Shown here: piece by piece, positions 1 through 64,000 of the stretch
How the letters are laid out: each line of letters begins with the position of its first letter
Position numbering within the stretch: position 1 is the first letter of the stretch
Assembly (NCBI RefSeq): GCF_000023225.1
Contig: NC_013173.1
Span: 3,288,501 to 3,352,500 of the forward strand
Length of the DNA: 64,000 nt
Source: Desulfomicrobium baculatum DSM 4028
GTDB taxonomy: Bacteria > Desulfobacterota > Desulfovibrionia > Desulfovibrionales > Desulfomicrobiaceae
Direction of reading: 5' to 3'
Notes under the pieces: model-generated
What the model saw: only the letters and a program-made list of their open reading frames with translations
Told to the model about the DNA's origin: nothing
Databases searched by the model: none
Made by a program: the position numbers and the translations under genes

Positions 1-573
1 CGGGAGCACCCTGGACGGATCGCGGACCACATCCATCCAGGACAGGTCCACGACCTTGGATTTGAGTTCCAGGCAGACCTGCGGATACCGCCCCAGAAAC
101 TCGATCAGATCACGGCTGTAGCCGGTCAGGGCCTCCAACACCAGGGAATCGGTGAATTCTCCGGTTCCGACCCGATAGCGCCGACCTGGATGTGCGCTGA
201 AGGCCTGGTCCAATTCCCGCCACAGATCGTCCTGATTGGCCCAAACCTTGAGCACGCGATCCTGAAAATATGCCTGCAGGATGCAGTAGGAGCAGCGCAG
301 CGGACAATTTTCGCCGATGTGGACGATCTGGTAACCGCAACAGCGGTAATGGCTGGTGCCGGGACAATGACGCAAAAAACGCCCCCGGTACTGTTTCAGA
401 TAAAGGATATCCTCGCGCGCAAGTCCGGAAGACAGGGTTTCCCCCTCGGGAAGAATCTCCGCCGTCAGGTGTGGCAATCTCTCACGCACCCGCAGCGCGA
501 CGGGGGACCCGGCCACGGCCGCATCGACCACCACCCGGCTGATACCCTGCAGATAGGAGGGCAAGGTATTCAT
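1..573 (-). CDS. Spore photoproduct lyase-like radical SAM protein (C-terminus beyond left edge)
   Basis: The visible 191 residues are the N-terminal part of a radical SAM protein. The cluster motif CPLRCSYC places the three [4Fe-4S] cysteines at 90, 94 and 97, close to their position in Bacillus spore photoproduct lyase. It is followed by ILQAYFQ and later by GTGEFTDSL, both typical of the SplB-like family. The family repairs UV thymine dimers with S-adenosylmethionine radicals. By eye I see no cysteine in the GTGEFTDSL stretch, roughly where Bacillus SplB has its hydrogen-donor cysteine, so true SP-lyase activity is uncertain. The ATG at 573 overlaps the stop of the upstream ParB-like gene by 4 bases, indicating coupling. 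The family call is fairly sure; the substrate is not. Confidence 0.75.
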   Translation of the reverse strand, partial: MNTLPSYLQGISRVVVDAAVAGSPVALRVRERLPHLTAEILPEGETLSSGLAREDILYLKQYRGRFLRHCPGTSHYRCCGYQIVHIGENCPLRCSYCILQAYFQDRVLKVWANQDDLWRELDQAFSAHPGRRYRVGTGEFTDSLVLEALTGYSRDLIEFLGRYPQVCLELKSKVVDLSWMDVVRDPSRVLP

Positions 574-1547
574 TTGCGCCCCACGGGAAAAAGGCCGTCC
601 AGATCTTCACGGGCCGCGATACGGGCAAGCTCGGCGCTGGCGGCCCGCAGCCCGTCCGGGCTGGTCAGGCGCACGCTCAGTTCCACCGCGTTGCTCTCAA
701 ACACATCCGGCTGCACCACCCGCCAGCGCGTTCCGGTCGATATCCTGCGGGCGGTCTCGGCAAAATCACGCTCCATGTCCGACAAAACCGGATAACGCCG
801 CAGGCGAGCCTCGTGGAGAACGCGGGTCATGGCGTCCTTGGGCGAAAGACCGGCCGCCAGAATCTCCTGCAGCCCCACGCCATCCAGCACTTCCTGCACG
901 GAAGCACCGTCACGGGCGCAGATCTCGCGAATCCAGGTCAGCACGTTGACCGCATTCCCGCGCGACCAGGAGAGCGTGACAAAGAGCGCCTCCAACGCTG
1001 CCAGATTGCCAGGGGCAAATGCCTCCAGCACGTCCGCGCAGGCCAGAGGGACGGCTCCCGTGCCCAGAAACGCGTCCCAGCGCGTGGGCAACGTCAGCCA
1101 GGAGCGAACCAGGCGTAGCCGCTTGGATCGCGCCTCAAGGTCCAGAGCCTCCAACGCCGCCGCCATGTCCACATCCGGCAGGGCGTTGAAATAGCGCATG
1201 GCCAGAACGAGCTGCCCGTCGGTCAAGTCTGCCCCGGCGTTGGAACGCACGTAGGCCAGCCCTCTGGCCTCGTCGCTCAAGGCCCCCAGGTCCAGGCACA
1301 AAATCTCACGGCCAAGCTCCGCCAGGGCCGCCACCCGTGCCGCACCCGCAACGAGCACGGGCCGAACACCGCCGGCATCAACCAGCACGGGCATGAGCTG
1401 TCCATGATTTTTCAGGCTGCGGCGCAGGGACGGGGACGGCGGAGCGGACCAGAAAAGCCAGGGCCCGCCAACCTCGATATCCGACACGGCGCAACGCAGC
1501 ATCGTGGGCCGCGCAGGACTCTGCAGCTGATTATCGACCATATTCAT
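570..1547 (-). CDS. ParB-like N-terminal domain protein
   Basis: A 325-residue protein. The first ~110 residues fit a ParB/Srx-type fold: an S..NHGQLMPVLVD stretch, then RPVLVAGAARVAALAELG, which resembles the ParB box I/II layout (go left or right, then a query-and-rewrite segment). The rest is helical and unrecognised. ParB-like folds bind DNA or CTP, or act as nucleases; which applies here cannot be told. There is no ParA partner beside it, so a chromosome-partition role is not supported. The start at 1547 has GAGAG upstream. Its stop overlaps the start of the radical SAM gene, suggesting a two-gene DNA-related unit. Confidence 0.65.
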   Translation of the reverse strand: MNMVDNQLQSPARPTMLRCAVSDIEVGGPWLFWSAPPSPSLRRSLKNHGQLMPVLVDAGGVRPVLVAGAARVAALAELGREILCLDLGALSDEARGLAYVRSNAGADLTDGQLVLAMRYFNALPDVDMAAALEALDLEARSKRLRLVRSWLTLPTRWDAFLGTGAVPLACADVLEAFAPGNLAALEALFVTLSWSRGNAVNVLTWIREICARDGASVQEVLDGVGLQEILAAGLSPKDAMTRVLHEARLRRYPVLSDMERDFAETARRISTGTRWRVVQPDVFESNAVELSVRLTSPDGLRAASAELARIAAREDLDGLFPVGRK

Positions 1548-1601
1548 GATTTTCTCTCAACAATTTTGAAGAATTACGCACCGCTTAAAATCCTGTTGCT
1601 C

Positions 1602-1631
1602 TTGACAACTTCCAAGGCCCCTCTCTATAGG
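1602..1631 (+). promoter_or_regulatory. Candidate sigma70 promoter for the EF-G-like gene
   Basis: TTGACA at 1602-1607 and TATAGG at 1626-1631 are 18 bases apart. This would give a leader of about 175 nt before the gene at 1815. Seen by eye only; spacing is one base above optimum. Confidence 0.4.
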
Positions 1632-1814
1632 GGTATTTCTTGAAAAAGTTCAGGATAGCAGGCGGTTTACAAGCGCTCGGGGACTTAGAGCGTGGGACTT
1701 TCATCCAATTTCTTCTCTTTTGCAAGCGAATTCCCGTCATTCATGATGAAAGACTGGAACGATCTTATACCCTGTAGCCATATGGTTGCGTAATACTTTG
1801 CATAAGGGGGCTGT

Positions 1815-3875
1815 ATGCAGGATCAACTTCAAAAACAGAGGACTTTCGCCCTGATAGGGCATGGAGGAACCGGAAAGACTTCAGTGGCCGAAATGCTGCT
1901 GTTTGCCGCCGGTTCCATCACCAGGCTGGGCAAAATTGACGAGGGCTCGACGGTTCTGGACTATGAACCTGAAGAAACCAAACGCAGGGGCAGTATTCAA
2001 CCCGGCTTTGCGCAGCTCCCCTGGAAGAAGAACCTGAATTTCCTTATCGACACGCCCGGCGACAACAACTTTATCGGCGACCTCCCCTACCTCCTGCAAG
2101 GCGCGGACAACGTGGTCCTGGTCATCGACGCCATCGACGGGGTCAAGCCGCTGACCAAAAAAATCTGGTCCGAGGCCGTCAAGGCCTCACTCCCGGCCAT
2201 GGCCTTCATCAACAAGATGGACCGTGAGCGCGCGAATTTCCAAATGGCATACCAGGGCCTGTCCGACATGCTGGGCATCAAACCCGTCCTGCTCTTTCTG
2301 CCCATAGGCAGCGAATCCGACTTCCGCGGCCTGGTCGATATCCTGGCCGAGAAAGCCTACGCCTTCGACGAAAGCGGCGGCCTGACCCCCATCGATATGC
2401 CCGAAGATCTGGCTGACGAAGTGACCATGACGCGTGAAATCGCCATTGAAAACATCGCCGAGAGCAGCGAAGAGCTGATGGAAAAATACCTGGAAGAGGG
2501 CTCGCTGACGGACGAGGAAATGATCTCCGGTCTGCGCGCGGGCGTCGCCAGCCGCACGCTGGTCCCGGTCTGCGCGGGTTCCGCCATGCAGAACAAAGGG
2601 GCGGCCATGCTCCTTGACACCATCCAGAACATCATGACCTCGCCGCTCGAACACGAGCCCTGGCTCGACGCCGACGGGGCCGAGCGCCCGTCTAGCCCCG
2701 ACGCCCCTTTTGCCGCCTTTGTCTTCAAGACCATCGCCGACCCCTTCGCCGGGCAGCTCTCCGTACTGCGCGTGCTCTCCGGCGTTTTGTCCCCTGACGC
2801 CACCGTCCTCAACGCAACCAAGGACGAAAAGGAAAAAATCGGCCAGATCCTGTTTCTGGAAGGCAAGAAGCAGACTCCCTGCAAGCAGGAAGTCGGACCC
2901 GGAGCCATCGTGGCCGTGGCCAAGCTCAAGAACACGGCCACCGGCGACACCCTGTGCGCGGAAAAAGCCCCCTTCATCCTGCCCAAGCCGGCCTTAAGCC
3001 CCTCCATCATTTCCTACGCCCTGGCCGCCGAGGAAAAGGGCGAGGAAGACAAGGTCTTCGCGGCGGTCCAAAAGCTTCTGGATGAAGACATCAACCTGCA
3101 CCTGGTCCGCAACGACGAAACCGGCGACATGCTCCTCACCGGCATGGGCCAACTGCACATCGAACTGGCCGTGGAAAAGGTCAAGCGCCGCTACAAGACC
3201 AACATCGTCCTCAAAACGCCCAAGATTCCCTACCGGGAGACCATCAAGGGCAAGGCCCAGGTCCAGGGGCGGCACAAAAAGCAATCCGGCGGACGCGGAC
3301 AGTTCGGCGATTGCTGGATCCGCATGGAGCCCAACACGCGCAGCGCAGGCTATGAGTTCCTGGATGAGATCGTCGGCGGCTCCATCCCGCGCAACTACAT
3401 CCCGGCCGTTGACAAGGGCGTCCAGGAAGCGGCGGCGCGCGGATTTCTGGCCGGTTATCCCATGGTCGACTTCAAGGTGGCCGTTTACGATGGCTCCTAC
3501 CACAACGTCGACTCCTCGGAAATGGCGTTCAAGATCGCCGGTTCACTGGCCTTCAAGAAAGCCGTCGAAATGTGCAATCCGATCCTGCTCGAACCCATCA
3601 TGCTTGCGGCCGTTTTCATCCCCGACGAGTTCATGGGCGATGTCATCGGCGATCTTTCCAGTCGACGCGGCCGGGTCCTGGGCTCCGATTCCATCGGCGG
3701 CGTGACCGAGGTCAAGGCGCACGTGCCCATGGCCGAGATGATGAAATACGCCCCGGATCTGCGCTCCATGACCGGGGGCCAGGGCACTTTCACCATGGAA
3801 TTCGCGCATTACGAGGAATGTCCCCCCAACGTGGCGGAGCAGGTCATTGCCGACAGCAAGAAAGAAGACGAATAA
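1815..3875 (+). CDS. Elongation factor G-like GTPase (EF-G paralogue)
   Basis: A 686-residue translational GTPase with the full EF-G layout. The P-loop GHGGTGKTS lies at 15-23, a switch II DTPGD at 79-83, and NKMD at 133-136, followed by domain II and a C-terminal half typical of EF-G domains III-V (GRGQFGDCW, a domain IV sign). Canonical EF-G has DTPGH at switch II, where the histidine is catalytic; here it is Asp83. Such changes mark the EF-G-like (FusA2-type) subgroup, whose role is less clear than the main translocase. The start is chosen because AAGGGGG sits just upstream. It is a single gene with its own terminator, not in a str operon with rpsL/rpsG/tuf, which also supports a paralogue. 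Confidence 0.9.
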   Translation: MQDQLQKQRTFALIGHGGTGKTSVAEMLLFAAGSITRLGKIDEGSTVLDYEPEETKRRGSIQPGFAQLPWKKNLNFLIDTPGDNNFIGDLPYLLQGADNVVLVIDAIDGVKPLTKKIWSEAVKASLPAMAFINKMDRERANFQMAYQGLSDMLGIKPVLLFLPIGSESDFRGLVDILAEKAYAFDESGGLTPIDMPEDLADEVTMTREIAIENIAESSEELMEKYLEEGSLTDEEMISGLRAGVASRTLVPVCAGSAMQNKGAAMLLDTIQNIMTSPLEHEPWLDADGAERPSSPDAPFAAFVFKTIADPFAGQLSVLRVLSGVLSPDATVLNATKDEKEKIGQILFLEGKKQTPCKQEVGPGAIVAVAKLKNTATGDTLCAEKAPFILPKPALSPSIISYALAAEEKGEEDKVFAAVQKLLDEDINLHLVRNDETGDMLLTGMGQLHIELAVEKVKRRYKTNIVLKTPKIPYRETIKGKAQVQGRHKKQSGGRGQFGDCWIRMEPNTRSAGYEFLDEIVGGSIPRNYIPAVDKGVQEAAARGFLAGYPMVDFKVAVYDGSYHNVDSSEMAFKIAGSLAFKKAVEMCNPILLEPIMLAAVFIPDEFMGDVIGDLSSRRGRVLGSDSIGGVTEVKAHVPMAEMMKYAPDLRSMTGGQGTFTMEFAHYEECPPNVAEQVIADSKKEDE

Positions 3876-3942
3876 TCCAGGCTTCTCCACAACCAGGGCC
3901 GCGTTTCAGCTTCCTTCAGACTGCTGGCAAAACCACCTCGAA

Positions 3943-3970
3943 ACCCTCGTCAAATGACGGGGGTTTTTTT
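3943..3970 (+). terminator. Rho-independent terminator after EF-G-like gene
   Basis: A stem of about 10 bp (ACCCTCGTCA pairing with TGACGGGGGT, one G-T wobble) with a short A-rich loop, followed by seven T. Confidence 0.85.
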
Positions 3971-3975
3971 ATTAA

Positions 3976-4538
3976 AACAGCTCATTGCGCACAGCAGCCC
4001 CGCAAATTCGCACTACGTGCCTGCTTCTTCAAAATGCACGACCAGCAAGACATGCAGACGGGTCGGAAAACGGCACGCCTGAGAAGACTGTCGGGAACGT
4101 TCCAACCGTCCGAGCGAACGGACCACGGCCGACGGTGTCCGGCGCTCAAGAAACCGCAAGGAGTTCCGCGCGGCATGGCCATGGCAACGGCGGGCCGCTT
4201 GCCGAGAAGGGATTCGCATCCAAAAAAATCAAGCCCATTTGTTTCTGTCCACCATCGCATCTTGTTGAGCTCAAACTGAATAGTTCCTGCTTTTGTTGAC
4301 ATCAATCGCATTTAAAATGTAACAAATAAATTTACATCAGTTTTTTTAATGATCAGCACGCCACACATCTCGTAAAAAAATCTCAAAATCAGCGGCATGA
4401 TATAACAGAAATCAATCATCCGACCATCTCACTGAATCTGAAAATTGAATACTGAAATCTGTTTAAAATCACTCATCAATCCGACATGAAACATGCAAAC
4501 ATCCTTTAAATTTAAGAAAATGACGAGATACCCAGCAT
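3976..4538. other. Gene-free stretch upstream of the sucrose cluster
   Basis: About 560 bases with no convincing gene. The part from ~4300 on is clearly AT-richer than the surroundings and probably holds the promoter of the fruK-sps-spp-ams operon. I could not pick a convincing -35/-10 pair. Short open frames on both strands here lack ribosome sites and recognisable protein sequence. Confidence 0.5.
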
Positions 4539-5501
4539 ATGAGACACAAGACCAGCCTGGAACAACCCGTCACGCATCAAGCGCCCACGGGTGAAGGCCT
4601 GAGCCCCGCCATCCTCCTTTTTGGAGAAATTCTGGCGGACGTTTTTCCCGATCGCGCGGTTCTTGGCGGCGCCCCTTTCAACGTCGCCCGGCATCTGGCG
4701 GCCTTCGGTCAAAGACCGCTTGTGATCTCCCGCCTGGGAGACGACGCCCTTGGCATTCAGGCCCTTGACAGCATGGAAGACCAGGGCATGGATATTTCCG
4801 GAGTCCAGATCGACCCGGAGCTGCCCACGGGACGGGTAGAGGTTCATATCGAGAATGAGGGGCACCGCTTTGAAATCCTGCCGCGGCAGGCCTACGACTT
4901 CATCGACCCTGCAAGCGCGGCGGTCGCAGCCGAAGCCGCAGCTCCCGCGCTCATCTATTTCGGAACCTTGAGCCAGCGCCACCACACCTCTCGGCAGGCG
5001 CTGGCCCACGTGCTGCAAAACACCACCGCCCCACGCTTTCTGGACATCAACCTGCGCGAACCCTGGTATGACGAGGACACGGTGCGTTTGTCGCTGCAGA
5101 ACGCAGACGTCGTGAAATTGAATGACGAGGAATTGCGGAACCTGGCCGAGATGTTCAAGGCCGGCGCAGGCTTGGCGCAGGCGCAGGGAGCGGAGCTGAA
5201 GCGCATGTTCGACATCAAGCGCCTGATCGTGACTTGCGGGAAAGACGGGGCCTGGCAACTGGACGGAAACGATGACCTCTTTATCGCCTCCCCCGGCAAG
5301 GAACTCTCGCGCATCGTCGACACGGTGGGCGCTGGCGACGCTTTTTCCGCCGCATGCATTCTCGGCATGCGGCTGGGCTGGCCGGAGACCACGGCCCTGA
5401 TGCGAGCACGCGACTTTGCAGCCGCCATCTGCGAAATTCGGGGAGCGGTTCCTGATGACCGGAAATTCTACCAGGCATTTTTCAAGGAGTGGGAACTGTG
5501 A
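4539..5501 (+). CDS. fruK: PfkB-family carbohydrate kinase, probable fructokinase
   Basis: A 320-residue ribokinase-fold sugar kinase. The N-terminal GGAPFNVA (43-50) is the substrate-side glycine pair, and DTVGAGDAFSA (from 261) is PfkB signature 2 with the catalytic Asp267 and anion hole. Located first in a cluster with sucrose-phosphate synthase, sucrose phosphatase and amylosucrase, it most likely phosphorylates the fructose released by amylosucrase. In methanotrophs a gene set of the same make-up encodes sucrose turnover with a fructokinase. Substrate is inferred from context; other PfkB sugars are possible. The ribosome site before the ATG is weak. Its stop overlaps the GTG of the next gene by 4 bases. 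Confidence 0.85.
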   Translation: MRHKTSLEQPVTHQAPTGEGLSPAILLFGEILADVFPDRAVLGGAPFNVARHLAAFGQRPLVISRLGDDALGIQALDSMEDQGMDISGVQIDPELPTGRVEVHIENEGHRFEILPRQAYDFIDPASAAVAAEAAAPALIYFGTLSQRHHTSRQALAHVLQNTTAPRFLDINLREPWYDEDTVRLSLQNADVVKLNDEELRNLAEMFKAGAGLAQAQGAELKRMFDIKRLIVTCGKDGAWQLDGNDDLFIASPGKELSRIVDTVGAGDAFSAACILGMRLGWPETTALMRARDFAAAICEIRGAVPDDRKFYQAFFKEWEL

Positions 5502-7654
5502 AAAAACGCAGAAAGCCCGTCAAGAAACCACTGTTCATAGTACTGATCAGCATTCACGGACTGGTGCGCGGACATGACATGGAATTGGGGCGTGATGCGG
5601 ACACCGGCGGACAGGTCAAATACGTGGTCGAACTGACCCGCGCCCTTGGCGAACGCCCGGATGTGGAAAAGGCCATCCTGCTGACCCGCAGGGTTGTCGA
5701 CGAGGCCATCAGTCCCGATTACGCGCAGGTGATGGAGCCGCTCTCCGACAAGGCCAGCATCGTGCGCATCGAATGCGGCGAGGAAAAATACCTGCGCAAG
5801 GAACTGCTGTGGGACTCGCTGGATAATTTTTCCGACAATGTGTTCACCTTCCTCAAAAGCCAGGAACGCGTCCCCGACCTCCTGCACAGCCATTACGCCG
5901 ACGCGGGCTATGTCGGAGCCCGACTCTCGCATCAGCTCGGCATCCCGCTGGTTCATACCGGCCACTCCCTGGGGCGCAGCAAACGGCTGCGGCTGCTGGC
6001 CAGCGGCATTTCGCGGGGGCAGATCGAGGACACATACAAGATGTCGCGCCGCATCGAAGCGGAGGAAACCACGCTCAGCGCGGCCGAGCGCATCATCACC
6101 AGCACCGGGCAGGAGATCGAGGAGCAATACGGCCTCTACGATTTCTATCAGCCTGAACGCATGTGCGTGATCCCCCCGGGCACGGACCTGGACCACTTCT
6201 ACCCGCCCCGCGAAAGTGAAAAAGGGAGCCCCATCGCCCGCGAGCTGAAGCGCTTCCTGCATCGGCCCACAAAGCCCATGGTGCTTGCGCTCTCGCGGCC
6301 GGACCCGAAAAAGAACATCGTGACCCTCATTGACGCCTACGGGGAATCCCCCCAGTTGCAGGAGGCCGCCAACCTGGTCGTCGTTGCCGGCAACCGCGAC
6401 GACATCCAGGACATGGACGACGGAGCGAGGGGCGTCTTGAATGACATCCTGCTCGCCGTCGACCGCCACGACCTCTACGGCAAGGTCGCTTACCCCAAGC
6501 ACCACAGGCCCGAGGAAGTGGCCACCCTTTTTCGTCTGGCCGCCGCATCACGCGGAGTTTTCGTCAATCCCGCGCTGACCGAGCCCTTCGGTCTGACCCT
6601 GCTCGAAGCCGCAGCCTGCGGGCTGCCCATCGTGGCCACTGAGGACGGCGGGCCCATCGACATCATCAGGAATTGCCGCAACGGCCACCTCGTCGATCCC
6701 CTCGACAAGGAGGCCATGGCAGAAACGATCCTGCGGACCCTGGTCGATAAAAAAGAATGGCGCAGCTTCGCCAAGAATGGGCTGTCCGGCGTGCGCCGCC
6801 ATTATTCGTGGCAGGCGCACGTGGAAAAATATCTGGACGAGATCCGCCCCCTGGTGGAAAAAACCGCGCCGCTGATCCGCATGGCGCCCATCCGGCGCAG
6901 GAGCATCTCCCGCAAGCAGGCGCTCTTCGCGGAGCTGGACCTGAGCCTCATCGGCGAAAATTACTCGCTCACGGCGCTCATGCAGACCCTGCACGCCCAC
7001 CGCAAGACCGTCCTCTTCGGCATTGTCACCGGGCGCCGCCTGGACAGCGCCCTGGCCACGCTGCGCAAGCACAAGATCCCGCAACCCGACGTGCTGATCT
7101 CCGGACAGGGCACGGAAATACATTATGCCCCCAGCCTCACCCAGGACACGATCTGGGAGCGCCACATCAACCACCTCTGGGATCCCCGGGCCGTGCGCGA
7201 GACCCTGCGCGAAATTCCGGGCCTGTCTCTGCAGCCCAAGAAGCACCAGAGCGCGTTTAAAATCAGCTACTACATCGATACTTCGGTGATCAGCGGACAG
7301 CAGGTCCGTCAACTGCTCCAGCACAACGAGCAGGCCGTGAACGTGCTCGTCTCCTTCGGCCAATACCTGGACGTGCTGCCGCTCAGAGCCTCCAAAGGCC
7401 TGGCGCTGCGCTGGTGTTCCGAACAGCTGGACTTTCCATTGGAGAGCACCCTGGTCGCCGGAGTCACCGGAGCCGATGCCGACATGCTGCGCGGCAACAC
7501 CCTGGGCACGGTGGTGGACAACCGACACATCACGGAGCTGTCCGAGCTTGCGAACATCGAGGGGATCCACTTTTCGGAAGCATCCTTCGCGGCGGGGATT
7601 CTCGACGCCATGGCCCATTACGGATTCCCCGCCCAGGAAGAAGGCGCGTCATGA
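5498..7654 (+). CDS. sps: Sucrose-phosphate synthase with C-terminal HAD-like domain
   Basis: Makes sucrose-6-phosphate from a nucleotide-glucose and fructose-6-phosphate. Residues ~10-460 are a GT4 glycosyltransferase: HGLVRGHDMELGRDADTGGQ near the N-terminus is the sucrose-synthase/SPS signature, and EPFGLTLLEAAACGLPIVAT is the donor-site E-x7-E region. From ~470 to the end is a HAD domain like sucrose-phosphatase, but motif I reads ELDLS (near residue 478) instead of DxDxT. The nucleophile Asp is replaced by Glu, so this domain is probably non-catalytic, as in two-domain SPS of cyanobacteria. The GTG at 5498 is preferred over GTG 5489: AAGGAG lies 8 bases upstream and the codon forms a GTGA overlap with the kinase stop. 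Confidence 0.92.
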   Translation: MKKRRKPVKKPLFIVLISIHGLVRGHDMELGRDADTGGQVKYVVELTRALGERPDVEKAILLTRRVVDEAISPDYAQVMEPLSDKASIVRIECGEEKYLRKELLWDSLDNFSDNVFTFLKSQERVPDLLHSHYADAGYVGARLSHQLGIPLVHTGHSLGRSKRLRLLASGISRGQIEDTYKMSRRIEAEETTLSAAERIITSTGQEIEEQYGLYDFYQPERMCVIPPGTDLDHFYPPRESEKGSPIARELKRFLHRPTKPMVLALSRPDPKKNIVTLIDAYGESPQLQEAANLVVVAGNRDDIQDMDDGARGVLNDILLAVDRHDLYGKVAYPKHHRPEEVATLFRLAAASRGVFVNPALTEPFGLTLLEAAACGLPIVATEDGGPIDIIRNCRNGHLVDPLDKEAMAETILRTLVDKKEWRSFAKNGLSGVRRHYSWQAHVEKYLDEIRPLVEKTAPLIRMAPIRRRSISRKQALFAELDLSLIGENYSLTALMQTLHAHRKTVLFGIVTGRRLDSALATLRKHKIPQPDVLISGQGTEIHYAPSLTQDTIWERHINHLWDPRAVRETLREIPGLSLQPKKHQSAFKISYYIDTSVISGQQVRQLLQHNEQAVNVLVSFGQYLDVLPLRASKGLALRWCSEQLDFPLESTLVAGVTGADADMLRGNTLGTVVDNRHITELSELANIEGIHFSEASFAAGILDAMAHYGFPAQEEGAS

Positions 7655-8484
7655 GACGATTCCTGCTCTGCACCGACCTCGACCGGACCCTGATCCCCAA
7701 CGGCCCGGAGCCCCCGTGGCCGGCGGCCACGACGCTGTTTCGGAAACTGGCGGCGCGCGAGGAGATCTGCCTGGCCTACGTGACCGGCCGCCATCGCGCC
7801 CTGATCGAAGACGCCATCGCGGAGTTCGACCTGCCGAGCCCCGACTTTGCCATTGCCGACGTCGGCGCGAGCATCTACCAGGTCGGCGCGGACGACTGGC
7901 AGCCCTGGGATCAGTGGGAGGAACATATCGCGCCGGACTGGCAAGGCATGCGCTGCGCCGATCTCAAGAACCTGCTGCGCGGAATCGCGGAATTGCAACC
8001 GCAGGAGGGGGAAAAGCAGGCCGCCTTCAAGCTGAGCTATTATGTCGCCCTGGACGCGGACTCGCGCACGCTCATCGCCCGGATGCACGAGCGCCTGCAG
8101 CACGAAGGCATCCGCGCCAACCTGATCTGGAGCATCGATGAACTGGCACATATCGGTCTGCTCGATGTTCTGCCTCAAAGCGCCGGGAAACTGCATGCCA
8201 TCCGCTTCATGATGGCAAGGCAAAACTTTTCCCTGCAGAACACGCTCTTCGCGGGGGACAGCGGCAACGACCTGGACGTGCTCCTCAGCGACATTCCGGC
8301 GGTGCTGGTGGCCAATGCCGACGGTGCCATAAAGAAACAGGTGGCAAGAACCAAACCCGAGGCGCTGTATGTCGCCGCAGGAGGATATCTCGGCATGAAC
8401 GGAAACTACAGCGCCGGCATTTTGGAAGGAGTGGCGCATTTCTGGCCCGAGGCCGATGCGTGGCTGCGAGAATTTGAGCAATAA
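7651..8484 (+). CDS. spp: Sucrose-6-phosphate phosphatase (HAD superfamily)
   Basis: A 277-residue HAD phosphatase releasing sucrose from sucrose-6-phosphate. Motif I is intact: DLDRT at 9-13, with Asp9 the nucleophile and Asp11 the acid/base. VTGRH near 50 is motif II-like, and GDSGNDLDVL near 201 is motif IV binding Mg2+. The start forms an ATGA overlap with the synthase stop, so the two sequential enzymes are coupled. The SPS HAD domain has lost its nucleophile and this stand-alone protein has kept it, so this is the likely working phosphatase. Confidence 0.9.
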   Translation: MRRFLLCTDLDRTLIPNGPEPPWPAATTLFRKLAAREEICLAYVTGRHRALIEDAIAEFDLPSPDFAIADVGASIYQVGADDWQPWDQWEEHIAPDWQGMRCADLKNLLRGIAELQPQEGEKQAAFKLSYYVALDADSRTLIARMHERLQHEGIRANLIWSIDELAHIGLLDVLPQSAGKLHAIRFMMARQNFSLQNTLFAGDSGNDLDVLLSDIPAVLVANADGAIKKQVARTKPEALYVAAGGYLGMNGNYSAGILEGVAHFWPEADAWLREFEQ

Positions 8485-8493
8485 GGATCATCC

Positions 8494-10446
8494 ATGTACG
8501 AACAAGCTTCCCATGCCCTGTTGAACGAAATCCTGGCGGGCCTCAGACCCGAAATCGGCAAGTTCCGGCTGCGCCATTTCTATACGCGTCTGGGCGCCAA
8601 CTTTTACGCCATCTATTCCCTTTTCAAACTGCTCTATGGAGACCGGCCCGACTTCAAGCAGCAGATGGTGCGACTGGTCGAAACCCTCGCCCTGCGCTAT
8701 ATGGAGCGTACTCCCACCTTGCGGAAATCGGACTTGGCGCGTGAAGTAAACTACAACTGGTTTTTAAGCCAGAAATGGGTGGCCATGGCGCTGTACTGCG
8801 ATCGCTTCGCGGACAACCTGCAGGGCCTGCGCGAAAAACTCCCCTACTTCCAGGAACTGGGCGTCAACATGCTGCACGTCATGCCCATCCTCGACTGCCC
8901 GCCGGAAAACAACGACGGCGGCTACGCGGTACGGGACTTCCGCAAGATCGACACCAGATACGGCACCCTCAAGGACGTCGAAGAGCTGGCGGCCACGCTC
9001 AAGAGCCGCGAAACCCTCCTCGTCCTCGACGTCGTGGTCAACCACACCTCTGACGAACACGAATGGGCAATGCGGGCGCGGCAGGGCGAAAAGAAATACC
9101 AAGACTACTACTACGTCTTCGACGACCGCAAAACACCCGATGCCTACGAAGAGGGCATGCCCGAAATCTTCCCGGTCACCGCGCCCGGCAACTTCACCTG
9201 GGACGAGACCATGGGCAAGTGGGTCATGACGGTTTTCAACACGTATCAATGGGATTTGAACTATCGCAACCCGGCAGTGCTGATTGAGATGCTCGACATC
9301 ATCCTCTTCTGGGCCAACAAAGGCGCGGACATCCTGCGCCTCGACGCCGTGGCCTTCCTGTGGAAGAAGATCGGCAGCACCTGCCAGAACGAGCGCGAGG
9401 CCCACCTGCTGCTGCGCCTCATGAAGGACTGCTGCCAGGTGACGGCGCCAGGCGTGCTGTTCATCGCCGAGGCCATTGTCGCGCCGGGCGAGATCGCCAA
9501 ATATTTCGGGGAAGACGCGATCTACTCCAAGGAATGCGAGATCGCCTATAACGCCTCGCTCATGGCCCTGCTCTGGGACGCCGTGGCCACCAAGAACGCA
9601 AACCTACTCAACCTGGGCGTGAAGAACCTGCCGAACAAACTGGATCGGGCGACCTGGCTCAACTACGTGCGCTGCCATGACGACATAGGGCTTGGCTTCG
9701 ACGACAGCGACGTGGAACTGGCGGGATACGACCCGACCCTGCACCGAGCCTTTCTGGTCGATTATTTCACGGGCAAATTCCCTTCGTCGCCGGCCCGGGG
9801 CATGCCGTTCGGGACGAACCTGAAAACCGGCGACGCGCGCATCTCCGGCTCCCTGGCTTCCCTGGTCGGCCTGGAGTCGGCGCTGGACTCCGAGGACGAG
9901 GAGGCCATAAACGCCGCCATCAAGACCATCACGCTGCTGCACAGCATCATCCTCTCCTTCGGCGGCCTGCCGCTCATGTACTACGGAGACGCCATAGGTA
10001 CGCTGAACAATCTGGAATTTCTCTCCGATCCGGCAACGCAGAATGACTCACGCTGGGTGCACAGGTCTCGTTTCGACTGGGAAAAAGCCGAAAAGCGCCA
10101 TCAAAGCGGCACCGTCGAACAGCGTATTTTCTCCGCGCTTAAAAAATTGATCGCCCTGCGCAAGGAGCTTCCGGCCTTCGTGGATTTCGACAATCGTCAT
10201 CTGCTGCTCGTCGAAAACCCGAACCTGCTGGTCTTTTACCGCACGGACCCGGAAAACAGCCGCAGCCGGGTGCTCGTCATCTGCAACTTCAACGTCGAAC
10301 CGCAAGCGCTTCCCATCGATACGCTCACGCCGCACGGATTCTTCAACCACGACGGCATGAAGGATCTCTGTACAGGTGAAAACGTGCCGGTGGAAGACGG
10401 ACAGATCTTTATACCGGCTCTGTCCTTCTACTGGCTCAGGGATTGA
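8494..10446 (+). CDS. ams: Amylosucrase (GH13)
   Basis: A 650-residue GH13 enzyme that splits sucrose, transferring glucose to an alpha-1,4-glucan and freeing fructose. An N-terminal helical region (~1-90) precedes the TIM barrel. GH13 regions are visible: DVVVNHTSDEH (region I), DILRLDAVAF with nucleophile Asp near 281, LFIAEAIV with acid/base Glu near 325, and VRCHDDIGL near 395. YFTGKFPSSPARGMPFG and the length fit amylosucrase rather than sucrose phosphorylase (~490 residues). It lies 9 bases after the phosphatase. Its fructose product would feed the kinase at the operon start, so the four genes can make sucrose and also convert it to glycogen-like polymer. Confidence 0.9.
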   Translation: MYEQASHALLNEILAGLRPEIGKFRLRHFYTRLGANFYAIYSLFKLLYGDRPDFKQQMVRLVETLALRYMERTPTLRKSDLAREVNYNWFLSQKWVAMALYCDRFADNLQGLREKLPYFQELGVNMLHVMPILDCPPENNDGGYAVRDFRKIDTRYGTLKDVEELAATLKSRETLLVLDVVVNHTSDEHEWAMRARQGEKKYQDYYYVFDDRKTPDAYEEGMPEIFPVTAPGNFTWDETMGKWVMTVFNTYQWDLNYRNPAVLIEMLDIILFWANKGADILRLDAVAFLWKKIGSTCQNEREAHLLLRLMKDCCQVTAPGVLFIAEAIVAPGEIAKYFGEDAIYSKECEIAYNASLMALLWDAVATKNANLLNLGVKNLPNKLDRATWLNYVRCHDDIGLGFDDSDVELAGYDPTLHRAFLVDYFTGKFPSSPARGMPFGTNLKTGDARISGSLASLVGLESALDSEDEEAINAAIKTITLLHSIILSFGGLPLMYYGDAIGTLNNLEFLSDPATQNDSRWVHRSRFDWEKAEKRHQSGTVEQRIFSALKKLIALRKELPAFVDFDNRHLLLVENPNLLVFYRTDPENSRSRVLVICNFNVEPQALPIDTLTPHGFFNHDGMKDLCTGENVPVEDGQIFIPALSFYWLRD

Positions 10447-10459
10447 TTGGGAACGGAAC

Positions 10460-11026
10460 TCAAACCTTTCCGTTGAAGAGTGATACGCCGGTCACGATGA
10501 TGCCGTAATTGAGGTAGAAGCGTGGAATACGAAAAAGACAGCCTGCAAGCACCGGCCAAAACCCAAGGCCCAAGACGCCCGCGCTCCAGCATGTCACGGA
10601 GAAGGGCATGGGAGTGACCGCCCCGGCCAACACGGCCCACAGACCGTATTTTTTGACTATATCGGCGTTTTCACACTTGAACTCGCCGAACAGTCGGCGG
10701 AAGAGGGGCCGGTAACCAAGCCAGCGACCGACGGCCCAGCCCTGCATCCCCGCCCAAGCGGAAACCAGCCCAAGAAAGCCTACATAGAAAGGCCAGCCCT
10801 GCGCAAAGGCGCTCTTGGCGATGACAATAAGCAGCACGTCGGGCGGAAACGGGGTGACCACGGTGTCCGTGACGAGCAAAATGGCGCACAGCCCGGCAAA
10901 ACCAAGCCTATCGGCGATCCACTGGGCGAAAAGCTCCAGCTCCTGCTCAAACGCGAATCCAAGAACGGAGAGCAGCACCAGGATTAATGCGATGGCGAAA
11001 AAGGTCTTTACAAGAACGGCACGCAT
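10460..11026 (-). CDS. VTT (DedA/YqaA-like) inner-membrane protein
   Basis: About 188 residues with an N-terminal membrane helix and several later ones. The segment TPFPPDVLLIVIAKSAFAQGW, followed by a glycine-rich helix GLVSAWAGMQGWAVGRWLGY and a late hydrophobic pair, fits the VTT/DedA fold; the short size is closer to the YqaA group. These proteins act in the envelope, with lipid scrambling or transport proposed. The start at 11026 is chosen because GAAGAG lies 8 bases upstream; the ATG at 11053 has none. It converges on amylosucrase with 13 bases between. Confidence 0.7.
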   Translation of the reverse strand: MRAVLVKTFFAIALILVLLSVLGFAFEQELELFAQWIADRLGFAGLCAILLVTDTVVTPFPPDVLLIVIAKSAFAQGWPFYVGFLGLVSAWAGMQGWAVGRWLGYRPLFRRLFGEFKCENADIVKKYGLWAVLAGAVTPMPFSVTCWSAGVLGLGFWPVLAGCLFRIPRFYLNYGIIVTGVSLFNGKV

Positions 11027-11341
11027 GTCGTCGACTCTTCGGTGTTGCAGCATTTACGGGCGATGGTTCACGTGACCATAAATCCGCTTTCGGCCAAAGA
11101 CGAACCATTTATTCGTTTGGGCGTCCAAGCCGATCAGACGCCACTTGCATCCCTGAAGGACATGGCCCGGAGAAAGGATTTCAAGGCGAAATAGTCGAGG
11201 TTTTTCGGTCTTGCAACAACATTCGGTGGAGCGAAACCACGTTGTGCCATCCGTTTCGATGTACGCCAAATACGCTCCGCTCCGGCAAAGCCAAAACGTT
11301 TTGGACTCGCGCTCCATGGCTGGAGCGTGTAGTGTCGATCC
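11027..11341. other. Divergent intergenic region
   Basis: About 315 bases between the VTT gene and the rightward gene at 11342. No supported gene. A perfect 6-bp inverted repeat CGCTCC/GGAGCG (11310-11327) sits about 15 bases before the next ATG, where it could hide or mark the translation start. No clear sigma factor site was recognised. Confidence 0.4.
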
Positions 11342-12295
11342 ATGAACACCGGCCCCCCTCTCACCCTCGCTTTCACCGTATTCAGGCCTGAAACCGCGCC
11401 CTTCGCCGCCCGGTCCATGGCCGGCCACGATCTTATCGCATTGGAGGAGCCCCGGACCCCGGGATTCGAAGAGATGCTCGCCGACGAGCTTCCCATCGAC
11501 GAATACCTGATGCTCACGGACTTCGAGTTCCCGGAATACGCCAGCACGCAGTGCCGCACCCTGCAGTCCCTCCACTCCGCCGGGGCGACCATCCTGCAGA
11601 TCCACCCCTGGATGGACGAACTGGTGGGCATCCACGAATTCTTTGCCGCCGGAAACGGACCCGCCGATATCCCCAAAAACGGACAACCGTGGCTCGTGTA
11701 CGAAAGGGAGCGGGAATGGAGCGCGAAGCTTCTGGCCTTCTACACCGCCGCCGGGAAAAAAGATTTCGACGGCATCCTCAGCGCCGTGAACGACTTCGCC
11801 ATGGCCGACGCGGCCAAGATCGGGGACATGGACCGGCACCGCGCCGCAGCCCTGAAAGACATCCTGCCCGCCCACGGCACGGCCTATGTCGAGTGCGGAG
11901 CCATCCACCACGACATGGTCGGGTTGATGCTCAAAGCCCTGGGTCACGGTCAGGTCCGGGTGGTTCACCTCATGGAGGAAGTCTGCCTGGCCCGGTACGG
12001 CAGACGCAGGCTCATTCCGCCCGGAGATCTGCTGACCTTTCGGCATCTCCTCGGCGCACGACGCGACCACGACCACGAAGCACTCCTGGCCGCAAGGGCA
12101 GTGGTCTACAACCGGCTCATGGAAAAAGAGGAAACCTTCGACTCGGCCTCCCCTTACCCGCACATGGACGCCGAAGCCCTGGTCCTGCAGATCGTCGACA
12201 GCCTGGACATCGAGCAGTGCCGGACCCTCTTCGGTCGCATCCGGCACATGGGCGTACATGAGAGCCTTGCCCTCGCCCTGCAAAACAGCCATTAG
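11342..12295 (+). CDS. Uncharacterised protein, coupled to a PEP-synthase-like gene
   Basis: 317 residues, soluble, no signal peptide or membrane helix. I do not recognise the family firmly. Visible blocks are LIALEEPRTPGFEEML near 30, YLMLTDFEFPEYAS near 57, LQIHPWMDELVGIHEFFA near 83, and TAYVECGAIHHDMVGLMLKA near 180. The last recalls the late GAGH-x-GL segment of TraB/GumN-type proteins, but this is a weak resemblance. Acidic and histidine residues are conserved-looking in these blocks, so a metal-dependent hydrolase is conceivable. It ends 6 bases before the PPDK-like gene, so the two are very likely one operon and one function. Confidence 0.6.
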   Translation: MNTGPPLTLAFTVFRPETAPFAARSMAGHDLIALEEPRTPGFEEMLADELPIDEYLMLTDFEFPEYASTQCRTLQSLHSAGATILQIHPWMDELVGIHEFFAAGNGPADIPKNGQPWLVYEREREWSAKLLAFYTAAGKKDFDGILSAVNDFAMADAAKIGDMDRHRAAALKDILPAHGTAYVECGAIHHDMVGLMLKALGHGQVRVVHLMEEVCLARYGRRRLIPPGDLLTFRHLLGARRDHDHEALLAARAVVYNRLMEKEETFDSASPYPHMDAEALVLQIVDSLDIEQCRTLFGRIRHMGVHESLALALQNSH

Positions 12296-12301
12296 CTGGG
12301 T

Positions 12302-14380
12302 ATGAATATCCTGCCCATTCCTGTCACCGGCCGAGACTCCCGAAACCTGATGCCCTTGAGCGGAGCCAAGGCCGTCAACCTCCGGCATCTCTCCCTGCAT
12401 GGTTTCGCTGTACCGACTACCCTCTTTGTGCCCCCAGCAGCTTACGCCGAATTCGTGCGGCACACGGGCCTCTCGCAACACATCGAAGCGGTTACCGCAA
12501 GCCTGCGCGAAGCCATGCGCTGGGAGGAAATCTGGGATGTCTCCCTGAAGCTGCGCAACGCCTTTCTCCGTCAGCCCCTGCCCGAACCCATGGCCAAAGC
12601 CATCCTCGCCACCGTCGAAAACGCCTTGCCCGGAGCCTCCCTGGCCGTTCGCTCCTGTTCTCCGGACGAGGATTCGGGCTTTTCCCATGCAGGGATGCAT
12701 GACTCGGTCCTGGAAGTGCGAGGCCCTGAAGAGCTGTCGTGCGCCATCCGTACCGTCTGGGCCTCCCTGTGGACGGACAGGGCCATCCTGTATCGTCGCG
12801 AAATGGGCTTGAAGGCAGGCACGTCCGACATGGCCGTCCTCATCCAGCCCATGATCTACGGACGGGTCTCGGGCGTGCTCTTCACGGCCAGCCCTGTCGA
12901 CGAGTTCACGTCCATCATCGAGTCTGCGCCGGGCCTGGCCAGAGAGGTGGTCGAAGACCGGGTCGGGACAGAACGCATCGTCATGTCCCGGTCGTCAGGG
13001 GCAGAGCTATCGCGCACACCTTTCCTGGAGCCGGTTCTTGGAGGAGAGGAAGCCAGGAAACTGCTGGAACTGGGCCTGCAGATCGAACGGCTGTTCGGCG
13101 CCCCCCAGGACATCGAGTGGACCCTCGCCGACACGGGCCCCGTCATCCTGCAGGCACGCCCCGTGACCACCCTGGCGCGGTCCTCGAACGCTGCCGGATG
13201 GTCCGACAGGGACAAGCGGCCTTGGTACCTGAGCCTGACGCGCAGCCACGGCAACCTGCTGGAACTTCGCAACAGAATCGAAGGACAGATCCTGCCCGGC
13301 ATGCTTGAGGAAAGCGAACGCATGAAAGACGTGAACCTTTCGGCCATGAGTCCGGCGGAGCTTGAGGCCGAGGTCCTTCGCCGCCGGGAGGTTCTGGAGC
13401 GTTGGCGCGACATCTACTGGCGGGAGCTCATCCCCTTCGCCCATGCCGTGCGGCAGTTCGGCATGCTCTACAACGATGCCGTAGCTCCCGAAGACCCCTT
13501 CGAGTTCACGGCCCTGCTGACCGGACAGCAACTCCTTGCGGTCAGGCGCAACGACCTGTTGACGGAACTGGCGGCCATGGTCCGCGCCGATGCGGCCCTG
13601 GCCGCCAGGCTCGGGGACGCAGACATCCCAGCAGATGGAAAATTCGCCGAGAAACTCGAGGAATTCAAACAAGATTTCGGAGACCTGTCCTGCGGTACGT
13701 CCTGGTGCGAGGAAGGTCCCCAAGGCATCGTACGCCTGACTCTGGAACTGGCCCGGCACGAACCCAGACGGCGCTCGGCGAGGGGGGCCGCCGATCTCGA
13801 AGAGCGCTTCCTGGCCGCCCTGTCGCGGGAAAAGCGCGACTTCGGCGCGGCGGTCCTCGACCTGGCCCGAACCAGCTACCGGCTACGCGACGACGACAAC
13901 CTCTATCTCGGAAAAATCCAGGCCCGCCACGACGAGGCCCTGGCCCATGCCCTGGATATGGGACTGACGATGGACCATGCCGTTCGGGAAGGCCGGAGCA
14001 GCCTGCCCAAAGGCAACGCCTGGACCGAAAACGTCGGATCATCGGCGCCGGGAACCCTATTCAAAGGCTGGGCCGCCTCCGCTGGGGTGGCCAGAGGAAA
14101 AGCCCGGGTCGTGACCGAGCCGGAAGACCTCTTCTCGTTCAGGGCCGGAGAAATTCTCGTCTGCGACGCTCTGGACCCGAACATGACCTTCGTGGCGCCC
14201 CTGGCCGCCGGTATCGTCGAACGCCGCGGAGGCATGCTCGTACACGGTGCCATCATCGCCCGGGAATACGGTATCCCCTGCGTCACCGGGGTGGATGAAG
14301 CTACGGTGCGCATCAAGAATGGCCAGACGTTGCTGGTGGACGGATTCCGGGGCGAGATCACGCTGGAACAACAGGACTGA
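12302..14380 (+). CDS. PEP-synthase/pyruvate phosphate dikinase-like phosphotransferase
   Basis: 692 residues with two domains of the PEP-utilising enzyme family. Residues ~15-300 are the PPDK-type ATP-binding domain (LSGAKAVNLRHL, SLAVRSCSPDEDSGFSHAGMHDS, VLIQPMIYGRVSGVLFTASP, DIEWTLADTGPVILQARPV). A helical linker of ~270 residues follows. The C-terminal phosphohistidine domain has GGMLVHGAIIAREYGIPCVTG, with swivelling His648 retained where the usual motif reads GG.TSHAAI. The C-terminal PEP/pyruvate TIM barrel of true PEP synthase is absent. This layout (ATP domain, insert, His domain) is that of rifampicin phosphotransferase and related small-molecule or protein phosphotransferases. The substrate is unknown, and the linker probably binds it. 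Confidence 0.85.
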   Translation: MNILPIPVTGRDSRNLMPLSGAKAVNLRHLSLHGFAVPTTLFVPPAAYAEFVRHTGLSQHIEAVTASLREAMRWEEIWDVSLKLRNAFLRQPLPEPMAKAILATVENALPGASLAVRSCSPDEDSGFSHAGMHDSVLEVRGPEELSCAIRTVWASLWTDRAILYRREMGLKAGTSDMAVLIQPMIYGRVSGVLFTASPVDEFTSIIESAPGLAREVVEDRVGTERIVMSRSSGAELSRTPFLEPVLGGEEARKLLELGLQIERLFGAPQDIEWTLADTGPVILQARPVTTLARSSNAAGWSDRDKRPWYLSLTRSHGNLLELRNRIEGQILPGMLEESERMKDVNLSAMSPAELEAEVLRRREVLERWRDIYWRELIPFAHAVRQFGMLYNDAVAPEDPFEFTALLTGQQLLAVRRNDLLTELAAMVRADAALAARLGDADIPADGKFAEKLEEFKQDFGDLSCGTSWCEEGPQGIVRLTLELARHEPRRRSARGAADLEERFLAALSREKRDFGAAVLDLARTSYRLRDDDNLYLGKIQARHDEALAHALDMGLTMDHAVREGRSSLPKGNAWTENVGSSAPGTLFKGWAASAGVARGKARVVTEPEDLFSFRAGEILVCDALDPNMTFVAPLAAGIVERRGGMLVHGAIIAREYGIPCVTGVDEATVRIKNGQTLLVDGFRGEITLEQQD

Positions 14381-14384
14381 ACGG

Positions 14385-15275
14385 TCAGGAAACGAGCAAG
14401 AGGACGGTCAGACCGACCATGGGCGCAAGGCAAAAAGCCACCTGGGCCGTCACGAAATGGAGCATGCCGCGCTCTCCCGGCTGCGCCCCGGACAGGCGCA
14501 GGCAGACCAGCCAAAGCCCGGTGCACGCCAGAGCCAACATGAACCGCAAAAAGAGGGCCGTGCCTGGAAGCGGCGCGAGCACGAGCCAGACCAGGGTCAG
14601 GGCGTTCAGCCGCAGAATGGCTCGCTGACTGGCGGCAACGCCGAAGCGTACGGCATGGGTGCGTTTGCCATCGGCCCGGTCGGACGGTTCATCGGGCAGG
14701 GCCGTGGCCATGGCGCAGGACAGGGACAGGCCGAGCATGAGCGGCATGAGCGTCCAGGGCAACCCGGCGAGGGTCCCGGCGTGTGCGCTGAAGCCGATCA
14801 TGGGCAGCACGAGCCCCACCCCGACCATCTGCAAGTACTCGCCGCCGCCTCGGTAGGACAAGCGCAGAGGCGGATAGCTGTAAGCCCACAAAAGCCCGAG
14901 CCCGATAAGAATAAGCGGCAGTGGCAGCCAATTGTGATGGCGAATCCCCAGGAAAACTCCGGCCAGAGCCGAGAGCGCCCCGCACAGAATAGCCGCCCGG
15001 CCCAGCTGGCCCCGTGTCAGAATGCCATCCACGAGAACCCTGGAGCCTCCCGAAAACAGGGTAAAGGTGACATTTCTGCGATCCGTGGCAATGTCCGCCA
15101 CGTCATTGGCAAAGACGATATAAAGTTGGCTGGCCAGACCATAGAGATGGCAGAGAAGGACGATCTCCCAGGAAAAATCGTCTCCCATGGCCAATGCCTG
15201 CCCCAGGAGCAGGGGCCAGAAAATGTACATCTGCGACGGCAGGCGGGCCGCCTGCACCCACGCCCGCCAAGGCAT
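14385..15275 (-). CDS. UbiA-family prenyltransferase
   Basis: About 296 residues, nearly all hydrophobic helices. Both Asp-rich motifs of UbiA enzymes are present: NDVADIATDR in loop 2 and DEPSDRADGKR in loop 6, which bind the prenyl diphosphate through Mg2+. The start at 15275 (MPWRAWVQAARLP) matches the usual N-terminus; upstream in-frame sequence is Arg/Gly-rich and runs into the HIT gene. The acceptor is not clear from sequence. Because menaquinone is made by the futalosine route here (mqnE at 61707), a MenA/MqnP-like role is possible. It converges on the PEP-synthase-like gene with 4 bases between stops. Confidence 0.85.
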   Translation of the reverse strand: MPWRAWVQAARLPSQMYIFWPLLLGQALAMGDDFSWEIVLLCHLYGLASQLYIVFANDVADIATDRRNVTFTLFSGGSRVLVDGILTRGQLGRAAILCGALSALAGVFLGIRHHNWLPLPLILIGLGLLWAYSYPPLRLSYRGGGEYLQMVGVGLVLPMIGFSAHAGTLAGLPWTLMPLMLGLSLSCAMATALPDEPSDRADGKRTHAVRFGVAASQRAILRLNALTLVWLVLAPLPGTALFLRFMLALACTGLWLVCLRLSGAQPGERGMLHFVTAQVAFCLAPMVGLTVLLLVS

Positions 15276-15337
15276 CCCGCAGCGGCCGGGGGGCTCGCGC
15301 TTCGCATTGGGCGAAGGCCCAGAGTTGCCGGACGCGA

Positions 15338-15763
15338 TCACTCGCTTCCCGCCATGCCCAACAGGCTCGCCAGAACCTTTGCCTTCAGTTCCAGCACCTC
15401 GCCGTCCCCGTACACGCATCCCGGCTCGACTCGCCCCCAGACCACTCCCGGCCAATAAGGGTCCGTCTTCCAGCGGCCGATGACGTGAAAATGAAACTGC
15501 GGCACCATGTTGCCGATGGCGGCGATGTTGACCTTGTCGCAGCCGTCGTCGTGCTTGAGCATGGCACCCAGCATCGACGATGCGGTCAGAAGCTGGTCGC
15601 GCAGAGGTGCGGGCAATTCATGCCATTCGGTAGCGTCAGTTTCAGGGACGAGAATGAACCAGCGTACATGGGCGTCCCTGTGCAGCAGGAGCCGAAGCTC
15701 CCGCCATGTTCCGAGTACGTGGCAGTCCGCAGCAAGAGTGGGGTGCACTATGAATGATTCCAT
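15338..15763 (-). CDS. HIT-family protein
   Basis: 141 residues from the ATG at 15763. The HIT motif reads QFHFHVIGR: the first His of H-x-H-x-H is Gln, while the middle (catalytic) and last His remain. The surrounding NMVPQFHFH and the DPYWPGVVWG tail are typical of a proteobacterial HIT subgroup with this Gln. Such proteins hydrolyse nucleotide conjugates; the substrate is not known. There is no clear ribosome site, so the start could be the in-frame ATG at 15802. It probably shares a transcript with the UbiA gene downstream. Confidence 0.8.
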   Translation of the reverse strand: MESFIVHPTLAADCHVLGTWRELRLLLHRDAHVRWFILVPETDATEWHELPAPLRDQLLTASSMLGAMLKHDDGCDKVNIAAIGNMVPQFHFHVIGRWKTDPYWPGVVWGRVEPGCVYGDGEVLELKAKVLASLLGMAGSE

Positions 15764-15934
15764 ACCCGACGCTACGGCAGCGATGCCCCCTCCCGCAAGC
15801 ACGGACTTTCCCGGCCAGCCAGCTTGTCCGACAAGAAGCCCAAAAAGAAGAACGCTTTACAGTTCTCCGCAACAGGTGATAATCGCACTCCGTGGCATAC
15901 AAGTCCCTACATACACTCCTGGAGGTATCGAAGC

Positions 15935-17482
15935 ATGCGTTCCCTGACACTACTCAGCTGTCTTCTCCTGTTTCTCGGATCAATGGCCCCTGCGGCCTTT
16001 GCTGCAGACAAAGACACCCTTGTCGTTGCCGTGTCTTCGGACATCCACACCATGGACCCCGGAGTCTCCAGCGACAACTACGACTGGCGCCAGATCTACC
16101 CCTGCTATGACCGGCTGGTGAAGTACAAGGTAGAAAACGGCGTCGGCCTGACCGAAGTGGAGCCCATGGCCGCCGAGTCCTGGACCGTGTCCGAGGACGG
16201 TCTGAAATGGATTTTCAAGATCAGGAAAGGCATCACCTTTGATGACGGCTCCCCCCTCAACGCCGAAGCCGTGCGCTATTCCTTCGATCGCACCCTGGCC
16301 ATCGGCAAGGGCCCGGCGGACAACATTGGTGCCATCGCCACCATGGTCGTAGTCGACGACTACACCCTCGAAATCACGCTCAAGAACCCCTACGGCCCCT
16401 TCCTGCAAACCCTGGCCACCAACGGCGCGTCCATCGTCAACCCCAAGACCGCGGAAAAGGCCGTGGGTGACGACAAGGCCCAGGCTTTCCTAGCCGAAAA
16501 CGTGGACGGCAGCGGCCCCTTCAAGGTAGTCGAATGGTCGCGCGGACAGCGTTGCGTCCTGGAAGCCAAGCCGAACTATTGGGGCGACCAGCCGAAGCTC
16601 AAAAAAGTCATCATCCGCTTCATGTCCGAATCCGCCGACCGGCGCATGGCCCTGGAACAGGGCGACGTGGACATCGCCGAGAACATCCTCATCGACCAGA
16701 TCCCGGCCCTGGAGAAGAACAAGGACATCGTCGTCAACCGCTTCCCCTCGCAGATGGTCGAGTACGTGTACGTCAACTGCCAGAACGAGAAACTGAAAGA
16801 CCCGGCCGTGCGCCAGGCTCTGTCCTACGCCGTAGACTACCAGGGCATCATCGACCATGTGCTGCAGGGCAACGGCGTGCAGATGCGCGGACCCATCCCC
16901 GACGGCATGTGGGGTCATCGCAAGGATGTCTTCCAGTACAAGCTCGATGTCGCCAAGGCCAAGGAGTTGCTCAAGGCCGCCGGCGCCGAGAATCTGGAAT
17001 TGACCCTCATCTATTCCGAACGCCGCGCCACCTGGGAACAGATCGCCCTGGTCATGCAGGCCAATCTGGCCGACATCGGCGTGAAGCTCAATCTTGAACT
17101 CATGGCAAACCCGACCCTGCGCGACAAGATCGACAAGGGCGACTTCGACCTGTGCCTCGGCGCCTGGAGCCCGGACTTCGCCGACCCCTACATGTTCATG
17201 AACTTCTGGTTCGACTCGGCCAAGGCTGGCCTGCCGGGCAACCGCAGCTTCTACAAAAGCGACAAGGTTGACGAACTGGTCCGCAAGGCCGAAGTGTCCT
17301 CCGACGTGGAAGAACGCAAGAAGCTCTACAGCGAAGCGCAGGACATCATCATGCAGGACGCCCCGTACATCTTCCTGTACCAGATCCAGACCATCGTGCC
17401 CCTGCGGGCAAACGTGCAGGGCTACGTCTTCAACCCCATGCTCGAATCCATGTACAACTTCGAATCCATCTCGAAAAAATAG
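15935..17482 (+). CDS. Periplasmic peptide-binding protein of ABC importer (SBP_bac_5)
   Basis: 515 residues. A signal peptide (MRSLTLLSCLLLFLGSM...AFA) is followed by the family-5 solute-binding fold. The N-terminal hallmark TLVVAVSSDIHTMDPG, AESWTVSEDGLKWIFKIRKGITF and the later DPAVRQALSYAVD are typical of dipeptide/oligopeptide binding proteins. It delivers substrate to the permeases encoded immediately downstream. The ATG at 15935 is chosen because GGAGG lies 9 bases upstream and a signal peptide begins there. Because the operon ends with a D-aminopeptidase, D-amino-acid-containing peptides are the best guess for substrate. Confidence 0.9.
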   Translation: MRSLTLLSCLLLFLGSMAPAAFAADKDTLVVAVSSDIHTMDPGVSSDNYDWRQIYPCYDRLVKYKVENGVGLTEVEPMAAESWTVSEDGLKWIFKIRKGITFDDGSPLNAEAVRYSFDRTLAIGKGPADNIGAIATMVVVDDYTLEITLKNPYGPFLQTLATNGASIVNPKTAEKAVGDDKAQAFLAENVDGSGPFKVVEWSRGQRCVLEAKPNYWGDQPKLKKVIIRFMSESADRRMALEQGDVDIAENILIDQIPALEKNKDIVVNRFPSQMVEYVYVNCQNEKLKDPAVRQALSYAVDYQGIIDHVLQGNGVQMRGPIPDGMWGHRKDVFQYKLDVAKAKELLKAAGAENLELTLIYSERRATWEQIALVMQANLADIGVKLNLELMANPTLRDKIDKGDFDLCLGAWSPDFADPYMFMNFWFDSAKAGLPGNRSFYKSDKVDELVRKAEVSSDVEERKKLYSEAQDIIMQDAPYIFLYQIQTIVPLRANVQGYVFNPMLESMYNFESISKK

Positions 17483-17488
17483 TCCGCA

Positions 17489-17520
17489 GCCGTGGCCAGG
17501 CAAGTCTGTCTGGCCACGGC
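17489..17520 (+). other. Stem-loop between binding-protein and permease genes
   Basis: An 11-bp perfect stem (GCCGTGGCCAG pairing with CTGGCCACGGC) with a 10-base loop and no T-run. It begins 6 bases after the binding-protein stop. Likely an mRNA-stabilising or partly terminating structure. Confidence 0.75.
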
Positions 17521-17531
17521 GCATTCCACGC

Positions 17532-18542
17532 ATGCGAATCCTCACCTACATCTTCAAGCGCATCCTGGCCGCGATTCCGGTGCTCATCGGCGTGAGCATT
17601 CTCACGTTCATCATTTCGCACGCCATCCCCGGTGATCCGGCCCTGCTCATTGTCGGCCCCAAGGCCAGCAAGGCGGCGGTGGAATCCATCCGCAAGGAGC
17701 ACGGCCTGGACCGGCCCATGCCCGTGCAGTACCTGCGCTACATGCGCGGTCTGGCGCAGGGCGACCTGGGGCAGTCGATCCGCAACCATCGCCCCGTGAC
17801 AAGCGATCTGGCCGACTTCTTTCCGGCGACCTTGGAGCTGACCATGGCGAGCCTTTTTCTGTGCCTCTTCATCGGCATCCCCCTGGGCATCCTGGCCGCC
17901 GTGCGCCGCAATCGGCTCGCCGATCATGTGGCCCGGGTCATTTCGGTCATCGGCGTGTCCACCCCGGTCTTTTGGCTTGGGCTGATGCTGCTTCTGCTCT
18001 TCTACCGCCACTTGGGCTGGCTGCCCGGCTCCGGGCGGCTGGACGTAACCAGCTCGCCGCCCATAGGCGTGACCGGCCTGTACGTGATCGACGCCGCCCT
18101 GGCCGGGGACTGGGCGCTGCTGCGCGAAGTGCTGAGTCACCTCATCCTGCCCGCGTTCTGCCTGTCCTACGTGTATCTGGCGGTCATCACGCGCATCGTG
18201 CGCTCTTCGATGATCGCGGTGCTGGGCCAGGATTACATCACCACCGCCAAGGCCAACGGGCTGTCCACGTTCCGGGTCATCTTCAAGCACGCGTTCAAGA
18301 ACTCGCTCATCCCCACCGTGACCATCGCGGGCCTGTCCCTCGGGGAACTCCTCGGCGGGGCCATCCTGACCGAGACGATCTTCGCCTGGCCGGGCATGGG
18401 CAAATACGTGGTCGATTCCATCAATTCCCTCGATTTTCCGGCCATCATGGGCTTTACCCTGGTGGCCAGCACGGCGTACGTCGCCATCAATCTCTGCGTG
18501 GACGTGCTCTACGCTTTCCTGAACCCACGCATACGCTACTAG
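17532..18542 (+). CDS. Peptide ABC transporter permease (DppB type)
   Basis: 336 residues, six predicted membrane helices. The N-terminus YIFKRILAAIPVLIGVSILTF and the GDPA motif after it are classic DppB/OppB. The EAA-loop region (DYITTAKANGLSTFRVIFKHAFKNSL) contacts the ATPase. The ATG at 17532 begins the conserved N-terminus although a ribosome site is not obvious. It follows the binding-protein gene after the stem-loop and pairs with the DppC-type permease. Confidence 0.92.
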   Translation: MRILTYIFKRILAAIPVLIGVSILTFIISHAIPGDPALLIVGPKASKAAVESIRKEHGLDRPMPVQYLRYMRGLAQGDLGQSIRNHRPVTSDLADFFPATLELTMASLFLCLFIGIPLGILAAVRRNRLADHVARVISVIGVSTPVFWLGLMLLLLFYRHLGWLPGSGRLDVTSSPPIGVTGLYVIDAALAGDWALLREVLSHLILPAFCLSYVYLAVITRIVRSSMIAVLGQDYITTAKANGLSTFRVIFKHAFKNSLIPTVTIAGLSLGELLGGAILTETIFAWPGMGKYVVDSINSLDFPAIMGFTLVASTAYVAINLCVDVLYAFLNPRIRY

Positions 18543-18551
18543 AGGACGCCC

Positions 18552-19409
18552 GTGGCACTGCATCCATTTTTCCGCGAACTGCGGCTCACCCTGGGCATAC
18601 TCGCACGCAACCCCTCGGCCGTGATCGGCGGGGTCATCATCGCAGTCATGGTCCTCCTGGCCGTGGGCGCACCGCTCCTGGCTCCCTTTGACCCCGTGCG
18701 CCTGTCCCTGTCCGACCGGCTTTTGGCACCGGGCACGACGCATTACTTCGGCACGGACGAGCTTGGCCGCGACATATTCTCCCGCGTCATGTTCGGCGCG
18801 CGCATCTCCCTCTCCATCGGCCTTCTGGTCATCGCCGTGGCCGGGATCACGGGCGCGCTCATCGGTGCGACGTCCGGATATTTCGGGGGCAGGACCGACA
18901 ACGTGATCATGCGCTTCATGGACGTCGTCCTGTCCTTTCCGTCCCTCATCCTGGCTCTGGCCCTGGCTGCGGCCTTGGGGCCGAGCCTCGTGAACGCCAT
19001 TTTGGCCACCGCCTTCGTCATGATCCCCAAATTCGCCCGGCTCGTGCGCGGCGAGGCCATGGTCGTGCGCGAGATGCCCTATGTGGCCGCCAGCCGGGTC
19101 GCCGGGGCCGGACACGGCTTCATCATCCGCCGCCACATCCTGCCCAATTGCCTGAACTCGGCCATTGTCCTCGCCACCCTGACCCTTGGCGACGCCATTC
19201 TCATCGCGGCCTCCCTGTCCTTCATCGGCCTCGGTGCCCAGCCGCCCACCCCGGAGTGGGGGGCCATGATCGCCTCGGGCCGCAAATTCCTGATGGACCA
19301 GTGGTGGTACGCGACCTTCCCTGGCCTCTTCATCCTGTTCACGGTCATCGGCTTCAACATCTTCGGCGACGCCCTGCGCGACGTCCTCGACCCGCGAATC
19401 AGGCGCTGA
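18552..19409 (+). CDS. Peptide ABC transporter permease (DppC type)
   Basis: 285 residues. It has the DppC/OppC N-terminal extension with one helix, then FGTDELGRDIFSRVMFGARISL, the family's signature before the permease core. The EAA loop AASRVAGAGHGFIIRRHILPN couples to the ATPases. It starts with GTG at 18552, with AGAGGA 5 bases upstream, 9 bases after DppB. It forms the heterodimeric channel with the preceding gene product. Confidence 0.92.
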   Translation: MALHPFFRELRLTLGILARNPSAVIGGVIIAVMVLLAVGAPLLAPFDPVRLSLSDRLLAPGTTHYFGTDELGRDIFSRVMFGARISLSIGLLVIAVAGITGALIGATSGYFGGRTDNVIMRFMDVVLSFPSLILALALAAALGPSLVNAILATAFVMIPKFARLVRGEAMVVREMPYVAASRVAGAGHGFIIRRHILPNCLNSAIVLATLTLGDAILIAASLSFIGLGAQPPTPEWGAMIASGRKFLMDQWWYATFPGLFILFTVIGFNIFGDALRDVLDPRIRR

Positions 19410-19410
19410 C

Positions 19411-20397
19411 ATGACAACCACACCGCCACTCCTCGACATCCGCAACCTTTCCGTCAGCTTCGACACCTATCAGGGCCAGGCCCGCGTGCTGGACAAGGCA
19501 AGCCTGAGCGTAAGGCACGGCGAGATCATGGGCCTGGTCGGCGAAACCAGCTGCGGCAAGTCCGTGCTCTCGCGCTCCATCCTGCGCATCATCCCCTCGC
19601 CTCCGGGGCGCATCGACGGGGGCGAGATCTTCTTCGAGGGTCAGGACCTGCTCAAATTGCCGCGCACGGCCATGCGCAAGCTGCGCGGCGAGCGCATCTC
19701 CATGATCTTTCAGGAACCCATGAGCAGCCTGAACCCCGTCTTTTCCGTGGGCAACCAGATGCGCGAAGTGGTCCGCTCCCATCGCCCGGTCAGCCGGGGC
19801 GAAGCCAACGCCATCTGCCTTGAGATGCTGAGTTCCGTGCGCCTGCCGGATCCCGAGTCCGTGCTCGCGGCCTACCCGCACGAACTGTCGGGAGGCATGC
19901 GCCAGCGGGTCATGATCGCCATGGCCCTGACCTGTCGTCCGGCGCTGCTGCTGGCCGACGAGCCGACCACGGCCCTCGATGTCACGGTCCAGGGCCAGAT
20001 CCTGGCCATCCTGGCCGAGCTCGCCGCGAGCCAGGGGCTGTCCATCCTCTTTGTCACCCACGACATGGGCGTGGTCGCCCAGCTCTGCCACCGCGTGGCG
20101 GTCATGTACGCAGGCCAGGTCGTGGAGGTCGCGGACGTCGAGAGCCTCTTCGCCCGCCCGGCCCATCCGTACACGCAGGGGCTCATCGCCTCCATCCCCG
20201 GACGGACCACAGGCGGCGAGCTGTACGCCATTCCGGGCAGCGTGCCGAGCTGTCTCGCTCCTCCGCCGGGCTGCCGCTTTCACACGCGCTGCACCCACGC
20301 CGGACCGGACTGCAGCCGGGCCGTCCCTGAGATGGTGCGCGTGGCCTCGGACCACAGTGTGGCCTGCCACCTCTGTCCCACGGGAGGCGCGCTGTGA
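19411..20397 (+). CDS. Peptide ABC transporter ATPase (DppD type)
   Basis: 328 residues. Walker A is GETSCGKS (the usual form is GESGSGKS; the G-x4-GKS frame is kept). The signature reads [15 protein letters not shown], Walker B is [12 protein letters not shown], and the switch is THDMG. The C-terminal oligopeptide/dipeptide extension has cysteines (CRFHTRC, C..C), as in Fe-S-binding DppD/OppD proteins. It powers import with the DppF-type partner. It starts 1 base after the permease stop and ends in a GTGA overlap with the next gene. Confidence 0.92.
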
Positions 20398-21368
20398 ACG
20401 AGTCGCTGCTCCGCGTCCAGGACCTGTGCAAAGCCTTTGCTGTGGGAGGAAGTTTTCTGGGGGGAAAGAAGTGGCTGCGGGCGGTGGACAAGGTCTCCCT
20501 GCACGTGGACCGTGGCGAGACCCTGGGACTTGTCGGGGAGTCGGGCAGCGGAAAGACCACCGTCGGCAACCTGATCTTGCGCCTGCTCTCCCCGGACAGC
20601 GGCGCGATCGTCTTCGAGGGCGTGGACATGACCCGGCTGGCCGGCTCGGAGCTGGTCAAGGCCAGGGCGCGCATGCAGGTCGTCTTTCAGGATCCGCAGA
20701 GCTCCCTGGACCCGCGCATGACCGTGGGATCCATCGTCTCCCTGCCGCTCAAGATCCTGGGCCTGGCCAAAGGAAGCGCGCTTCGCGAGCGGGCGGCGTC
20801 GAGCCTGGCCGAAGTGGGCCTCGGGCCCGAATGCCTGGACCGGTATCCGCACGAATTTTCCGGCGGGCAGCGACAGCGCATCGGGCTCGCGCGCGCCCTG
20901 GTCGCGAGTCCCGCCTTCGTGATCATGGACGAGCCCACCAGCGCCCTCGATGTCTCGGTCCAGGCGCAAATCCTGAACCTCATGGGCGATCTGCAGTCCC
21001 GCCACGGCCACGCCTACCTCTTCATTTCCCATGATCTGACCGTGGTCCGCCATGTCAGCCATCGCATCGCGGTCATGTACTTGGGCGCCATCGTCGAGAC
21101 GGCCCCCACGCAGACACTTTTCGACAATCCGGCCCACCCGTACACGCGGGCGCTCTTGGCGTCGGTCCCCGTTCCCGACCCGCGCAACCGCCGCAACCTG
21201 GCCCTCCTGACCGGGGACGTGCCGAGCCCCGTGGACCTGCCGCCGGGGTGCCGTTTTCATCCGCGTTGCCCCGAGGCGCTGCCGCAATGCGCCAGCCTCG
21301 ACCCGCCGAGGGTCGTGCTCGCTCCCGGACATGAGGTCGTCTGTCATCTTCACCAGCAAAATACGTAA
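20394..21368 (+). CDS. Peptide ABC transporter ATPase (DppF type)
   Basis: 324 residues. Walker A GESGSGKTT, signature FSGGQRQRIGLARAL, Walker B FVIMDEPTSALD and switch SHDLT are all canonical. The C-terminal region again carries the CRFHPRC-type cysteine motif. The GTG start at 20394 overlaps the DppD stop, and an insert near residue 20 (SFLGGKKWLRAVD) is normal for DppF. It is followed after 9 bases by the D-aminopeptidase gene. Confidence 0.92.
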   Translation: MNESLLRVQDLCKAFAVGGSFLGGKKWLRAVDKVSLHVDRGETLGLVGESGSGKTTVGNLILRLLSPDSGAIVFEGVDMTRLAGSELVKARARMQVVFQDPQSSLDPRMTVGSIVSLPLKILGLAKGSALRERAASSLAEVGLGPECLDRYPHEFSGGQRQRIGLARALVASPAFVIMDEPTSALDVSVQAQILNLMGDLQSRHGHAYLFISHDLTVVRHVSHRIAVMYLGAIVETAPTQTLFDNPAHPYTRALLASVPVPDPRNRRNLALLTGDVPSPVDLPPGCRFHPRCPEALPQCASLDPPRVVLAPGHEVVCHLHQQNT

Positions 21369-21377
21369 GGATACACC

Positions 21378-22202
21378 ATGAAAATCTATATCAGCGCAGA
21401 CATCGAAGGCGTGGGCAGCGTGGCTCGCCACGAACATTCCCGTGTGGACGGCCGCGAATACCCCCTGGCGCGCCGGTTGATGACAAACGAGGTCAACGCG
21501 GCCATTCGCGGCGCCTTCGAGGCCGGGGCCATGGATGTGACCGTGTCGGATTCGCACAACGTGGGCCTCAACCTGCTGCCCGAGGAGCTCGACGAGCGCG
21601 CCCGCCTGGTCATGGGCTCGCCGCGCACCCTGTCCATGATGCACGGCATCGACGCCACGTTCTCGGCCGCGTTCTTCGTCGGCTATCACGCCATGGGCGG
21701 CACCATGGACGCGAGCATCGTGCACACTTTCACGGGCAGAATCCAGGAAGTGCACTTCAATGGAGTCAAGATCGGGGAGATCGGACTGAACGCGGCCCTG
21801 GCCGGACACTTTGGTGTGCCCGTGGCCTTCGTGGCCGGAGATCTGGCCGCCTGCCGCGAGGCCGAAGCCCTGCTGCCGGGTGTGCGCACCCTGGCGGTCA
21901 AGGAAGCCATCGGGGCCTACGCCGCCATCTGCGAGCACCCCGCCAAAACATGTCGGGCCATCCACGCCGCGGCCATGGAAGCGATCACCAATCCCCCCAA
22001 GGTCAAGCCGCTGGTTTTCTCCGGCGAGGTCGAGTTGACGGTGCGCTGCACCACGGCGTCAGGCGCCGACCGCGCAGGCATGATCCCGCGCACGAAACGC
22101 CTGGACGACCTCACCGTGAGCTACGTCGGAAGCGATGTGATCGAAGCCTTCAAAGCCTTCAACACCATGAGCTGTCTGGTGGAGCTGGTGCCGTTCATTT
22201 AG
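21378..22202 (+). CDS. dppA: D-aminopeptidase, M55 family
   Basis: 274 residues, zinc-dependent cytoplasmic D-aminopeptidase. M55 motifs are all visible: SADIEGVGS at the N-terminus (Asp and Glu metal ligands), VSDSHNVG near 57 (His ligand), FFVGYHAMGG near 97 (His), and HFNGVKIGEIGLNAALAG near 122. In Bacillus subtilis dppA heads the dppABCDE operon; here the same protein closes a dpp-type import operon. That supports uptake and hydrolysis of D-Ala-containing peptides, probably recycled or scavenged cell-wall fragments. Confidence 0.92.
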   Translation: MKIYISADIEGVGSVARHEHSRVDGREYPLARRLMTNEVNAAIRGAFEAGAMDVTVSDSHNVGLNLLPEELDERARLVMGSPRTLSMMHGIDATFSAAFFVGYHAMGGTMDASIVHTFTGRIQEVHFNGVKIGEIGLNAALAGHFGVPVAFVAGDLAACREAEALLPGVRTLAVKEAIGAYAAICEHPAKTCRAIHAAAMEAITNPPKVKPLVFSGEVELTVRCTTASGADRAGMIPRTKRLDDLTVSYVGSDVIEAFKAFNTMSCLVELVPFI

Positions 22203-22215
22203 GGGATGAGAATCG

Positions 22216-22249
22216 TCCGCCCGCAAAACGAAAGGCGTTTGCGGGCGGA
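22216..22249. terminator. Bidirectional hairpin between convergent operons
   Basis: TCCGCCCGCAAA pairs with TTTGCGGGCGGA (12 bp) plus two inner pairs after a one-base bulge, with a 5-base loop. It lies between the D-aminopeptidase stop and the eutC stop. There is no strong T-run on either side, so termination is inferred from position and stem strength. Confidence 0.7.
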
Positions 22250-22270
22250 TTTGAAAAGTATGGATCTCCG

Positions 22271-23089
22271 TCAGTTCTGCGCAAGTTCCGGCAACGGTCT
22301 GCCGAACGGCAGATAGTCCGCCGCCATCATGTCTTTGAGCCCCACTCCGCTGTTACCCAGCCGAAAGGCTTCCTCCACCAGGTAGCCGAGCTTGCGCACG
22401 CCCTCGGGCACGCTCAGTCCCCCGTCACGCACGTTGGAGATGCAGTTGCGCCTCTCGTCCGTGGTGCCGGGGCCGGGATTCATGGTCAGGTAGATGCCCA
22501 TGGAGTTGGGCGAGGACAGGCCTGGCCGCTCGCCGATAAGGATGATCGACAGTCTGGCTGAAAGGACGCTCGCGATCTCGTCGGCGATGGCCACCCGCGC
22601 GTTTTCCACCACGCAGACCGGCGAGAGGCTGAGCCCCGCCTGACCAAAAACTTTCGAGCAGGCCAGGACAAAGGGCTCGGCGTTCTCGTGGATGGCCCTT
22701 GCCGAGAGGCCGTCGCCCACCACCAGGCAGATATCAAATCCCGTCTTCTCCCTTTCCAGAAGGGCCCGCGAACGCAGGCTGAGCCGCCGCCCCTTGTCCG
22801 GACGGGTCAGGTATTCGCTCCGGTCGGCCACGCTTGATTCCAGTTCCAGACAGGCCAGCTTGGCTCCAGCCACCTCGGTCCCAGCCAGACGCGCGGCCAG
22901 TTCGGTCCTGCGAAACGGCGAATGCACCGCGTCGCGAGCCCGGGCATGATCGAGCCTGAAGGACAGACTTTCTTTGAGCGGCAGACTGGAGCCGGACCGC
23001 CCCAGGGCGATGCGGGCGGCGGTAAAGCGCCTGAGCTCGGACCAAGGATCTTCGATGACTGGGTGAAAAGATGAGGTCGGTTCGTTCAT
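22271..23089 (-). CDS. eutC: Ethanolamine ammonia-lyase small subunit
   Basis: 272 residues. With EutB it forms the coenzyme-B12-dependent lyase that turns ethanolamine into acetaldehyde and ammonia. Recognised by DHARARDAVH near 48, DICLVVGDGLSARAIHENA near 119, ILIGERPGLSSPNSMGIYLT near 182, and NCISNVRDGGLS near 215, all typical EutC segments around the cobalamin site. The start forms an ATGA overlap with the eutB stop. Confidence 0.95.
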   Translation of the reverse strand: MNEPTSSFHPVIEDPWSELRRFTAARIALGRSGSSLPLKESLSFRLDHARARDAVHSPFRRTELAARLAGTEVAGAKLACLELESSVADRSEYLTRPDKGRRLSLRSRALLEREKTGFDICLVVGDGLSARAIHENAEPFVLACSKVFGQAGLSLSPVCVVENARVAIADEIASVLSARLSIILIGERPGLSSPNSMGIYLTMNPGPGTTDERRNCISNVRDGGLSVPEGVRKLGYLVEEAFRLGNSGVGLKDMMAADYLPFGRPLPELAQN

Positions 23090-24444
23090 TTTTCCCCCGC
23101 GACCCCGTTCGGCAGGGCCAGAAGCCGGTTGGACTTCTCAATGGGCACAAGCCCCCCGGCCCCGTCCATGATGCCGGACGATTCAAGCCACGCCGCGAAC
23201 TCTGGCGCGGGCTTGCGTCCCAAAAGTTTGCGCAGGTAGGCCGCGTCGTGAAAGGACGTGGACTGATAGTTGAGCATGATGTCATCCGCGCCGGGCACGC
23301 CCATGACAAAGGTGCAGCCCGCAGTTCCCAGCAGGGTCAGGAGGGCGTCCATGTCGTCCTGATCGGCCTCGGCGTGATTGGTGTAACAGACGTCCACGCC
23401 CATGGGCAGGCCCATGAGCTTGCCGCAGAAATGGTCCTCCAGTCCGGCGCGGGTGATCTGCTTGCCGCTCAGCAGATATTCCGGACCGATGAACCCGACC
23501 ACCGTATTGACCAGCAGCGGCTCGAACTTCCGGGCCACGGCGTAGGCCCGGACCTCGATGGTCTGCTGGTCCACCCCGTGATGCGCCCCGGCCGAAAGCG
23601 CGCTGCCCTGGCCGGTCTCGAAATACATGACGTTGTCGCCGACAGTGCCGCGCCCCAAAGACCGCGTTGCCTCCAGCGCCTCCTGCAACAGCGAAAGCGT
23701 TACGCCGAAGCTTGCGTTGGCTCCTTCAGTCCCGGCGATGGACTGGAAACAGAGATCCACGGGCGCGCCGCGCTTTATGGCCTCCATGGTCGTAGTCACG
23801 TGGGTCAGCACGCAGCTTTGGGTCGGGATGGCGTACCGGGAAATCAGCCCATCAAGCATGTCCGAGATGCGGCAGATGTTGTCCAGGTTGTCCGTGGCCG
23901 GATTGATGCCGATGACCGCATCCCCGCAGCCGTAGCACAGCCCGTCCAGGGTGGAGGCGGCGATGCCCTTCAGGTCGTCGGTGGGATGATTCGGCTGCAG
24001 GCGCACCGAGAAAGTGCCGGGCAAGCCGATGGTGTTGCGGAAGCGGGTCACGACCCGGCACTTGGAGGCGACCAAAATGAGATCCTGCAGGCGCATCAGC
24101 TTGGACACGGCGGCGACCATCTCCGGAGTCAGGCCCGGAGCCAGTCGCGCCAGGGCCGCACCGTCCGCCTCGTCGGTCAGCAGCCAGTCGCGCAGCTCAC
24201 CCACGCTCAAACTCCGCACCGGCGCAAAGGCTTCGGGATCGTGGGAGTCGACGATCAACCGCGTGACCTCGTCGTCCTCGTAGGGGATGACGAACTCCTC
24301 CAGAAAGCGGGTCAGCGGCACTTCGGCCAGCGCCATCTGGGCGCGCACTCGCTCCTCTTCCGTGCTTGCTGCCACCCCGGCCAGGACGTCGCCGGAACGC
24401 AAGGGCGTGGCCTTGGCGAGCAAATCCTTCATTGTTCGTTTCAT
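23086..24444 (-). CDS. eutB: Ethanolamine ammonia-lyase large subunit
   Basis: 452 residues, normal for EutB. Typical stretches are CRVVTRFRNTIGLPGTFSVRLQPNHPTDD, DGLCYGCGDAVIGINPATD, MYFETGQGSALSAGAHHGVDQQT and GVDVCYTNHAEADQDDMD, which line the TIM-barrel active site. The start at 24444 has GAAGGA 6 bases upstream; longer in-frame sequence is the shadow of nagZ. No eutA reactivase, ethanolamine permease or microcompartment shell gene is seen nearby. Confidence 0.95.
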   Translation of the reverse strand: MKRTMKDLLAKATPLRSGDVLAGVAASTEEERVRAQMALAEVPLTRFLEEFVIPYEDDEVTRLIVDSHDPEAFAPVRSLSVGELRDWLLTDEADGAALARLAPGLTPEMVAAVSKLMRLQDLILVASKCRVVTRFRNTIGLPGTFSVRLQPNHPTDDLKGIAASTLDGLCYGCGDAVIGINPATDNLDNICRISDMLDGLISRYAIPTQSCVLTHVTTTMEAIKRGAPVDLCFQSIAGTEGANASFGVTLSLLQEALEATRSLGRGTVGDNVMYFETGQGSALSAGAHHGVDQQTIEVRAYAVARKFEPLLVNTVVGFIGPEYLLSGKQITRAGLEDHFCGKLMGLPMGVDVCYTNHAEADQDDMDALLTLLGTAGCTFVMGVPGADDIMLNYQSTSFHDAAYLRKLLGRKPAPEFAAWLESSGIMDGAGGLVPIEKSNRLLALPNGVAGEK

Positions 24445-24511
24445 CTCAAATCCTTCAGGGCAAGGCGGAGCCGGAAGTTTCTGAATTGGCTTCCGCAAAT
24501 TGCGCGGGAGG

Positions 24512-25660
24512 TCATGGCCGCACCTGCGGCGCCCAGGCAAAACTGGTGTAGAACTGCTGCTTGGCGGCCTGAATGCGCTGATACGAGGCTGCAATTCTTT
24601 CGACGGACAGGCGCCCGTCCTCCACGGCCTTGACCAGAATATCAATGGCTTTGGGTACGATCTCGGGATCGTAATCCAGGTTGTTGCCGAAAACCAGCAC
24701 ATCCACCCCGGCCTCGACAGCCAGAAGAATCGCTTCGGCCTGGCCATAATGGTCGGCGATGGCGCGCATCTGCATGTCGTCGGAGACGATGACGCCCTGA
24801 AAACCCAGACGCTGCCGCAAAAGCCCCGTCAGCACAGCCTTGGACAGGGTGCTGGGGTAGGCATCATCAAGCTGGCGCAGGAAGAGATGCCCAGTCATGA
24901 TCAGCGGGCTGGCCTTCAGCGGTATCAGCATCTCGTAGGGACGCAGCTCCGCAGCGCTCCAGGTGTTGCTGATGTCGGTCAGTCCACGATGCGAGTCCGC
25001 CGAGGCGCTGCCATGCCCGGGAAAATGCTTGAGACAGGGCAGCACGCCCTGCGCCAGCAGCCCTCGGCAGAAAGCATGGGCATGGAGCGCGACGAGGTCC
25101 GGATCGGCGGAGAAACTGCGTTCCAGGGCACCAATGGCCGGACTTTGCGGATTAATGTCCACATCCGCCACGGGTGCGAAATTGAGATTCACGCCAAGGT
25201 CCGCCAGCAGCTTTCCGGTCCGCTCGCCCTCAAGCCGGGTCTGGTCCGAACTGCCCTGCCCCATGGCCTTGGCCGAAGGACCGGGCGCAAAACCCCGATC
25301 CTCCCGGAAGCGACGCACCCGTCCGCCTTCCTGATCCACGGCGACAAAGAGCGGGACCCGAGCGTTTGCCTGCAGACTCGCGGTCAGAACCCGGACCTGC
25401 TCCGGGCTCTGGATGTTGCGTTCCGGACTTTGCAACTGCACATCGCGATCAAAGAGGATCACGCCCCCAAGATTGTGCTCCCGTATGTCGCGCAGGATCG
25501 GGGAGGCCCCGTCAACGGTTGTTCCGCGAAAACCGACCAGAAGCATCTGGCCGATCATGTCGCGAAGAAGCGTCTGCTCCGCTGCGAGCAACGGGCCAGG
25601 CACCACGGTAAGCAATAGCATGCAGGCAACACCCCGACAAAAAATTCCAAATGACGTCAT
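24512..25660 (-). CDS. nagZ: Beta-N-acetylhexosaminidase (GH3), NagZ-like, with signal peptide
   Basis: 382 residues. An N-terminal hydrophobic signal (VACMLLLTVVPGPLLAAE) suggests export or lipid-face location, unlike the cytoplasmic E. coli NagZ. GH3 motifs are present: VDQEGGRVRR, PVADVDINP, the general-base loop KHFPGHGSASADSH, and the nucleophile in VSDDMQM. The family removes GlcNAc from peptidoglycan fragments. It sits between the TRAP transporter genes and eutBC, all leftward; the 67-72 base gaps allow but do not prove one transcript. Confidence 0.88.
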   Translation of the reverse strand: MTSFGIFCRGVACMLLLTVVPGPLLAAEQTLLRDMIGQMLLVGFRGTTVDGASPILRDIREHNLGGVILFDRDVQLQSPERNIQSPEQVRVLTASLQANARVPLFVAVDQEGGRVRRFREDRGFAPGPSAKAMGQGSSDQTRLEGERTGKLLADLGVNLNFAPVADVDINPQSPAIGALERSFSADPDLVALHAHAFCRGLLAQGVLPCLKHFPGHGSASADSHRGLTDISNTWSAAELRPYEMLIPLKASPLIMTGHLFLRQLDDAYPSTLSKAVLTGLLRQRLGFQGVIVSDDMQMRAIADHYGQAEAILLAVEAGVDVLVFGNNLDYDPEIVPKAIDILVKAVEDGRLSVERIAASYQRIQAAKQQFYTSFAWAPQVRP

Positions 25661-25680
25661 GTTTTCCCTCTCTTGCTGGA

Positions 25681-25717
25681 AGCCGGGAGGACGCCCCTGA
25701 CAGGGAGCCCCCCGGCT
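25681..25717 (-). other. Stem-loop between dctM and nagZ
   Basis: AGCCGGG pairs with CCCGGCT (7 bp) and two further inner G-C pairs follow a mismatch. There is no T-run on the leftward strand. It may partly separate expression of the TRAP genes from nagZ. Confidence 0.45.
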
Positions 25718-25732
25718 GTGTTGCTGCGTTCG

Positions 25733-27058
25733 TTACTTGGGAAAGTACAGCTCCGGCAAGTAGAGGGCGATCTGCGGAAAAGTGATGATCAGGCCAAGGC
25801 CGATGATCATCAAGGTCACGAAAGGCACGATGGAGCCGTAGATGTCGACCAGGGTGACTTCCTTGGGCGCCATGGCCTTCATCAGGAAGAGGTTGTAGCC
25901 GAACGGCGGGGTCATGTAGGCGATCTGGCAGGTTACGGTATAAAGAACGCCGTACCAGATGGGGTTGAAGCCAAGAGCGATGATGAGCGGGATGTACAGC
26001 GGCGCGACGATGACCAGCATGGCCGTATCGTCCAGAAACATGCCCATGATGATATAGGAAACCTGCATCATGATCAGCACGCCCCAGGGTGAAAGCCCCC
26101 ACTTTTCAAGAAACAGGATTTCGATGGCGTGCACCGCGCCCAGCCCATCGAAGACTGCCCCGTAACAGAGTGCCGCCAGGATGATCCACATGAACATGCA
26201 GCTCACGGACAGCGTCTTGTGCAGCGATGAATCAAGCACCGTACGGCTCAAACGCCCCTTGGCCATGGCGGCGATCATGGCCGCGGCCGCGCCCACGGCG
26301 GAGCTTTCGACCAGACTGGTCACGCCCAGCATGAAAAGGCCGGTGACCATGAAGACGATGGCAATGGGGACAATGCCCGCACGCAGCAGGGCGATCTTCT
26401 CCCTACCGGAGATGCTGGAACGCTCCTCAAAGGAAAGGGACGGCCCCAGAGCCGGGTTCAGCTTGCAGCGGATCACGATATAGCCCACGAACAACAAGGC
26501 CAGCAAAAGCCCCGGAAACACTCCGGCCAACCAGAGCTGACTGACCGGCTGGCGTGCGATCATGCCATATAGGACCAGCACGATGCTCGGCGGAACCATG
26601 ATCCCGAGCGAACTTCCGGCCTGGATCACGCCGGTGATCATCTTCTTGTCATAACCCCTTTTGAGCATCTCGGGCAGGGCGATGCTCGTGCCGATGGCCA
26701 TGCCCGCAACAGACAGCCCGTTCATGGCCGAAATGGCGACCATGAGCACCACCGTGCCGATGGCCAGGCCGCCGTTCAGGGGCCCCATCCAGACATGAAA
26801 CATCTTGTAGAGGTCATTGGCGATGCCCGATTCGCTCAGCATGTAGCCCATGAAGATAAAAAGCGGCAGGGTCAGGAGCGGAAACCAGTTCAGGAGCACC
26901 ATGCTCGCGTTGAAAGGCATCTCCGAGCCGCCGTCGCCCCAAAGCAGGAGCGAAGCTGCCGCTCCGACAAAGCCCACGGCTCCAAAGACCCTCTGTCCGG
27001 TCAGCAGCAGCACCATGAGGGTCGTGCACATAAGAAGAGCAATCATTTCATAGCTCAT
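25733..27058 (-). CDS. dctM: TRAP transporter large permease (DctM)
   Basis: 441 residues with about a dozen membrane helices. Typical DctM stretches are LFIFMGYMLSESGIANDLY, SSLGIMVPPSIVLVLYG, and GMFLDDTAMLVIVAPLYIPL. It forms the sodium-driven channel of the tripartite importer. The start at 27058 makes an ATGA overlap with the dctQ stop, which fixes the start. Substrate is not deducible from this subunit. Confidence 0.93.
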   Translation of the reverse strand: MSYEMIALLMCTTLMVLLLTGQRVFGAVGFVGAAASLLLWGDGGSEMPFNASMVLLNWFPLLTLPLFIFMGYMLSESGIANDLYKMFHVWMGPLNGGLAIGTVVLMVAISAMNGLSVAGMAIGTSIALPEMLKRGYDKKMITGVIQAGSSLGIMVPPSIVLVLYGMIARQPVSQLWLAGVFPGLLLALLFVGYIVIRCKLNPALGPSLSFEERSSISGREKIALLRAGIVPIAIVFMVTGLFMLGVTSLVESSAVGAAAAMIAAMAKGRLSRTVLDSSLHKTLSVSCMFMWIILAALCYGAVFDGLGAVHAIEILFLEKWGLSPWGVLIMMQVSYIIMGMFLDDTAMLVIVAPLYIPLIIALGFNPIWYGVLYTVTCQIAYMTPPFGYNLFLMKAMAPKEVTLVDIYGSIVPFVTLMIIGLGLIITFPQIALYLPELYFPK

Positions 27059-27591
27059 GGCATCACATCTCCGTAGGTTTTGAGCATGTCCACGCCCATG
27101 GCTTTGGATATGTCCTTGATCAGGCGGGACACGCACTGCAGCACCATGAGCACTATGCCGACGACCATGATGATCTTGATCGGCGAAAGCGGCGGAGCCC
27201 AGGCGGAATAGTTCTTCTGGCCGTACTCCAGGGAATAGGCGGTGCTCGATATGCCGCCATAAAGCAGCATGCCGAGATAAAAAAGCAGGAAGAAGGACGT
27301 GAACGCGTCGATGATGGCCCGGGTCTTTGGTGTCCAGGTGCTGTAGAGCACGTCCATGCGCACATGCCCGCGCAGGATGACCGAATAGCCGCCTCCGAGA
27401 AGATAGTAGGCGGCCATGGTGAACTGCGCCAGCTCCACGGCCCAGACCACGGGTGAATTGAGCAGGCTTCGTGAAAAAGACGCATACAGAAGGATGAACA
27501 TCATCACGAACATGAGGTACATGGCGAATTTGCCGACCAGACGGTTGAGGGCGTCCACGTATTTCGTATATGTCACCAATGCTTTGAACAC
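27055..27591 (-). CDS. dctQ: TRAP transporter small permease (DctQ)
   Basis: 178 residues with four hydrophobic segments, the expected topology of DctQ. FSRSLLNSPVVWAVELAQF near 44 is the usual W-x-E-E/A-x-A-x-x-F-like region, here WAVELAQF. It bridges DctM and the periplasmic binding protein. It is translationally coupled to dctM and lies 150 bases after dctP, from which it is separated by a stem-loop. Confidence 0.9.
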   Translation of the reverse strand: MFKALVTYTKYVDALNRLVGKFAMYLMFVMMFILLYASFSRSLLNSPVVWAVELAQFTMAAYYLLGGGYSVILRGHVRMDVLYSTWTPKTRAIIDAFTSFFLLFYLGMLLYGGISSTAYSLEYGQKNYSAWAPPLSPIKIIMVVGIVLMVLQCVSRLIKDISKAMGVDMLKTYGDVMP

Positions 27592-27684
27592 AGGGCACCT
27601 CGCAAAGGATTATGGCTTACCCCAGGCAGCCGCCTTTTCGGGCGCAACGGGGGAATCGGTCCCTTAAGCCGGGGAACGGGAAGG

Positions 27685-27708
27685 GCCCGGCTCCCTTGGA
27701 AGCCGGGC
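27685..27708 (-). other. Stem-loop between dctP and dctQ
   Basis: GCCCGGCT pairs with AGCCGGGC (8 bp) around an 8-base loop. No T-run follows. The position fits a structure that lets the binding protein be made in excess over the membrane subunits. Confidence 0.6.
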
Positions 27709-27743
27709 GGATTGATTTCCGGACAGGTACGTTACCGGCTGCG

Positions 27744-28799
27744 CTAGGCGTAACGGTACGGCTTGCCCGCCTTTTTCATGGTCTCGGTGTAATCCTTGAG
27801 GATCTGGACAACTTTGGCGCAACGGGGACTGGTGGCCGCGATTTCGTCCCAGTATTTGACCGCTTCCGCCTCCACCTGGGCCCATTCTTCCTCGGGGATG
27901 GTGGTCAGTTCGAGCTTTCCGCCTTTGGTGCGGTAGTGTGCCTCTCCCCACCAGTACCAGTGCTGGCGATAGTAGTTGGAGCTGTCCATGGTGACCTTGA
28001 AGAGAGTCTTCAAATGATCGGGAACCTGTTCCCATTTGTCGGAGTTGGCGAAATACGAACCCACCCAGGCACCGTTTATGTTATTGGTCAGATAGTATTT
28101 CGTCACATCGGCCCAGCCCACGGTATAGTCCTCGGTGATGCCGGACCAGGCGATGCCGTCCAGCTCTCCGGTCTGCAGGGCCACTTCAACGTCTTCCCAG
28201 GGCAGGGTGACGGGCACCACGCCGAAACGCTGCATGAATTTGCCACCGGTGGGAAAGGTGAAGACGCGCTTTCCCTTCAGATCGGCCAGCGAGCGGATGG
28301 GCTGCTTGGTGGCGAAGTTGCATGGATCCCATGCGCCGGCTCCGAGCCAGGTCACGCCTTTGACTTCGCTGTAGGCCTCCTGCCATATCTCATTCAAACC
28401 GTAATGGTTGAAGAGGGTGGGCACATCGAGAGAATAGCGCGTTGCGAAGGGAAAGTACGCGGCGAAAACGGCCACGTCGACGGGCGCGGCGATGGAGTCG
28501 TCGTCGCTCTGCACGGCGTCGATGGTGCCGCGCTGCATGGCCCTGAACAGTTCGGGCGTGGGCACGAGCTGGTCCGCGTTATAGAGTTCAATGACCATGT
28601 CGCCGCTTGCAATTTTGTTGAAGGCATCGATCTGCGGCTTGATGACATGCTCGGCCAGGGCAGGACCGGCGTACGTCTGCAGACGCCAGCGGATGGGCGT
28701 TTTTTTGGAAGCATGCACAAAGGGTGCGTTGACCACTGTCGCTGCCGCCGCGGCGGTGGCTCCCAGCCCTGCCATTTTGACAAACTCTCTTCTTTTCAT
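27744..28799 (-). CDS. dctP: TRAP transporter substrate-binding protein (DctP), Tat signal
   Basis: 351 residues. The N-terminus MKRREFVKMAG has the twin-arginine pattern followed by an Ala-rich hydrophobic stretch and APFVHA, so export by Tat is likely. The body has DctP-family features: ELYNADQLVPTPELFRAMQRGTID, VFTFPTGGKFMQRFGV and QTGELDGIAW. The family of ligands (organic acids, amino acids, others) is broad; context with eutBC and nagZ does not settle it. The start at 28799 has GGAG 8 bases upstream. A candidate sigma54 promoter lies about 130 bases upstream. Confidence 0.92.
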   Translation of the reverse strand: MKRREFVKMAGLGATAAAAATVVNAPFVHASKKTPIRWRLQTYAGPALAEHVIKPQIDAFNKIASGDMVIELYNADQLVPTPELFRAMQRGTIDAVQSDDDSIAAPVDVAVFAAYFPFATRYSLDVPTLFNHYGLNEIWQEAYSEVKGVTWLGAGAWDPCNFATKQPIRSLADLKGKRVFTFPTGGKFMQRFGVVPVTLPWEDVEVALQTGELDGIAWSGITEDYTVGWADVTKYYLTNNINGAWVGSYFANSDKWEQVPDHLKTLFKVTMDSSNYYRQHWYWWGEAHYRTKGGKLELTTIPEEEWAQVEAEAVKYWDEIAATSPRCAKVVQILKDYTETMKKAGKPYRYA

Positions 28800-28928
28800 G
28801 AGTCCAGCTCCGTGTTGACCGTTTCTGTATAAAACCAAAAAATTATCGCTTTTTTGGTGCTCCATGATTGACAATTCATTCTCATGATGCCCGCATCAGC
28901 CCAAAATCCTGCTGACAAACCTGAAAAA

Positions 28929-28943
28929 GCAATAACTCGGCCA
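28929..28943 (-). promoter_or_regulatory. Candidate sigma54 promoter for the TRAP operon
   Basis: On the leftward strand TGGCCGA, four bases, then TTGCT: the GG and GC doublets have exact -24/-12 spacing, differing from TGGCACG at three inner positions (CGA for ACG gives A5C, C6G, G7A). It lies ~130 bases before dctP. It would need an enhancer-binding activator, not identified here. Confidence 0.5.
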
Positions 28944-29433
28944 ACACTTTTCAATTTTGAATTTATCTTATTATTTCAAATTGTAATACATATTTTTATT
29001 AGCAGAAACATCACTTATGAAGAATAAAACCCTTATTTTTTGCTCAATTGAGTCACTTTTTTTTAATTCATTTAACAAAATTGAATAAAGTAACCAATAG
29101 TCCTTACGCATGGTGACGTATGACACCTGGAGCCGACTGGAAGCGGGCCAAAAACAAGCGAAGCAACATCACGTCTCGTCTTGTGAAAATATTTTCTTTC
29201 GAAAGCGAGCAATATTTTCATTTACGATCAAATATTATTCAATTTTGTAATAATTATTTCCGGAAGCACCACCGCGACACAAGCCGGGGGTCATCAAAAA
29301 GAGACCGCAGCGGAGCTCCGAGCATCCTTTTTTTATGGACAAAAAGTGCGCCATTAGGCATCAGCCGTATGACACAAAGCCCGGCCTTCCGGGCGGGTCG
29401 CAGATTCCACGCGCCGCGACTGCCGGTTCCGGC

Positions 29434-29449
29434 TGGCACGCATGGTGCT
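29434..29449 (+). promoter_or_regulatory. Candidate sigma54 promoter for the BMP-ABC operon
   Basis: TGGCACG (perfect -24 element), four bases, then GTGCT in place of TTGCT. Doublet spacing is exact and the start codon lies ~37 bases after the expected transcription start. Confidence 0.45.
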
Positions 29450-29497
29450 TCAACGTGTCCGGCTCATTTCCATCCAACCATGAAACACGAGGACATC

Positions 29498-30481
29498 ATG
29501 AAACGCATCCTGTTCCTGGCCGTGCTCGGCCTGACCCTCTTCCTGGGCACCGCCGCCATGGCCGAAAAAATCAAAGTCGCGGGCATCTACACCCAGCCCA
29601 TCCAGCAGAAATGGGACGCCACCCTGCACAAGGCCCTTTTAAAGGCCGAGGCGGCGGGCGAAATCGAGTATGTCTGGAGCGAAAAAGTCTCCAATACCGA
29701 CTACATCCGCGTCCTGCGCGAGTACTCCGAAGCCGGCGTACAGCTCATTGTCGGCGAAGCCTTCGGCATCTCCCGCGACGTGCGCAAGGTCGCCAAGGAC
29801 TATCCGAACGTGGCCTATCTCATGGGCGACACTTTCGGCCCGGACGGCAAAAATCTTTCTGTGTTCGACAACTACATCCACGAGCCCTGCTACCTCATGG
29901 GCATGGTCGCCGGGGCCATGACCAAGACGAACAAAATCGGCATGGTCGGCGGCTACCCTATCGGCGAAGTCAACCGCCTCTTCCACGCCTTCATGGCCGG
30001 TGCCAAGGCCACCAATCCGGCAGTAGAGTTCAAAGTATCCTTCATCGGCTCCTGGTATGATCCGCCGAAAGCCAAGGAATTCGCCTACGCCCAGGTCGAA
30101 GCCGGCGTGGACGTGCTCTATGCCGAGCGCTCCGGTGTGGTCGATGCGGCCCGTGAAAAGGGCATCATCGCCTTTGGCAACGTCAACGACATGAACAAGG
30201 AAGAAAACGGCGAGAACGTGGTCGTGTCCTCGGCCCTGTGGCACATGGAAGCGGCCCTGAACCACGCCATCGAGCGGGTCAAGGCCGGCACCTTCGCCGC
30301 TGAAGACTACCGCGAATGGACCATGATGGCCAAGGGCGGCGCGTCCCTGTCCCCCTTCTACGAGTTCGAGGACAAGATCCCCGCCGACGTGAAAGCCAAA
30401 GTCGCCGAGACCGAAGCCGCCATCAAGGCCGGGACCCTGGTCATCGAGATCAACGACGACGAACCCAAATCCACCTTCTGA
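29498..30481 (+). CDS. BMP-family ABC transporter substrate-binding protein
   Basis: 327 residues after the ATG at 29498, where GAGG lies 5 bases upstream and a clean signal peptide begins (MKRILFLAVLGLTLFLGTAAMA). The body is the BMP/PnrA fold: KVAGIYTQPIQQKWDATLHKAL, VQLIVGEAFGISRDVRKVAKDYP, KIGMVGGYPIGEVNRLFHAFMAGAK, and GVDVLYAERSGVVDAAREKG. Family members bind purine nucleosides or related compounds. The cytosine deaminase gene downstream supports a nucleoside or nucleobase substrate. It is not a lipoprotein: no lipobox Cys. Confidence 0.9.
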   Translation: MKRILFLAVLGLTLFLGTAAMAEKIKVAGIYTQPIQQKWDATLHKALLKAEAAGEIEYVWSEKVSNTDYIRVLREYSEAGVQLIVGEAFGISRDVRKVAKDYPNVAYLMGDTFGPDGKNLSVFDNYIHEPCYLMGMVAGAMTKTNKIGMVGGYPIGEVNRLFHAFMAGAKATNPAVEFKVSFIGSWYDPPKAKEFAYAQVEAGVDVLYAERSGVVDAAREKGIIAFGNVNDMNKEENGENVVVSSALWHMEAALNHAIERVKAGTFAAEDYREWTMMAKGGASLSPFYEFEDKIPADVKAKVAETEAAIKAGTLVIEINDDEPKSTF

Positions 30482-30485
30482 TCCC

Positions 30486-30517
30486 AAGGGGGCCGAGACA
30501 ATCCGGCCCCTTTTTTT
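30486..30517 (+). terminator. Terminator/attenuator between BMP protein and ATPase genes
   Basis: GGGGCCG pairs with CGGCCCC, extended by AAG/TTT-type pairs, followed by seven T. It lies 5 bases after the binding-protein stop and 10 before the ATPase start, so it likely lets only part of transcription through. Confidence 0.85.
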
Positions 30518-30526
30518 CGGTTCATC

Positions 30527-32056
30527 ATGTCCATCACACCTTTACTGCGACTTTCCGGCATAACCAAGACTTTCGGGCCGCTGAAAGCCAACGACGACAT
30601 CTCCCTGACGCTGGCCGAAGGCGAGATGCTGGCGCTGCTCGGAGAAAACGGCGCGGGCAAGACCACGCTCATGTCCATTCTCTTCGGTCACTACGTGGCC
30701 GACGGCGGCAGCGTTGAAGTCCTTGGACGCCCCCTGCCTCCGGGCTCTCCCCGGGCCGCGCTTGCGGCCGGGATAGGCATGGTCCACCAGCATTTCACCC
30801 TGGCCGACAACATGACCGTGCTCGAGAACATCATGCTCGGCACCGAGCCGCTATGGGCATTTCGCCGGGGCTCGGCCCGCGCCCGGGCCAAGCTCGGCTC
30901 CCTCATGGACCGCTTCCGGTTGCGCGTGGACCCAGGCGCGAAGGTACGCGCCCTGTCCGTGGGCGAACGCCAGCGCGTCGAAATCCTCAAAGTCCTGTAC
31001 CGCGACGCCCGCATCCTCATTCTCGACGAACCCACGGCCGTGCTCACCCCCCAGGAGAGCGACCACCTCTTCGCCACTTTGCGCGAACTGGTGAACCAGG
31101 GCGTGTCCGTCATCTTCATCACGCACAAGCTGCGCGAGGTCATGACCGCCAGCGACCGCTGCGTGGTCCTGCGCCACGGCAGGGTAGTGCTTGAAACTTC
31201 GACGAAGGGGACGTCCGCCGAGGAACTGGCCAAGGCCATGGTCGGCGCGAACATCCCCCAGACCACGCGCACTCCGCACCCGCCAGGAGACGAAATCCTC
31301 TTTCTGGACCGCGTCCGCGCCAGCGCCCCGGATCGCGGAGCGAGCCTTGACGAGCTATGCTTGTCGGTGCGCGCCCATGAGATCCTCGGCATAGCGGGCG
31401 TCTCCGGCAACGGCCAAGCCCTGCTGGCGGATCTCCTGTCCGGCCTCGTCGCTCCGACCGGCGGCAGCGTCGTCCTTCGCGGACAGACCGTGAGCCGCCT
31501 CACCCCGGCGGCCATGATCCGGTCCGGCGTGGGGCGCGTGCCCGACGACCGCACCGGCACGGGACTGGTGGCGGACATGACGGTCATGGAAAACCTGTCC
31601 ACGGAGATCTACCGCCTGCCCGGCTTTTCCAAACGTGGCATGCTCAATTTCAAGGCCCTGGCCTCCCGCGCCGCGCAGCTCACGGACGTCTTCGACATCC
31701 GCTGCGCCGGTCCGGGCGCGCCGGTGCGCAAACTTTCGGGCGGCAACATGCAAAAGCTCATCCTGGCCCGCGTCCTGTCCCAGGGCCCGCACCTGATCCT
31801 GGCCAACCAGCCGACCTGGGGCCTCGATGTCGGAGCCACCGCCGCCGTGCACCAGCACCTGCTGGACGCGGCCCGGCGCGGAGCCGGAGTGGTTCTCATC
31901 TCCGAGGACCTGGACGAGCTCTTTCAACTCTCGGACCGCATCCAGGTCATGTATCAAGGGCAGCTTTCCGACCCGGAAAACACAGCCACGGTGGACCGGG
32001 CCAAACTCGGCCTCATGATGAGCGGCCAGAACTTCGACAGCCGGGGGGCCGCATGA
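30527..32056 (+). CDS. Nucleoside-type ABC importer ATPase, two NBDs
   Basis: 509 residues with two nucleotide-binding domains in one chain, like sugar/nucleoside ATPases RbsA and YufO. NBD1 has Walker A GENGAGKTT, signature LSVGERQRVEI and Walker B LILDEPTAVLT. NBD2 has a degenerate Walker A (GVSGNGQA, lacking GKS), signature LSGGNMQKLILARVL, and ANQPTWGLD where DEPT is usual, so the second site is probably not hydrolytic, as is normal for this group. It is coupled by ATGA overlap to the first permease. Confidence 0.92.
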   Translation: MSITPLLRLSGITKTFGPLKANDDISLTLAEGEMLALLGENGAGKTTLMSILFGHYVADGGSVEVLGRPLPPGSPRAALAAGIGMVHQHFTLADNMTVLENIMLGTEPLWAFRRGSARARAKLGSLMDRFRLRVDPGAKVRALSVGERQRVEILKVLYRDARILILDEPTAVLTPQESDHLFATLRELVNQGVSVIFITHKLREVMTASDRCVVLRHGRVVLETSTKGTSAEELAKAMVGANIPQTTRTPHPPGDEILFLDRVRASAPDRGASLDELCLSVRAHEILGIAGVSGNGQALLADLLSGLVAPTGGSVVLRGQTVSRLTPAAMIRSGVGRVPDDRTGTGLVADMTVMENLSTEIYRLPGFSKRGMLNFKALASRAAQLTDVFDIRCAGPGAPVRKLSGGNMQKLILARVLSQGPHLILANQPTWGLDVGATAAVHQHLLDAARRGAGVVLISEDLDELFQLSDRIQVMYQGQLSDPENTATVDRAKLGLMMSGQNFDSRGAA

Positions 32057-33102
32057 GACTCGAACCCCGCGAATCCGTGGCCCTCACCTGGCAGCTCGGC
32101 GCACCGTTCCTGGCCGTCATCGCCTCCATGGCGATCTGCTCCGGACTCATCCTCTGGGCCGGGGCTTCGCCGCTTTCCGCCTGGGGGCTGCTCCTCAAAG
32201 GTGCTCTGGGCTCCACCTTCGCCCTGACCGAAACCCTGACCCGCGCCACCCCGCTCATCTTCACCGGCCTGGCCGCAGCCGTGGCCTTCCGGGCCAAGCT
32301 CTGGAACATCGGCGGCGAGGGCCAGTTCTACGTCGGGGCCTGCATGGCCACCTGGCTCGGCACGGGCATGATCACCCTGCCCGCATGGCTCATGATCCCC
32401 TTTCTCTTCCTGTCCGGCGCACTGGCAGGCGGACTCTTCCTGCTGGTCCCGACCTGGCTCAAGACGCAGCTCAAGGTCGACGAGGTGGTCACCACCCTGC
32501 TCCTCAACTTCGTGGTCCTCCTGGTCGTCAACTGGCTGGTCTTCGGCCCCTGGAAGGATCCCATGGCCATGGGCTGGCCTCAGGCCGCGCCCGTCATCGA
32601 CCAGGCCATGCTGCCCGTGCTCGTGCCCAAGTCCAGCCTGCACCTGGGTTTCATCCTGGCCCTGGCCTGCGCCCTGACCATATGGTGGATGATGCGCTTC
32701 ACAATCTGGGGCTTCGAAATCCGCGCAGTCGGCGCAAGCATGAAGGCCAGCACCTTTGCCGGCATGCCCGTCCAGGCCACCATCGTCCGCACCGCGCTCA
32801 TAAGCGGCGGGCTGGCGGCCATGGCAGGCGTCAGCGAACTGTGCGGCGTGAAGGGCTACCTGACCCTCGATCTGTCCCCCGGCTTCGGCTATTCCGGCAT
32901 CGTCGTGGCCATGCTCGCCGCCCTGCATCCACTCGGAGTGGTGCTCTCGGCCACGTTCATCGCGGTCATCTACATCGGGGCCGATTCCATGAGCCGCGCC
33001 ATAAATATCTCCAATTACATCGCGGATGTGACCACGGCCGTGAGCCTGCTCACGGTGCTGCTGGCCATGTTCCTGACCCGCTACCGCATCCGCTGGAAAT
33101 AA
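32053..33102 (+). CDS. Nucleoside-type ABC importer permease 1
   Basis: 349 residues, BPD_transp_2 family (YufP type). Many hydrophobic helices; KLWNIGGEGQFYVGA near 82 and LKTQLKVDEVVTTLLLNFV near 138 are the family signatures, and GYSGIVVAMLAALHPLGV near 280 is the ATPase-facing region. Pairs with the next gene as the two halves of the channel. Confidence 0.92.
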   Translation: MRLEPRESVALTWQLGAPFLAVIASMAICSGLILWAGASPLSAWGLLLKGALGSTFALTETLTRATPLIFTGLAAAVAFRAKLWNIGGEGQFYVGACMATWLGTGMITLPAWLMIPFLFLSGALAGGLFLLVPTWLKTQLKVDEVVTTLLLNFVVLLVVNWLVFGPWKDPMAMGWPQAAPVIDQAMLPVLVPKSSLHLGFILALACALTIWWMMRFTIWGFEIRAVGASMKASTFAGMPVQATIVRTALISGGLAAMAGVSELCGVKGYLTLDLSPGFGYSGIVVAMLAALHPLGVVLSATFIAVIYIGADSMSRAINISNYIADVTTAVSLLTVLLAMFLTRYRIRWK

Positions 33103-33103
33103 C

Positions 33104-34045
33104 ATGGACATCCTCTCCCTCTTCCTCGAAACCGGATTCTGGCTGGCAATGGTGCGCATGGCCACCCCGCTCATCTTCGGCACCATGGGCGAACTGATCT
33201 GCGAACGGGCCGGGGTACTGAACCTCGGCATCGAAGGCATCATGGCCGCAGGCTGCATGTCCGGCTGGACCTGGGTCTTCCTCGGCGGCACCCTCTGGGG
33301 CGGCGTGCTCTTCGCCGCCTGCGTGGGCGCGGCCCTCGGGCTCCTGCACGCCGTCTTCACCGTGCACCTCGGCCTGTCCCAGCACGTCACGGGCCTCGGC
33401 ATCACCATGCTCGGCGCAAGCCTCAGCTCCTTCGTCTTCCGCATGGTCCTGCCCCAGGTCACCACCCCGCCCAAGATCGTTCCCTTTGCGCCGCTCGACA
33501 TCCCCGTGCTCTCCAGCCTGCCCTTCATCGGCCCGGTCCTCTTCAGCCAGACGGCGCTTACCCTCCTGGCCTTCATCCTCGTCGGCGTCACGGCCTACGT
33601 GCTGCTGCGCACCCCCCTGGGCCTCGCCCTGCGCATGGTCGGCGAAAACCCGCTGGCCGCCGAAGCACAGGGCCTCTCGGTCCTTGGCCTGCGCACCGGC
33701 GCGGTCATGGTCGGCTCCGCCTTCATGGCCGTGGGCGGCGCATTTTTAACACTCGCCGCCTTCGACGCTTTCTACATCGGCATGGTCAACGGACGCGGCT
33801 GGATCTGCATCGCCCTCGTCGTCTTCTCCTCCTGGAAACCCGGCAAGGCGCTCCTCGGCGCGCTCCTCTTCGCCGCCTTCGACGCCATCCAGATGCGCGT
33901 CCAACAGCAATCCATCTCCGCCATACCATATCAATTCTATCTCATGCTCCCCTACCTCTGCTCCATTCTCGCCCTCATCACCATGTCCAGAAAAGCAGCC
34001 TACCCCAAGGCCTTGCTGGTTCCCTTCCGCAAGGGTGAGAGGTAG
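33104..34045 (+). CDS. Nucleoside-type ABC importer permease 2
   Basis: 313 residues, BPD_transp_2 family (YufQ type). Signature GTMGELICERAGVLNLGIEGIMAAG is near residue 25, and GLSQHVTGLGITMLGASLSSF lies near 90. It starts 1 base after permease 1. Last gene of the transporter before a pair of intergenic repeats. Confidence 0.92.
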   Translation: MDILSLFLETGFWLAMVRMATPLIFGTMGELICERAGVLNLGIEGIMAAGCMSGWTWVFLGGTLWGGVLFAACVGAALGLLHAVFTVHLGLSQHVTGLGITMLGASLSSFVFRMVLPQVTTPPKIVPFAPLDIPVLSSLPFIGPVLFSQTALTLLAFILVGVTAYVLLRTPLGLALRMVGENPLAAEAQGLSVLGLRTGAVMVGSAFMAVGGAFLTLAAFDAFYIGMVNGRGWICIALVVFSSWKPGKALLGALLFAAFDAIQMRVQQQSISAIPYQFYLMLPYLCSILALITMSRKAAYPKALLVPFRKGER

Positions 34046-34058
34046 AGAGGGAAGAAAT

Positions 34059-34145
34059 GCGGGGCGCTGCCCCGCACCCCGCAAGGGACGCGTCCCTTGA
34101 CCCAGTCTGGGGTGCAGGGGGATTATCCCCTTGCCCGCCGGAGGC
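34059..34145 (+). repeat. Intergenic repeat, copy 1
   Basis: About 87 bases beginning GCGGGGCGCTGCCCCGC and ending CCCGCCGGAGGC. It contains three internal inverted repeats: GCGGGG/CCCCGC, AAGGGACG/CGTCCCTT and GGGGGAT..ATCCCC. About 80-85% identical by eye to copy 2, with start points 118 bases apart. Confidence 0.85.
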
Positions 34146-34176
34146 TTTCTTTAATAGGTACTGCGCGGTAGAAGAA

Positions 34177-34263
34177 GCGGGGCTCCGCCCCACACCCCGC
34201 AAGGGACAAGTCCCTTGACCCGATTATTGGGGTGCAGGGGATCATCCCCTGCCCGCCGGAGGC
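34177..34263 (+). repeat. Intergenic repeat, copy 2
   Basis: Second copy: GCGGGGCTCCGCCCC, then CACCCCGCAAGGGACAAGTC, then a GGGGTGCAGGGGATCATCCCC stem, ending CCCGCCGGAGGC. Differences from copy 1 often keep base pairing (ACGCGT vs ACAAGT is the exception), so it looks like a folded nucleic-acid element. It ends 26 bases before the codA-like start. Confidence 0.85.
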
Positions 34264-34289
34264 ACTCTTATTTCATCGAGGTGATTATC

Positions 34290-35558
34290 ATGCTGGATTT
34301 GCTTATCATCAACGCCGCCCTGCCTGGGGAGGAGGCGCTAGTCGAGATTGGCTGCAAGGATGGCCGGATTGTTGCGGTTGAACCGAGTATCAAGGCTGAG
34401 GCGGCTCAGGTCATTGACGCCAAGGGATATCTGGTGACTCCGCCTTTCGTGGACAGCCATTTCCATATGGACGCGACCTTGTCGGCGGGGCTGCCGCGCA
34501 GGAACGAGACGGGCACGCTGCTGGAGGGAATTCGGATTTGGGGCGAGCTCAAGCCCGACCTGACGCCGGAGGCTATCAAGGACCGGGCCATGAAGCTGCT
34601 GCGCTGGAGCGTGGCCAAGGGCAATCTGGCCATCCGCACCCATGTGGACACGACGGATCCGAGTCTCATGGCTGTGGATGTGCTGCTGGAAGTGCGCGAG
34701 GAGATGAAGGATTTCGTGGACATCCAGCTGGTGGCCTTTCCCCAGGACGGGGTGTTGCGCGCCCCGCGCGGGGTGGAACTGCTGGAGCGGGCTCTCGATA
34801 AGGGCGTGGACGTGGTCGGCGGCATCCCGCATTTCGAGCGGACCATGGATCAGGGCCGGGAGTCGGTGCGCGTGCTGTGCGAGATCGCGGCCATGCGCGG
34901 GCTCATGGTGGACATGCACTGCGACGAGTCCGACGACCCGCTTTCCCGGCACGTGGAGAGCCTGGCGTTTGAGACGCAAAGGCTGGGGCTACAGGGCCGG
35001 GTCACGGGCTCGCACCTGACCAGTATGCACTCCATGGACAATTATTACGTGTCGAAGCTGTTGCCGCTCATGGCCGAGGCGGGTTTGCACTGCGTGTGCA
35101 ACCCGCTGGTGAACATGAACCTGCAAGGCCGCCACGACACGTACCCCAAGAGACGGGGGCTCATGCGCGTGCCGGAGCTGATGAACTTAGGGCTCAACGT
35201 GTCCTTCGGCCACGACGACATCATGGACCCCTGGTACCCCATGGGCACCCACGACATGCTCGAAGTGGCGCACATGGGAGCGCACGCCCTGCACATGACT
35301 GGCGTGGATGGTTTGAAGAAGATGTTTGCGGCCGTGACCGTGAACGGTGCCAAAACCATGGGACTGGAAAGTTACGGACTTGAGCCCGGCTGCAACGCGG
35401 ACATGGTCATCCTGCAGGCCGCAAGCGAGATTGAAGCCCTGCGCCTGCACCCGGCACGCCTGTGGGTCATCCGTCGCGGCAAGGTCATCAGCCGGACCCC
35501 GGAAGTGGTGGCCAGCGTGGAGTTGGGAGAGGGCGAGGAGTTGGTGGATTTTACATAA
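34290..35558 (+). CDS. codA: Cytosine deaminase-type amidohydrolase
   Basis: 422 residues. CodA-type metal sites are visible: VDSHFHMDAT near 60 (HxH), DMHCDESDDP near 210 (His and Glu), GSHLTSMHSMD near 239 (His), and SFGHDDIMDPWYPMG near 308 (metal Asp in DDIMDPW, characteristic of CodA). It deaminates cytosine to uracil, or a close heterocycle. The ATG at 34290 has GAGG 8 bases upstream. Its position after a BMP-type importer suggests nucleobase salvage, possibly as nitrogen source. Not tightly linked, since the repeat pair separates them. Confidence 0.85.
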   Translation: MLDLLIINAALPGEEALVEIGCKDGRIVAVEPSIKAEAAQVIDAKGYLVTPPFVDSHFHMDATLSAGLPRRNETGTLLEGIRIWGELKPDLTPEAIKDRAMKLLRWSVAKGNLAIRTHVDTTDPSLMAVDVLLEVREEMKDFVDIQLVAFPQDGVLRAPRGVELLERALDKGVDVVGGIPHFERTMDQGRESVRVLCEIAAMRGLMVDMHCDESDDPLSRHVESLAFETQRLGLQGRVTGSHLTSMHSMDNYYVSKLLPLMAEAGLHCVCNPLVNMNLQGRHDTYPKRRGLMRVPELMNLGLNVSFGHDDIMDPWYPMGTHDMLEVAHMGAHALHMTGVDGLKKMFAAVTVNGAKTMGLESYGLEPGCNADMVILQAASEIEALRLHPARLWVIRRGKVISRTPEVVASVELGEGEELVDFT

Positions 35559-35597
35559 GGCAGAGATGGAGTTGCCGACCAACGGCACGGTATGGCC

Positions 35598-35918
35598 TTA
35601 TTCGTCCTGCAACCAGTTCGGAACGTCGCGTCGTGTGTGCAGGATGCGCCACACATCGACATGGGCCTCCCGGACGACGTAAAAGACCAGATACGGGAAG
35701 CGCTTCAGCGGCCAGGAACGCAAGCCCGGCAGGTCCAGTTCGTGCGCGAAACGGGTCGAGCCGCTTTCCGGGTGCCGACCGATCTGCGTAAAGGTCCGTT
35801 CGAGGGCGTCGATGAAGCCCAAGGCGGCTCCCCCTGCCCCTTCCTCCAGATAGTGCCCGATGGCCTCCTCGATGTCCCGATGGGCACGCTCGCGAGGAAC
35901 GACGGGAAACGCCTTCAC
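35598..35918 (-). CDS. parE: ParE/RelE-family toxin
   Basis: 106 residues with ParE layout: an N-terminal helix pair (AHRDIEEAIGHYLEEGAGGAALGFIDALERTFTQI), GRHPESGSTRFAHELDLPGLRSWPLKRFPYLVFYVV, and a C-terminal VDVWRILHTRRD strand. ParE toxins poison DNA gyrase. The start forms an ATGA overlap with the antitoxin stop, the usual antitoxin-first order. Confidence 0.88.
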   Translation of the reverse strand: MKAFPVVPRERAHRDIEEAIGHYLEEGAGGAALGFIDALERTFTQIGRHPESGSTRFAHELDLPGLRSWPLKRFPYLVFYVVREAHVDVWRILHTRRDVPNWLQDE

Positions 35919-36154
35919 CTGCGGTTTGAGCGCCGGACCCGGCCACGCAGCGCTTCGAAATACGCGCCATCGGCCGGTTCACGCTCCGGAGATGACACTC
36001 CGGCAAGAAGCAGGGCGCGCAGACGCTGACGGTCCTGATCTTTGCGGATCAATTCCCGTACGTATTCGCTGCTCGTGCCGTAACCACGACTCGCAACCTG
36101 CTCATCCACAAAACTCTTGAGGGGCTCGGGGAGAGAAATGTTCATGGTGCTCAT
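35915..36154 (-). CDS. parD: ParD-like antitoxin (ribbon-helix-helix)
   Basis: About 79 residues from MSTMNISLPEPLK. The first strand NISLPE, then FVDEQVASRGYGTSSEYVRELIRKDQDR, is the CopG/ParD DNA-binding ribbon-helix-helix; the tail binds and neutralises the toxin. The start may be ATG 36154 or 36145. The promoter just upstream would put the transcription start at about 36154, suggesting a leaderless or near-leaderless mRNA. Confidence 0.85.
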   Translation of the reverse strand: MSTMNISLPEPLKSFVDEQVASRGYGTSSEYVRELIRKDQDRQRLRALLLAGVSSPEREPADGAYFEALRGRVRRSNRR

Positions 36155-36160
36155 AGATAA

Positions 36161-36189
36161 AACATAGCGATTTTGGCAAAAATTGGCAA
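36161..36189 (-). promoter_or_regulatory. parDE promoter with direct-repeat operator
   Basis: On the leftward strand TTGCCA (36184-36189), 17 bases, TATGTT (36161-36166). Two TTGCCAA copies 10 bases apart (36173-36179 and 36183-36189) overlap the -35 region. This is a plausible ParD autoregulatory operator with one-helical-turn phasing. Confidence 0.65.
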
Positions 36190-36204
36190 GATCAAATACC
36201 AATC

Positions 36205-36558
36205 TCAGATGTTGCCGTCGTCCGCCAATTCCCCGAGCCAATGCCCACTGATGCGCAGACGCACCACGTGGTGCCCGTGCGCATGCCCCACCATTTCAAA
36301 AGAGCGGGCTGACGCATCGAGGCTGCCGTCAATGTCCAGATTTGCCGTCTTGAACATGCCAAGATCCGGGGGTGCCTGCGGATTCCATTTGCGCACGAGC
36401 AGATTGCCGCGCACCGCCCCATCCACCGCGGCCAGACGGCCTTGCCAGACATAGCCGGGCCCGCCGCCGTTGACCAATCCGTGCCTGAACACCGCGACGC
36501 CTTCTTCAGTCCTGTCGTACGCCACGAAGCGCAGCCAATAGATCCCGTCCTGCATCAT
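36205..36558 (-). CDS. GrlR-like small protein
   Basis: 117 residues. The pattern MQDGIYWLRFVAYDRTEEGVAVFRHGLVNGGGPGYVWQGRL, then alternating strands with VRGNLLVRKW and LRISGHWLG, resembles the GrlR beta-barrel family (first seen as a type III secretion repressor, but found widely as orphans). No secretion genes are in view. The start at 36558 or 36555 lies just after AAGGGG. The HGHH stretch near 100 is a possible metal or contact site. Function here unknown. Confidence 0.65.
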   Translation of the reverse strand: MMQDGIYWLRFVAYDRTEEGVAVFRHGLVNGGGPGYVWQGRLAAVDGAVRGNLLVRKWNPQAPPDLGMFKTANLDIDGSLDASARSFEMVGHAHGHHVVRLRISGHWLGELADDGNI

Positions 36559-36641
36559 GAGTCCCCTTTGCTTTCCCGGACGGCTTGCGTACCGACGGAA
36601 CTTCGCATTGTGGCGCATGGAAGAGACAAAGGCAAACCGCC

Positions 36642-36676
36642 GCCCCCCCCCTTCCGAACTTGACACCCGCCGTCAA
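36642..36676. other. Poly-C tract and TTGAC inverted repeat
   Basis: A run of nine C (36643-36651) is followed by TTGAC-7 bases-GTCAA (36660-36676), between the GrlR-like and MFS genes. The inverted repeat could bind a regulator; the homopolymer could slip during replication. Confidence 0.4.
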
Positions 36677-36780
36677 CCGTCTCATGCCGTTGCGTCGGCC
36701 ATGCGTCCTGTCCTGCTCCACGACTTTCGGTCACGTAACTCAGCAACCATCAGCGCCCTGCGGCGCTTCGGGATACGTCC

Positions 36781-37917
36781 ATGAACTCTCCACAAAACAG
36801 GCCCATGTACCTGTTCCTCATCGCCTTGGCCGTATTGAGCGCCCTGGGGTTCCAGGGTTGGCGCACGCTTTTCAATAACTACGCGGTGGAGGTGGCGCAG
36901 GTCACGGGTCAGCAGATGGGGATGATTCAGGGGCTACGCGAGGTGCCGGGATTTCTGGCTCTGCTGGTCGTCTACCTTCTGGTCTTCGTGCGCGAGCACC
37001 GTCTGGCCGTGCTATCGCTCATGGTCATGGGGCTGGGCGTGATGCTGACGGGCATGATGCCAAGCTACGGCGGCCTGGTCCTGGCCACCCTGGTCATGTC
37101 CTTCGGGTTCCACTACTATGAGACTTTAAGCCAATCCCTGACCCTGCAGTACTTCAGCGTCACCCAGAGCCCGGTGGTAATGGGCCGCCTGCGCGCGGCG
37201 GGTTCCATGGCCAATATCGCCATCGGCCTCGTCTTTCTGGTGGCCGTGAACCATGCCGGCTACCAGACCCTGTACATGCTGCTCGGCATCTTCATCATGG
37301 CCGCGGCCAGCCTCTTCCTGCTGGCCAAACCGACACGCACGGACCTGCCGCTGCAACGCAAGAACATGGTCCTGCGCCGCCGCTACTGGCTCTTTTACGT
37401 GCTGACCTTTTTGTCCGGCTCCCGGCGGCAGATTTTCGTGGCCTTCGCCGTGTTCCTGATGGTCTCGAAATTTGGATACACAATCACCGAGATCACGCTG
37501 CTGTTCATGCTCAACAACGCCGTGAACTCCTTCCTGAGCCCCATGATCGGCCGGGCTGTGAACCGCTTCGGAGAACGCAAGGTGCTGTCTCTGGAGTACA
37601 CGGCCCTGTTCTTCGTCTTTCTCGGCTACGCCGTGACCGACAGCAAGCTCATGGTGGCCGTTCTCTATATCCTGGACCACATCTTCTACAATTTCGCCAT
37701 GGCCATCCGCTCCTTTTTCCAGAAGATCGCCGACCCGCGCGACATCGCGCCGAGCATGGCCGTGGGTTTCACCATCAACCACATCGCGGCCGTGGTCATC
37801 CCCATCACGGGTGGCCTGCTCTGGATGGTGGACTACCGCATCCCCTTCGTGGGCGGCGCGGTGCTGAGCCTCGTGTCCCTGGCCTTCGTGCAGTGCATCC
37901 GTACCGAGAAGGCGTGA
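36781..37917 (+). CDS. Major facilitator superfamily transporter
   Basis: 378 residues, about 11-12 membrane helices with the MFS halves around a basic loop (TRTDLPLQRKNMVLRRRYW) near 190. GLREVPGFLALLVVYLLVFVREHRL near 51 and GRAVNRFGERKVL in the second half resemble loop 2-3 signatures. No substrate is apparent. It stands alone between a divergent gene and a strong terminator. Confidence 0.8.
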   Translation: MNSPQNRPMYLFLIALAVLSALGFQGWRTLFNNYAVEVAQVTGQQMGMIQGLREVPGFLALLVVYLLVFVREHRLAVLSLMVMGLGVMLTGMMPSYGGLVLATLVMSFGFHYYETLSQSLTLQYFSVTQSPVVMGRLRAAGSMANIAIGLVFLVAVNHAGYQTLYMLLGIFIMAAASLFLLAKPTRTDLPLQRKNMVLRRRYWLFYVLTFLSGSRRQIFVAFAVFLMVSKFGYTITEITLLFMLNNAVNSFLSPMIGRAVNRFGERKVLSLEYTALFFVFLGYAVTDSKLMVAVLYILDHIFYNFAMAIRSFFQKIADPRDIAPSMAVGFTINHIAAVVIPITGGLLWMVDYRIPFVGGAVLSLVSLAFVQCIRTEKA

Positions 37918-37962
37918 TCCGTCGGGAAGCCAAAAAAAAGCGAAGGCGCTGCGCATCCGTTC

Positions 37963-38011
37963 GAAAACGCGAAAACCCCGGGTCCTTTGGACCTGGGGTT
38001 TTCGCGTTTTC
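37963..38011. terminator. Strong bidirectional terminator, MFS gene versus hcp
   Basis: A stem of about 23 bp (GAAAACGCGAAAACCCCGGGTCC and its complement, one G-T wobble) around a TTT loop, with A-rich and T-rich outer arms on both strands. It ends both convergent genes. Confidence 0.9.
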
Positions 38012-38025
38012 CGGAGGGAGGAAAA

Positions 38026-39723
38026 TCAGCCGAGGATGGCCTTCAAGTCCGCATCGGGGGTGGTGATGGGCTTGATGTCGAAGGTGTCGACCAGGACCTG
38101 CAGCACGTTCGGGGTGATGAAGGCGGGCAGGCTGGGTCCGAGGCGGATGCCCTTGATGCCCAGATGCAGGAGCGTCAGCAGGATGGCCACGGCCTTCTGC
38201 TCGTACCAGGACAGGACCATGGACAGAGGCAGGTCGTTCACGCCGCAATTGAAGGCACCGGCCAGAGCCACCGCGATCTGGATGGCCGAGTAGGCATCGT
38301 TGCACTGGCCGATGTCCAGGAGTCGCGGAATGCCGCCGATGTCGCCCAGCTTCTTGTCAAAGAAGCGGAACTTGCCGCAGGCCAGGGTCAGGACCACGCA
38401 ATCCTGCGGAACCTTCTCCACGAACTCGGTGTAATAGTTGCGGCCGGGCTTGGCGCCGTCGCAGCCGGCAACCAGGAAGAAGTGACGGATGGCGCCGCTC
38501 TTGACCGCGTCGATGACCGTTCCGGCTACGTTCATGACCGCATTGCGGGCAAACCCGGTCAGCACGGAGCCCTTGTCCTCATCCTTGGCGAAGCCGGGCA
38601 TGACCAGGGCCTTCTCGATAACCTTGGAGAAATCCTTGCTCACGTGGGTCACGCCGGGCCAGCCGACCAGGCCGGTAGTGAAGATGTTGCCCTTGTAGGA
38701 CTCGACCGGATTCTGGATGCAGTTGGTGGTCATGAGGATCGCGCCGGGGAACTCGGCGAATTCCTTCTGCTGGTTCTGCCAGGCGGTGCCGTAGTGACCG
38801 TGGAAATGCGGGTGCTTTTTGAGTTCCGGATAGCCGTGGCAAGGCAACATCTCGCCGTGGGTATAGATGTTGATGCCCTTGCCGGCGGTCTGCTCCAGCA
38901 GCATGCCGAGGTCTTTCAGGTCATGGCCGGAGACCAGGATGGCCTTGCCCTTTTTGGGTCCCAGCGGGACTTCGGTCGGGACGGGGTGGCCGTAGGAGCC
39001 GGTGTTGGCGGCATCCAGGAGTTCCATGGCCTTCAGGTTGGCCTTGCCGCAGCCCAGACACAGCCCGATCAGCTCATCGAGTCCCAGACTCTGGTCCAGG
39101 GTGGCGGCCATGGCTTCATGGATGAAGTCATAGACCTCGTCGGACTCCTGGCCCAATATGGCCGCGTGATCCGCATAAGCGGCCACGCCGCGCAGGCCGT
39201 AGGTCAGGATCTGGCGCAGGGATTCGAGATCCGCGTTGACGTCGGGCCTCGGCGCGAAGCCGACCTTCTCGCCCATGGGCACCAGCTGCGTCGTGCCCGC
39301 GGCGGTGAAGGAAATTTCAGGGTGCTTGGTGAAATCGGGCTGTCCGCCGCCCAGGATCACGCGGGCCACTTTGGTCAGGAAGCCGGGTTCGGGTTCGCTT
39401 CCGAAGGAGACCTGGCCGCCGGCGGCCTTGACCTTCGTCTTCAAACGCTCCTTCAGGGCGTCGCAGCGCTCGATCATGGCCACGAAGCGGGCCGGATCGA
39501 AGTCCACATTGGTCAGGGTCGAGAAGATGGCTTCGCAGGAGAAGCGGTTCACTTCATTATCAACCACGCCCACCTTGCGGCCGGCATGGGCGTAAAGGGA
39601 CAGGCCCTTGACGGAATGGGTCAAAAGATCCTGCAGCGCCGCCACTTCGGGAGTCTTCCCGCACACGCCGATTTTGTCGCAGCCTTTGCCCTTGGCAGTC
39701 TGTTCACACTGATTGCAAAACAT
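38026..39723 (-). CDS. hcp: Hydroxylamine reductase / hybrid-cluster (prismane) protein
   Basis: 565 residues. The N-terminal cubane motif has Cys3, Cys6, Cys15 and Cys21 (CNQC-x8-C-x5-C), the spacing of strict anaerobes. Hybrid-cluster ligands appear further on, for example SGHDLKDLG, HGEMLPCHGYPELKKH, TTNCIQNPVESY and VVAGCDGAKPG with FFLVAGCD. The enzyme reduces hydroxylamine or NO and is part of nitrosative-stress defence. It has its own GGAGG-like site (CATGGAGGTTGAACC) and an FNR/CRP-type palindrome upstream. Confidence 0.96.
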   Translation of the reverse strand: MFCNQCEQTAKGKGCDKIGVCGKTPEVAALQDLLTHSVKGLSLYAHAGRKVGVVDNEVNRFSCEAIFSTLTNVDFDPARFVAMIERCDALKERLKTKVKAAGGQVSFGSEPEPGFLTKVARVILGGGQPDFTKHPEISFTAAGTTQLVPMGEKVGFAPRPDVNADLESLRQILTYGLRGVAAYADHAAILGQESDEVYDFIHEAMAATLDQSLGLDELIGLCLGCGKANLKAMELLDAANTGSYGHPVPTEVPLGPKKGKAILVSGHDLKDLGMLLEQTAGKGINIYTHGEMLPCHGYPELKKHPHFHGHYGTAWQNQQKEFAEFPGAILMTTNCIQNPVESYKGNIFTTGLVGWPGVTHVSKDFSKVIEKALVMPGFAKDEDKGSVLTGFARNAVMNVAGTVIDAVKSGAIRHFFLVAGCDGAKPGRNYYTEFVEKVPQDCVVLTLACGKFRFFDKKLGDIGGIPRLLDIGQCNDAYSAIQIAVALAGAFNCGVNDLPLSMVLSWYEQKAVAILLTLLHLGIKGIRLGPSLPAFITPNVLQVLVDTFDIKPITTPDADLKAILG

Positions 39724-39788
39724 GGTTCAACCTCCATGAGAGTTTTGTTGTCGTTGAGACCTCTCTATGCAGGTTGCCGGAAGGCATC

Positions 39789-39804
39789 TTTGAGCTGGAT
39801 CAAA
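39789..39804 (-). promoter_or_regulatory. FNR/CRP-superfamily-like operator upstream of hcp
   Basis: Leftward strand TTTGA-TCCAGC-TCAAA, a perfect 5+5 palindrome with a 6-base spacer, centred ~74 bases before the hcp start. hcp genes of sulfate reducers are known targets of the CRP/FNR-type regulator HcpR, so this is a sensible candidate site. Confidence 0.55.
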
Positions 39805-39872
39805 AAATACGTTTTCGCACTGAGTTGCGCTCAGGCGATGCTGCCGTCCGGGTCGGGCAGACAAAATTCCAC

Positions 39873-41224
<1,352 letters not shown>

Positions 41225-41228
<4 letters not shown>

Positions 41229-42985
41229 GACCGCCTCCCGGTCGTGGGCAGCATGAGGGTGAAAACCGTGCCCTGGCCCACGACGCTTTCCACCTTGATT
41301 TCGCCGCCGTGGGCTTCGATGATGCGGTGCACGATGGCCAGGCCCAGACCCGTGCCCGAACTTTTGGTCGTGAAATAGGGATTGAAAATGTCCGGCACAA
41401 GCTCCGCCGCCATGCCATGGCCCGTGTCCGCGATGCGCAGGGCCACGCCTCCGGCATCCGGCTCCTGGGCCGCCGTGATCCGCAGCGTCCCGCCCTGGTC
41501 CATGGCCTGCACGGCATTGAGGAACAGGTTGAGGAGCGCCTGGGTAAAACGCTCGGGGTCCAGCGGGACGCGGGGCAAGGTCCCCGCCTGCTCAAAATGC
41601 ACCGCAACGTTCTTGGCCGTCACGTCGGCGCGGACCAGACGCAGGGCCCGCTCCACGACCTGCGCCAGATCCTCGTCGCGCAGCTTCATCTCTCCGGGCC
41701 GGGCGAACTCCAGCAGCTCCGAAACCACGCGGTTCAGGCGGTCCGTTTCCTGGATCATGGCCCGCGCCGCGTCCTGGTCCTGCCCCTGAACCTTGCCGGC
41801 AAGATAGGTGGCAAAGCCCTTGATGGAGCTGAGCGGATTTCTGATCTCGTGGGCCACCCCGGCGGCCAGATTGCCCAGGGCCGTCAGGCGCTCGTTGCGC
41901 CGGACCTGCTCCTGCAGGCGTCGAATTTCGCCCAGATCGCGCAGCAAGAAGAGATAGCCCACGAAGTCGTCATCGCTGGTGACGATACGGGACGCGCCCA
42001 GATTGACCGGGACCCGTTTGCCCGGTCCCGCGACAAGGGTCACTTCTCGCTCCGGCACCGTGCCCTTGTCTGCCAGCTCGGCCATGATCCCGCCCCAATC
42101 CAAGCCTCCGAGACCATCCAGAAGCATGCCCGACATGGCGTCCCTGTCCAGCCCAAAGAGGGCCGACGCCCCGCCGTTGGACAGGACCACCCGCCCATCG
42201 GGATCGGTGCTGAGCAGACCCAGGGGCAGGCACCTCACCACCTCAGAAGCGAAGGCCTGGGTGTCCCGCAACTGACGCCGGGAGAGGCGGTAATGCTGGG
42301 CCCAGAAAAGCGAAGCGAAACCGCCCAGACCCATGAACAGCACGAGCACAGTTATCACCACGTTAGTGCGGAGCTCGCCGGCCACGGCCTCCTCCAGGGG
42401 GCGCACATCCAGGCCGACAAAGATGACGGACGGATCATGATCGCCCTCGCCTTGGGCCGGGGGCCGCATCATGCCCATCGCGCCCATTCCCCCGTTGCGG
42501 GGCGGGCACCACATGGAGTGATGAACCCCCGGCAGGGGCGCAAATTTTTTATAGACCTCGAAAACCCGACCGCCTTCCACCTCCTGAAAATGCCCCTGCC
42601 GCTCTTCGCTCAGGGTCCGGGCGGACATGGCTTCCGGGGGATGAAGAACCGACCCGATCCGGGCCGCGTCGCTGTGGGCCAGGACGAGTCCCTTGGCATC
42701 GGTCACGGCCAGATAGACGATGCCGTGCTGTTTGGCCGTCTCCTCCACCAGAGACTGAAAATAGCCTGCGCTGCCGTGCATGCCCATCCCTATGCGGGTT
42801 CCCGCCTCCAGCGCCCAGAACAGGGACTCGGCATGCTCCAGATAGCCCCGGACCATGTGCTCCCTCTCGCGCTGGACGTTGCGCACCGCGAAAAACGACA
42901 CCGCCAGTCCAAGAATGACCGTCATCCCCGCCACCAGCCACGGATTTACCCGTGTCCGCTTCATTCTGTCTGCGTACATGTTCAT
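41225..42985 (-). CDS. zraS: Membrane sensor histidine kinase, ZraS type
   Basis: 586 residues. TM1 (~15-35), a periplasmic sensor (~36-205), TM2 (~208-230), a PAS domain (~240-350), a dimerisation domain with His379 in GVAHEIRNPLSS, and an ATPase domain (NLFLNAVQAMDQ, DTGHGMAAE, GTGLGLAI). The sensor carries a His/Cys/Met-rich insert (154-173: VHHSMWCPP then GGMGAMGMM), a likely metal-binding patch. The start at 42985 has GAGAGG 6 bases upstream. Partner of the regulator downstream; a cognate metal such as zinc or copper is inferred. Confidence 0.92.
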
Positions 42986-43141
42986 GAGTGACCTCTCGGC
43001 TCAACCTGTAACCGTTTTACCCATGTTGTCCAGAATACTGTCACATCTTTACCCGCCTTCCACCAACGCGCACTCTGCGCAATCCCACCAAAATCAAATA
43101 AAATCATTAAATTTCAGCTAGATAAAATAGCTCCCATTTCC

Positions 43142-43157
43142 TGGCACGGCCCTTGCC
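43142..43157 (+). promoter_or_regulatory. Sigma54 promoter, near-perfect consensus
   Basis: TGGCACG, four bases, TTGCC: full match to the -24 element and TTGC of -12. It lies ~45-60 bases before the SHOCT gene, divergent from zraS. Activation by the adjacent ZraR-type protein is the natural reading. Confidence 0.88.
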
Positions 43158-43201
43158 TTAGAGAAGATGTACAGCAACGAAGTATATGTGGAGGGAACAC
43201 C

Positions 43202-43432
43202 ATGTGGAATTGCGGAAGTTACCCCTTGCTTGGGGGGTGGATGATGGGACACTCCCTGTGGGGCATCCTGCTTTTGGTGGGACTGGGCGTCCTGATCTGG
43301 ACGATGCTCAGAAACCGGCGCGAGGGAAGCTCCGCCGCCGACAGATCCGACTCCCTGGAAATTTTGAAATTGCGGCTGGCCAAGGGCGAGATCACCATCG
43401 AAGAATACAACACCCTCAAATCCATACTCTAA
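43202..43432 (+). CDS. Small SHOCT-domain membrane protein
   Basis: 76 residues. One membrane helix (HSLWGILLLVGLGVLIWTM, ~17-35) is followed by a basic stretch. The C-terminal SHOCT motif is LEILKLRLAKGEITIEEYNTLKSIL. SHOCT domains are short oligomerisation modules. GGAGGG is 6 bases before the ATG. First gene after the sigma54 promoter and so probably a member of the metal-stress regulon. Confidence 0.85.
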   Translation: MWNCGSYPLLGGWMMGHSLWGILLLVGLGVLIWTMLRNRREGSSAADRSDSLEILKLRLAKGEITIEEYNTLKSIL

Positions 43433-43535
43433 CCGACATGCCACCAGACCTCACGGCAGACAAAATCGTCGACAATGCCTTGTTTATCTGAATGCAAGGC
43501 TTAATAAACCATAAACATCCAAAAGGAGACTTCTC

Positions 43536-44063
43536 ATGAAAACGTACCGTAACGCCATTGCCACCATGCTTACCCTGGCCTTTGTCACCGCCTTCGCTGG
43601 CCTTGCTTCCGCTCAGGGCATGATGGACGGCATGGGAAACATGACCCCGGAAAAACACGCCACAATGCAGAAGCTGCACGCGGATTTCGCGACGGCCACG
43701 GCGGACCTGAAAAAGCAGGTCTTCGCCAAGGAATCCGAACTGAACGCCATTCTGTTCGGCGAAAAGGCCGATGACAAGAAGGTCGAGGCCCTGACTTCCG
43801 AGATCAACGCCTTGAACGCCAAGATCTATGCCGAACAAGTCAAGATGCATAAGCAAATGGCCAAGGAAGGAATCGTGCCCATGGGCGGAAAGGGCATGAT
43901 GGGCGGCAAGGGATGCCCCATGATGGGCGGAAAAGGAATGGGCGGCGGAATGGGCATGATGGGCGGCAAGGGTATGATGGGTGGAATGCAGCACGGCGCG
44001 GATAATGGCACTGCCGGACAAGCTCCGATGGACCACAACGCGCACACCCCGGCCAAGCAGTAA
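43536..44063 (+). CDS. zraP: ZraP-like periplasmic metal-binding protein
   Basis: 175 residues. A signal peptide (to ...GLASA) is followed by a helical region (LHADFATATADLKKQVFAKESELNAILF) of the Spy/CpxP/ZraP fold. A long C-terminal tail of repeated MGGKG/GMMGG units with one Cys (GGKGCPMM) and a final His-rich bit (DHNAHTP) completes it. The tail is far richer in Met and Gly than classic ZraP and suggests soft-metal binding. AGGAG is 7 bases upstream. With zraSR it makes a complete sense-and-buffer system for the envelope. Confidence 0.85.
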   Translation: MKTYRNAIATMLTLAFVTAFAGLASAQGMMDGMGNMTPEKHATMQKLHADFATATADLKKQVFAKESELNAILFGEKADDKKVEALTSEINALNAKIYAEQVKMHKQMAKEGIVPMGGKGMMGGKGCPMMGGKGMGGGMGMMGGKGMMGGMQHGADNGTAGQAPMDHNAHTPAKQ

Positions 44064-44111
44064 TCCCTTCACGCTGACGCCTTGATACGGCGCAACTAAA
44101 CCTCGACAATT

Positions 44112-44147
44112 CCCCCAAGTTTGCAGAAGCTTGGGGTATTTCTTTTT
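44112..44147 (+). terminator. Terminator after zraP
   Basis: CCCCAAG pairs with CTTGGGG (7 bp) around a 10-base loop, followed by TATTTCTTTTT. Confidence 0.8.
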
Positions 44148-44169
44148 GTCATCCTCTTACCCCACGCTC

Positions 44170-45066
44170 ATGAAACATTCGACTTCTTCAAAATCCCTGC
44201 AGGGCATCCTCTTCGCCCTGGGCGCGACGGTCATCTGGTCCGGCAATTTCATCGTGGCCCGCAGCCTGAATCAGAGCATCGAACCCGCCACCCTCTCCAT
44301 GCTGCGCTGGGCCACGGCCTTTGTGGGTTTGTTACCCTTCGCCTGGCGCGCCGCGTGGGCGGAGCGCGCGGCCATCCGCAGGAGCATGCCGGCCATGATT
44401 CCCATGGCGCTCCTCGGCGTCACGACCTTCAACGCCCTGCTCTACAAGGCGGCCCACACCACCTCGACCCTGAACCTGTCGCTCATTGCCACGTCCACGC
44501 CGGTCTTCATCATCCTTCTGGCCCGGATATTTCTCCACGAACGACTGACCACCCGCAAAATGCTCGGCCTGACCTTCGCCCTCGGGGGCGTGCTGCTGCT
44601 CATCACCGGCGGCGACCTGGGCCGTCTGACGGGCCTTGATTTTGCCATCGGAGATCTGTGGATGAGCCTGGCCGCCGTCATTTTCGCGGGCTACAGCATC
44701 CTGGTGCGCCGCTTTCCCGGAGGGCTGAGCCAGCCCGTCTTTTTGCTGACCCTTTTCGGCGTCGGCATCGTTTTTCTGGCTCCTTGGACCGGATGGGAAC
44801 TGCTCACCGCCGGAGCGCCGACCATCACCCTCGGCGCGGCGGGGGCCATACTCTATGTCGGGCTCGGCGCGTCACTGGCCGCCTATGCCATGTGGAACAG
44901 CGCCGTGGCATCCATCGGTCCATCCTTGGCCGGGCTGATCTACTACAGCCTGCCCCTTTTCAGCGGTGTCATGGCCTTTCTCTTTCTGGGGGAACCCATG
45001 GGGCTCATTCATCTGCTCAGCGCGGGCTGCATCCTCGGCGGCATCGTGCTGGCCACGCGGAGATAA
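44170..45066 (+). CDS. EamA/DMT-family transporter
   Basis: 298 residues, ten hydrophobic segments in two EamA repeats (first GILFALGATVIWSGNFIVARSL, second from DLWMSLAAVIFAGYSILVRR). Late helix-9/10 region SLAGLIYYSLPLFSGVMAFLFLGEPM is characteristic. Drug/metabolite exporters of this type move amino acids or other small molecules; the substrate cannot be read. The start at 44170 removes a TTG-initiated extension running into the terminator. Confidence 0.85.
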   Translation: MKHSTSSKSLQGILFALGATVIWSGNFIVARSLNQSIEPATLSMLRWATAFVGLLPFAWRAAWAERAAIRRSMPAMIPMALLGVTTFNALLYKAAHTTSTLNLSLIATSTPVFIILLARIFLHERLTTRKMLGLTFALGGVLLLITGGDLGRLTGLDFAIGDLWMSLAAVIFAGYSILVRRFPGGLSQPVFLLTLFGVGIVFLAPWTGWELLTAGAPTITLGAAGAILYVGLGASLAAYAMWNSAVASIGPSLAGLIYYSLPLFSGVMAFLFLGEPMGLIHLLSAGCILGGIVLATRR

Positions 45067-45188
45067 TGCGAGTAGCGTGGAACCCGGCTCTTGCCTTTGG
45101 ACGCCCACAGGCCTAAGGACGGCTCGTTCCGGCATCCGGCCGGAACCGACACGAACAGCAGCGCCGCGCGGCGCAAACGGATACAGCC

Positions 45189-45782
45189 ATGATCACTCTT
45201 TTCATCAGCCTGAGCATGAAGCTCTTCTTTCTGCTCACGCCCTTTTTCGTCCTGACCGTCTTTTTGTCCATGACCGAGCACATGACCAAGGCCGAGCAGC
45301 GCCTCGTGGCCATCCGCACGACCATGGCCGTCATGGTCATCAGCCTCATCCTCTATTTCGCGGGCAACCCCATCTTCTCGACTCTGGGCATTACCCTGGA
45401 TGGGTTCCGCATCGGCGCGGGCAGCCTTTTGTTCCTGTCGGCCGTGTCCCTGGTCTCGGGCAAACGCACCAGCCAGGAGGCGGCCCCGGACGTGGACTTC
45501 GCCGTGGTTCCCCTGGCCATCCCCATCACCGTGGGCCCGGCCACCATCGGTACGCTACTCATCCTCGGCGCGGAGCTGGGCGGCCCCACGGAGCGGGCAG
45601 TGGGCGCGGGGGCCCTGGTCTGTTCCTGCCTGTCCGTGGGAATTCTGCTGCGCTCGGCACGCCCCCTGAAGAAGCTCCTCGGTTCCGTGGGCCTGTCCGT
45701 CATGACCAAGATCACGGGCCTGGTCCTCTCGGCCATGGCGGCCCAGATCGTGTTTACCGGGATCAAGAACTTCCTGAGCTAA
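45189..45782 (+). CDS. marC: MarC-family (UPF0056) inner-membrane protein
   Basis: 197 residues with six hydrophobic segments. PLAIPITVGPATIGTLLILG near 107 is the MarC signature (PLAIPLLAGPGAI-like), and FRIGAGSLLFLSAVSLVSG precedes it. Function unproven in the family. It ends 4 bases before the next gene, so the two may be one transcript. Confidence 0.88.
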   Translation: MITLFISLSMKLFFLLTPFFVLTVFLSMTEHMTKAEQRLVAIRTTMAVMVISLILYFAGNPIFSTLGITLDGFRIGAGSLLFLSAVSLVSGKRTSQEAAPDVDFAVVPLAIPITVGPATIGTLLILGAELGGPTERAVGAGALVCSCLSVGILLRSARPLKKLLGSVGLSVMTKITGLVLSAMAAQIVFTGIKNFLS

Positions 45783-45786
45783 GCTC

Positions 45787-46887
45787 ATGAAATCAACGCC
45801 CCTGCCGCCGCCACTGACCGCCCTGGCCGAGCGCATCTCCTCGGAATGCACCGAGTGCAGGGCCTGTCAGACCCGCTGCGCATTCCTGCGGGAGCACGGC
45901 ACGCCCAAGCTCATGGCCGACCTATTGCTGGGCAAGGGCCAAGGCCGCGCCCTGGCCTTTGAGTGCAGCCTGTGCGGACTGTGCGAAACCTTCTGTCCCA
46001 TGCATCTGCCGCTGTCGGATTTTTTTCTGTCCATGCGCAGGGCGGCGCTGGATGCCGGACGCGTCAGCCTGAGTCCGTATCGCGCGCTGCTGAATTACGA
46101 AGCGCTGGGCGCATCCCGGCTCTTTCGGGCCTTCAGGCTGCCTCCCGGAGGGGATACGGTCTTTTTCCCCGGCTGCACTTTTCCAGGAACCAGCCCGGCC
46201 ACGGCGATAGCGCTGTTCCTGCACCTGCAAAAATGCGTGCCGGGTCTGGGCCTGGCCCTGGACTGCTGTTTCAAGCCGTCCCACGACCTGGGCCGCCAGG
46301 ATTTTTTTGAACAGCATTTCGGGGAGCTGCGCACGCGCTTTCTGGCGCGCGGAGTACGCACGGTGCTGGCCGCCTGTCCCAACTGCTTCAAGATGTTCAG
46401 CCAGTATGGCGACGGCCTTGCCGTGAAAACCGTGTACGAGGCGATGGCGGAATATCCGCTCCCCGCGAGGCCGCACGCGCGCGGCCCGGCCATAGTGCAT
46501 ACGCCCTGCCCTTTTCGCGGCCAGACAAGTCTTCAGGAAATCATTTTGGGATGTGCCCAGGGATCGGGCCTGGATGTGGAAAAAACACGGCATGACGGGT
46601 CGCAGAGCCCGTGCTGCGGAGAAGGAGGGGCCGTGGGCGACCTGAAGCCGGAAAACTCCTCAACCTGGGCCATGGGCACCGCTGAACACGCCCAAGGCCG
46701 GATTGTCATCACCACCTGCGCAGGCTGCGTCAAAGCCCTCTCGCCCCACGCCCGTGCGGTGCATCTGCTGGACCTGCTCTTTTTTCCCGCTGAAACACTC
46801 AGCAATGCGTTACCACGGCCTCGAGGTACGGCCGTCTATCTTCACCGCCTTCTTTTCAAATGGCGGGCGCGGCGAATCCTGGACTGA
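45787..46887 (+). CDS. Fe-S protein with two 4Fe-4S motifs and CCG-type domains
   Basis: 366 residues resembling HdrD/GlpC-type electron-transfer subunits. Ferredoxin motifs are C21-x2-C24-x2-C27-x3-C31 and C60-x2-C63-x2-C66-x3-C70. The later part has Cys-rich repeats of CCG-domain type: DCCFKPSHDLG, AACPNCFK, HTPCPFRGQ and SPCCGEGGAVG. Such proteins pass electrons among quinones, thiol-disulfides and flavoproteins. The partner is not in the window. No membrane helix seen, so soluble or peripheral. Convergent with the glycosyltransferase with 4 bases between stops. Confidence 0.8.
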   Translation: MKSTPLPPPLTALAERISSECTECRACQTRCAFLREHGTPKLMADLLLGKGQGRALAFECSLCGLCETFCPMHLPLSDFFLSMRRAALDAGRVSLSPYRALLNYEALGASRLFRAFRLPPGGDTVFFPGCTFPGTSPATAIALFLHLQKCVPGLGLALDCCFKPSHDLGRQDFFEQHFGELRTRFLARGVRTVLAACPNCFKMFSQYGDGLAVKTVYEAMAEYPLPARPHARGPAIVHTPCPFRGQTSLQEIILGCAQGSGLDVEKTRHDGSQSPCCGEGGAVGDLKPENSSTWAMGTAEHAQGRIVITTCAGCVKALSPHARAVHLLDLLFFPAETLSNALPRPRGTAVYLHRLLFKWRARRILD

Positions 46888-46891
46888 CAAG

Positions 46892-47890
46892 TCAGTCCCG
46901 CTTCAGCTCACGAAGCAGCCCGGCCAGAATTCCAGCCACGCGCCTGGATGAGAACCGCTCGGCAACCGCGCGGGCCCGCTCGCACATGACCGGATCCTGG
47001 CCCCGCCGGATCAGACGCAGCATTTCCCGCCGCAGATGCTCCTCATCGACCGTGGCCCAGAGCATCCCGGGCCGAAAATGCGGCAGCATCCTGGCCATGC
47101 GCTCCCCCACCGGTTCCAATTCAAAGCGCAAGGGAATGGAGTTGCGCTCATCCATGAACTCCATGTTCCCGGACCAGCCCGTGGCCAGCACAGGCACGCC
47201 GTGGCTCATGGCCTCGCTCAGGCCGAGCCCCCAGGCCTCGCCACGGTGCGGACTGACATAGGCCAGGGCTCCCTCGTGCAGGGCGGCCATGCGGCCGTCG
47301 GTCAAATCCGAACCCAGGCTGATCACTCCCGGCAAATCATCCAGCGACACATTCTTGCGGTACTGCTTGAGCACCAGGCGAACATCCGGTCCGGCCGCAG
47401 CCCGCACGCGGACAAAAACCCGCAGCAGGGCCTCCAGATTCTTGCGCGGGTTGACGGCGTCCACGATGGAAAAAAAATAGCGTCCCGCACCCAGTCTTTC
47501 CCTCGCCCATGTACGGTCCGCGTCGGTCGGGACAACCGCCTCGACCACATGCGGCAGCACCCGCACCACCCCATGGCCCTGGCCCAGAGCCTGCGCGGAA
47601 AACGCAGAGGCCGTCCACACCGCACGCACCAGCCCAAGTCCGGGCCTGTATATCTTGGGCAGGATGCTCCCTTCCCATACCGCGTAACCGACCACCGGCT
47701 TCTCGCGCAGCACGGGATTGTCTGTGAATATCCGTGGCCAGAAAACGGGATCTTCGTGCACGACGGCCAGATCGGCCTCCTCGGGCCGGTCCACGATCTT
47801 AAATCCGGCCAGGGCCAGACACCGCCGGTAGGCCTCGCCCGCCCGCCGATGGCTGATGTAGTCCGAAAGATGCCACCAGACGCGCGTCAT
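46892..47890 (-). CDS. Glycosyltransferase (GT4-like)
   Basis: 332 residues. C-terminal Rossmann part typical of GT4: VDAVNPRKNLEALLRVF, a VLKQY strand, then GALAYVSPHRGEAWGLGLSEAMSHGVPVLATGWSGNMEFM, the E-x7-E donor-binding region. The N-terminal acceptor domain is short. The start at 47890 forms an ATGA overlap with the methyltransferase-like gene. The acceptor is unknown; operon position after an RND pump suggests an envelope substrate. Confidence 0.82.
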   Translation of the reverse strand: MTRVWWHLSDYISHRRAGEAYRRCLALAGFKIVDRPEEADLAVVHEDPVFWPRIFTDNPVLREKPVVGYAVWEGSILPKIYRPGLGLVRAVWTASAFSAQALGQGHGVVRVLPHVVEAVVPTDADRTWARERLGAGRYFFSIVDAVNPRKNLEALLRVFVRVRAAAGPDVRLVLKQYRKNVSLDDLPGVISLGSDLTDGRMAALHEGALAYVSPHRGEAWGLGLSEAMSHGVPVLATGWSGNMEFMDERNSIPLRFELEPVGERMARMLPHFRPGMLWATVDEEHLRREMLRLIRRGQDPVMCERARAVAERFSSRRVAGILAGLLRELKRD

Positions 47891-48504
47891 CGCACCCCGT
47901 CCTTGCGCCACGGCCAGGGAAAGAACATGGGCGTTGCGCGCTGATAGGCCCGGTACGTCTCCCCGTGAACATGCACGAGCTTGCGCTCCTCCAGCCACGC
48001 CCCCACAAGAACGTAGAGGGAAAGCGTCAGGCTTGTGATCAGATTCGCCGCGTCAAAGTGCCCCGAGTTGGTCCAGAGCACGAGGAGCGCGCCCCCGTAC
48101 CAGGGATGCCGAACCCGCCCCAGAATGCCCGAAGTGCGCAGTTCCGAGGCATAGGGACTGCCCGCGAAGGAACAGCTTGAGCGCAACTGCGCCAGCCCGC
48201 CGACCACGCTCAGGTCATATTCTCTGGCTCCGGCCCAGAAAAGCCACAGGGCCGCGCCAAGCAGGGCAAAGCGCGGCAGGGCGAGCGCGCCGCTCCAGGC
48301 AAAGAGCGCCTCTCCGGCCAGGGAATGTTTGAACAGAAGCAGCGGGACAAGGGTCAGCACGGCCAAACCATTGTAGGCCAGACGATAGAAGGGGCAAAGC
48401 CGGGGAAACAGACCGGAGACCAGGCGCATCCAGGAGGGGCTGATGAGCAGGCTGTGGAGGCCGCCCCAGGCGGCCCAGCCAAAGGCGAGCAGAAGGTGTT
48501 TCAT
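47887..48504 (-). CDS. ICMT/NnrU-like membrane methyltransferase homologue
   Basis: 205 residues with about five hydrophobic segments. The C-terminal block GILGRVRHPWYGGALLVLW, then LEERKLVHVHGETYRAYQRATPMFFPW, matches the isoprenylcysteine carboxyl methyltransferase-like family (RHPxYxG, E-R, Y-x2-Y). The N-terminus (GWAAWGGLHSLLISPSWMRL) is NnrU-like. A membrane methyltransferase acting on lipid or membrane-embedded substrate is plausible. ATGA overlaps with both neighbours show strict coupling. Confidence 0.72.
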   Translation of the reverse strand: MKHLLLAFGWAAWGGLHSLLISPSWMRLVSGLFPRLCPFYRLAYNGLAVLTLVPLLLFKHSLAGEALFAWSGALALPRFALLGAALWLFWAGAREYDLSVVGGLAQLRSSCSFAGSPYASELRTSGILGRVRHPWYGGALLVLWTNSGHFDAANLITSLTLSLYVLVGAWLEERKLVHVHGETYRAYQRATPMFFPWPWRKDGVR

Positions 48505-51500
48505 TTCACCAGAGAATCCCCGCCCTCCAGATTGCGCCCGATCTCGTCCTTTTCGCGGTCATGGGAGTGATCGCGGGCCACAAGCATGTAGATGGAAGGG
48601 ATGATGAACAGGGTGAACAAAGTGCCGATGGCTATGCCGCCAACCAGGACCAGACCGATGGAATTTCGGGCCGCCGCGCCAGCGCCCGTGACCAGGGTCA
48701 AGGGGAAGTGCCCGGCGATGGTCGCACCCGTGGTCATCAGAATGGGGCGCAGGCGGGTCAGGGCAGCTTCATGCACGGCCTCGCGCTTGGAACGCCCGAG
48801 TTTCTGCAACTGGTTGGCGAACTCGACGATGAGGATGCCGTTCTTGGAGACCAGCCCCACCAGGGTGACCAGGCCGACCTGGGAATAGATGTTCATGGTC
48901 GTGGTCCAGCCTGCCGTCCAGAAGGCCACGTTCGGGTCGGGCATCTTCAGGAAGGTGAAGATGAGGGATCCGAAAACGGCCAGCGGCACCGACCCGGCCA
49001 GGATGACGAAGGGATCGCGGAAACTGTTGAATTGCGCGGCCAGCACCAGAAAAATGAGCACCACGGCCAGGCCGAAGGCGGTCAGGAACTTGTTGCCTTC
49101 GGTCCTGAGCTGGCGCGAATCTCCGGTGTAATCGAGCACGTAGCCCTGGGGCAGAATCTTGACGGCCTCGTCCTCCAGAAAGCGCAGGGCTTCATCCAGG
49201 GGACGGACGGCCACACCGCTGATCTTCACGGCGTTGAGCTGCTGAAAACGGTTCAGGGAACGGGCCACGGTCGTTTCCTTGATGGTCGCCACGGAGGACA
49301 GGGGCACGAGCACGCCATCCGGTCCGGTGACGTGGATGTTGCTCAGTTGGTCCGGAGTCAGCCGGTCGACCCGCTGCACCTGCGGGATGACCTTGTAGCT
49401 GCGGCCGTCGATGTTGAACCGGTTCACGTAGTTGCCGCCCATCATGGCGCTGACGTCGCCGCCCACGGACGCGAGGCTCAGGCCCATGGCCGCGACCTTG
49501 TCGCGGTCGATGACCAGTTCGGCCTGGGGCTGGTCGATTTTGACGTCGATGAGCGGCGGGAAGGCGAACATGCCGCTCTGCATGGCCTTGACCTGGATCT
49601 GCCGGGCGAAGTTCAGGATCTCTTCCTGATCCGCCGTGGAGGCGAGGATGAATTCCACCGGAAAATCGCCGCCACCGGGCAGCGCCGGCGGCGTGACCGG
49701 AAACATCTGGATCCCCGGAATGGCGGCGAGGCCGGCTTGCACTTCGGGCAAAATCTCGTCCACGGTCCGCTCCCGCTGTTCCCACGGCGAAACAACCAGG
49801 CCGCAGAACCCGCTGGACGGGAACGTGACCTGGAAGGTGAACTGGGCCTCCGGTGTATCCATGAAGACCTTGTTGGCCGCCGCCGCGTACACGCTGGTCT
49901 GATCCAGGGTCGAATCGGCCGAGGCGTCGAGGATGCCGAAGATGACGCCCTGGTCCTCGGACGGGGCCAGCTCCGTGGCCGACATGATGAACATGGGCAC
50001 GGTCAGTCCGCTGATGACGATCCAGATCAGGTACATGGCCGGACGGGCATTGAGCGTCCCATCCAGCAGGCGCCCGTAGAAGCGGCGCAGCCGGGCGAAA
50101 TCACGCGAAATGCGTCCGGCCAGTCCATGCTCTTCCAGGCCCGGCTTCAAAAGCTTGGCGGACATGAGCGGGGACAGGGTCAGGGCCACGATGCCGGAAA
50201 TGGTCACGGCCCCGGCCAGGGTGAAGGCGAACTCGCGGAACAGGGAGCCGGTCAGTCCGCCCTGTAACCCGATGGGCGCATAGACCGCGGCCAGGGTGAT
50301 GGTCATGGCGATAAGCGGCCCGATCAGCTCGCGCGCGCCAAGAATGGCGGCGTCCAGCGGCGTTTGCCCCTCGGAAATATGGCGCTCCACATTCTCGACG
50401 ACCACGATGGCGTCATCGACCACAAGCCCCACGGACAGCACCACAGCCAGGAGCGTGAGCAGGTTCACCGTGAACCCGAATATCTGCATCAGGAATACGG
50501 CGCCGATCAGGGACAGCGGGATGGCGATGACCGGAATGAGCACGGCCCGAAAGGAGCCTATGAACAGAAAAATGATGACCACGACGATAAGCAGCGTGTC
50601 GCCAAGGGTCTTCAAAACCTCGTGGATGGCGCTGTTGATGTATTCCGTGGCGTCGTAGGCGATGCGGCCCTTCATGCCCGAAGGCAGAGTGCTCTGGATG
50701 GCTTCCATCTCCGTGCGCACCAGACCGATGACATCGATGGAGTTTGCATTCGGCAAAGGCCAGACGCCGATGAAGACTGCGGTTTCGCCGGTGAAGCGTA
50801 CCTCCGCGCCGTAGTCTTCCGCGCCGAGGGCGACGTCCGCGATGTCCCCGAGACGGACCACGGCTCCGTTCTCCTCGCGGATGGCCAGCTGTTTGAATTC
50901 ATCGGCCGAACGCAGATCCGTATCCGCCGTGAGGTTGATCTGCACCAGCTCGCCCTTGGTCTGGCCCAGGGCGGAGAGGTAGTTGTTGGCGGCCAGGGCC
51001 TGGCGCACCGCCGCCGGGGTCACGTTCAGGGCGGCCATGCGGTCGGGCTTGAGCCAGATGCGCATGGCGAAGGTCCGCGCGCCCAGAATGTCGGCCCGCT
51101 GCACGCCGGAGAGGGCGGAGAGGCGGGGCTGGATCACGCGCATGAGATAGTCCGTGATCTGGTTCTGCTCCAGATCCGGGGAGGTGAAGCTCAGGTAGGC
51201 CGAGGCGAACTGGCTGTCCGCCGACTCCACGTTCAGGATGGGCACCTCGGCCTCGGGCGGGAGATCTCCGCGCACCTGATCGACCTTGGCGCTGATCTCG
51301 GACAGGGCCTCGATCGGGTCATAGTTGAGCTTCAGCCGGACGTTGATGGTCGACAGGTTCTGGGCGCTCTGGGACTGGATGTAGTCGATGCCGTCGGCCG
51401 CGGCGATGGCCCGCTCCAGGGGGGTGGTGATGAACCCGCGCACCAGCTCGGCACTGGCGCCGACATAGGTCGTGGTCACGGTGACCATGGCGTTGTCGCT

Positions 51501-51617
51501 GCGCGGATACTGGCGGACCGAAAGGGAAAAGATCGCCTGCAACCCGGCGAGGATGATGAGCAGGTTGATGACCAGGGCCAGCACCGGACGACGAATGAAA
51601 ATATCGGTGAATTTCAT
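48501..51617 (-). CDS. RND efflux pump inner-membrane transporter (HAE1/AcrB type)
   Basis: 1038 residues, normal for AcrB-like pumps: 12 membrane helices and two large periplasmic loops. The proton-relay Asp pair is in LSVGLVVDDAIVVVENVERH near residue 400. Starts FTDIFIRRPVLALVINLLII; the second half has FGSLIFTFLK and GLVTLVGLVSKNGILIVEFANQ, both classic. A proton-driven exporter of drugs, detergents or metabolites. Placed 43 bases after its fusion protein; no outer-membrane channel gene is present here. Confidence 0.95.
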   Translation of the reverse strand: MKFTDIFIRRPVLALVINLLIILAGLQAIFSLSVRQYPRSDNAMVTVTTTYVGASAELVRGFITTPLERAIAAADGIDYIQSQSAQNLSTINVRLKLNYDPIEALSEISAKVDQVRGDLPPEAEVPILNVESADSQFASAYLSFTSPDLEQNQITDYLMRVIQPRLSALSGVQRADILGARTFAMRIWLKPDRMAALNVTPAAVRQALAANNYLSALGQTKGELVQINLTADTDLRSADEFKQLAIREENGAVVRLGDIADVALGAEDYGAEVRFTGETAVFIGVWPLPNANSIDVIGLVRTEMEAIQSTLPSGMKGRIAYDATEYINSAIHEVLKTLGDTLLIVVVIIFLFIGSFRAVLIPVIAIPLSLIGAVFLMQIFGFTVNLLTLLAVVLSVGLVVDDAIVVVENVERHISEGQTPLDAAILGARELIGPLIAMTITLAAVYAPIGLQGGLTGSLFREFAFTLAGAVTISGIVALTLSPLMSAKLLKPGLEEHGLAGRISRDFARLRRFYGRLLDGTLNARPAMYLIWIVISGLTVPMFIMSATELAPSEDQGVIFGILDASADSTLDQTSVYAAAANKVFMDTPEAQFTFQVTFPSSGFCGLVVSPWEQRERTVDEILPEVQAGLAAIPGIQMFPVTPPALPGGGDFPVEFILASTADQEEILNFARQIQVKAMQSGMFAFPPLIDVKIDQPQAELVIDRDKVAAMGLSLASVGGDVSAMMGGNYVNRFNIDGRSYKVIPQVQRVDRLTPDQLSNIHVTGPDGVLVPLSSVATIKETTVARSLNRFQQLNAVKISGVAVRPLDEALRFLEDEAVKILPQGYVLDYTGDSRQLRTEGNKFLTAFGLAVVLIFLVLAAQFNSFRDPFVILAGSVPLAVFGSLIFTFLKMPDPNVAFWTAGWTTTMNIYSQVGLVTLVGLVSKNGILIVEFANQLQKLGRSKREAVHEAALTRLRPILMTTGATIAGHFPLTLVTGAGAAARNSIGLVLVGGIAIGTLFTLFIIPSIYMLVARDHSHDREKDEIGRNLEGGDSLVK

Positions 51618-51660
51618 GGGGTGATCGCGTGAAAATGTTGCTCGAAGGTTTTGGCCCGCA

Positions 51661-52785
51661 TCAGGAATTTTCCGGCGTGGGCGCGATCTTGAATTCGGGA
51701 TTCAGGGCATTGTCCACAATCACGGACTGGCCGTTGCGGTACTTGAAGACTCCGGTGCTGACGACGGTCTGCCCGGGCGCTACCCCTCGGGTCACGGTCA
51801 CGAAATCGCCGCGCCGCTCGCCCAGGGTCACGAACTGCTGCCGCAGCACGAGGCCTTGCGTGCCGTTCCCTTCGGCCTGCTCGACCACAAAGACCGAATC
51901 GCTGTATGCCGCGAACAGCACGGCGGTGGCGGGCACGAGCGTCACGTCCTGCCGTGCGGGCAGGACCACTCCCGCGTTCACGAACATGCCGGGGCGCAGG
52001 ATCTCTGCGGGGTTGTCGAACACGGCCTGCATGCGCACGGTGCGGGTCGCGCTGTCGGCCAAAGGCTCCATGGCCACGAGGCGGCCTTCCAGGGTCTGTC
52101 CTGGCAGAGCGTCGGAGGTCACGCGGACGGTGTAACCGGTCCGCACCTGTCCAACCTGCTGCTGGGGCAGCACGAACTCGACGTAAACGGAGTCCAGCCG
52201 CTGCAGCGTGGCGACCTTGTCGGCATCCCCCAGATTCTGGCCCAGATTCACATGGCGCAGGCCCAGCGTTCCGGCAAAGGGGGCGCGGATTGTTTTCTTG
52301 GCGATGACGGCCCTGAGCGCGTCCATTTGCGCCAAAATCTGACGGTGTTCGGCCAGGGCCACGTCATACTCGGATTTGGCGGTGGAGTGCTGAGCCAGAA
52401 GGGTTTCGATCCTTTTCAAGCTGATGCGGGCCAGATTTTCGCTGGCCTCCAGGGCCCGCAGCTGCGCGTTTTCCTGAGAGACATCCAGTTGCACGAGCAC
52501 TTCCCCGGCTTCGACCCGCTCTCCGGAGTCGAAATCGATGCGCACGACCTTGCCCGGAATTTCGGCGGTCAGGGTCACGCCCTGCACGGGGGTGACCGAA
52601 CCCACCGCGCGCAACACCGTCTCCCAGGACGCGCTGGTGGCGTTGGCCGTGGAGATTACCGCCGGGGGCATGACAAAGGATTCGCCCTGGGCGATCATTT
52701 TTCTGATCTGCAAGGCCTTGATTCCGACCAAGGCACCGGCCACAACTACGACAAGAAGAACAGCAAGAAGAATTTTTTTGATCAT
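51661..52785 (-). CDS. RND membrane fusion protein (periplasmic adaptor)
   Basis: 374 residues. An N-terminal anchor helix (KKILLAVLLVVVVAGALVGI), a lipoyl half (VTLTAEIPGKVVRIDFDSGERVEAGEVLVQLD), a helical hairpin near 105-155, the matching lipoyl half (IRAPFAGTLGLRHVNLGQNL), and a beta-barrel region after 200. There is no lipobox, so it is held by the helix. First gene of the leftward operon with the RND pump, ICMT-like and GT4 genes. Confidence 0.92.
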   Translation of the reverse strand: MIKKILLAVLLVVVVAGALVGIKALQIRKMIAQGESFVMPPAVISTANATSASWETVLRAVGSVTPVQGVTLTAEIPGKVVRIDFDSGERVEAGEVLVQLDVSQENAQLRALEASENLARISLKRIETLLAQHSTAKSEYDVALAEHRQILAQMDALRAVIAKKTIRAPFAGTLGLRHVNLGQNLGDADKVATLQRLDSVYVEFVLPQQQVGQVRTGYTVRVTSDALPGQTLEGRLVAMEPLADSATRTVRMQAVFDNPAEILRPGMFVNAGVVLPARQDVTLVPATAVLFAAYSDSVFVVEQAEGNGTQGLVLRQQFVTLGERRGDFVTVTRGVAPGQTVVSTGVFKYRNGQSVIVDNALNPEFKIAPTPENS

Positions 52786-53099
52786 GGGAGTCTACGGATT
52801 GAAGTTGATCCATTTTCCGCCTTCTGGCGGCCAATGACGCCATCTACAGGCAAACATGCCCTCCGTAAATACCTGAGCGCGCAATATGCGGCCTGACGCA
52901 GAACGCATTCGGCGCAACCTCCATCCGAACGGACGGATCATTGCTTGCCCGTTCGGAACTTCCCCCAGCCCGGCGACAATCGCTTGATGTTGTGGTATTG
53001 TTCAGCGATTCTCTTCTTCACACGTCGTGCGCCCACGCGCTCAAGCCGGACTCCCGCCCCTGCGGGCAAATCGTAACGCTCCCAAGGAGGTGCCCCCCA
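52786..53099. other. Divergent intergenic region, RND operon versus lipocalin
   Basis: About 310 bases with no gene supported. It must hold both promoters; I could not pick a convincing one. Confidence 0.4.
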
Positions 53100-53615
53100 A
53101 TGCTGAAAAACTTCACCATGCTCTTTGCCCTGTTTCTCGCCGGATGCGTGAGCATGCCGGAGAATGTGCGGCCCGTGGAAAATTTCCGTTTAGATGACTA
53201 TCTTGGAAAATGGTACGAAATCGCCAGACTCGATCATTCCTTCGAACGCGGGCTGAGCCGGGTATCGGCGGAATACACGCTCCGGGATGACGGAGGCGTC
53301 AAGGTGGTCAATCGCGGATACTCCGCAAAGGAAGGAAAATGGAAGGATGTCGAAGGAAAGGCATACTTCGTTCAAAGCCCGGACCAGGGCTATTTGAAGG
53401 TGTCTTTTTTCGGCCCCTTTTACGGGTCCTACATCGTCTTTGAACTTGACCACGAACAGTACCAATACGCGCTCGTCAGCGGGCCAAACACCTCATACCT
53501 CTGGATTCTGGCCCGCACACCGACGCTCAGTGACGGCATCCGGGACGAGCTCGTCAAAAAAGCGGCGGCGCGCGGTTTTGATACGAGCGCACTCATCTTT
53601 GTCGAACATGAATGA
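53100..53615 (+). CDS. blc: Lipocalin lipoprotein (Blc-like)
   Basis: 171 residues. The signal ends in the lipobox LAGC at 15-18, so a membrane-anchored lipoprotein. The lipocalin motif is LDDYLGKWYEIARLDHSFERGLSRVSAEYTLRDDGGVKVVNRGY, followed by FGPFYGSYIVFELDHEQYQYALVSGP and LWILARTP. It binds hydrophobic ligands, in E. coli lysophospholipids. The ATG at 53100 is 9 bases after AAGGAGG. Possibly co-transcribed with the PAS protein and cardiolipin synthase. Confidence 0.92.
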   Translation: MLKNFTMLFALFLAGCVSMPENVRPVENFRLDDYLGKWYEIARLDHSFERGLSRVSAEYTLRDDGGVKVVNRGYSAKEGKWKDVEGKAYFVQSPDQGYLKVSFFGPFYGSYIVFELDHEQYQYALVSGPNTSYLWILARTPTLSDGIRDELVKKAAARGFDTSALIFVEHE

Positions 53616-53715
53616 TCAAAAAATCACTGGCCCTGTCCGGGCCAAAATGCATACTATGACGGAAACGACGGCCAGGCGCACTCAAAGAGACTGTCGGGAA
53701 TCAGGAGCACGGGGC

Positions 53716-55254
53716 ATGAACGGATCTTGTTTCGAAGAAGCGGACTTGTTGAACGTCTGTCAGGAAAGCATCGACTACCAGGGCATTGTCAGACACATCA
53801 ACGACGGTGTGCTCATTCTGCGTGAGGGCAACATCATCTTCACCAACGGCGCGTTCTGCGAAATCGTCGGTGCCAACCTGACGGAGTTGCTGGGCAAGCC
53901 GTTCACGGATCTGGTCATTCCTGACGACCGGGAACGGGTGGAGCGGCATTGCGTCGACAAGCTCTACACTTCCGACCTCTCAAACCGGATCGAATTCTCC
54001 ATTTCGAGGCCCGGCGAAGACGCCATCGTGGAAATGAAGCTGACCGTGGTCGAATGCGGCGGAGGCCCGGCCATTCTCGCCGCCATCACCGACATCACCG
54101 AGCGCCGCAAGACCCGCATCGAGTTGCAGCGCGTCAAGGACCGGCTGGAAAGCATCCTGCACGCCTTGAATGACGTGGTCGTCTCCCTCTCACCCACGGA
54201 CCAGTCGATCCTGGCCATCAACCCGGCCGCCGAAGCCCTGTACGGCATTCCCAGGCGCGCCTTCAACGCCGGCGAGATGCAACTCATGCATTTCGTGCAT
54301 CCCGAAGACCGGGAGGCGGTGAGCAAGTACTACCGGTCACTGGTGGACGACGAGTTCGGCGAGATGCAATACCGTATCATCAGCAGCAACGGACGCATCA
54401 AATGGGTCCATGATGAAGGGCACCTGGTTTACTGCACCACCAGGTCGATCCGCCGCCTCGACCACGTCATCCGCGACATCACCGAGCAAAAGGAAGCCTT
54501 GGACGCCCTGACCCGCAGCGAGGAAAAATACCGCGATTTCTTCCAGAGCACCAAGGACATGGCCTATTCCGTGACCCCGGACGGAACCTTCATCGACATC
54601 AACGAGGCCGGCATCCAGATGCTCGGCTTCACCGACCGCGAGGAAGCCCTGGCCAGCAATCTCAAGGATTTTTACGAGAACCTGTCCGAGCGGGCAGATC
54701 TGCTGGCCCAGATCAATGAAGAAGGGTTCGTCACGGACAAGCATGTCCGCTTCCGCCTCAAAGACGGCCGCTCCATCGAGGTGGCCATCACGGCCCGGGC
54801 CAAGACCGACGATTCCGGTTACCTGCTCTATTACGAGGGCATCGCGCACAACATCACCCAGGCCATGGAAGACCAGCGCAACCGGGTGCTCAGAAACGCC
54901 GCCGGGGGCATGTGCCATTATCTGAACACGCACCTCATGCACATCGTCAACGCCAAAGACGGCATCAGGGAAGAGATCGAGAGCCTCGAAGAGACCGCGC
55001 CCGCCCTGTCCGAAGCGGCCAGGGAAACATGGACGGCCGCCATCTCTTCCCTGAACGCCTATTGCGAAGGGCTCGACCTTGCCTATCGCAAGATCACGGC
55101 CGTGACCAAAGCCTTCAATTCCGCCTTTCTGACCTACAAGGAGGAATCCTATCTGGACAAGGCCATCCTGGACATCTTCAATTCCTGTCTTGGGGACCCG
55201 CTGGATTGCGTCACGCAAGCACCCCCGCCCAGGAAAAAGGATGCGGATACATGA
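53716..55254 (+). CDS. Multi-PAS signalling protein with degenerate kinase-like C-terminus
   Basis: About 512 residues from the ATG at 53716, which has AGGAG 8 bases upstream; an earlier in-frame ATG at 53608 overlaps the lipocalin stop but lacks a site. Three PAS domains follow one another (near 15-125, 130-265 and 270-385), each ended by I(T/R)DITE- or HNITQ-type PAC segments. The remaining ~110 residues begin RNRVLRNAAGGMCHYLNTHLMHI, which looks like a His-kinase dimerisation helix (CHYLN for AHEFN), but no ATP-binding domain follows. It may be phosphorylated or signal by another kinase, or be a pure sensor scaffold. Confidence 0.75.
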   Translation: MNGSCFEEADLLNVCQESIDYQGIVRHINDGVLILREGNIIFTNGAFCEIVGANLTELLGKPFTDLVIPDDRERVERHCVDKLYTSDLSNRIEFSISRPGEDAIVEMKLTVVECGGGPAILAAITDITERRKTRIELQRVKDRLESILHALNDVVVSLSPTDQSILAINPAAEALYGIPRRAFNAGEMQLMHFVHPEDREAVSKYYRSLVDDEFGEMQYRIISSNGRIKWVHDEGHLVYCTTRSIRRLDHVIRDITEQKEALDALTRSEEKYRDFFQSTKDMAYSVTPDGTFIDINEAGIQMLGFTDREEALASNLKDFYENLSERADLLAQINEEGFVTDKHVRFRLKDGRSIEVAITARAKTDDSGYLLYYEGIAHNITQAMEDQRNRVLRNAAGGMCHYLNTHLMHIVNAKDGIREEIESLEETAPALSEAARETWTAAISSLNAYCEGLDLAYRKITAVTKAFNSAFLTYKEESYLDKAILDIFNSCLGDPLDCVTQAPPPRKKDADT

Positions 55255-55296
55255 CACGCGCGGCAGCTCGGCCCTGCCGCCGCAGGTGAGCCAGGC

Positions 55297-56727
55297 ATGC
55301 ATGTCCTGAACTGGATAGGCCTTCTGCTCCTGGCCGCCCTGGCCCTGGGCGCGGCAGGTCACGCGCTGCTGCGCAAAAGCGACCCCCGCTCGGCCCTGGG
55401 CTGGGTAGGCGTCTGCCTGACGTTCCCCCTGGCCGGTCCCATCCTGTACATCCTTTTTGGCGTAAACCGGGTCCGGCGCAGCGCATCGCGCATGCGCAAA
55501 GAAGTGGACGCCCTGTCCGCCGACGTTCCCCAGGCCGTCCCCTCGTACCCGAGCGCGGCCATCAACCCCACGGTCTTGCACCACGCATTCCAGCGCCTGG
55601 AGCGCGTCGGGCACAACATCCTCGGCACGGCGCTGGTCGGGGGCAACTGCGTCGAGCCGCTGTGCAACGGAGACGAGGCCTATCCCGTCATGCTGCGGGC
55701 CATGGAAGACGCCCGGCACAGCATTTATCTGACCACGTACATCCTCGACACCGACAATCTTGGCCTCAAATTCATCGACGCCCTGGCCCGGGCCGTGCAC
55801 CGCGGGGTGGACGTGCGGGTCCTCATCGACGGAGTGGGCGAGAAATACTCCTGGCCCCGGGCTTCCCGGGTGCTCACGAAGAAAGGCGTGCCCAACGCGC
55901 TCTTCATCCCGCCTCGTCTCTTCCCGCCCGACCTGCACTTCAACTTGCGCAATCACCGCAAGGTGCTGGTCGTGGACGGCAGCCTGGGTTTCACGGGCGG
56001 CATGAACATAAGCCAGAAGCATCTCCTGCACGCAAAACCGCCCTGGCCGGTCACGGACATGCATTTCATCGTGCACGGACCGGTCGCGAACCTGTTGCAG
56101 GACACCTTTGTCGATGACTGGTTTTTTGCGACCAAGGAGCGCATTTACCCGCCCATACTCTTCACGGAACCAACCGGGGACTGCCTGTGCCGCACCGTTG
56201 TCGACGGACCCAATTTCGACGAAGACTACCTGAAGACGCTGCTCACCGGGATCATCTCCGCCGCCACGTCGAGCATCAGGATCATGACCCCGTACTTCCT
56301 TCCACCGCGCACCTTCCTGAGCGCCCTGAAATCGGCCAGGTACAGGGGCGTTACGGTCGAGATCCTGTTGCCGGGCCGCAACAACATCCCGTTTGTACAT
56401 TGGGCCACCCGCCACATTCTCGAAGACCTGCTGCGCGCCGGGATCAACATTGCCTTCCAGCCGGCCCCCTTCAGTCACACCAAGCTCATGCTCGTGGACG
56501 GCTGCTATGTGCACCTTGGCTCGGCCAATCTGGACAGCCGCAGCCTGCGGCTCAATTTCGAACTGACCCTGGAAGTCCTCGATCAGCACCTGGCCATCCA
56601 GCTGACGCGGCATTTCGACACCATCATGGCCAAAAGCCGCCCGGTGACCCGCCAGGAACTCTCTGGACGCTCCCTGCCCGTGCGGCTCAGAGACGCCTTT
56701 TTCTGGCTCTTTTCACCATATCTTTAA
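55297..56727 (+). CDS. cls: Cardiolipin synthase (phospholipase D family)
   Basis: 476 residues, the usual length. Two N-terminal membrane helices (LNWIGLLLLAALALGAAGHAL and SALGWVGVCLTFPLAGPILYILFG) are followed by two PLD catalytic motifs: NHRKVLVVDGSLGFTGG near 218 and SHTKLMLVDGCYVHLGSANLDSRS near 390. Joins phosphatidylglycerol molecules into cardiolipin. The site AGGTGAG before the ATG is weak. Confidence 0.93.
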   Translation: MHVLNWIGLLLLAALALGAAGHALLRKSDPRSALGWVGVCLTFPLAGPILYILFGVNRVRRSASRMRKEVDALSADVPQAVPSYPSAAINPTVLHHAFQRLERVGHNILGTALVGGNCVEPLCNGDEAYPVMLRAMEDARHSIYLTTYILDTDNLGLKFIDALARAVHRGVDVRVLIDGVGEKYSWPRASRVLTKKGVPNALFIPPRLFPPDLHFNLRNHRKVLVVDGSLGFTGGMNISQKHLLHAKPPWPVTDMHFIVHGPVANLLQDTFVDDWFFATKERIYPPILFTEPTGDCLCRTVVDGPNFDEDYLKTLLTGIISAATSSIRIMTPYFLPPRTFLSALKSARYRGVTVEILLPGRNNIPFVHWATRHILEDLLRAGINIAFQPAPFSHTKLMLVDGCYVHLGSANLDSRSLRLNFELTLEVLDQHLAIQLTRHFDTIMAKSRPVTRQELSGRSLPVRLRDAFFWLFSPYL

Positions 56728-56807
56728 AACCCTGGCTGACGGTTGCTTCGCGCCGGGCCAAGTGCCCGTCATGCCATGGGCCTTTTCTTAAAAAACGGGA
56801 TTTGACT

Positions 56808-56836
56808 TTGACGCGCGAGCCGCGAATACTTATGAA
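56808..56836 (+). promoter_or_regulatory. Candidate sigma70 promoter for the zinc-ribbon gene
   Basis: TTGACG (56808-56813), 17 bases, TATGAA (56831-56836); transcript start would be ~40 bases before the GTG at 56881. Confidence 0.55.
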
Positions 56837-56880
56837 TAAGGCATTCCCGATACAGATCCATCATCAAGAGGAGAAACTCT

Positions 56881-57099
56881 GTGACCAAGGAATTCACCGT
56901 TTCCGCCACCTGTCCCGAATGCGGACACAGGACCGAGGCGCATCATACCAAAGAGGCCATGCAGGAAGCGTTCGGAAATGATGCAACCATCAAGATACTG
57001 TGCGCCCATTGCCAGGCCAGTTTTGAACAGCCCGTCGGTCTGGCCTGCGCAGAGTGGGACGAGTACTGTCATGAAATCTCCCTGCCCGCCGACGTCTAG
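56881..57099 (+). CDS. Small zinc-ribbon protein
   Basis: 72 residues with two CxxC knuckles: CPEC at 11-14 and CAHC at 42-45, a likely zinc ribbon. The C-terminal half is acidic. GTG start with AGAGGAG upstream. Unrecognised family; neighbours are a 56-residue Cys protein and dsrC. Confidence 0.8.
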   Translation: MTKEFTVSATCPECGHRTEAHHTKEAMQEAFGNDATIKILCAHCQASFEQPVGLACAEWDEYCHEISLPADV

Positions 57100-57130
57100 G
57101 GCATAAACATTCATAAACTACGGAAAGAAA

Positions 57131-57301
57131 ATGATTTTTGTCGTAACCAAATGCGCGGATTGCCCGCTGCTCAGCTATGTGGAAGGCCAGCGGGTTTGCA
57201 ATGTCGGCCCTCCAAGCCAGCGTCCCATCGCAGAGGAAGACGAACGCCCCACGTGGTGCAGAATGCGCAAGGAACAGATAATTATACGGGATTTCAAGTA
57301 G
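57131..57301 (+). CDS. 56-residue Cys-containing protein
   Basis: Short frame from ATG 57131 to TAG 57301. It begins MIFVVTKCADCPLLSYVEG and has Cys8, Cys11, Cys23 and Cys43 (RPTWCRMRKEQ), a pattern suited to a small metal site. The start has only a weak purine stretch (GGAAAG) upstream. It follows the zinc-ribbon gene by 31 bases and may share its transcript. Small size keeps confidence moderate. Confidence 0.6.
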   Translation: MIFVVTKCADCPLLSYVEGQRVCNVGPPSQRPIAEEDERPTWCRMRKEQIIIRDFK

Positions 57302-57333
57302 CCGTCCCCCCGGATAGACTTTCGTCTTTCCTG

Positions 57334-57362
57334 TTGAAGTGTAGTCCCCTATCTGCTAGAGA
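57334..57362 (+). promoter_or_regulatory. Candidate dsrC promoter
   Basis: TTGAAG (57334-57339), 17 bases, TAGAGA. The -10 match is weak. It would give a ~130-base leader before dsrC. Confidence 0.4.
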
Positions 57363-57383
57363 GGCCGGTAGTGTTGACTTGAC

Positions 57384-57426
57384 GGGGAAGGATGGCGGGT
57401 CTCATTGACAAAAACAGTCCTTCCCC
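57384..57426 (+). other. Stem-loop in the dsrC leader
   Basis: GGGGAAGGA pairs perfectly with TCCTTCCCC (9 bp) around a 25-base loop, 74 bases before the dsrC ATG. Possible mRNA-stability or regulatory element. Confidence 0.55.
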
Positions 57427-57500
57427 ATAGGGGGAGTCTTTGCAAACTCTTTTTCCGGAAGGAAAAATTTTGAGGAACAACATCTAAGGAGGAATTGAGC

Positions 57501-57818
57501 ATGGCAATGATCGAATTCAAGGGTAAAAGTTTCGAGATCGATGAAGACGGTTTTCTGCTGAAGTTTGAAGATTGGGGTCCGGAATGGGCTGAATACGTCA
57601 AGGAAAGCGAAGGCATTTCCGAGATCACCGAAGCTCACCAGCAGATTCTCGACTTCCTGCAGGACTACTACAAGAAGAACGGTATTGCCCCCATGGTCCG
57701 TATTCTCTCCAAGTCCACCGGCTACAAGCTGAAGCAGATCTACGAACTTTTCCCCTCCGGCCCCGGCAAAGGCGCCTGCAAGATGGCTGGCCTGCCCAAG
57801 CCCACCGGCTGCGTTTAA
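57501..57818 (+). CDS. dsrC: DsrC, sulfite-reductase-associated sulfur carrier
   Basis: 105 residues. The flexible C-terminal arm has both essential cysteines, Cys93 (KGACKMAG) and the penultimate Cys104 (PTGCV), which carry sulfur as a trisulfide from dissimilatory sulfite reductase to the membrane DsrMKJOP complex. The presence of both separates DsrC from one-Cys TusE-like proteins. AAGGAGG lies 8 bases before ATG 57501. It stands alone with its own terminator, as dsrC usually does in sulfate reducers, away from dsrAB. Confidence 0.97.
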   Translation: MAMIEFKGKSFEIDEDGFLLKFEDWGPEWAEYVKESEGISEITEAHQQILDFLQDYYKKNGIAPMVRILSKSTGYKLKQIYELFPSGPGKGACKMAGLPKPTGCV

Positions 57819-57832
57819 TTCAGCTGTTTTTC

Positions 57833-57868
57833 CAAAAAAAAGCCCTGCTCACGCAGGGTTTTTTTTTA
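57833..57868 (+). terminator. dsrC terminator
   Basis: An A-tract, CCCTGC/GCAGGG stem with TCAC loop, then nine T. The A-tract could also help end the convergent malQ transcript. Confidence 0.9.
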
Positions 57869-57896
57869 TGCGTTCACACGCCCCAAAGCGCACGGA

Positions 57897-59405
57897 TCAC
57901 TCCGCAACGCGTCCGTAAATCCAGGCCTGGAAACGCATTCGTGCCGCCACATCCCTGGTGGCCATGCCCGGCTGCATGCGCCATCCCCAATTGCCTCCCG
58001 CAACCCCCGGCATGTTCATCCGTCCCGTTGCATCCAAATTCAAATAATCCTGCATGGGAATGATGCACAGAGCGGCCACGCTGCCAAGCGCCAGCCGAAT
58101 CATGACGTCGGCCGCGTCCTCTGCCGAAACGTGCCGGCCTGCGTAGTCACGCAAACGCCCCCGTCCCTGGTCATCGAGCTCGTCTGAAAACCAGCCCCGC
58201 ACGGTGTTGTTGTCATGCGTGCCGGTATAGACCGCGCTTTGCACCGGGAAGTTGTGCGGGATGTAGGCGTTCTTCCCCATCTCTTCCGAAAATGCGAATT
58301 GCAAAATCTTCATGCCCGGAAATTCAAACTCGCGCATGAGCGTAACGACGTCCTCCGTAATGACTCCCAGATCCTCGGCCAGAATGGACAGACCCGGAAC
58401 GCGCTCCTTCATTGCGCTGAAAAACGCGGCTCCCGGCCCTTTGATCCAGAGTCCGTTTTCCGCTGTCGGCTCACAGGCCGGCACCTGCCAGAACCCGCAA
58501 AAACCGCGAAAATGATCGAGCCGGAGCATGTCGAACCGCTCGCTCTCGTGCCGCAGCCGCTTGGCCCACCACGAAAAGCCGTCCTTTTCCTGGAAAGCCC
58601 AGTCATAGACAGGATTACCCCACATCTGGCCGGTCTTGGAAAAATAATCCGGCGGTGCTCCGGCGCAATAGATCGGCAAGCCCTCGCGGTCGAGCTCGAA
58701 CAGCTCCCGGTGCGCCCAGACATCACTGCTGTCGAGACTGACATAGATCGGCACATCCCCGAGCAGGGCCACCCCGCGCGTGGCCGCATAATCGCGCAGA
58801 TTCTCCCAGTGCAGGCTGAAAAGATACTGAAAATACCGTTCCCGCAGGATGTCGTACCCCAGGCGTTCGCGGGCCTGCTCCAAAGCGTCGGGTTCCCGCA
58901 GACGCAGCCCGCGCGGCCAGCTCAGCCATGGCGCTCCTCTCTGCTCGCGCTTCAAGGCCGCGAACAAACAGTAGTCATCAAGCCAGAAGCTGGCCTTGCG
59001 GCAGAAGGCGTCAAAACGTACGTCCGCTCGCAGGCCGGGAAATGCATTGTCGAAGGCCTGTTCCAGAATTCTCTCCCGCCATGCGGCAGCCGCGGCGTAG
59101 TCCACCCGGTCCTGGGGAAAATCGGGCGCAGGCTCCACGTCCCTCGGCCTGAGCACTCCTTGACGGACCAGCAGCTCCGGGCTGATAAAAAGCGTGTTCC
59201 CGGCAAAGGCCGAATAGCTGCTGTATGGAGAATTGCCCGCTCCTGCGTTGATGGGCGCAAGGGGGAGCATCTGCCACACCCCCTGCCCGCCTGCGGCCAG
59301 AAAATCTATGTACTCGTGGGCGCACGGACCAAAATCGCCAATCCCGTGCCGACTTGGCAGCGAGGAGACGTGCAGCAGCACCCCGCATCTACGCGCAAGA
59401 TTCAT
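57897..59405 (-). CDS. malQ: 4-alpha-glucanotransferase (GH77)
   Basis: 502 residues from ATG 59405, which overlaps the glgB stop by 4 bases. GH77 hallmarks are GVLLHVSSLPSRHGIGDFG at the N-terminus, GDVPIYVSLDSSDVWAH, nucleophile Asp in MLRLDHFRGF, acid/base Glu in ILAEDLGVIT, and the stabilising Asp in GTHDNNTVRGW. It transfers alpha-1,4-glucan chains. With GlgB it remodels glycogen; the amylosucrase of the left cluster could supply polymer. Confidence 0.95.
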   Translation of the reverse strand: MNLARRCGVLLHVSSLPSRHGIGDFGPCAHEYIDFLAAGGQGVWQMLPLAPINAGAGNSPYSSYSAFAGNTLFISPELLVRQGVLRPRDVEPAPDFPQDRVDYAAAAAWRERILEQAFDNAFPGLRADVRFDAFCRKASFWLDDYCLFAALKREQRGAPWLSWPRGLRLREPDALEQARERLGYDILRERYFQYLFSLHWENLRDYAATRGVALLGDVPIYVSLDSSDVWAHRELFELDREGLPIYCAGAPPDYFSKTGQMWGNPVYDWAFQEKDGFSWWAKRLRHESERFDMLRLDHFRGFCGFWQVPACEPTAENGLWIKGPGAAFFSAMKERVPGLSILAEDLGVITEDVVTLMREFEFPGMKILQFAFSEEMGKNAYIPHNFPVQSAVYTGTHDNNTVRGWFSDELDDQGRGRLRDYAGRHVSAEDAADVMIRLALGSVAALCIIPMQDYLNLDATGRMNMPGVAGGNWGWRMQPGMATRDVAARMRFQAWIYGRVAE

Positions 59406-61303
59406 GCGCTTGCCTCCGCCGGCTGGAAGAAGAGCACGCTCAAGGGAGGCAGAATCAGATTCACGGAATAGGGAAAACCGTGCACAGGAATGGATTCCGC
59501 CCGGACCTGGCCCATGTTCCCGACCCCGCTGCCTCCATAGAGCTGGCTGTCCGAGTTCAGGATCTCGCGCCATGTGCCGCCCGTGGCCACGCCCACGGCA
59601 TAGTTCTCGCGCGGCACGGGGGTAAAGTTGCAGACCACCATGACCGGGCGTCCCTTCGTGTCCTTGCGGAAAAAGCTCAGCACGCTCTGGTCGGAATCAT
59701 TGCAGTTTTCCCAGACAAAGCCCTCGGGACTAAAATCAAGCTCGTGCAGGGCCCCGCATTCCCGGTAAACCCGGTTCAGATCCCGAACCCAGGCGCGGAT
59801 TCCATCGTGAGCCGGAAAGTTCAGCAGATCCCAATCCAGGGACAAGTCATGGTTCCACTCACGCCATTGGCCGAATTCCGCGCCCATGAAGAGCAGCTTT
59901 TTGCCCGGCAGCCCATACATGTAGCCGAAAAGGGCCCGCAGCCCCGCCATCTTCTGCCAGTAATCGCCGGGCATCTTCGACAGCAGCGACTTCTTTCCAT
60001 AGACAACCTCGTCGTGGGAAAGGGGCAGGACGAAATTTTCGGCGTACGCGTACCACAAGGCAAAAGTCAGCAGGTTGTGGTGGAATTTGCGGAAGATCGG
60101 ATCAAGTTCCATATAGGTCAGGGAGTCGTTCATCCAGCCCATGTTCCACTTCAGTCCGAAACCGAGTCCACCCAGATAGACGGGCTTTGAGACCATGGGC
60201 CAGGAGGTGGATTCCTCGGCGATGGTCTGCACATCGGGAAATTCCTCGTAGACGGCCTTGTTGAGCTCCTGCAACAGTTCGATGGCGGCGAGGTTTTCGC
60301 GTCCGCCGTAACGGTTGGGCACCCACTCGTCATGCTGACGCGAATAGTCCAGGTACAGCATCGACGCCACTCCGTCGACGCGCAGCCCGTCGAGGTGGAA
60401 CTCCCGGATCCAATACATGGCGTTGCAGATGAGAAATCCGGCCACCTCGTAGCGGCCGTAATTGAAGATGGCGCTCTTCCATTCCGGGTGGAAGCCCTGG
60501 CGCGGGTCCTCGTGCTCGAACAACGCAGTCCCGTCGAAATTGGCCAGTCCGTGGACATCCGTGGGAAAATGCCCGGGGACCCAATCAAGGATGACCCCGA
60601 TCCCCTCGCGGTGCAGGACATCGACCATATAGCGGAAATCCTGCGGACAGCCGTAACGGCTGGATGGGGCGAAATAGCCCGTGCTCTGGTATCCCCAGGA
60701 GCCGTAAAAAGGATGCTCCGCCACCGGCATGATCTCCACATGGGTGAAGCCCGCGTCTTTGACGTACGCCGCCAGGTCGTGAGCCATCTGGCGATAGCCG
60801 AAAAAGTTACCGTGCTCGTCGCGCCGCCAGGAACCCAGGTGCAGCTCGTAAATGGACCAGGGACTCTCCAGGGCGTTGTGCCTGGAGCGGTTGCGCATCC
60901 ACTCCCCGTCTTCCCAGACATAATCCAGATCCCAGATGATGGAGGCTGTGGCCGGAGGCTCTTCACAAAGAAGGGCAAAGGGATCAGCCCGCTCGCCTTC
61001 TCCGCCCGGCCAGGAAAGATAATATTTGTAGCGCTGCCCATGCCGCGCCTGCGGCACGAAACACTCCCACACGCCGGAGCTGTCCGCGCGCAGGGTCATG
61101 GGCGCGGCGGCGCGGTCCCAGGCATTGAAGTCCCCGATGACCGATACAAAGGCGGCATTGGGAGCCCAGACCACGAAACGGGTTCCGGTGGAATCCGGCC
61201 CCAAGGATTCGGGGTGAGCGCCGAAATGTTCGTACAGGCGGGTATGCCGCCCCTGCTTGAACAGATAAATGTCGAGATCGCCGAGACTGTGCCGTGCGTC
61301 CAT
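59402..61303 (-). CDS. glgB: 1,4-alpha-glucan branching enzyme (GH13/CBM48)
   Basis: 633 residues. The CBM48 module (~20-120, GTRFVVWAPNAAFVSVIGDFNAWD) precedes the barrel. Active-site regions are DWVPGHFP, GLRVDGVASMLYLDY (nucleophile Asp), AEESTSWP (acid/base Glu) and LSHDEVVYGK. Creates alpha-1,6 branches in glycogen. GGAGGT precedes the ATG. glgA, glgC and glgP are not seen in the window. Confidence 0.95.
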   Translation of the reverse strand: MDARHSLGDLDIYLFKQGRHTRLYEHFGAHPESLGPDSTGTRFVVWAPNAAFVSVIGDFNAWDRAAAPMTLRADSSGVWECFVPQARHGQRYKYYLSWPGGEGERADPFALLCEEPPATASIIWDLDYVWEDGEWMRNRSRHNALESPWSIYELHLGSWRRDEHGNFFGYRQMAHDLAAYVKDAGFTHVEIMPVAEHPFYGSWGYQSTGYFAPSSRYGCPQDFRYMVDVLHREGIGVILDWVPGHFPTDVHGLANFDGTALFEHEDPRQGFHPEWKSAIFNYGRYEVAGFLICNAMYWIREFHLDGLRVDGVASMLYLDYSRQHDEWVPNRYGGRENLAAIELLQELNKAVYEEFPDVQTIAEESTSWPMVSKPVYLGGLGFGLKWNMGWMNDSLTYMELDPIFRKFHHNLLTFALWYAYAENFVLPLSHDEVVYGKKSLLSKMPGDYWQKMAGLRALFGYMYGLPGKKLLFMGAEFGQWREWNHDLSLDWDLLNFPAHDGIRAWVRDLNRVYRECGALHELDFSPEGFVWENCNDSDQSVLSFFRKDTKGRPVMVVCNFTPVPRENYAVGVATGGTWREILNSDSQLYGGSGVGNMGQVRAESIPVHGFPYSVNLILPPLSVLFFQPAEASA

Positions 61304-61381
61304 AAATTACCTCCGAGGATTCTGAAACATCACGATAGGGAAGAGAGAGGACCATTGGCAAGGACGGATAAGGTTTGGTCA

Positions 61382-61411
61382 CAAAAAAAAAGCGCGGACA
61401 AAGCCGCGCTT
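61382..61411 (-). terminator. Terminator of the 47-residue membrane-protein gene
   Basis: Leftward strand AGCGCGG/CCGCGCT 7-bp stem with 6-base loop followed by a run of nine or so T. Confidence 0.88.
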
Positions 61412-61435
61412 AGAAATCCCGCAAGGAAGCCGTTC

Positions 61436-61579
61436 TTAATGATGGCCTTCGTTCATGCCTTCCTTGATGCGGTATACCGCCGCAACGACTATGGCCGCGA
61501 GATACGTGAAAATCCCGATGACCCCGATGAAGCCCTGCACCGTGCTGTGCATCATGTTCCCAAAAAGCTCACCCAACAT
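61436..61579 (-). CDS. 47-residue single-pass membrane protein
   Basis: Short gene with a very strong ribosome site (GAGGAGGGAG) 4 bases before its ATG and its own terminator, so it is surely expressed as a unit. The protein starts MLGELFGNMMHSTVQG, has one membrane helix (FIGVIGIFTYLAAIVVAAVY) and ends in basic/His residues (RIKEGMNEGHH). No family recognised; small hydrophobic subunits of respiratory or transport complexes look like this. Confidence 0.8.
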   Translation of the reverse strand: MLGELFGNMMHSTVQGFIGVIGIFTYLAAIVVAAVYRIKEGMNEGHH

Positions 61580-61706
61580 GACTCCCTCCTCGTAACGTGT
61601 CCCAGAAATTCGTATGTGGAACTTTTCACAACCATATCTTGGCCAAAAAAGTCAAGGAAAAAGGCCTTCGCCGCATCCGGGTCCGGACGGGGATACCCTC
61701 CAAGGC

Positions 61707-62789
61707 CTACAGTTCCGCAAAGAACGTATCCCGCTCAACCGGGGTGAATCCCGTGGCGGCGATGGTCTCGACCAGTTCGGAGATGGTCATGCCCTTGGGC
61801 GAATCGGCGCCCGCCGCATGCCCGATTTTCTCCTCAACGATGGTGCCGTCGAAATCGTCTGCACCGGCCCACAGCGCCATCTGCGCGGCCTTGATCCCGG
61901 AAAAGGCCCAGTAGGCCTTGATGTGCGGGATATTGTCCAGGAAGAGACGCGACACGGAAATGGTGCGCAGATAATCCTCGCCCGTGGGGCCGGCAGCGCT
62001 CAGGGCGTTGTTGCGCGGCTGGTAGGCCAGGGGAATGAAGACGATGAATCCGGGCTTCTCGTCCTCTGCGGCGCGCAAGCGCTCCATGTGGTAGATGCGG
62101 TCTTCCCAGGACTCGATGTGCCCGAAAAGCATGGTGGAATTGGTTTTTATACCCATGTCGTGCGCCAGCCCGTGAATATGCAGCCAACGATCGGCGGTGA
62201 CTTTTTCCGGGCACAGCTGCTCACGCATGGCCGGGGAAAAGACCTCGGCGCCGCCGCCGGGCAACGCGTCCAGGCCCACGGCCTTCATCTCGCGGAGCAC
62301 CGTGGCCTCGTCCGTGCCCAGAGTGTCCGCGAAATGGGCCACCTCCACGGCGGTGAAGGCCTTGACCACGGCCTGTGGCCGCACTTCCTTGCACAGGGCC
62401 AAGAGATCAAGGTAGTATTGATAGGGCAGATCCGGGTTAAGGCCGCCGGTGATGTGGATCTCGCGGATGGGCTCGTGGATGCGGTCCGTGAGACGCTTTC
62501 TGGCTTCTTCCAGTGAATAGGTGTATCCGCCTTCCTCGCCGGCCTTCTTGAAAAAAGCGCAGAAACGGCACTGGTTGCGGCACACGTTGGTGTAGTTCAG
62601 GTGCTGGTTATAGACATAATAGGCCTTGTCGCCGTGCCGTGCGCGGCGCTGCTTGAGGGCCGCCTCGCCCAGCTCGTGCACCGAGGCATTGCGCGCAATT
62701 TCCAGCGCGAACTCCGGATCGATGCGCTCTCCGGCTTTCAACGTGCTCAGGCGCTTTTTGGCGGCGCTGTCGAGTCCACTTTCAATCAT
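61707..62789 (-). CDS. mqnE: Aminofutalosine synthase (radical SAM)
   Basis: 360 residues. The radical SAM motif C70-x3-C74-x2-C77 sits in NYTNVCRNQCRFCAF. ITGGLNPDLPYQYY and ALPGGGAEVFSPAMREQLCPEK are shared with MqnC, but HIKAYWAFSGIKAAQMALWAGADDFDGTIVEEKI and the ending PVERDTFF mark MqnE. It makes aminofutalosine from chorismate-derived enolpyruvyl-benzoate, the menaquinone futalosine route. Not linked to other mqn genes here. Confidence 0.93.
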   Translation of the reverse strand: MIESGLDSAAKKRLSTLKAGERIDPEFALEIARNASVHELGEAALKQRRARHGDKAYYVYNQHLNYTNVCRNQCRFCAFFKKAGEEGGYTYSLEEARKRLTDRIHEPIREIHITGGLNPDLPYQYYLDLLALCKEVRPQAVVKAFTAVEVAHFADTLGTDEATVLREMKAVGLDALPGGGAEVFSPAMREQLCPEKVTADRWLHIHGLAHDMGIKTNSTMLFGHIESWEDRIYHMERLRAAEDEKPGFIVFIPLAYQPRNNALSAAGPTGEDYLRTISVSRLFLDNIPHIKAYWAFSGIKAAQMALWAGADDFDGTIVEEKIGHAAGADSPKGMTISELVETIAATGFTPVERDTFFAEL

Positions 62790-62802
62790 CGTTCTCGTCC
62801 TT

Positions 62803-62843
62803 TAAAAAAAAACGAGGCCGCACCCTTTAAGGATGCAGCCTCG
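62803..62843 (-). terminator. rpsA terminator
   Basis: Leftward strand CGAGGC/GCCTCG outer stem with GCATCC/GGGTGC inner pairs, followed by nine T. It lies 40 bases after the S1 stop. Confidence 0.88.
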
Positions 62844-62882
62844 CGTCATGCTTATGTATAGCGGGCACGAAGCTGCGCCAGG

Positions 62883-64000
62883 CTATTCTTCTTCGGTCTC
62901 GGCGTCGGTCTCGGTGTCGGCTTCGACTCCGGTCTCGGCATTCTCTTCCATCTTCTGACGGATCATATCGCCGAGGTTGCTGCCGGTCATGGAACCGCTC
63001 TGCGTGGTGCGGAATTCACCGGCACCGCCGGTGCGCTTGCGCTCAGGCTCCTGAGCCTTGAGAGAGAGTCCCAGGCGGCGCTCGTCGGCGCTGACGTGAA
63101 TGACCTTGGCCTCGATGGCGTCACCTTCGTTGAAGGCTTCCTTGGGGCTTTTGATCTTCTTCTTGCTCATCTCGCTGACGTGGACCAGACCTTCGATGCC
63201 TTCCTCAACCTCAACAAACAGACCGAAATCCGTGATGTTGGTGATGGTGCCGGTCAGCATGGTGCCCACGGGGTAGCGATTGGGCACGTCCAGCCACGGG
63301 TCGTCGGCCAGCTGCTTGATGCCCAGGGTGAACTTCTCGTTCTCCTTGTCCACGGTCAGAACCTTGGCGCGGACAACGTCGCCCACCTTGTAGAGCTCAT
63401 TGGGGTGACGGATCTTCTTGGTCCAGGACAGGTCGGAAACGTGAATGAGACCGTCGATGCCGTCCTCGATGCCGATGAACAGGCCGAATTCGGTGATGTT
63501 CTTGACGCTGGCTTCAAGGATGGTGCCTTCAGGATACTTCTCGGCGACCAGGTCCCAGGGATTGGGAGCGACCTGCTTCATGCCGAGCGAGATGCGCTTG
63601 CGGTCCACGTCCACGCCGAGGATGATGACATCCACTTCGTCGCCGGGGCGCACCATCTGGGAAGGATGACGCAGCTTGCGGGTCCAGGACATCTCGGAGA
63701 TGTGCACCAGGCCTTCAACGCCGGCTTCCAGTTCCACGAACGCGCCGTAGTCCACCAGATTGGTGACCTTGCCGGAAAGCTTGTGCCCTTCGGGGTATTT
63801 CTCGGAGATGTTGGCCCAGGGATCCATGACCAGCTGCTTGAGGCCGAGGGATACCTTCTTCTCGTCCTTGTCGAAGGACAGGACTTTGAGAGTCAGTTCG
63901 TCGCCCAGCTGGACCATTTCCTTGGGATGCTTGATGCGCTTCCAGGACATGTCGGTGATGTGCAGCAGACCGTCGAGGCCGCCGAGGTCGATGAACACGC
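62883..64000 (-). CDS. rpsA: 30S ribosomal protein S1, C-terminal part (start beyond right edge)
   Basis: About 372 residues visible; the reading frame runs on past the window edge. Four consecutive S1 RNA-binding repeats are visible, each with a G.V.....G.FV...G..GLVH.SE(M/L)SW core and a KVLS.D...K..SLG.KQL....PW end, followed by an acidic tail (TETDAETEEE). The near-identical repeat spacing identifies S1 rather than another S1-domain protein. It binds mRNA to the ribosome. The ATG at 63998 is internal, not the true start. Confidence 0.95.
   Translation of the reverse strand, partial: VFIDLGGLDGLLHITDMSWKRIKHPKEMVQLGDELTLKVLSFDKDEKKVSLGLKQLVMDPWANISEKYPEGHKLSGKVTNLVDYGAFVELEAGVEGLVHISEMSWTRKLRHPSQMVRPGDEVDVIILGVDVDRKRISLGMKQVAPNPWDLVAEKYPEGTILEASVKNITEFGLFIGIEDGIDGLIHVSDLSWTKKIRHPNELYKVGDVVRAKVLTVDKENEKFTLGIKQLADDPWLDVPNRYPVGTMLTGTITNITDFGLFVEVEEGIEGLVHVSEMSKKKIKSPKEAFNEGDAIEAKVIHVSADERRLGLSLKAQEPERKRTGGAGEFRTTQSGSMTGSNLGDMIRQKMEENAETGVEADTETDAETEEE

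What the first reader, a model, noticed from the sequence alone, without database searches (positions are those of the whole stretch)
11342..14380. Unrecognised protein paired with a short PEP-synthase-like phosphotransferase
The second gene has ATP-grasp-like and phosphohistidine domains but no PEP/pyruvate barrel and a large non-standard linker, the layout of rifampicin phosphotransferase. Its partner (6 bases upstream) has no family I can name. Together they may phosphorylate and process an unknown small molecule or protein. This is the best candidate for an undescribed two-protein system in the window.
Basis: inference. Interest (0 to 1): 0.7.

Follow-up and report, generated by a model that had tools for sequence, protein, structure and literature searches.

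The report
Rifampin-phosphotransferase-like kinase plus TIKI-fold partner
Two adjacent genes of a sulfate-reducing bacterium encode a small-molecule kinase built like rifampin phosphotransferase and an unnamed protein with the fold of ChaN and erythromycin esterases; relatives of the kinase usually sit beside a different flavin-type protein and often near light-damage repair genes, so the pair is a real but local variant of a wider, apparently undescribed module.

Summary
Both ORFs are real at the stated coordinates. The window lies in a Desulfomicrobium-like genome. P2 (12302-14380) has the layout and catalytic residues of rifampin phosphotransferase (RPH), with a shorter central domain. P1 (11342-12295) matches no Pfam or NCBIfam model, but its model resembles EreC, HopBA1, BcR135 and ChaN: an unnamed family of the TIKI/EreA-ChaN superfamily, found in 48 of 395 Desulfobacterota genomes.

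P1-P2 adjacency is narrow (four Desulfomicrobiaceae genomes). Elsewhere P1 is usually alone, and P2 relatives sit directly behind a pyridoxamine-phosphate-oxidase-family (PPOX) gene in 30 of 36 loci, and in Ilyobacter. P1 and P2 are nevertheless linked in two further families, one as a P1-photolyase operon divergent from PPOX-P2. P2 co-occurs strongly with DPRP photolyase (13 genomes shared, 1.5 expected). One P2 clade lost PPOX; the Desulfomicrobiaceae, which have P1 instead, lie inside it. In that family the putative catalytic His14 of P1 is Phe, and position 88 has become His.

Best reading: P2 is an ATP-dependent dikinase for an unknown small molecule; P1 is an auxiliary TIKI-fold protein with an altered active site. 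A light or oxidative stress role is plausible, not shown. New families of known kinds.

The parts
11342..12295 (+). P1: 317-aa protein, unnamed family with TIKI/EreA-ChaN fold
   Evidence: ORF; no Pfam/NCBIfam hit; AF2 pLDDT 91.4; EreC Z 10.2, HopBA1 9.8, BcR135 9.8, ChaN 9.4; hhalign against PF04187 members E 1e-4 over 168 columns
11381..11383 (+). P1 Phe14, where 40 of 54 family members have His (motif GFSxHRxE)
11444..11446 (+). P1 Glu35 (LEEP), invariant in 54 sequences
11603..11605 (+). P1 His88, Glu or Asp in all other members; changed together with H14F in Desulfomicrobiaceae
11840..11842 (+). P1 Arg167, invariant
11906..11908 (+). P1 His189 (VEAGYIH motif), invariant
12302..14380 (+). 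P2: 692-aa RPH-like dikinase
12302..13180 (+). P2 ATP-grasp domain (aa 1-293; K23, R117, E272, Q284, R286)
   Evidence: PF01326; alignment to RPH; conservation
13181..14041 (+). P2 central, mostly helical, putative substrate-binding domain (aa 294-580)
   Evidence: AF2 model; 622 P2 residues align to RPH 5hv1 over both whole chains; diagnostic domain used to find relatives
14054..14371 (+). P2 phosphohistidine swivel domain (aa 585-690)
   Evidence: PF00391; Z about 12-20 to isolated swivel domains, rmsd about 2-3
14243..14245 (+). P2 His648, equivalent of the catalytic His825 of RPH
   Evidence: GGMLVHGAIIAREYG aligned to RPH GGLMTHGAVIAREYG; invariant in 35 sequences

Best explanation
P2 is a single-chain RPH-type dikinase. 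The ATP-grasp domain transfers a phosphoryl group from ATP to His648 on the C-terminal swivel domain; the swivel domain carries it to a small-molecule hydroxyl held by the central helical domain, yielding AMP and Pi (inferred from homology and invariant residues). P1 is a protein of the TIKI/EreA-ChaN superfamily: hydrolase-like or ligand-binding in the wider family, with a rewired active site in Desulfomicrobiaceae (F14/H88), where it is probably cotranscribed with P2 and acts on or binds the same ligand (inferred). The P2 family's ordinary context (PPOX partner, photolyase, cyclopropane-fatty-acid genes) points to handling a redox- or light-related small molecule rather than to pyruvate metabolism (inferred).
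For: P2: Pfam domains, catalytic residues invariant or nearly so across 35 relatives, RPH structures first in Foldseek (E 1.8e-30) and aligned over 622 of 692 residues. P1: fold matches, profile match to ChaN members, conserved His/Glu/Arg pattern like the 2His/2Glu plus Arg of TIKI enzymes (PMC6254334). Link: 6-nt gap here and in G001, 4-nt overlap in G020, G191 locus, P1 remnants near PPOX-P2 in G239 and G381, co-occurrence p 4e-4 by genome and 2e-3 by family. Context: PPOX upstream in 30 of 36 loci and Ilyobacter; P2-DPRP co-occurrence p 6e-12 by genome, 1e-6 by family.
Against: Four Desulfomicrobium-type genomes with P1 give no P2 hit, though three of them are incomplete or fragmented, and most P1 genomes in the phylum sample lack P2. 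The substrate is unknown. The window P1 lacks the first His of the motif. The window genome has no DPRP photolyase and no P2-linked PPOX, so the light context may not apply to it. Co-occurrence statistics are not corrected for phylogeny, and the DPRP test was chosen after seeing the neighbourhoods.
Confidence: 0.55

Rival explanations
1. P1 and P2 are unrelated genes that became neighbours in one family; the adjacency has no functional meaning.
For: P1 is solitary with variable neighbours in nearly all other lineages. P2 is missing next to P1 in several Desulfomicrobium genomes. P2's usual partner is PPOX.
Against: Tight or overlapping operon spacing in two genera; same-locus linkage in two further families; co-occurrence above chance.
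Confidence: 0.3
2. P2 is a rifamycin-type resistance kinase and P1 an antibiotic-modifying esterase relative: a resistance operon.
For: P2 is closest to RPH among solved structures; P1 is closest in fold to the erythromycin esterase EreC.
Against: P2 scores 222 bits against the RPH model's 999-bit cut-off; its central domain is about 290 aa against over 400 in RPH; no plasmid or phage match for P1; only one plasmid record matches the P2 central domain; the window P1 lost a conserved His.
Confidence: 0.07
3. P2 is a degenerate PEP synthase acting as a regulator rather than a kinase.
For: A PEP-synthase-like protein has been reported as a regulator in Haloferax (PMC10948481, title and abstract only).
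Against: ATP-grasp and phosphohistidine catalytic residues are invariant or nearly so over 35 diverse relatives.
Confidence: 0.08

Closest known systems
Rifampin phosphotransferase (RPH, 5hv1/5fbs; PMC4844700)
   Same: Order ATP-grasp, central domain, C-terminal phosphohistidine domain; Lys22, Arg117, Glu297, Gln309, Arg311 and His825 correspond to K23, R117, E272, Q284, R286 and H648; Thr136 corresponds to S135.
   Different: Central domain about a third shorter; far below the NCBIfam RPH cut-off; different genomic context; substrate unknown.
Two-component phenol dikinases HpeHI, CreHI, PpsAB (PMC12167813)
   Same: Same three modules and proposed mechanism; show that RPH-like kinases phosphorylate small phenolic compounds.
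   Different: Those split ATP-grasp and swivel/substrate modules into two proteins; P2 is one chain and P1 is neither module.
TIKI superfamily: EreC, BcR135, ChaN, HopBA1, RRSP (PMC6254334)
   Same: Fold of P1; conserved His after strand 1, Glu after strand 2, Arg in the long helix, His after the following strand.
   Different: No match to any Pfam family of that superfamily; His14 lost in the window protein; the 168-column profile match to ChaN members is weak (E 1e-4, probability 57%).
PPOX-PEP/pyruvate-binding gene pair (e.g. Ilyobacter polytropus ILYOP_RS11605/11600)
   Same: The kinase is a P2 homologue (38% identity in the central domain).
   Different: Upstream partner is a PNPOx-family protein instead of P1.

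Membership tests
Rifampin phosphotransferase | ATP-grasp, central domain and C-terminal His domain in that order, no TIM barrel | tested here: met
Rifampin phosphotransferase | ATP-grasp Lys/Arg/Glu/Gln/Arg and swivel His | tested here: met
Rifampin phosphotransferase | curated NCBIfam score (999 bits) | tested here: not met
   221.7 bits
Rifampin phosphotransferase | rifampin-binding central domain with Arg666/Glu667 pair | tested here: inconclusive
   about 245 central residues align structurally by subtraction, but the forced profile alignment of this part is poor; invariant R529-D530 is only a candidate equivalent
Rifampin phosphotransferase | phosphorylates rifampin | not testable with these tools
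   needs enzyme assay
PEP synthase / PPDK | C-terminal PEP/pyruvate TIM barrel | tested here: not met
   His domain is C-terminal; no barrel domain found
TIKI / EreA-ChaN superfamily (P1) | parallel beta core with surrounding helices | tested here: met
   top six VIA-align rows are all superfamily members, Z 9.3-10.2; hhalign to ChaN members
TIKI / EreA-ChaN superfamily (P1) | two catalytic His and two Glu | tested here: inconclusive
   H14, E35, H189 present in 40, 54 and 54 of 54 sequences, but the window protein has F14; the second Glu (E17 or E36) is only proposed
Pfam ChaN (PF04187) | match to the model | tested here: not met
   no hit for any of 16 members scanned
Pfam Erythro_esteras (PF05139) | match to the model | tested here: not met
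   no hit for any of 16 members scanned
Known anti-phage defence systems | match to a PADLOC model | tested here: not met

The most novel reading that the evidence does not exclude
PPOX-family protein, RPH-like dikinase, P1-type TIKI protein and DPRP photolyase form an undescribed small-molecule phosphorylation and processing module of the light or photo-oxidative damage response in anaerobes; in Desulfomicrobiaceae the PPOX partner has been lost and P1, with a relocated active-site histidine, stands in its place.
Probability: 0.25. Interest if true: 0.65.

Novelty: new variant of a known kind. Interest (0 to 1): 0.42.

Why it matters
The characterised RPH-like kinases are few and spread over antibiotic inactivation, phenol catabolism and prodigiosin synthesis. 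A subfamily with a near-constant PPOX partner, for which one paper search found no description, is a tractable route to a new substrate. P1 adds an unnamed family to the TIKI/EreA-ChaN superfamily, present in 12% of sampled Desulfobacterota genomes, and its H14F/E88H switch is directly testable.

Tried and rejected
PDB sequence searches with P1 and with its 54-row profile gave only non-significant hits; Foldseek alone gave no significant P1 hit, the superfamily emerged with VIA-align. Pfam scan of P1 family members gave only chance-level GYD and BACK hits. Plasmid and phage searches for P1 were empty. No sigma-70-like promoter was found around the pair. Mapping RPH Arg666/Glu667 onto P2 by profile alignment failed. 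Papers joining PPOX, PEP-utilizing enzymes and photolyase: none found. The single genome-contig scan used narrow peptide patterns, so absence of P1 outside Desulfobacterota is not shown. The P2 fragment near P1 in G191 C16 (2376-2561) is a separate remnant, not the intact PPOX-P2 that follows on C49.

Full report
Observation. The two ORFs exist exactly as described: P1 11342-12295 and P2 12302-14380, same strand, 6 nt apart. They are conserved in the relative G001 with differences concentrated at third codon positions. The genome is Desulfomicrobium-like, judged from named relatives of P1.

P2. Pfam finds PPDK_N (aa 19-233) and the PEP-utilizers mobile domain (aa 614-684), nothing between or after. 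The best-scoring solved structures by sequence are RPH and PEP synthase. The AF2 model (35 relatives, pLDDT 84.5) has RPH entries as its first seven Foldseek hits (E down to 1.8e-30), and VIA-align aligns 622 of 692 residues to 5hv1 across both full chains (the overall rmsd of about 24 probably reflects different domain positions; ATP-grasp alone 3.9 A over 272). K23, R117, E272, Q284, R286 and H648 correspond to RPH Lys22, Arg117, Glu297, Gln309, Arg311 and His825 (PMC4844700; Gln309 and Arg311 by alignment position) and are invariant or nearly so. P2 is not RPH itself: 222 bits against a 999-bit cut-off.

P1. No Pfam, NCBIfam or PADLOC family matches. The AF2 model is confident (pLDDT 91.4). 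Foldseek alone finds nothing significant, but VIA-align ranks EreC, HopBA1, BcR135 and ChaN first, Z 9.3-10.2. These Z values are moderate, but the top six rows all belong to one superfamily, and the Pasteurella toxin domain of the same superfamily follows. An independent profile comparison with PF04187 members aligns 168 columns with the RD..RA...AG.xH region in register (E 1e-4, probability 57%). The family signature is GFSxHRxE, LEEP, QVEPY, RLRDxLRA, YVEAGYIH, like the His/Glu/Arg/His pattern of TIKI enzymes (PMC6254334).

Altered site. His14 is present in 40 of 54 sequences. On the tree it was lost once: the 14 exceptions form one clade (support 0.97), Tyr in the Desulfonatronospira group and G026, Phe in Desulfomicrobiaceae, and in all eight of the latter position 88, Glu or Asp elsewhere, is His. 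Whether 14 and 88 face each other was not checked in coordinates.

Distribution of P1. 48 of 395 Desulfobacterota genomes have a match, nearly always one, with different neighbours in different families.

Partner of P2. Using the P2 central domain as query, 31 of 395 genomes match. Of 36 loci examined, 30 have a PNPOx-family (PF01243) gene directly upstream on the same strand, often with overlapping stop and start. Ilyobacter polytropus (Fusobacteriota) has the same pair. The seven full-length P2 proteins without a PPOX neighbour, all Desulfovibrionales and including the window, form one clade (support 0.99); three of them, all Desulfomicrobiaceae, have P1 adjacent.

P1-P2 linkage. Adjacent in G000, G001, G015 and G020. 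In G191 (another family) contig C16 carries P1 behind a DPRP photolyase and, divergently, the start of PPOX; contig C49 carries the rest of PPOX and P2; the contig ends share an exact 127-base overlap, so the loci are most likely joined. G239 and G381 keep a 46-residue P1 remnant about 3.5 kb from PPOX-P2. Genomes with both: 11 against 3.8 expected, p 4e-4; by family 8 against 3.0, p 2e-3 (no correction for phylogeny; one of the 11 is the G239 remnant).

Context. 13 of 37 P2 loci contain a photolyase, COG2907-type amine oxidoreductase, DUF1365 or cyclopropane synthase gene, against 4 of 56 P1 loci (p 9e-4). DPRP photolyase and P2 share 13 genomes against 1.5 expected (p 6e-12; families p 1e-6), most of them without physical linkage. 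A cyclopropane synthase gene and photolyase-family genes are induced by blue light in Vibrio cholerae (PMC5241685). The DPRP test was picked after looking at the neighbourhoods. The window genome itself has no DPRP gene.

Conclusion. Shown: fold and domain identities, conserved residues, gene linkages. Inferred: phosphotransfer by His648 to a small molecule, a shared ligand for P1 and P2, a light or oxidative stress role. The pair looks like a local rearrangement of a wider module in which PPOX, not P1, is the usual partner of the kinase.

Noticed in passing
4539-10446: PfkB sugar kinase, sucrose-phosphate synthase/phosphatase fusion, separate sucrose-phosphatase and GH13 alpha-amylase-family gene in a row: looks like a sucrose synthesis and turnover cluster.
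   Followed up: partly
10460-11053 (-): 197-aa membrane-type protein with no Pfam match, directly upstream of and divergent from P1.
   Followed up: no
14385-15802 (-): UbiA prenyltransferase and HIT-domain genes convergent with P2, followed by a peptide ABC transporter.
   Followed up: no
L227 (G000:C1:3779128-3779826): The same genome has a canonical ChaN-family (PF04187) domain inside a 784-codon frame, so P1 is not its only superfamily member.
   Followed up: no
L107 2376-2561: Short P2-like remnant with stops near P1 in G191, in addition to the intact PPOX-P2.
   Followed up: partly
L096, L097, L099, L110, L115, L123-L125: In other families P1 overlaps or abuts MutY-like, D-Tyr-tRNA deacylase-like or FabH-like genes (named by eye, not by profile).
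   Followed up: no
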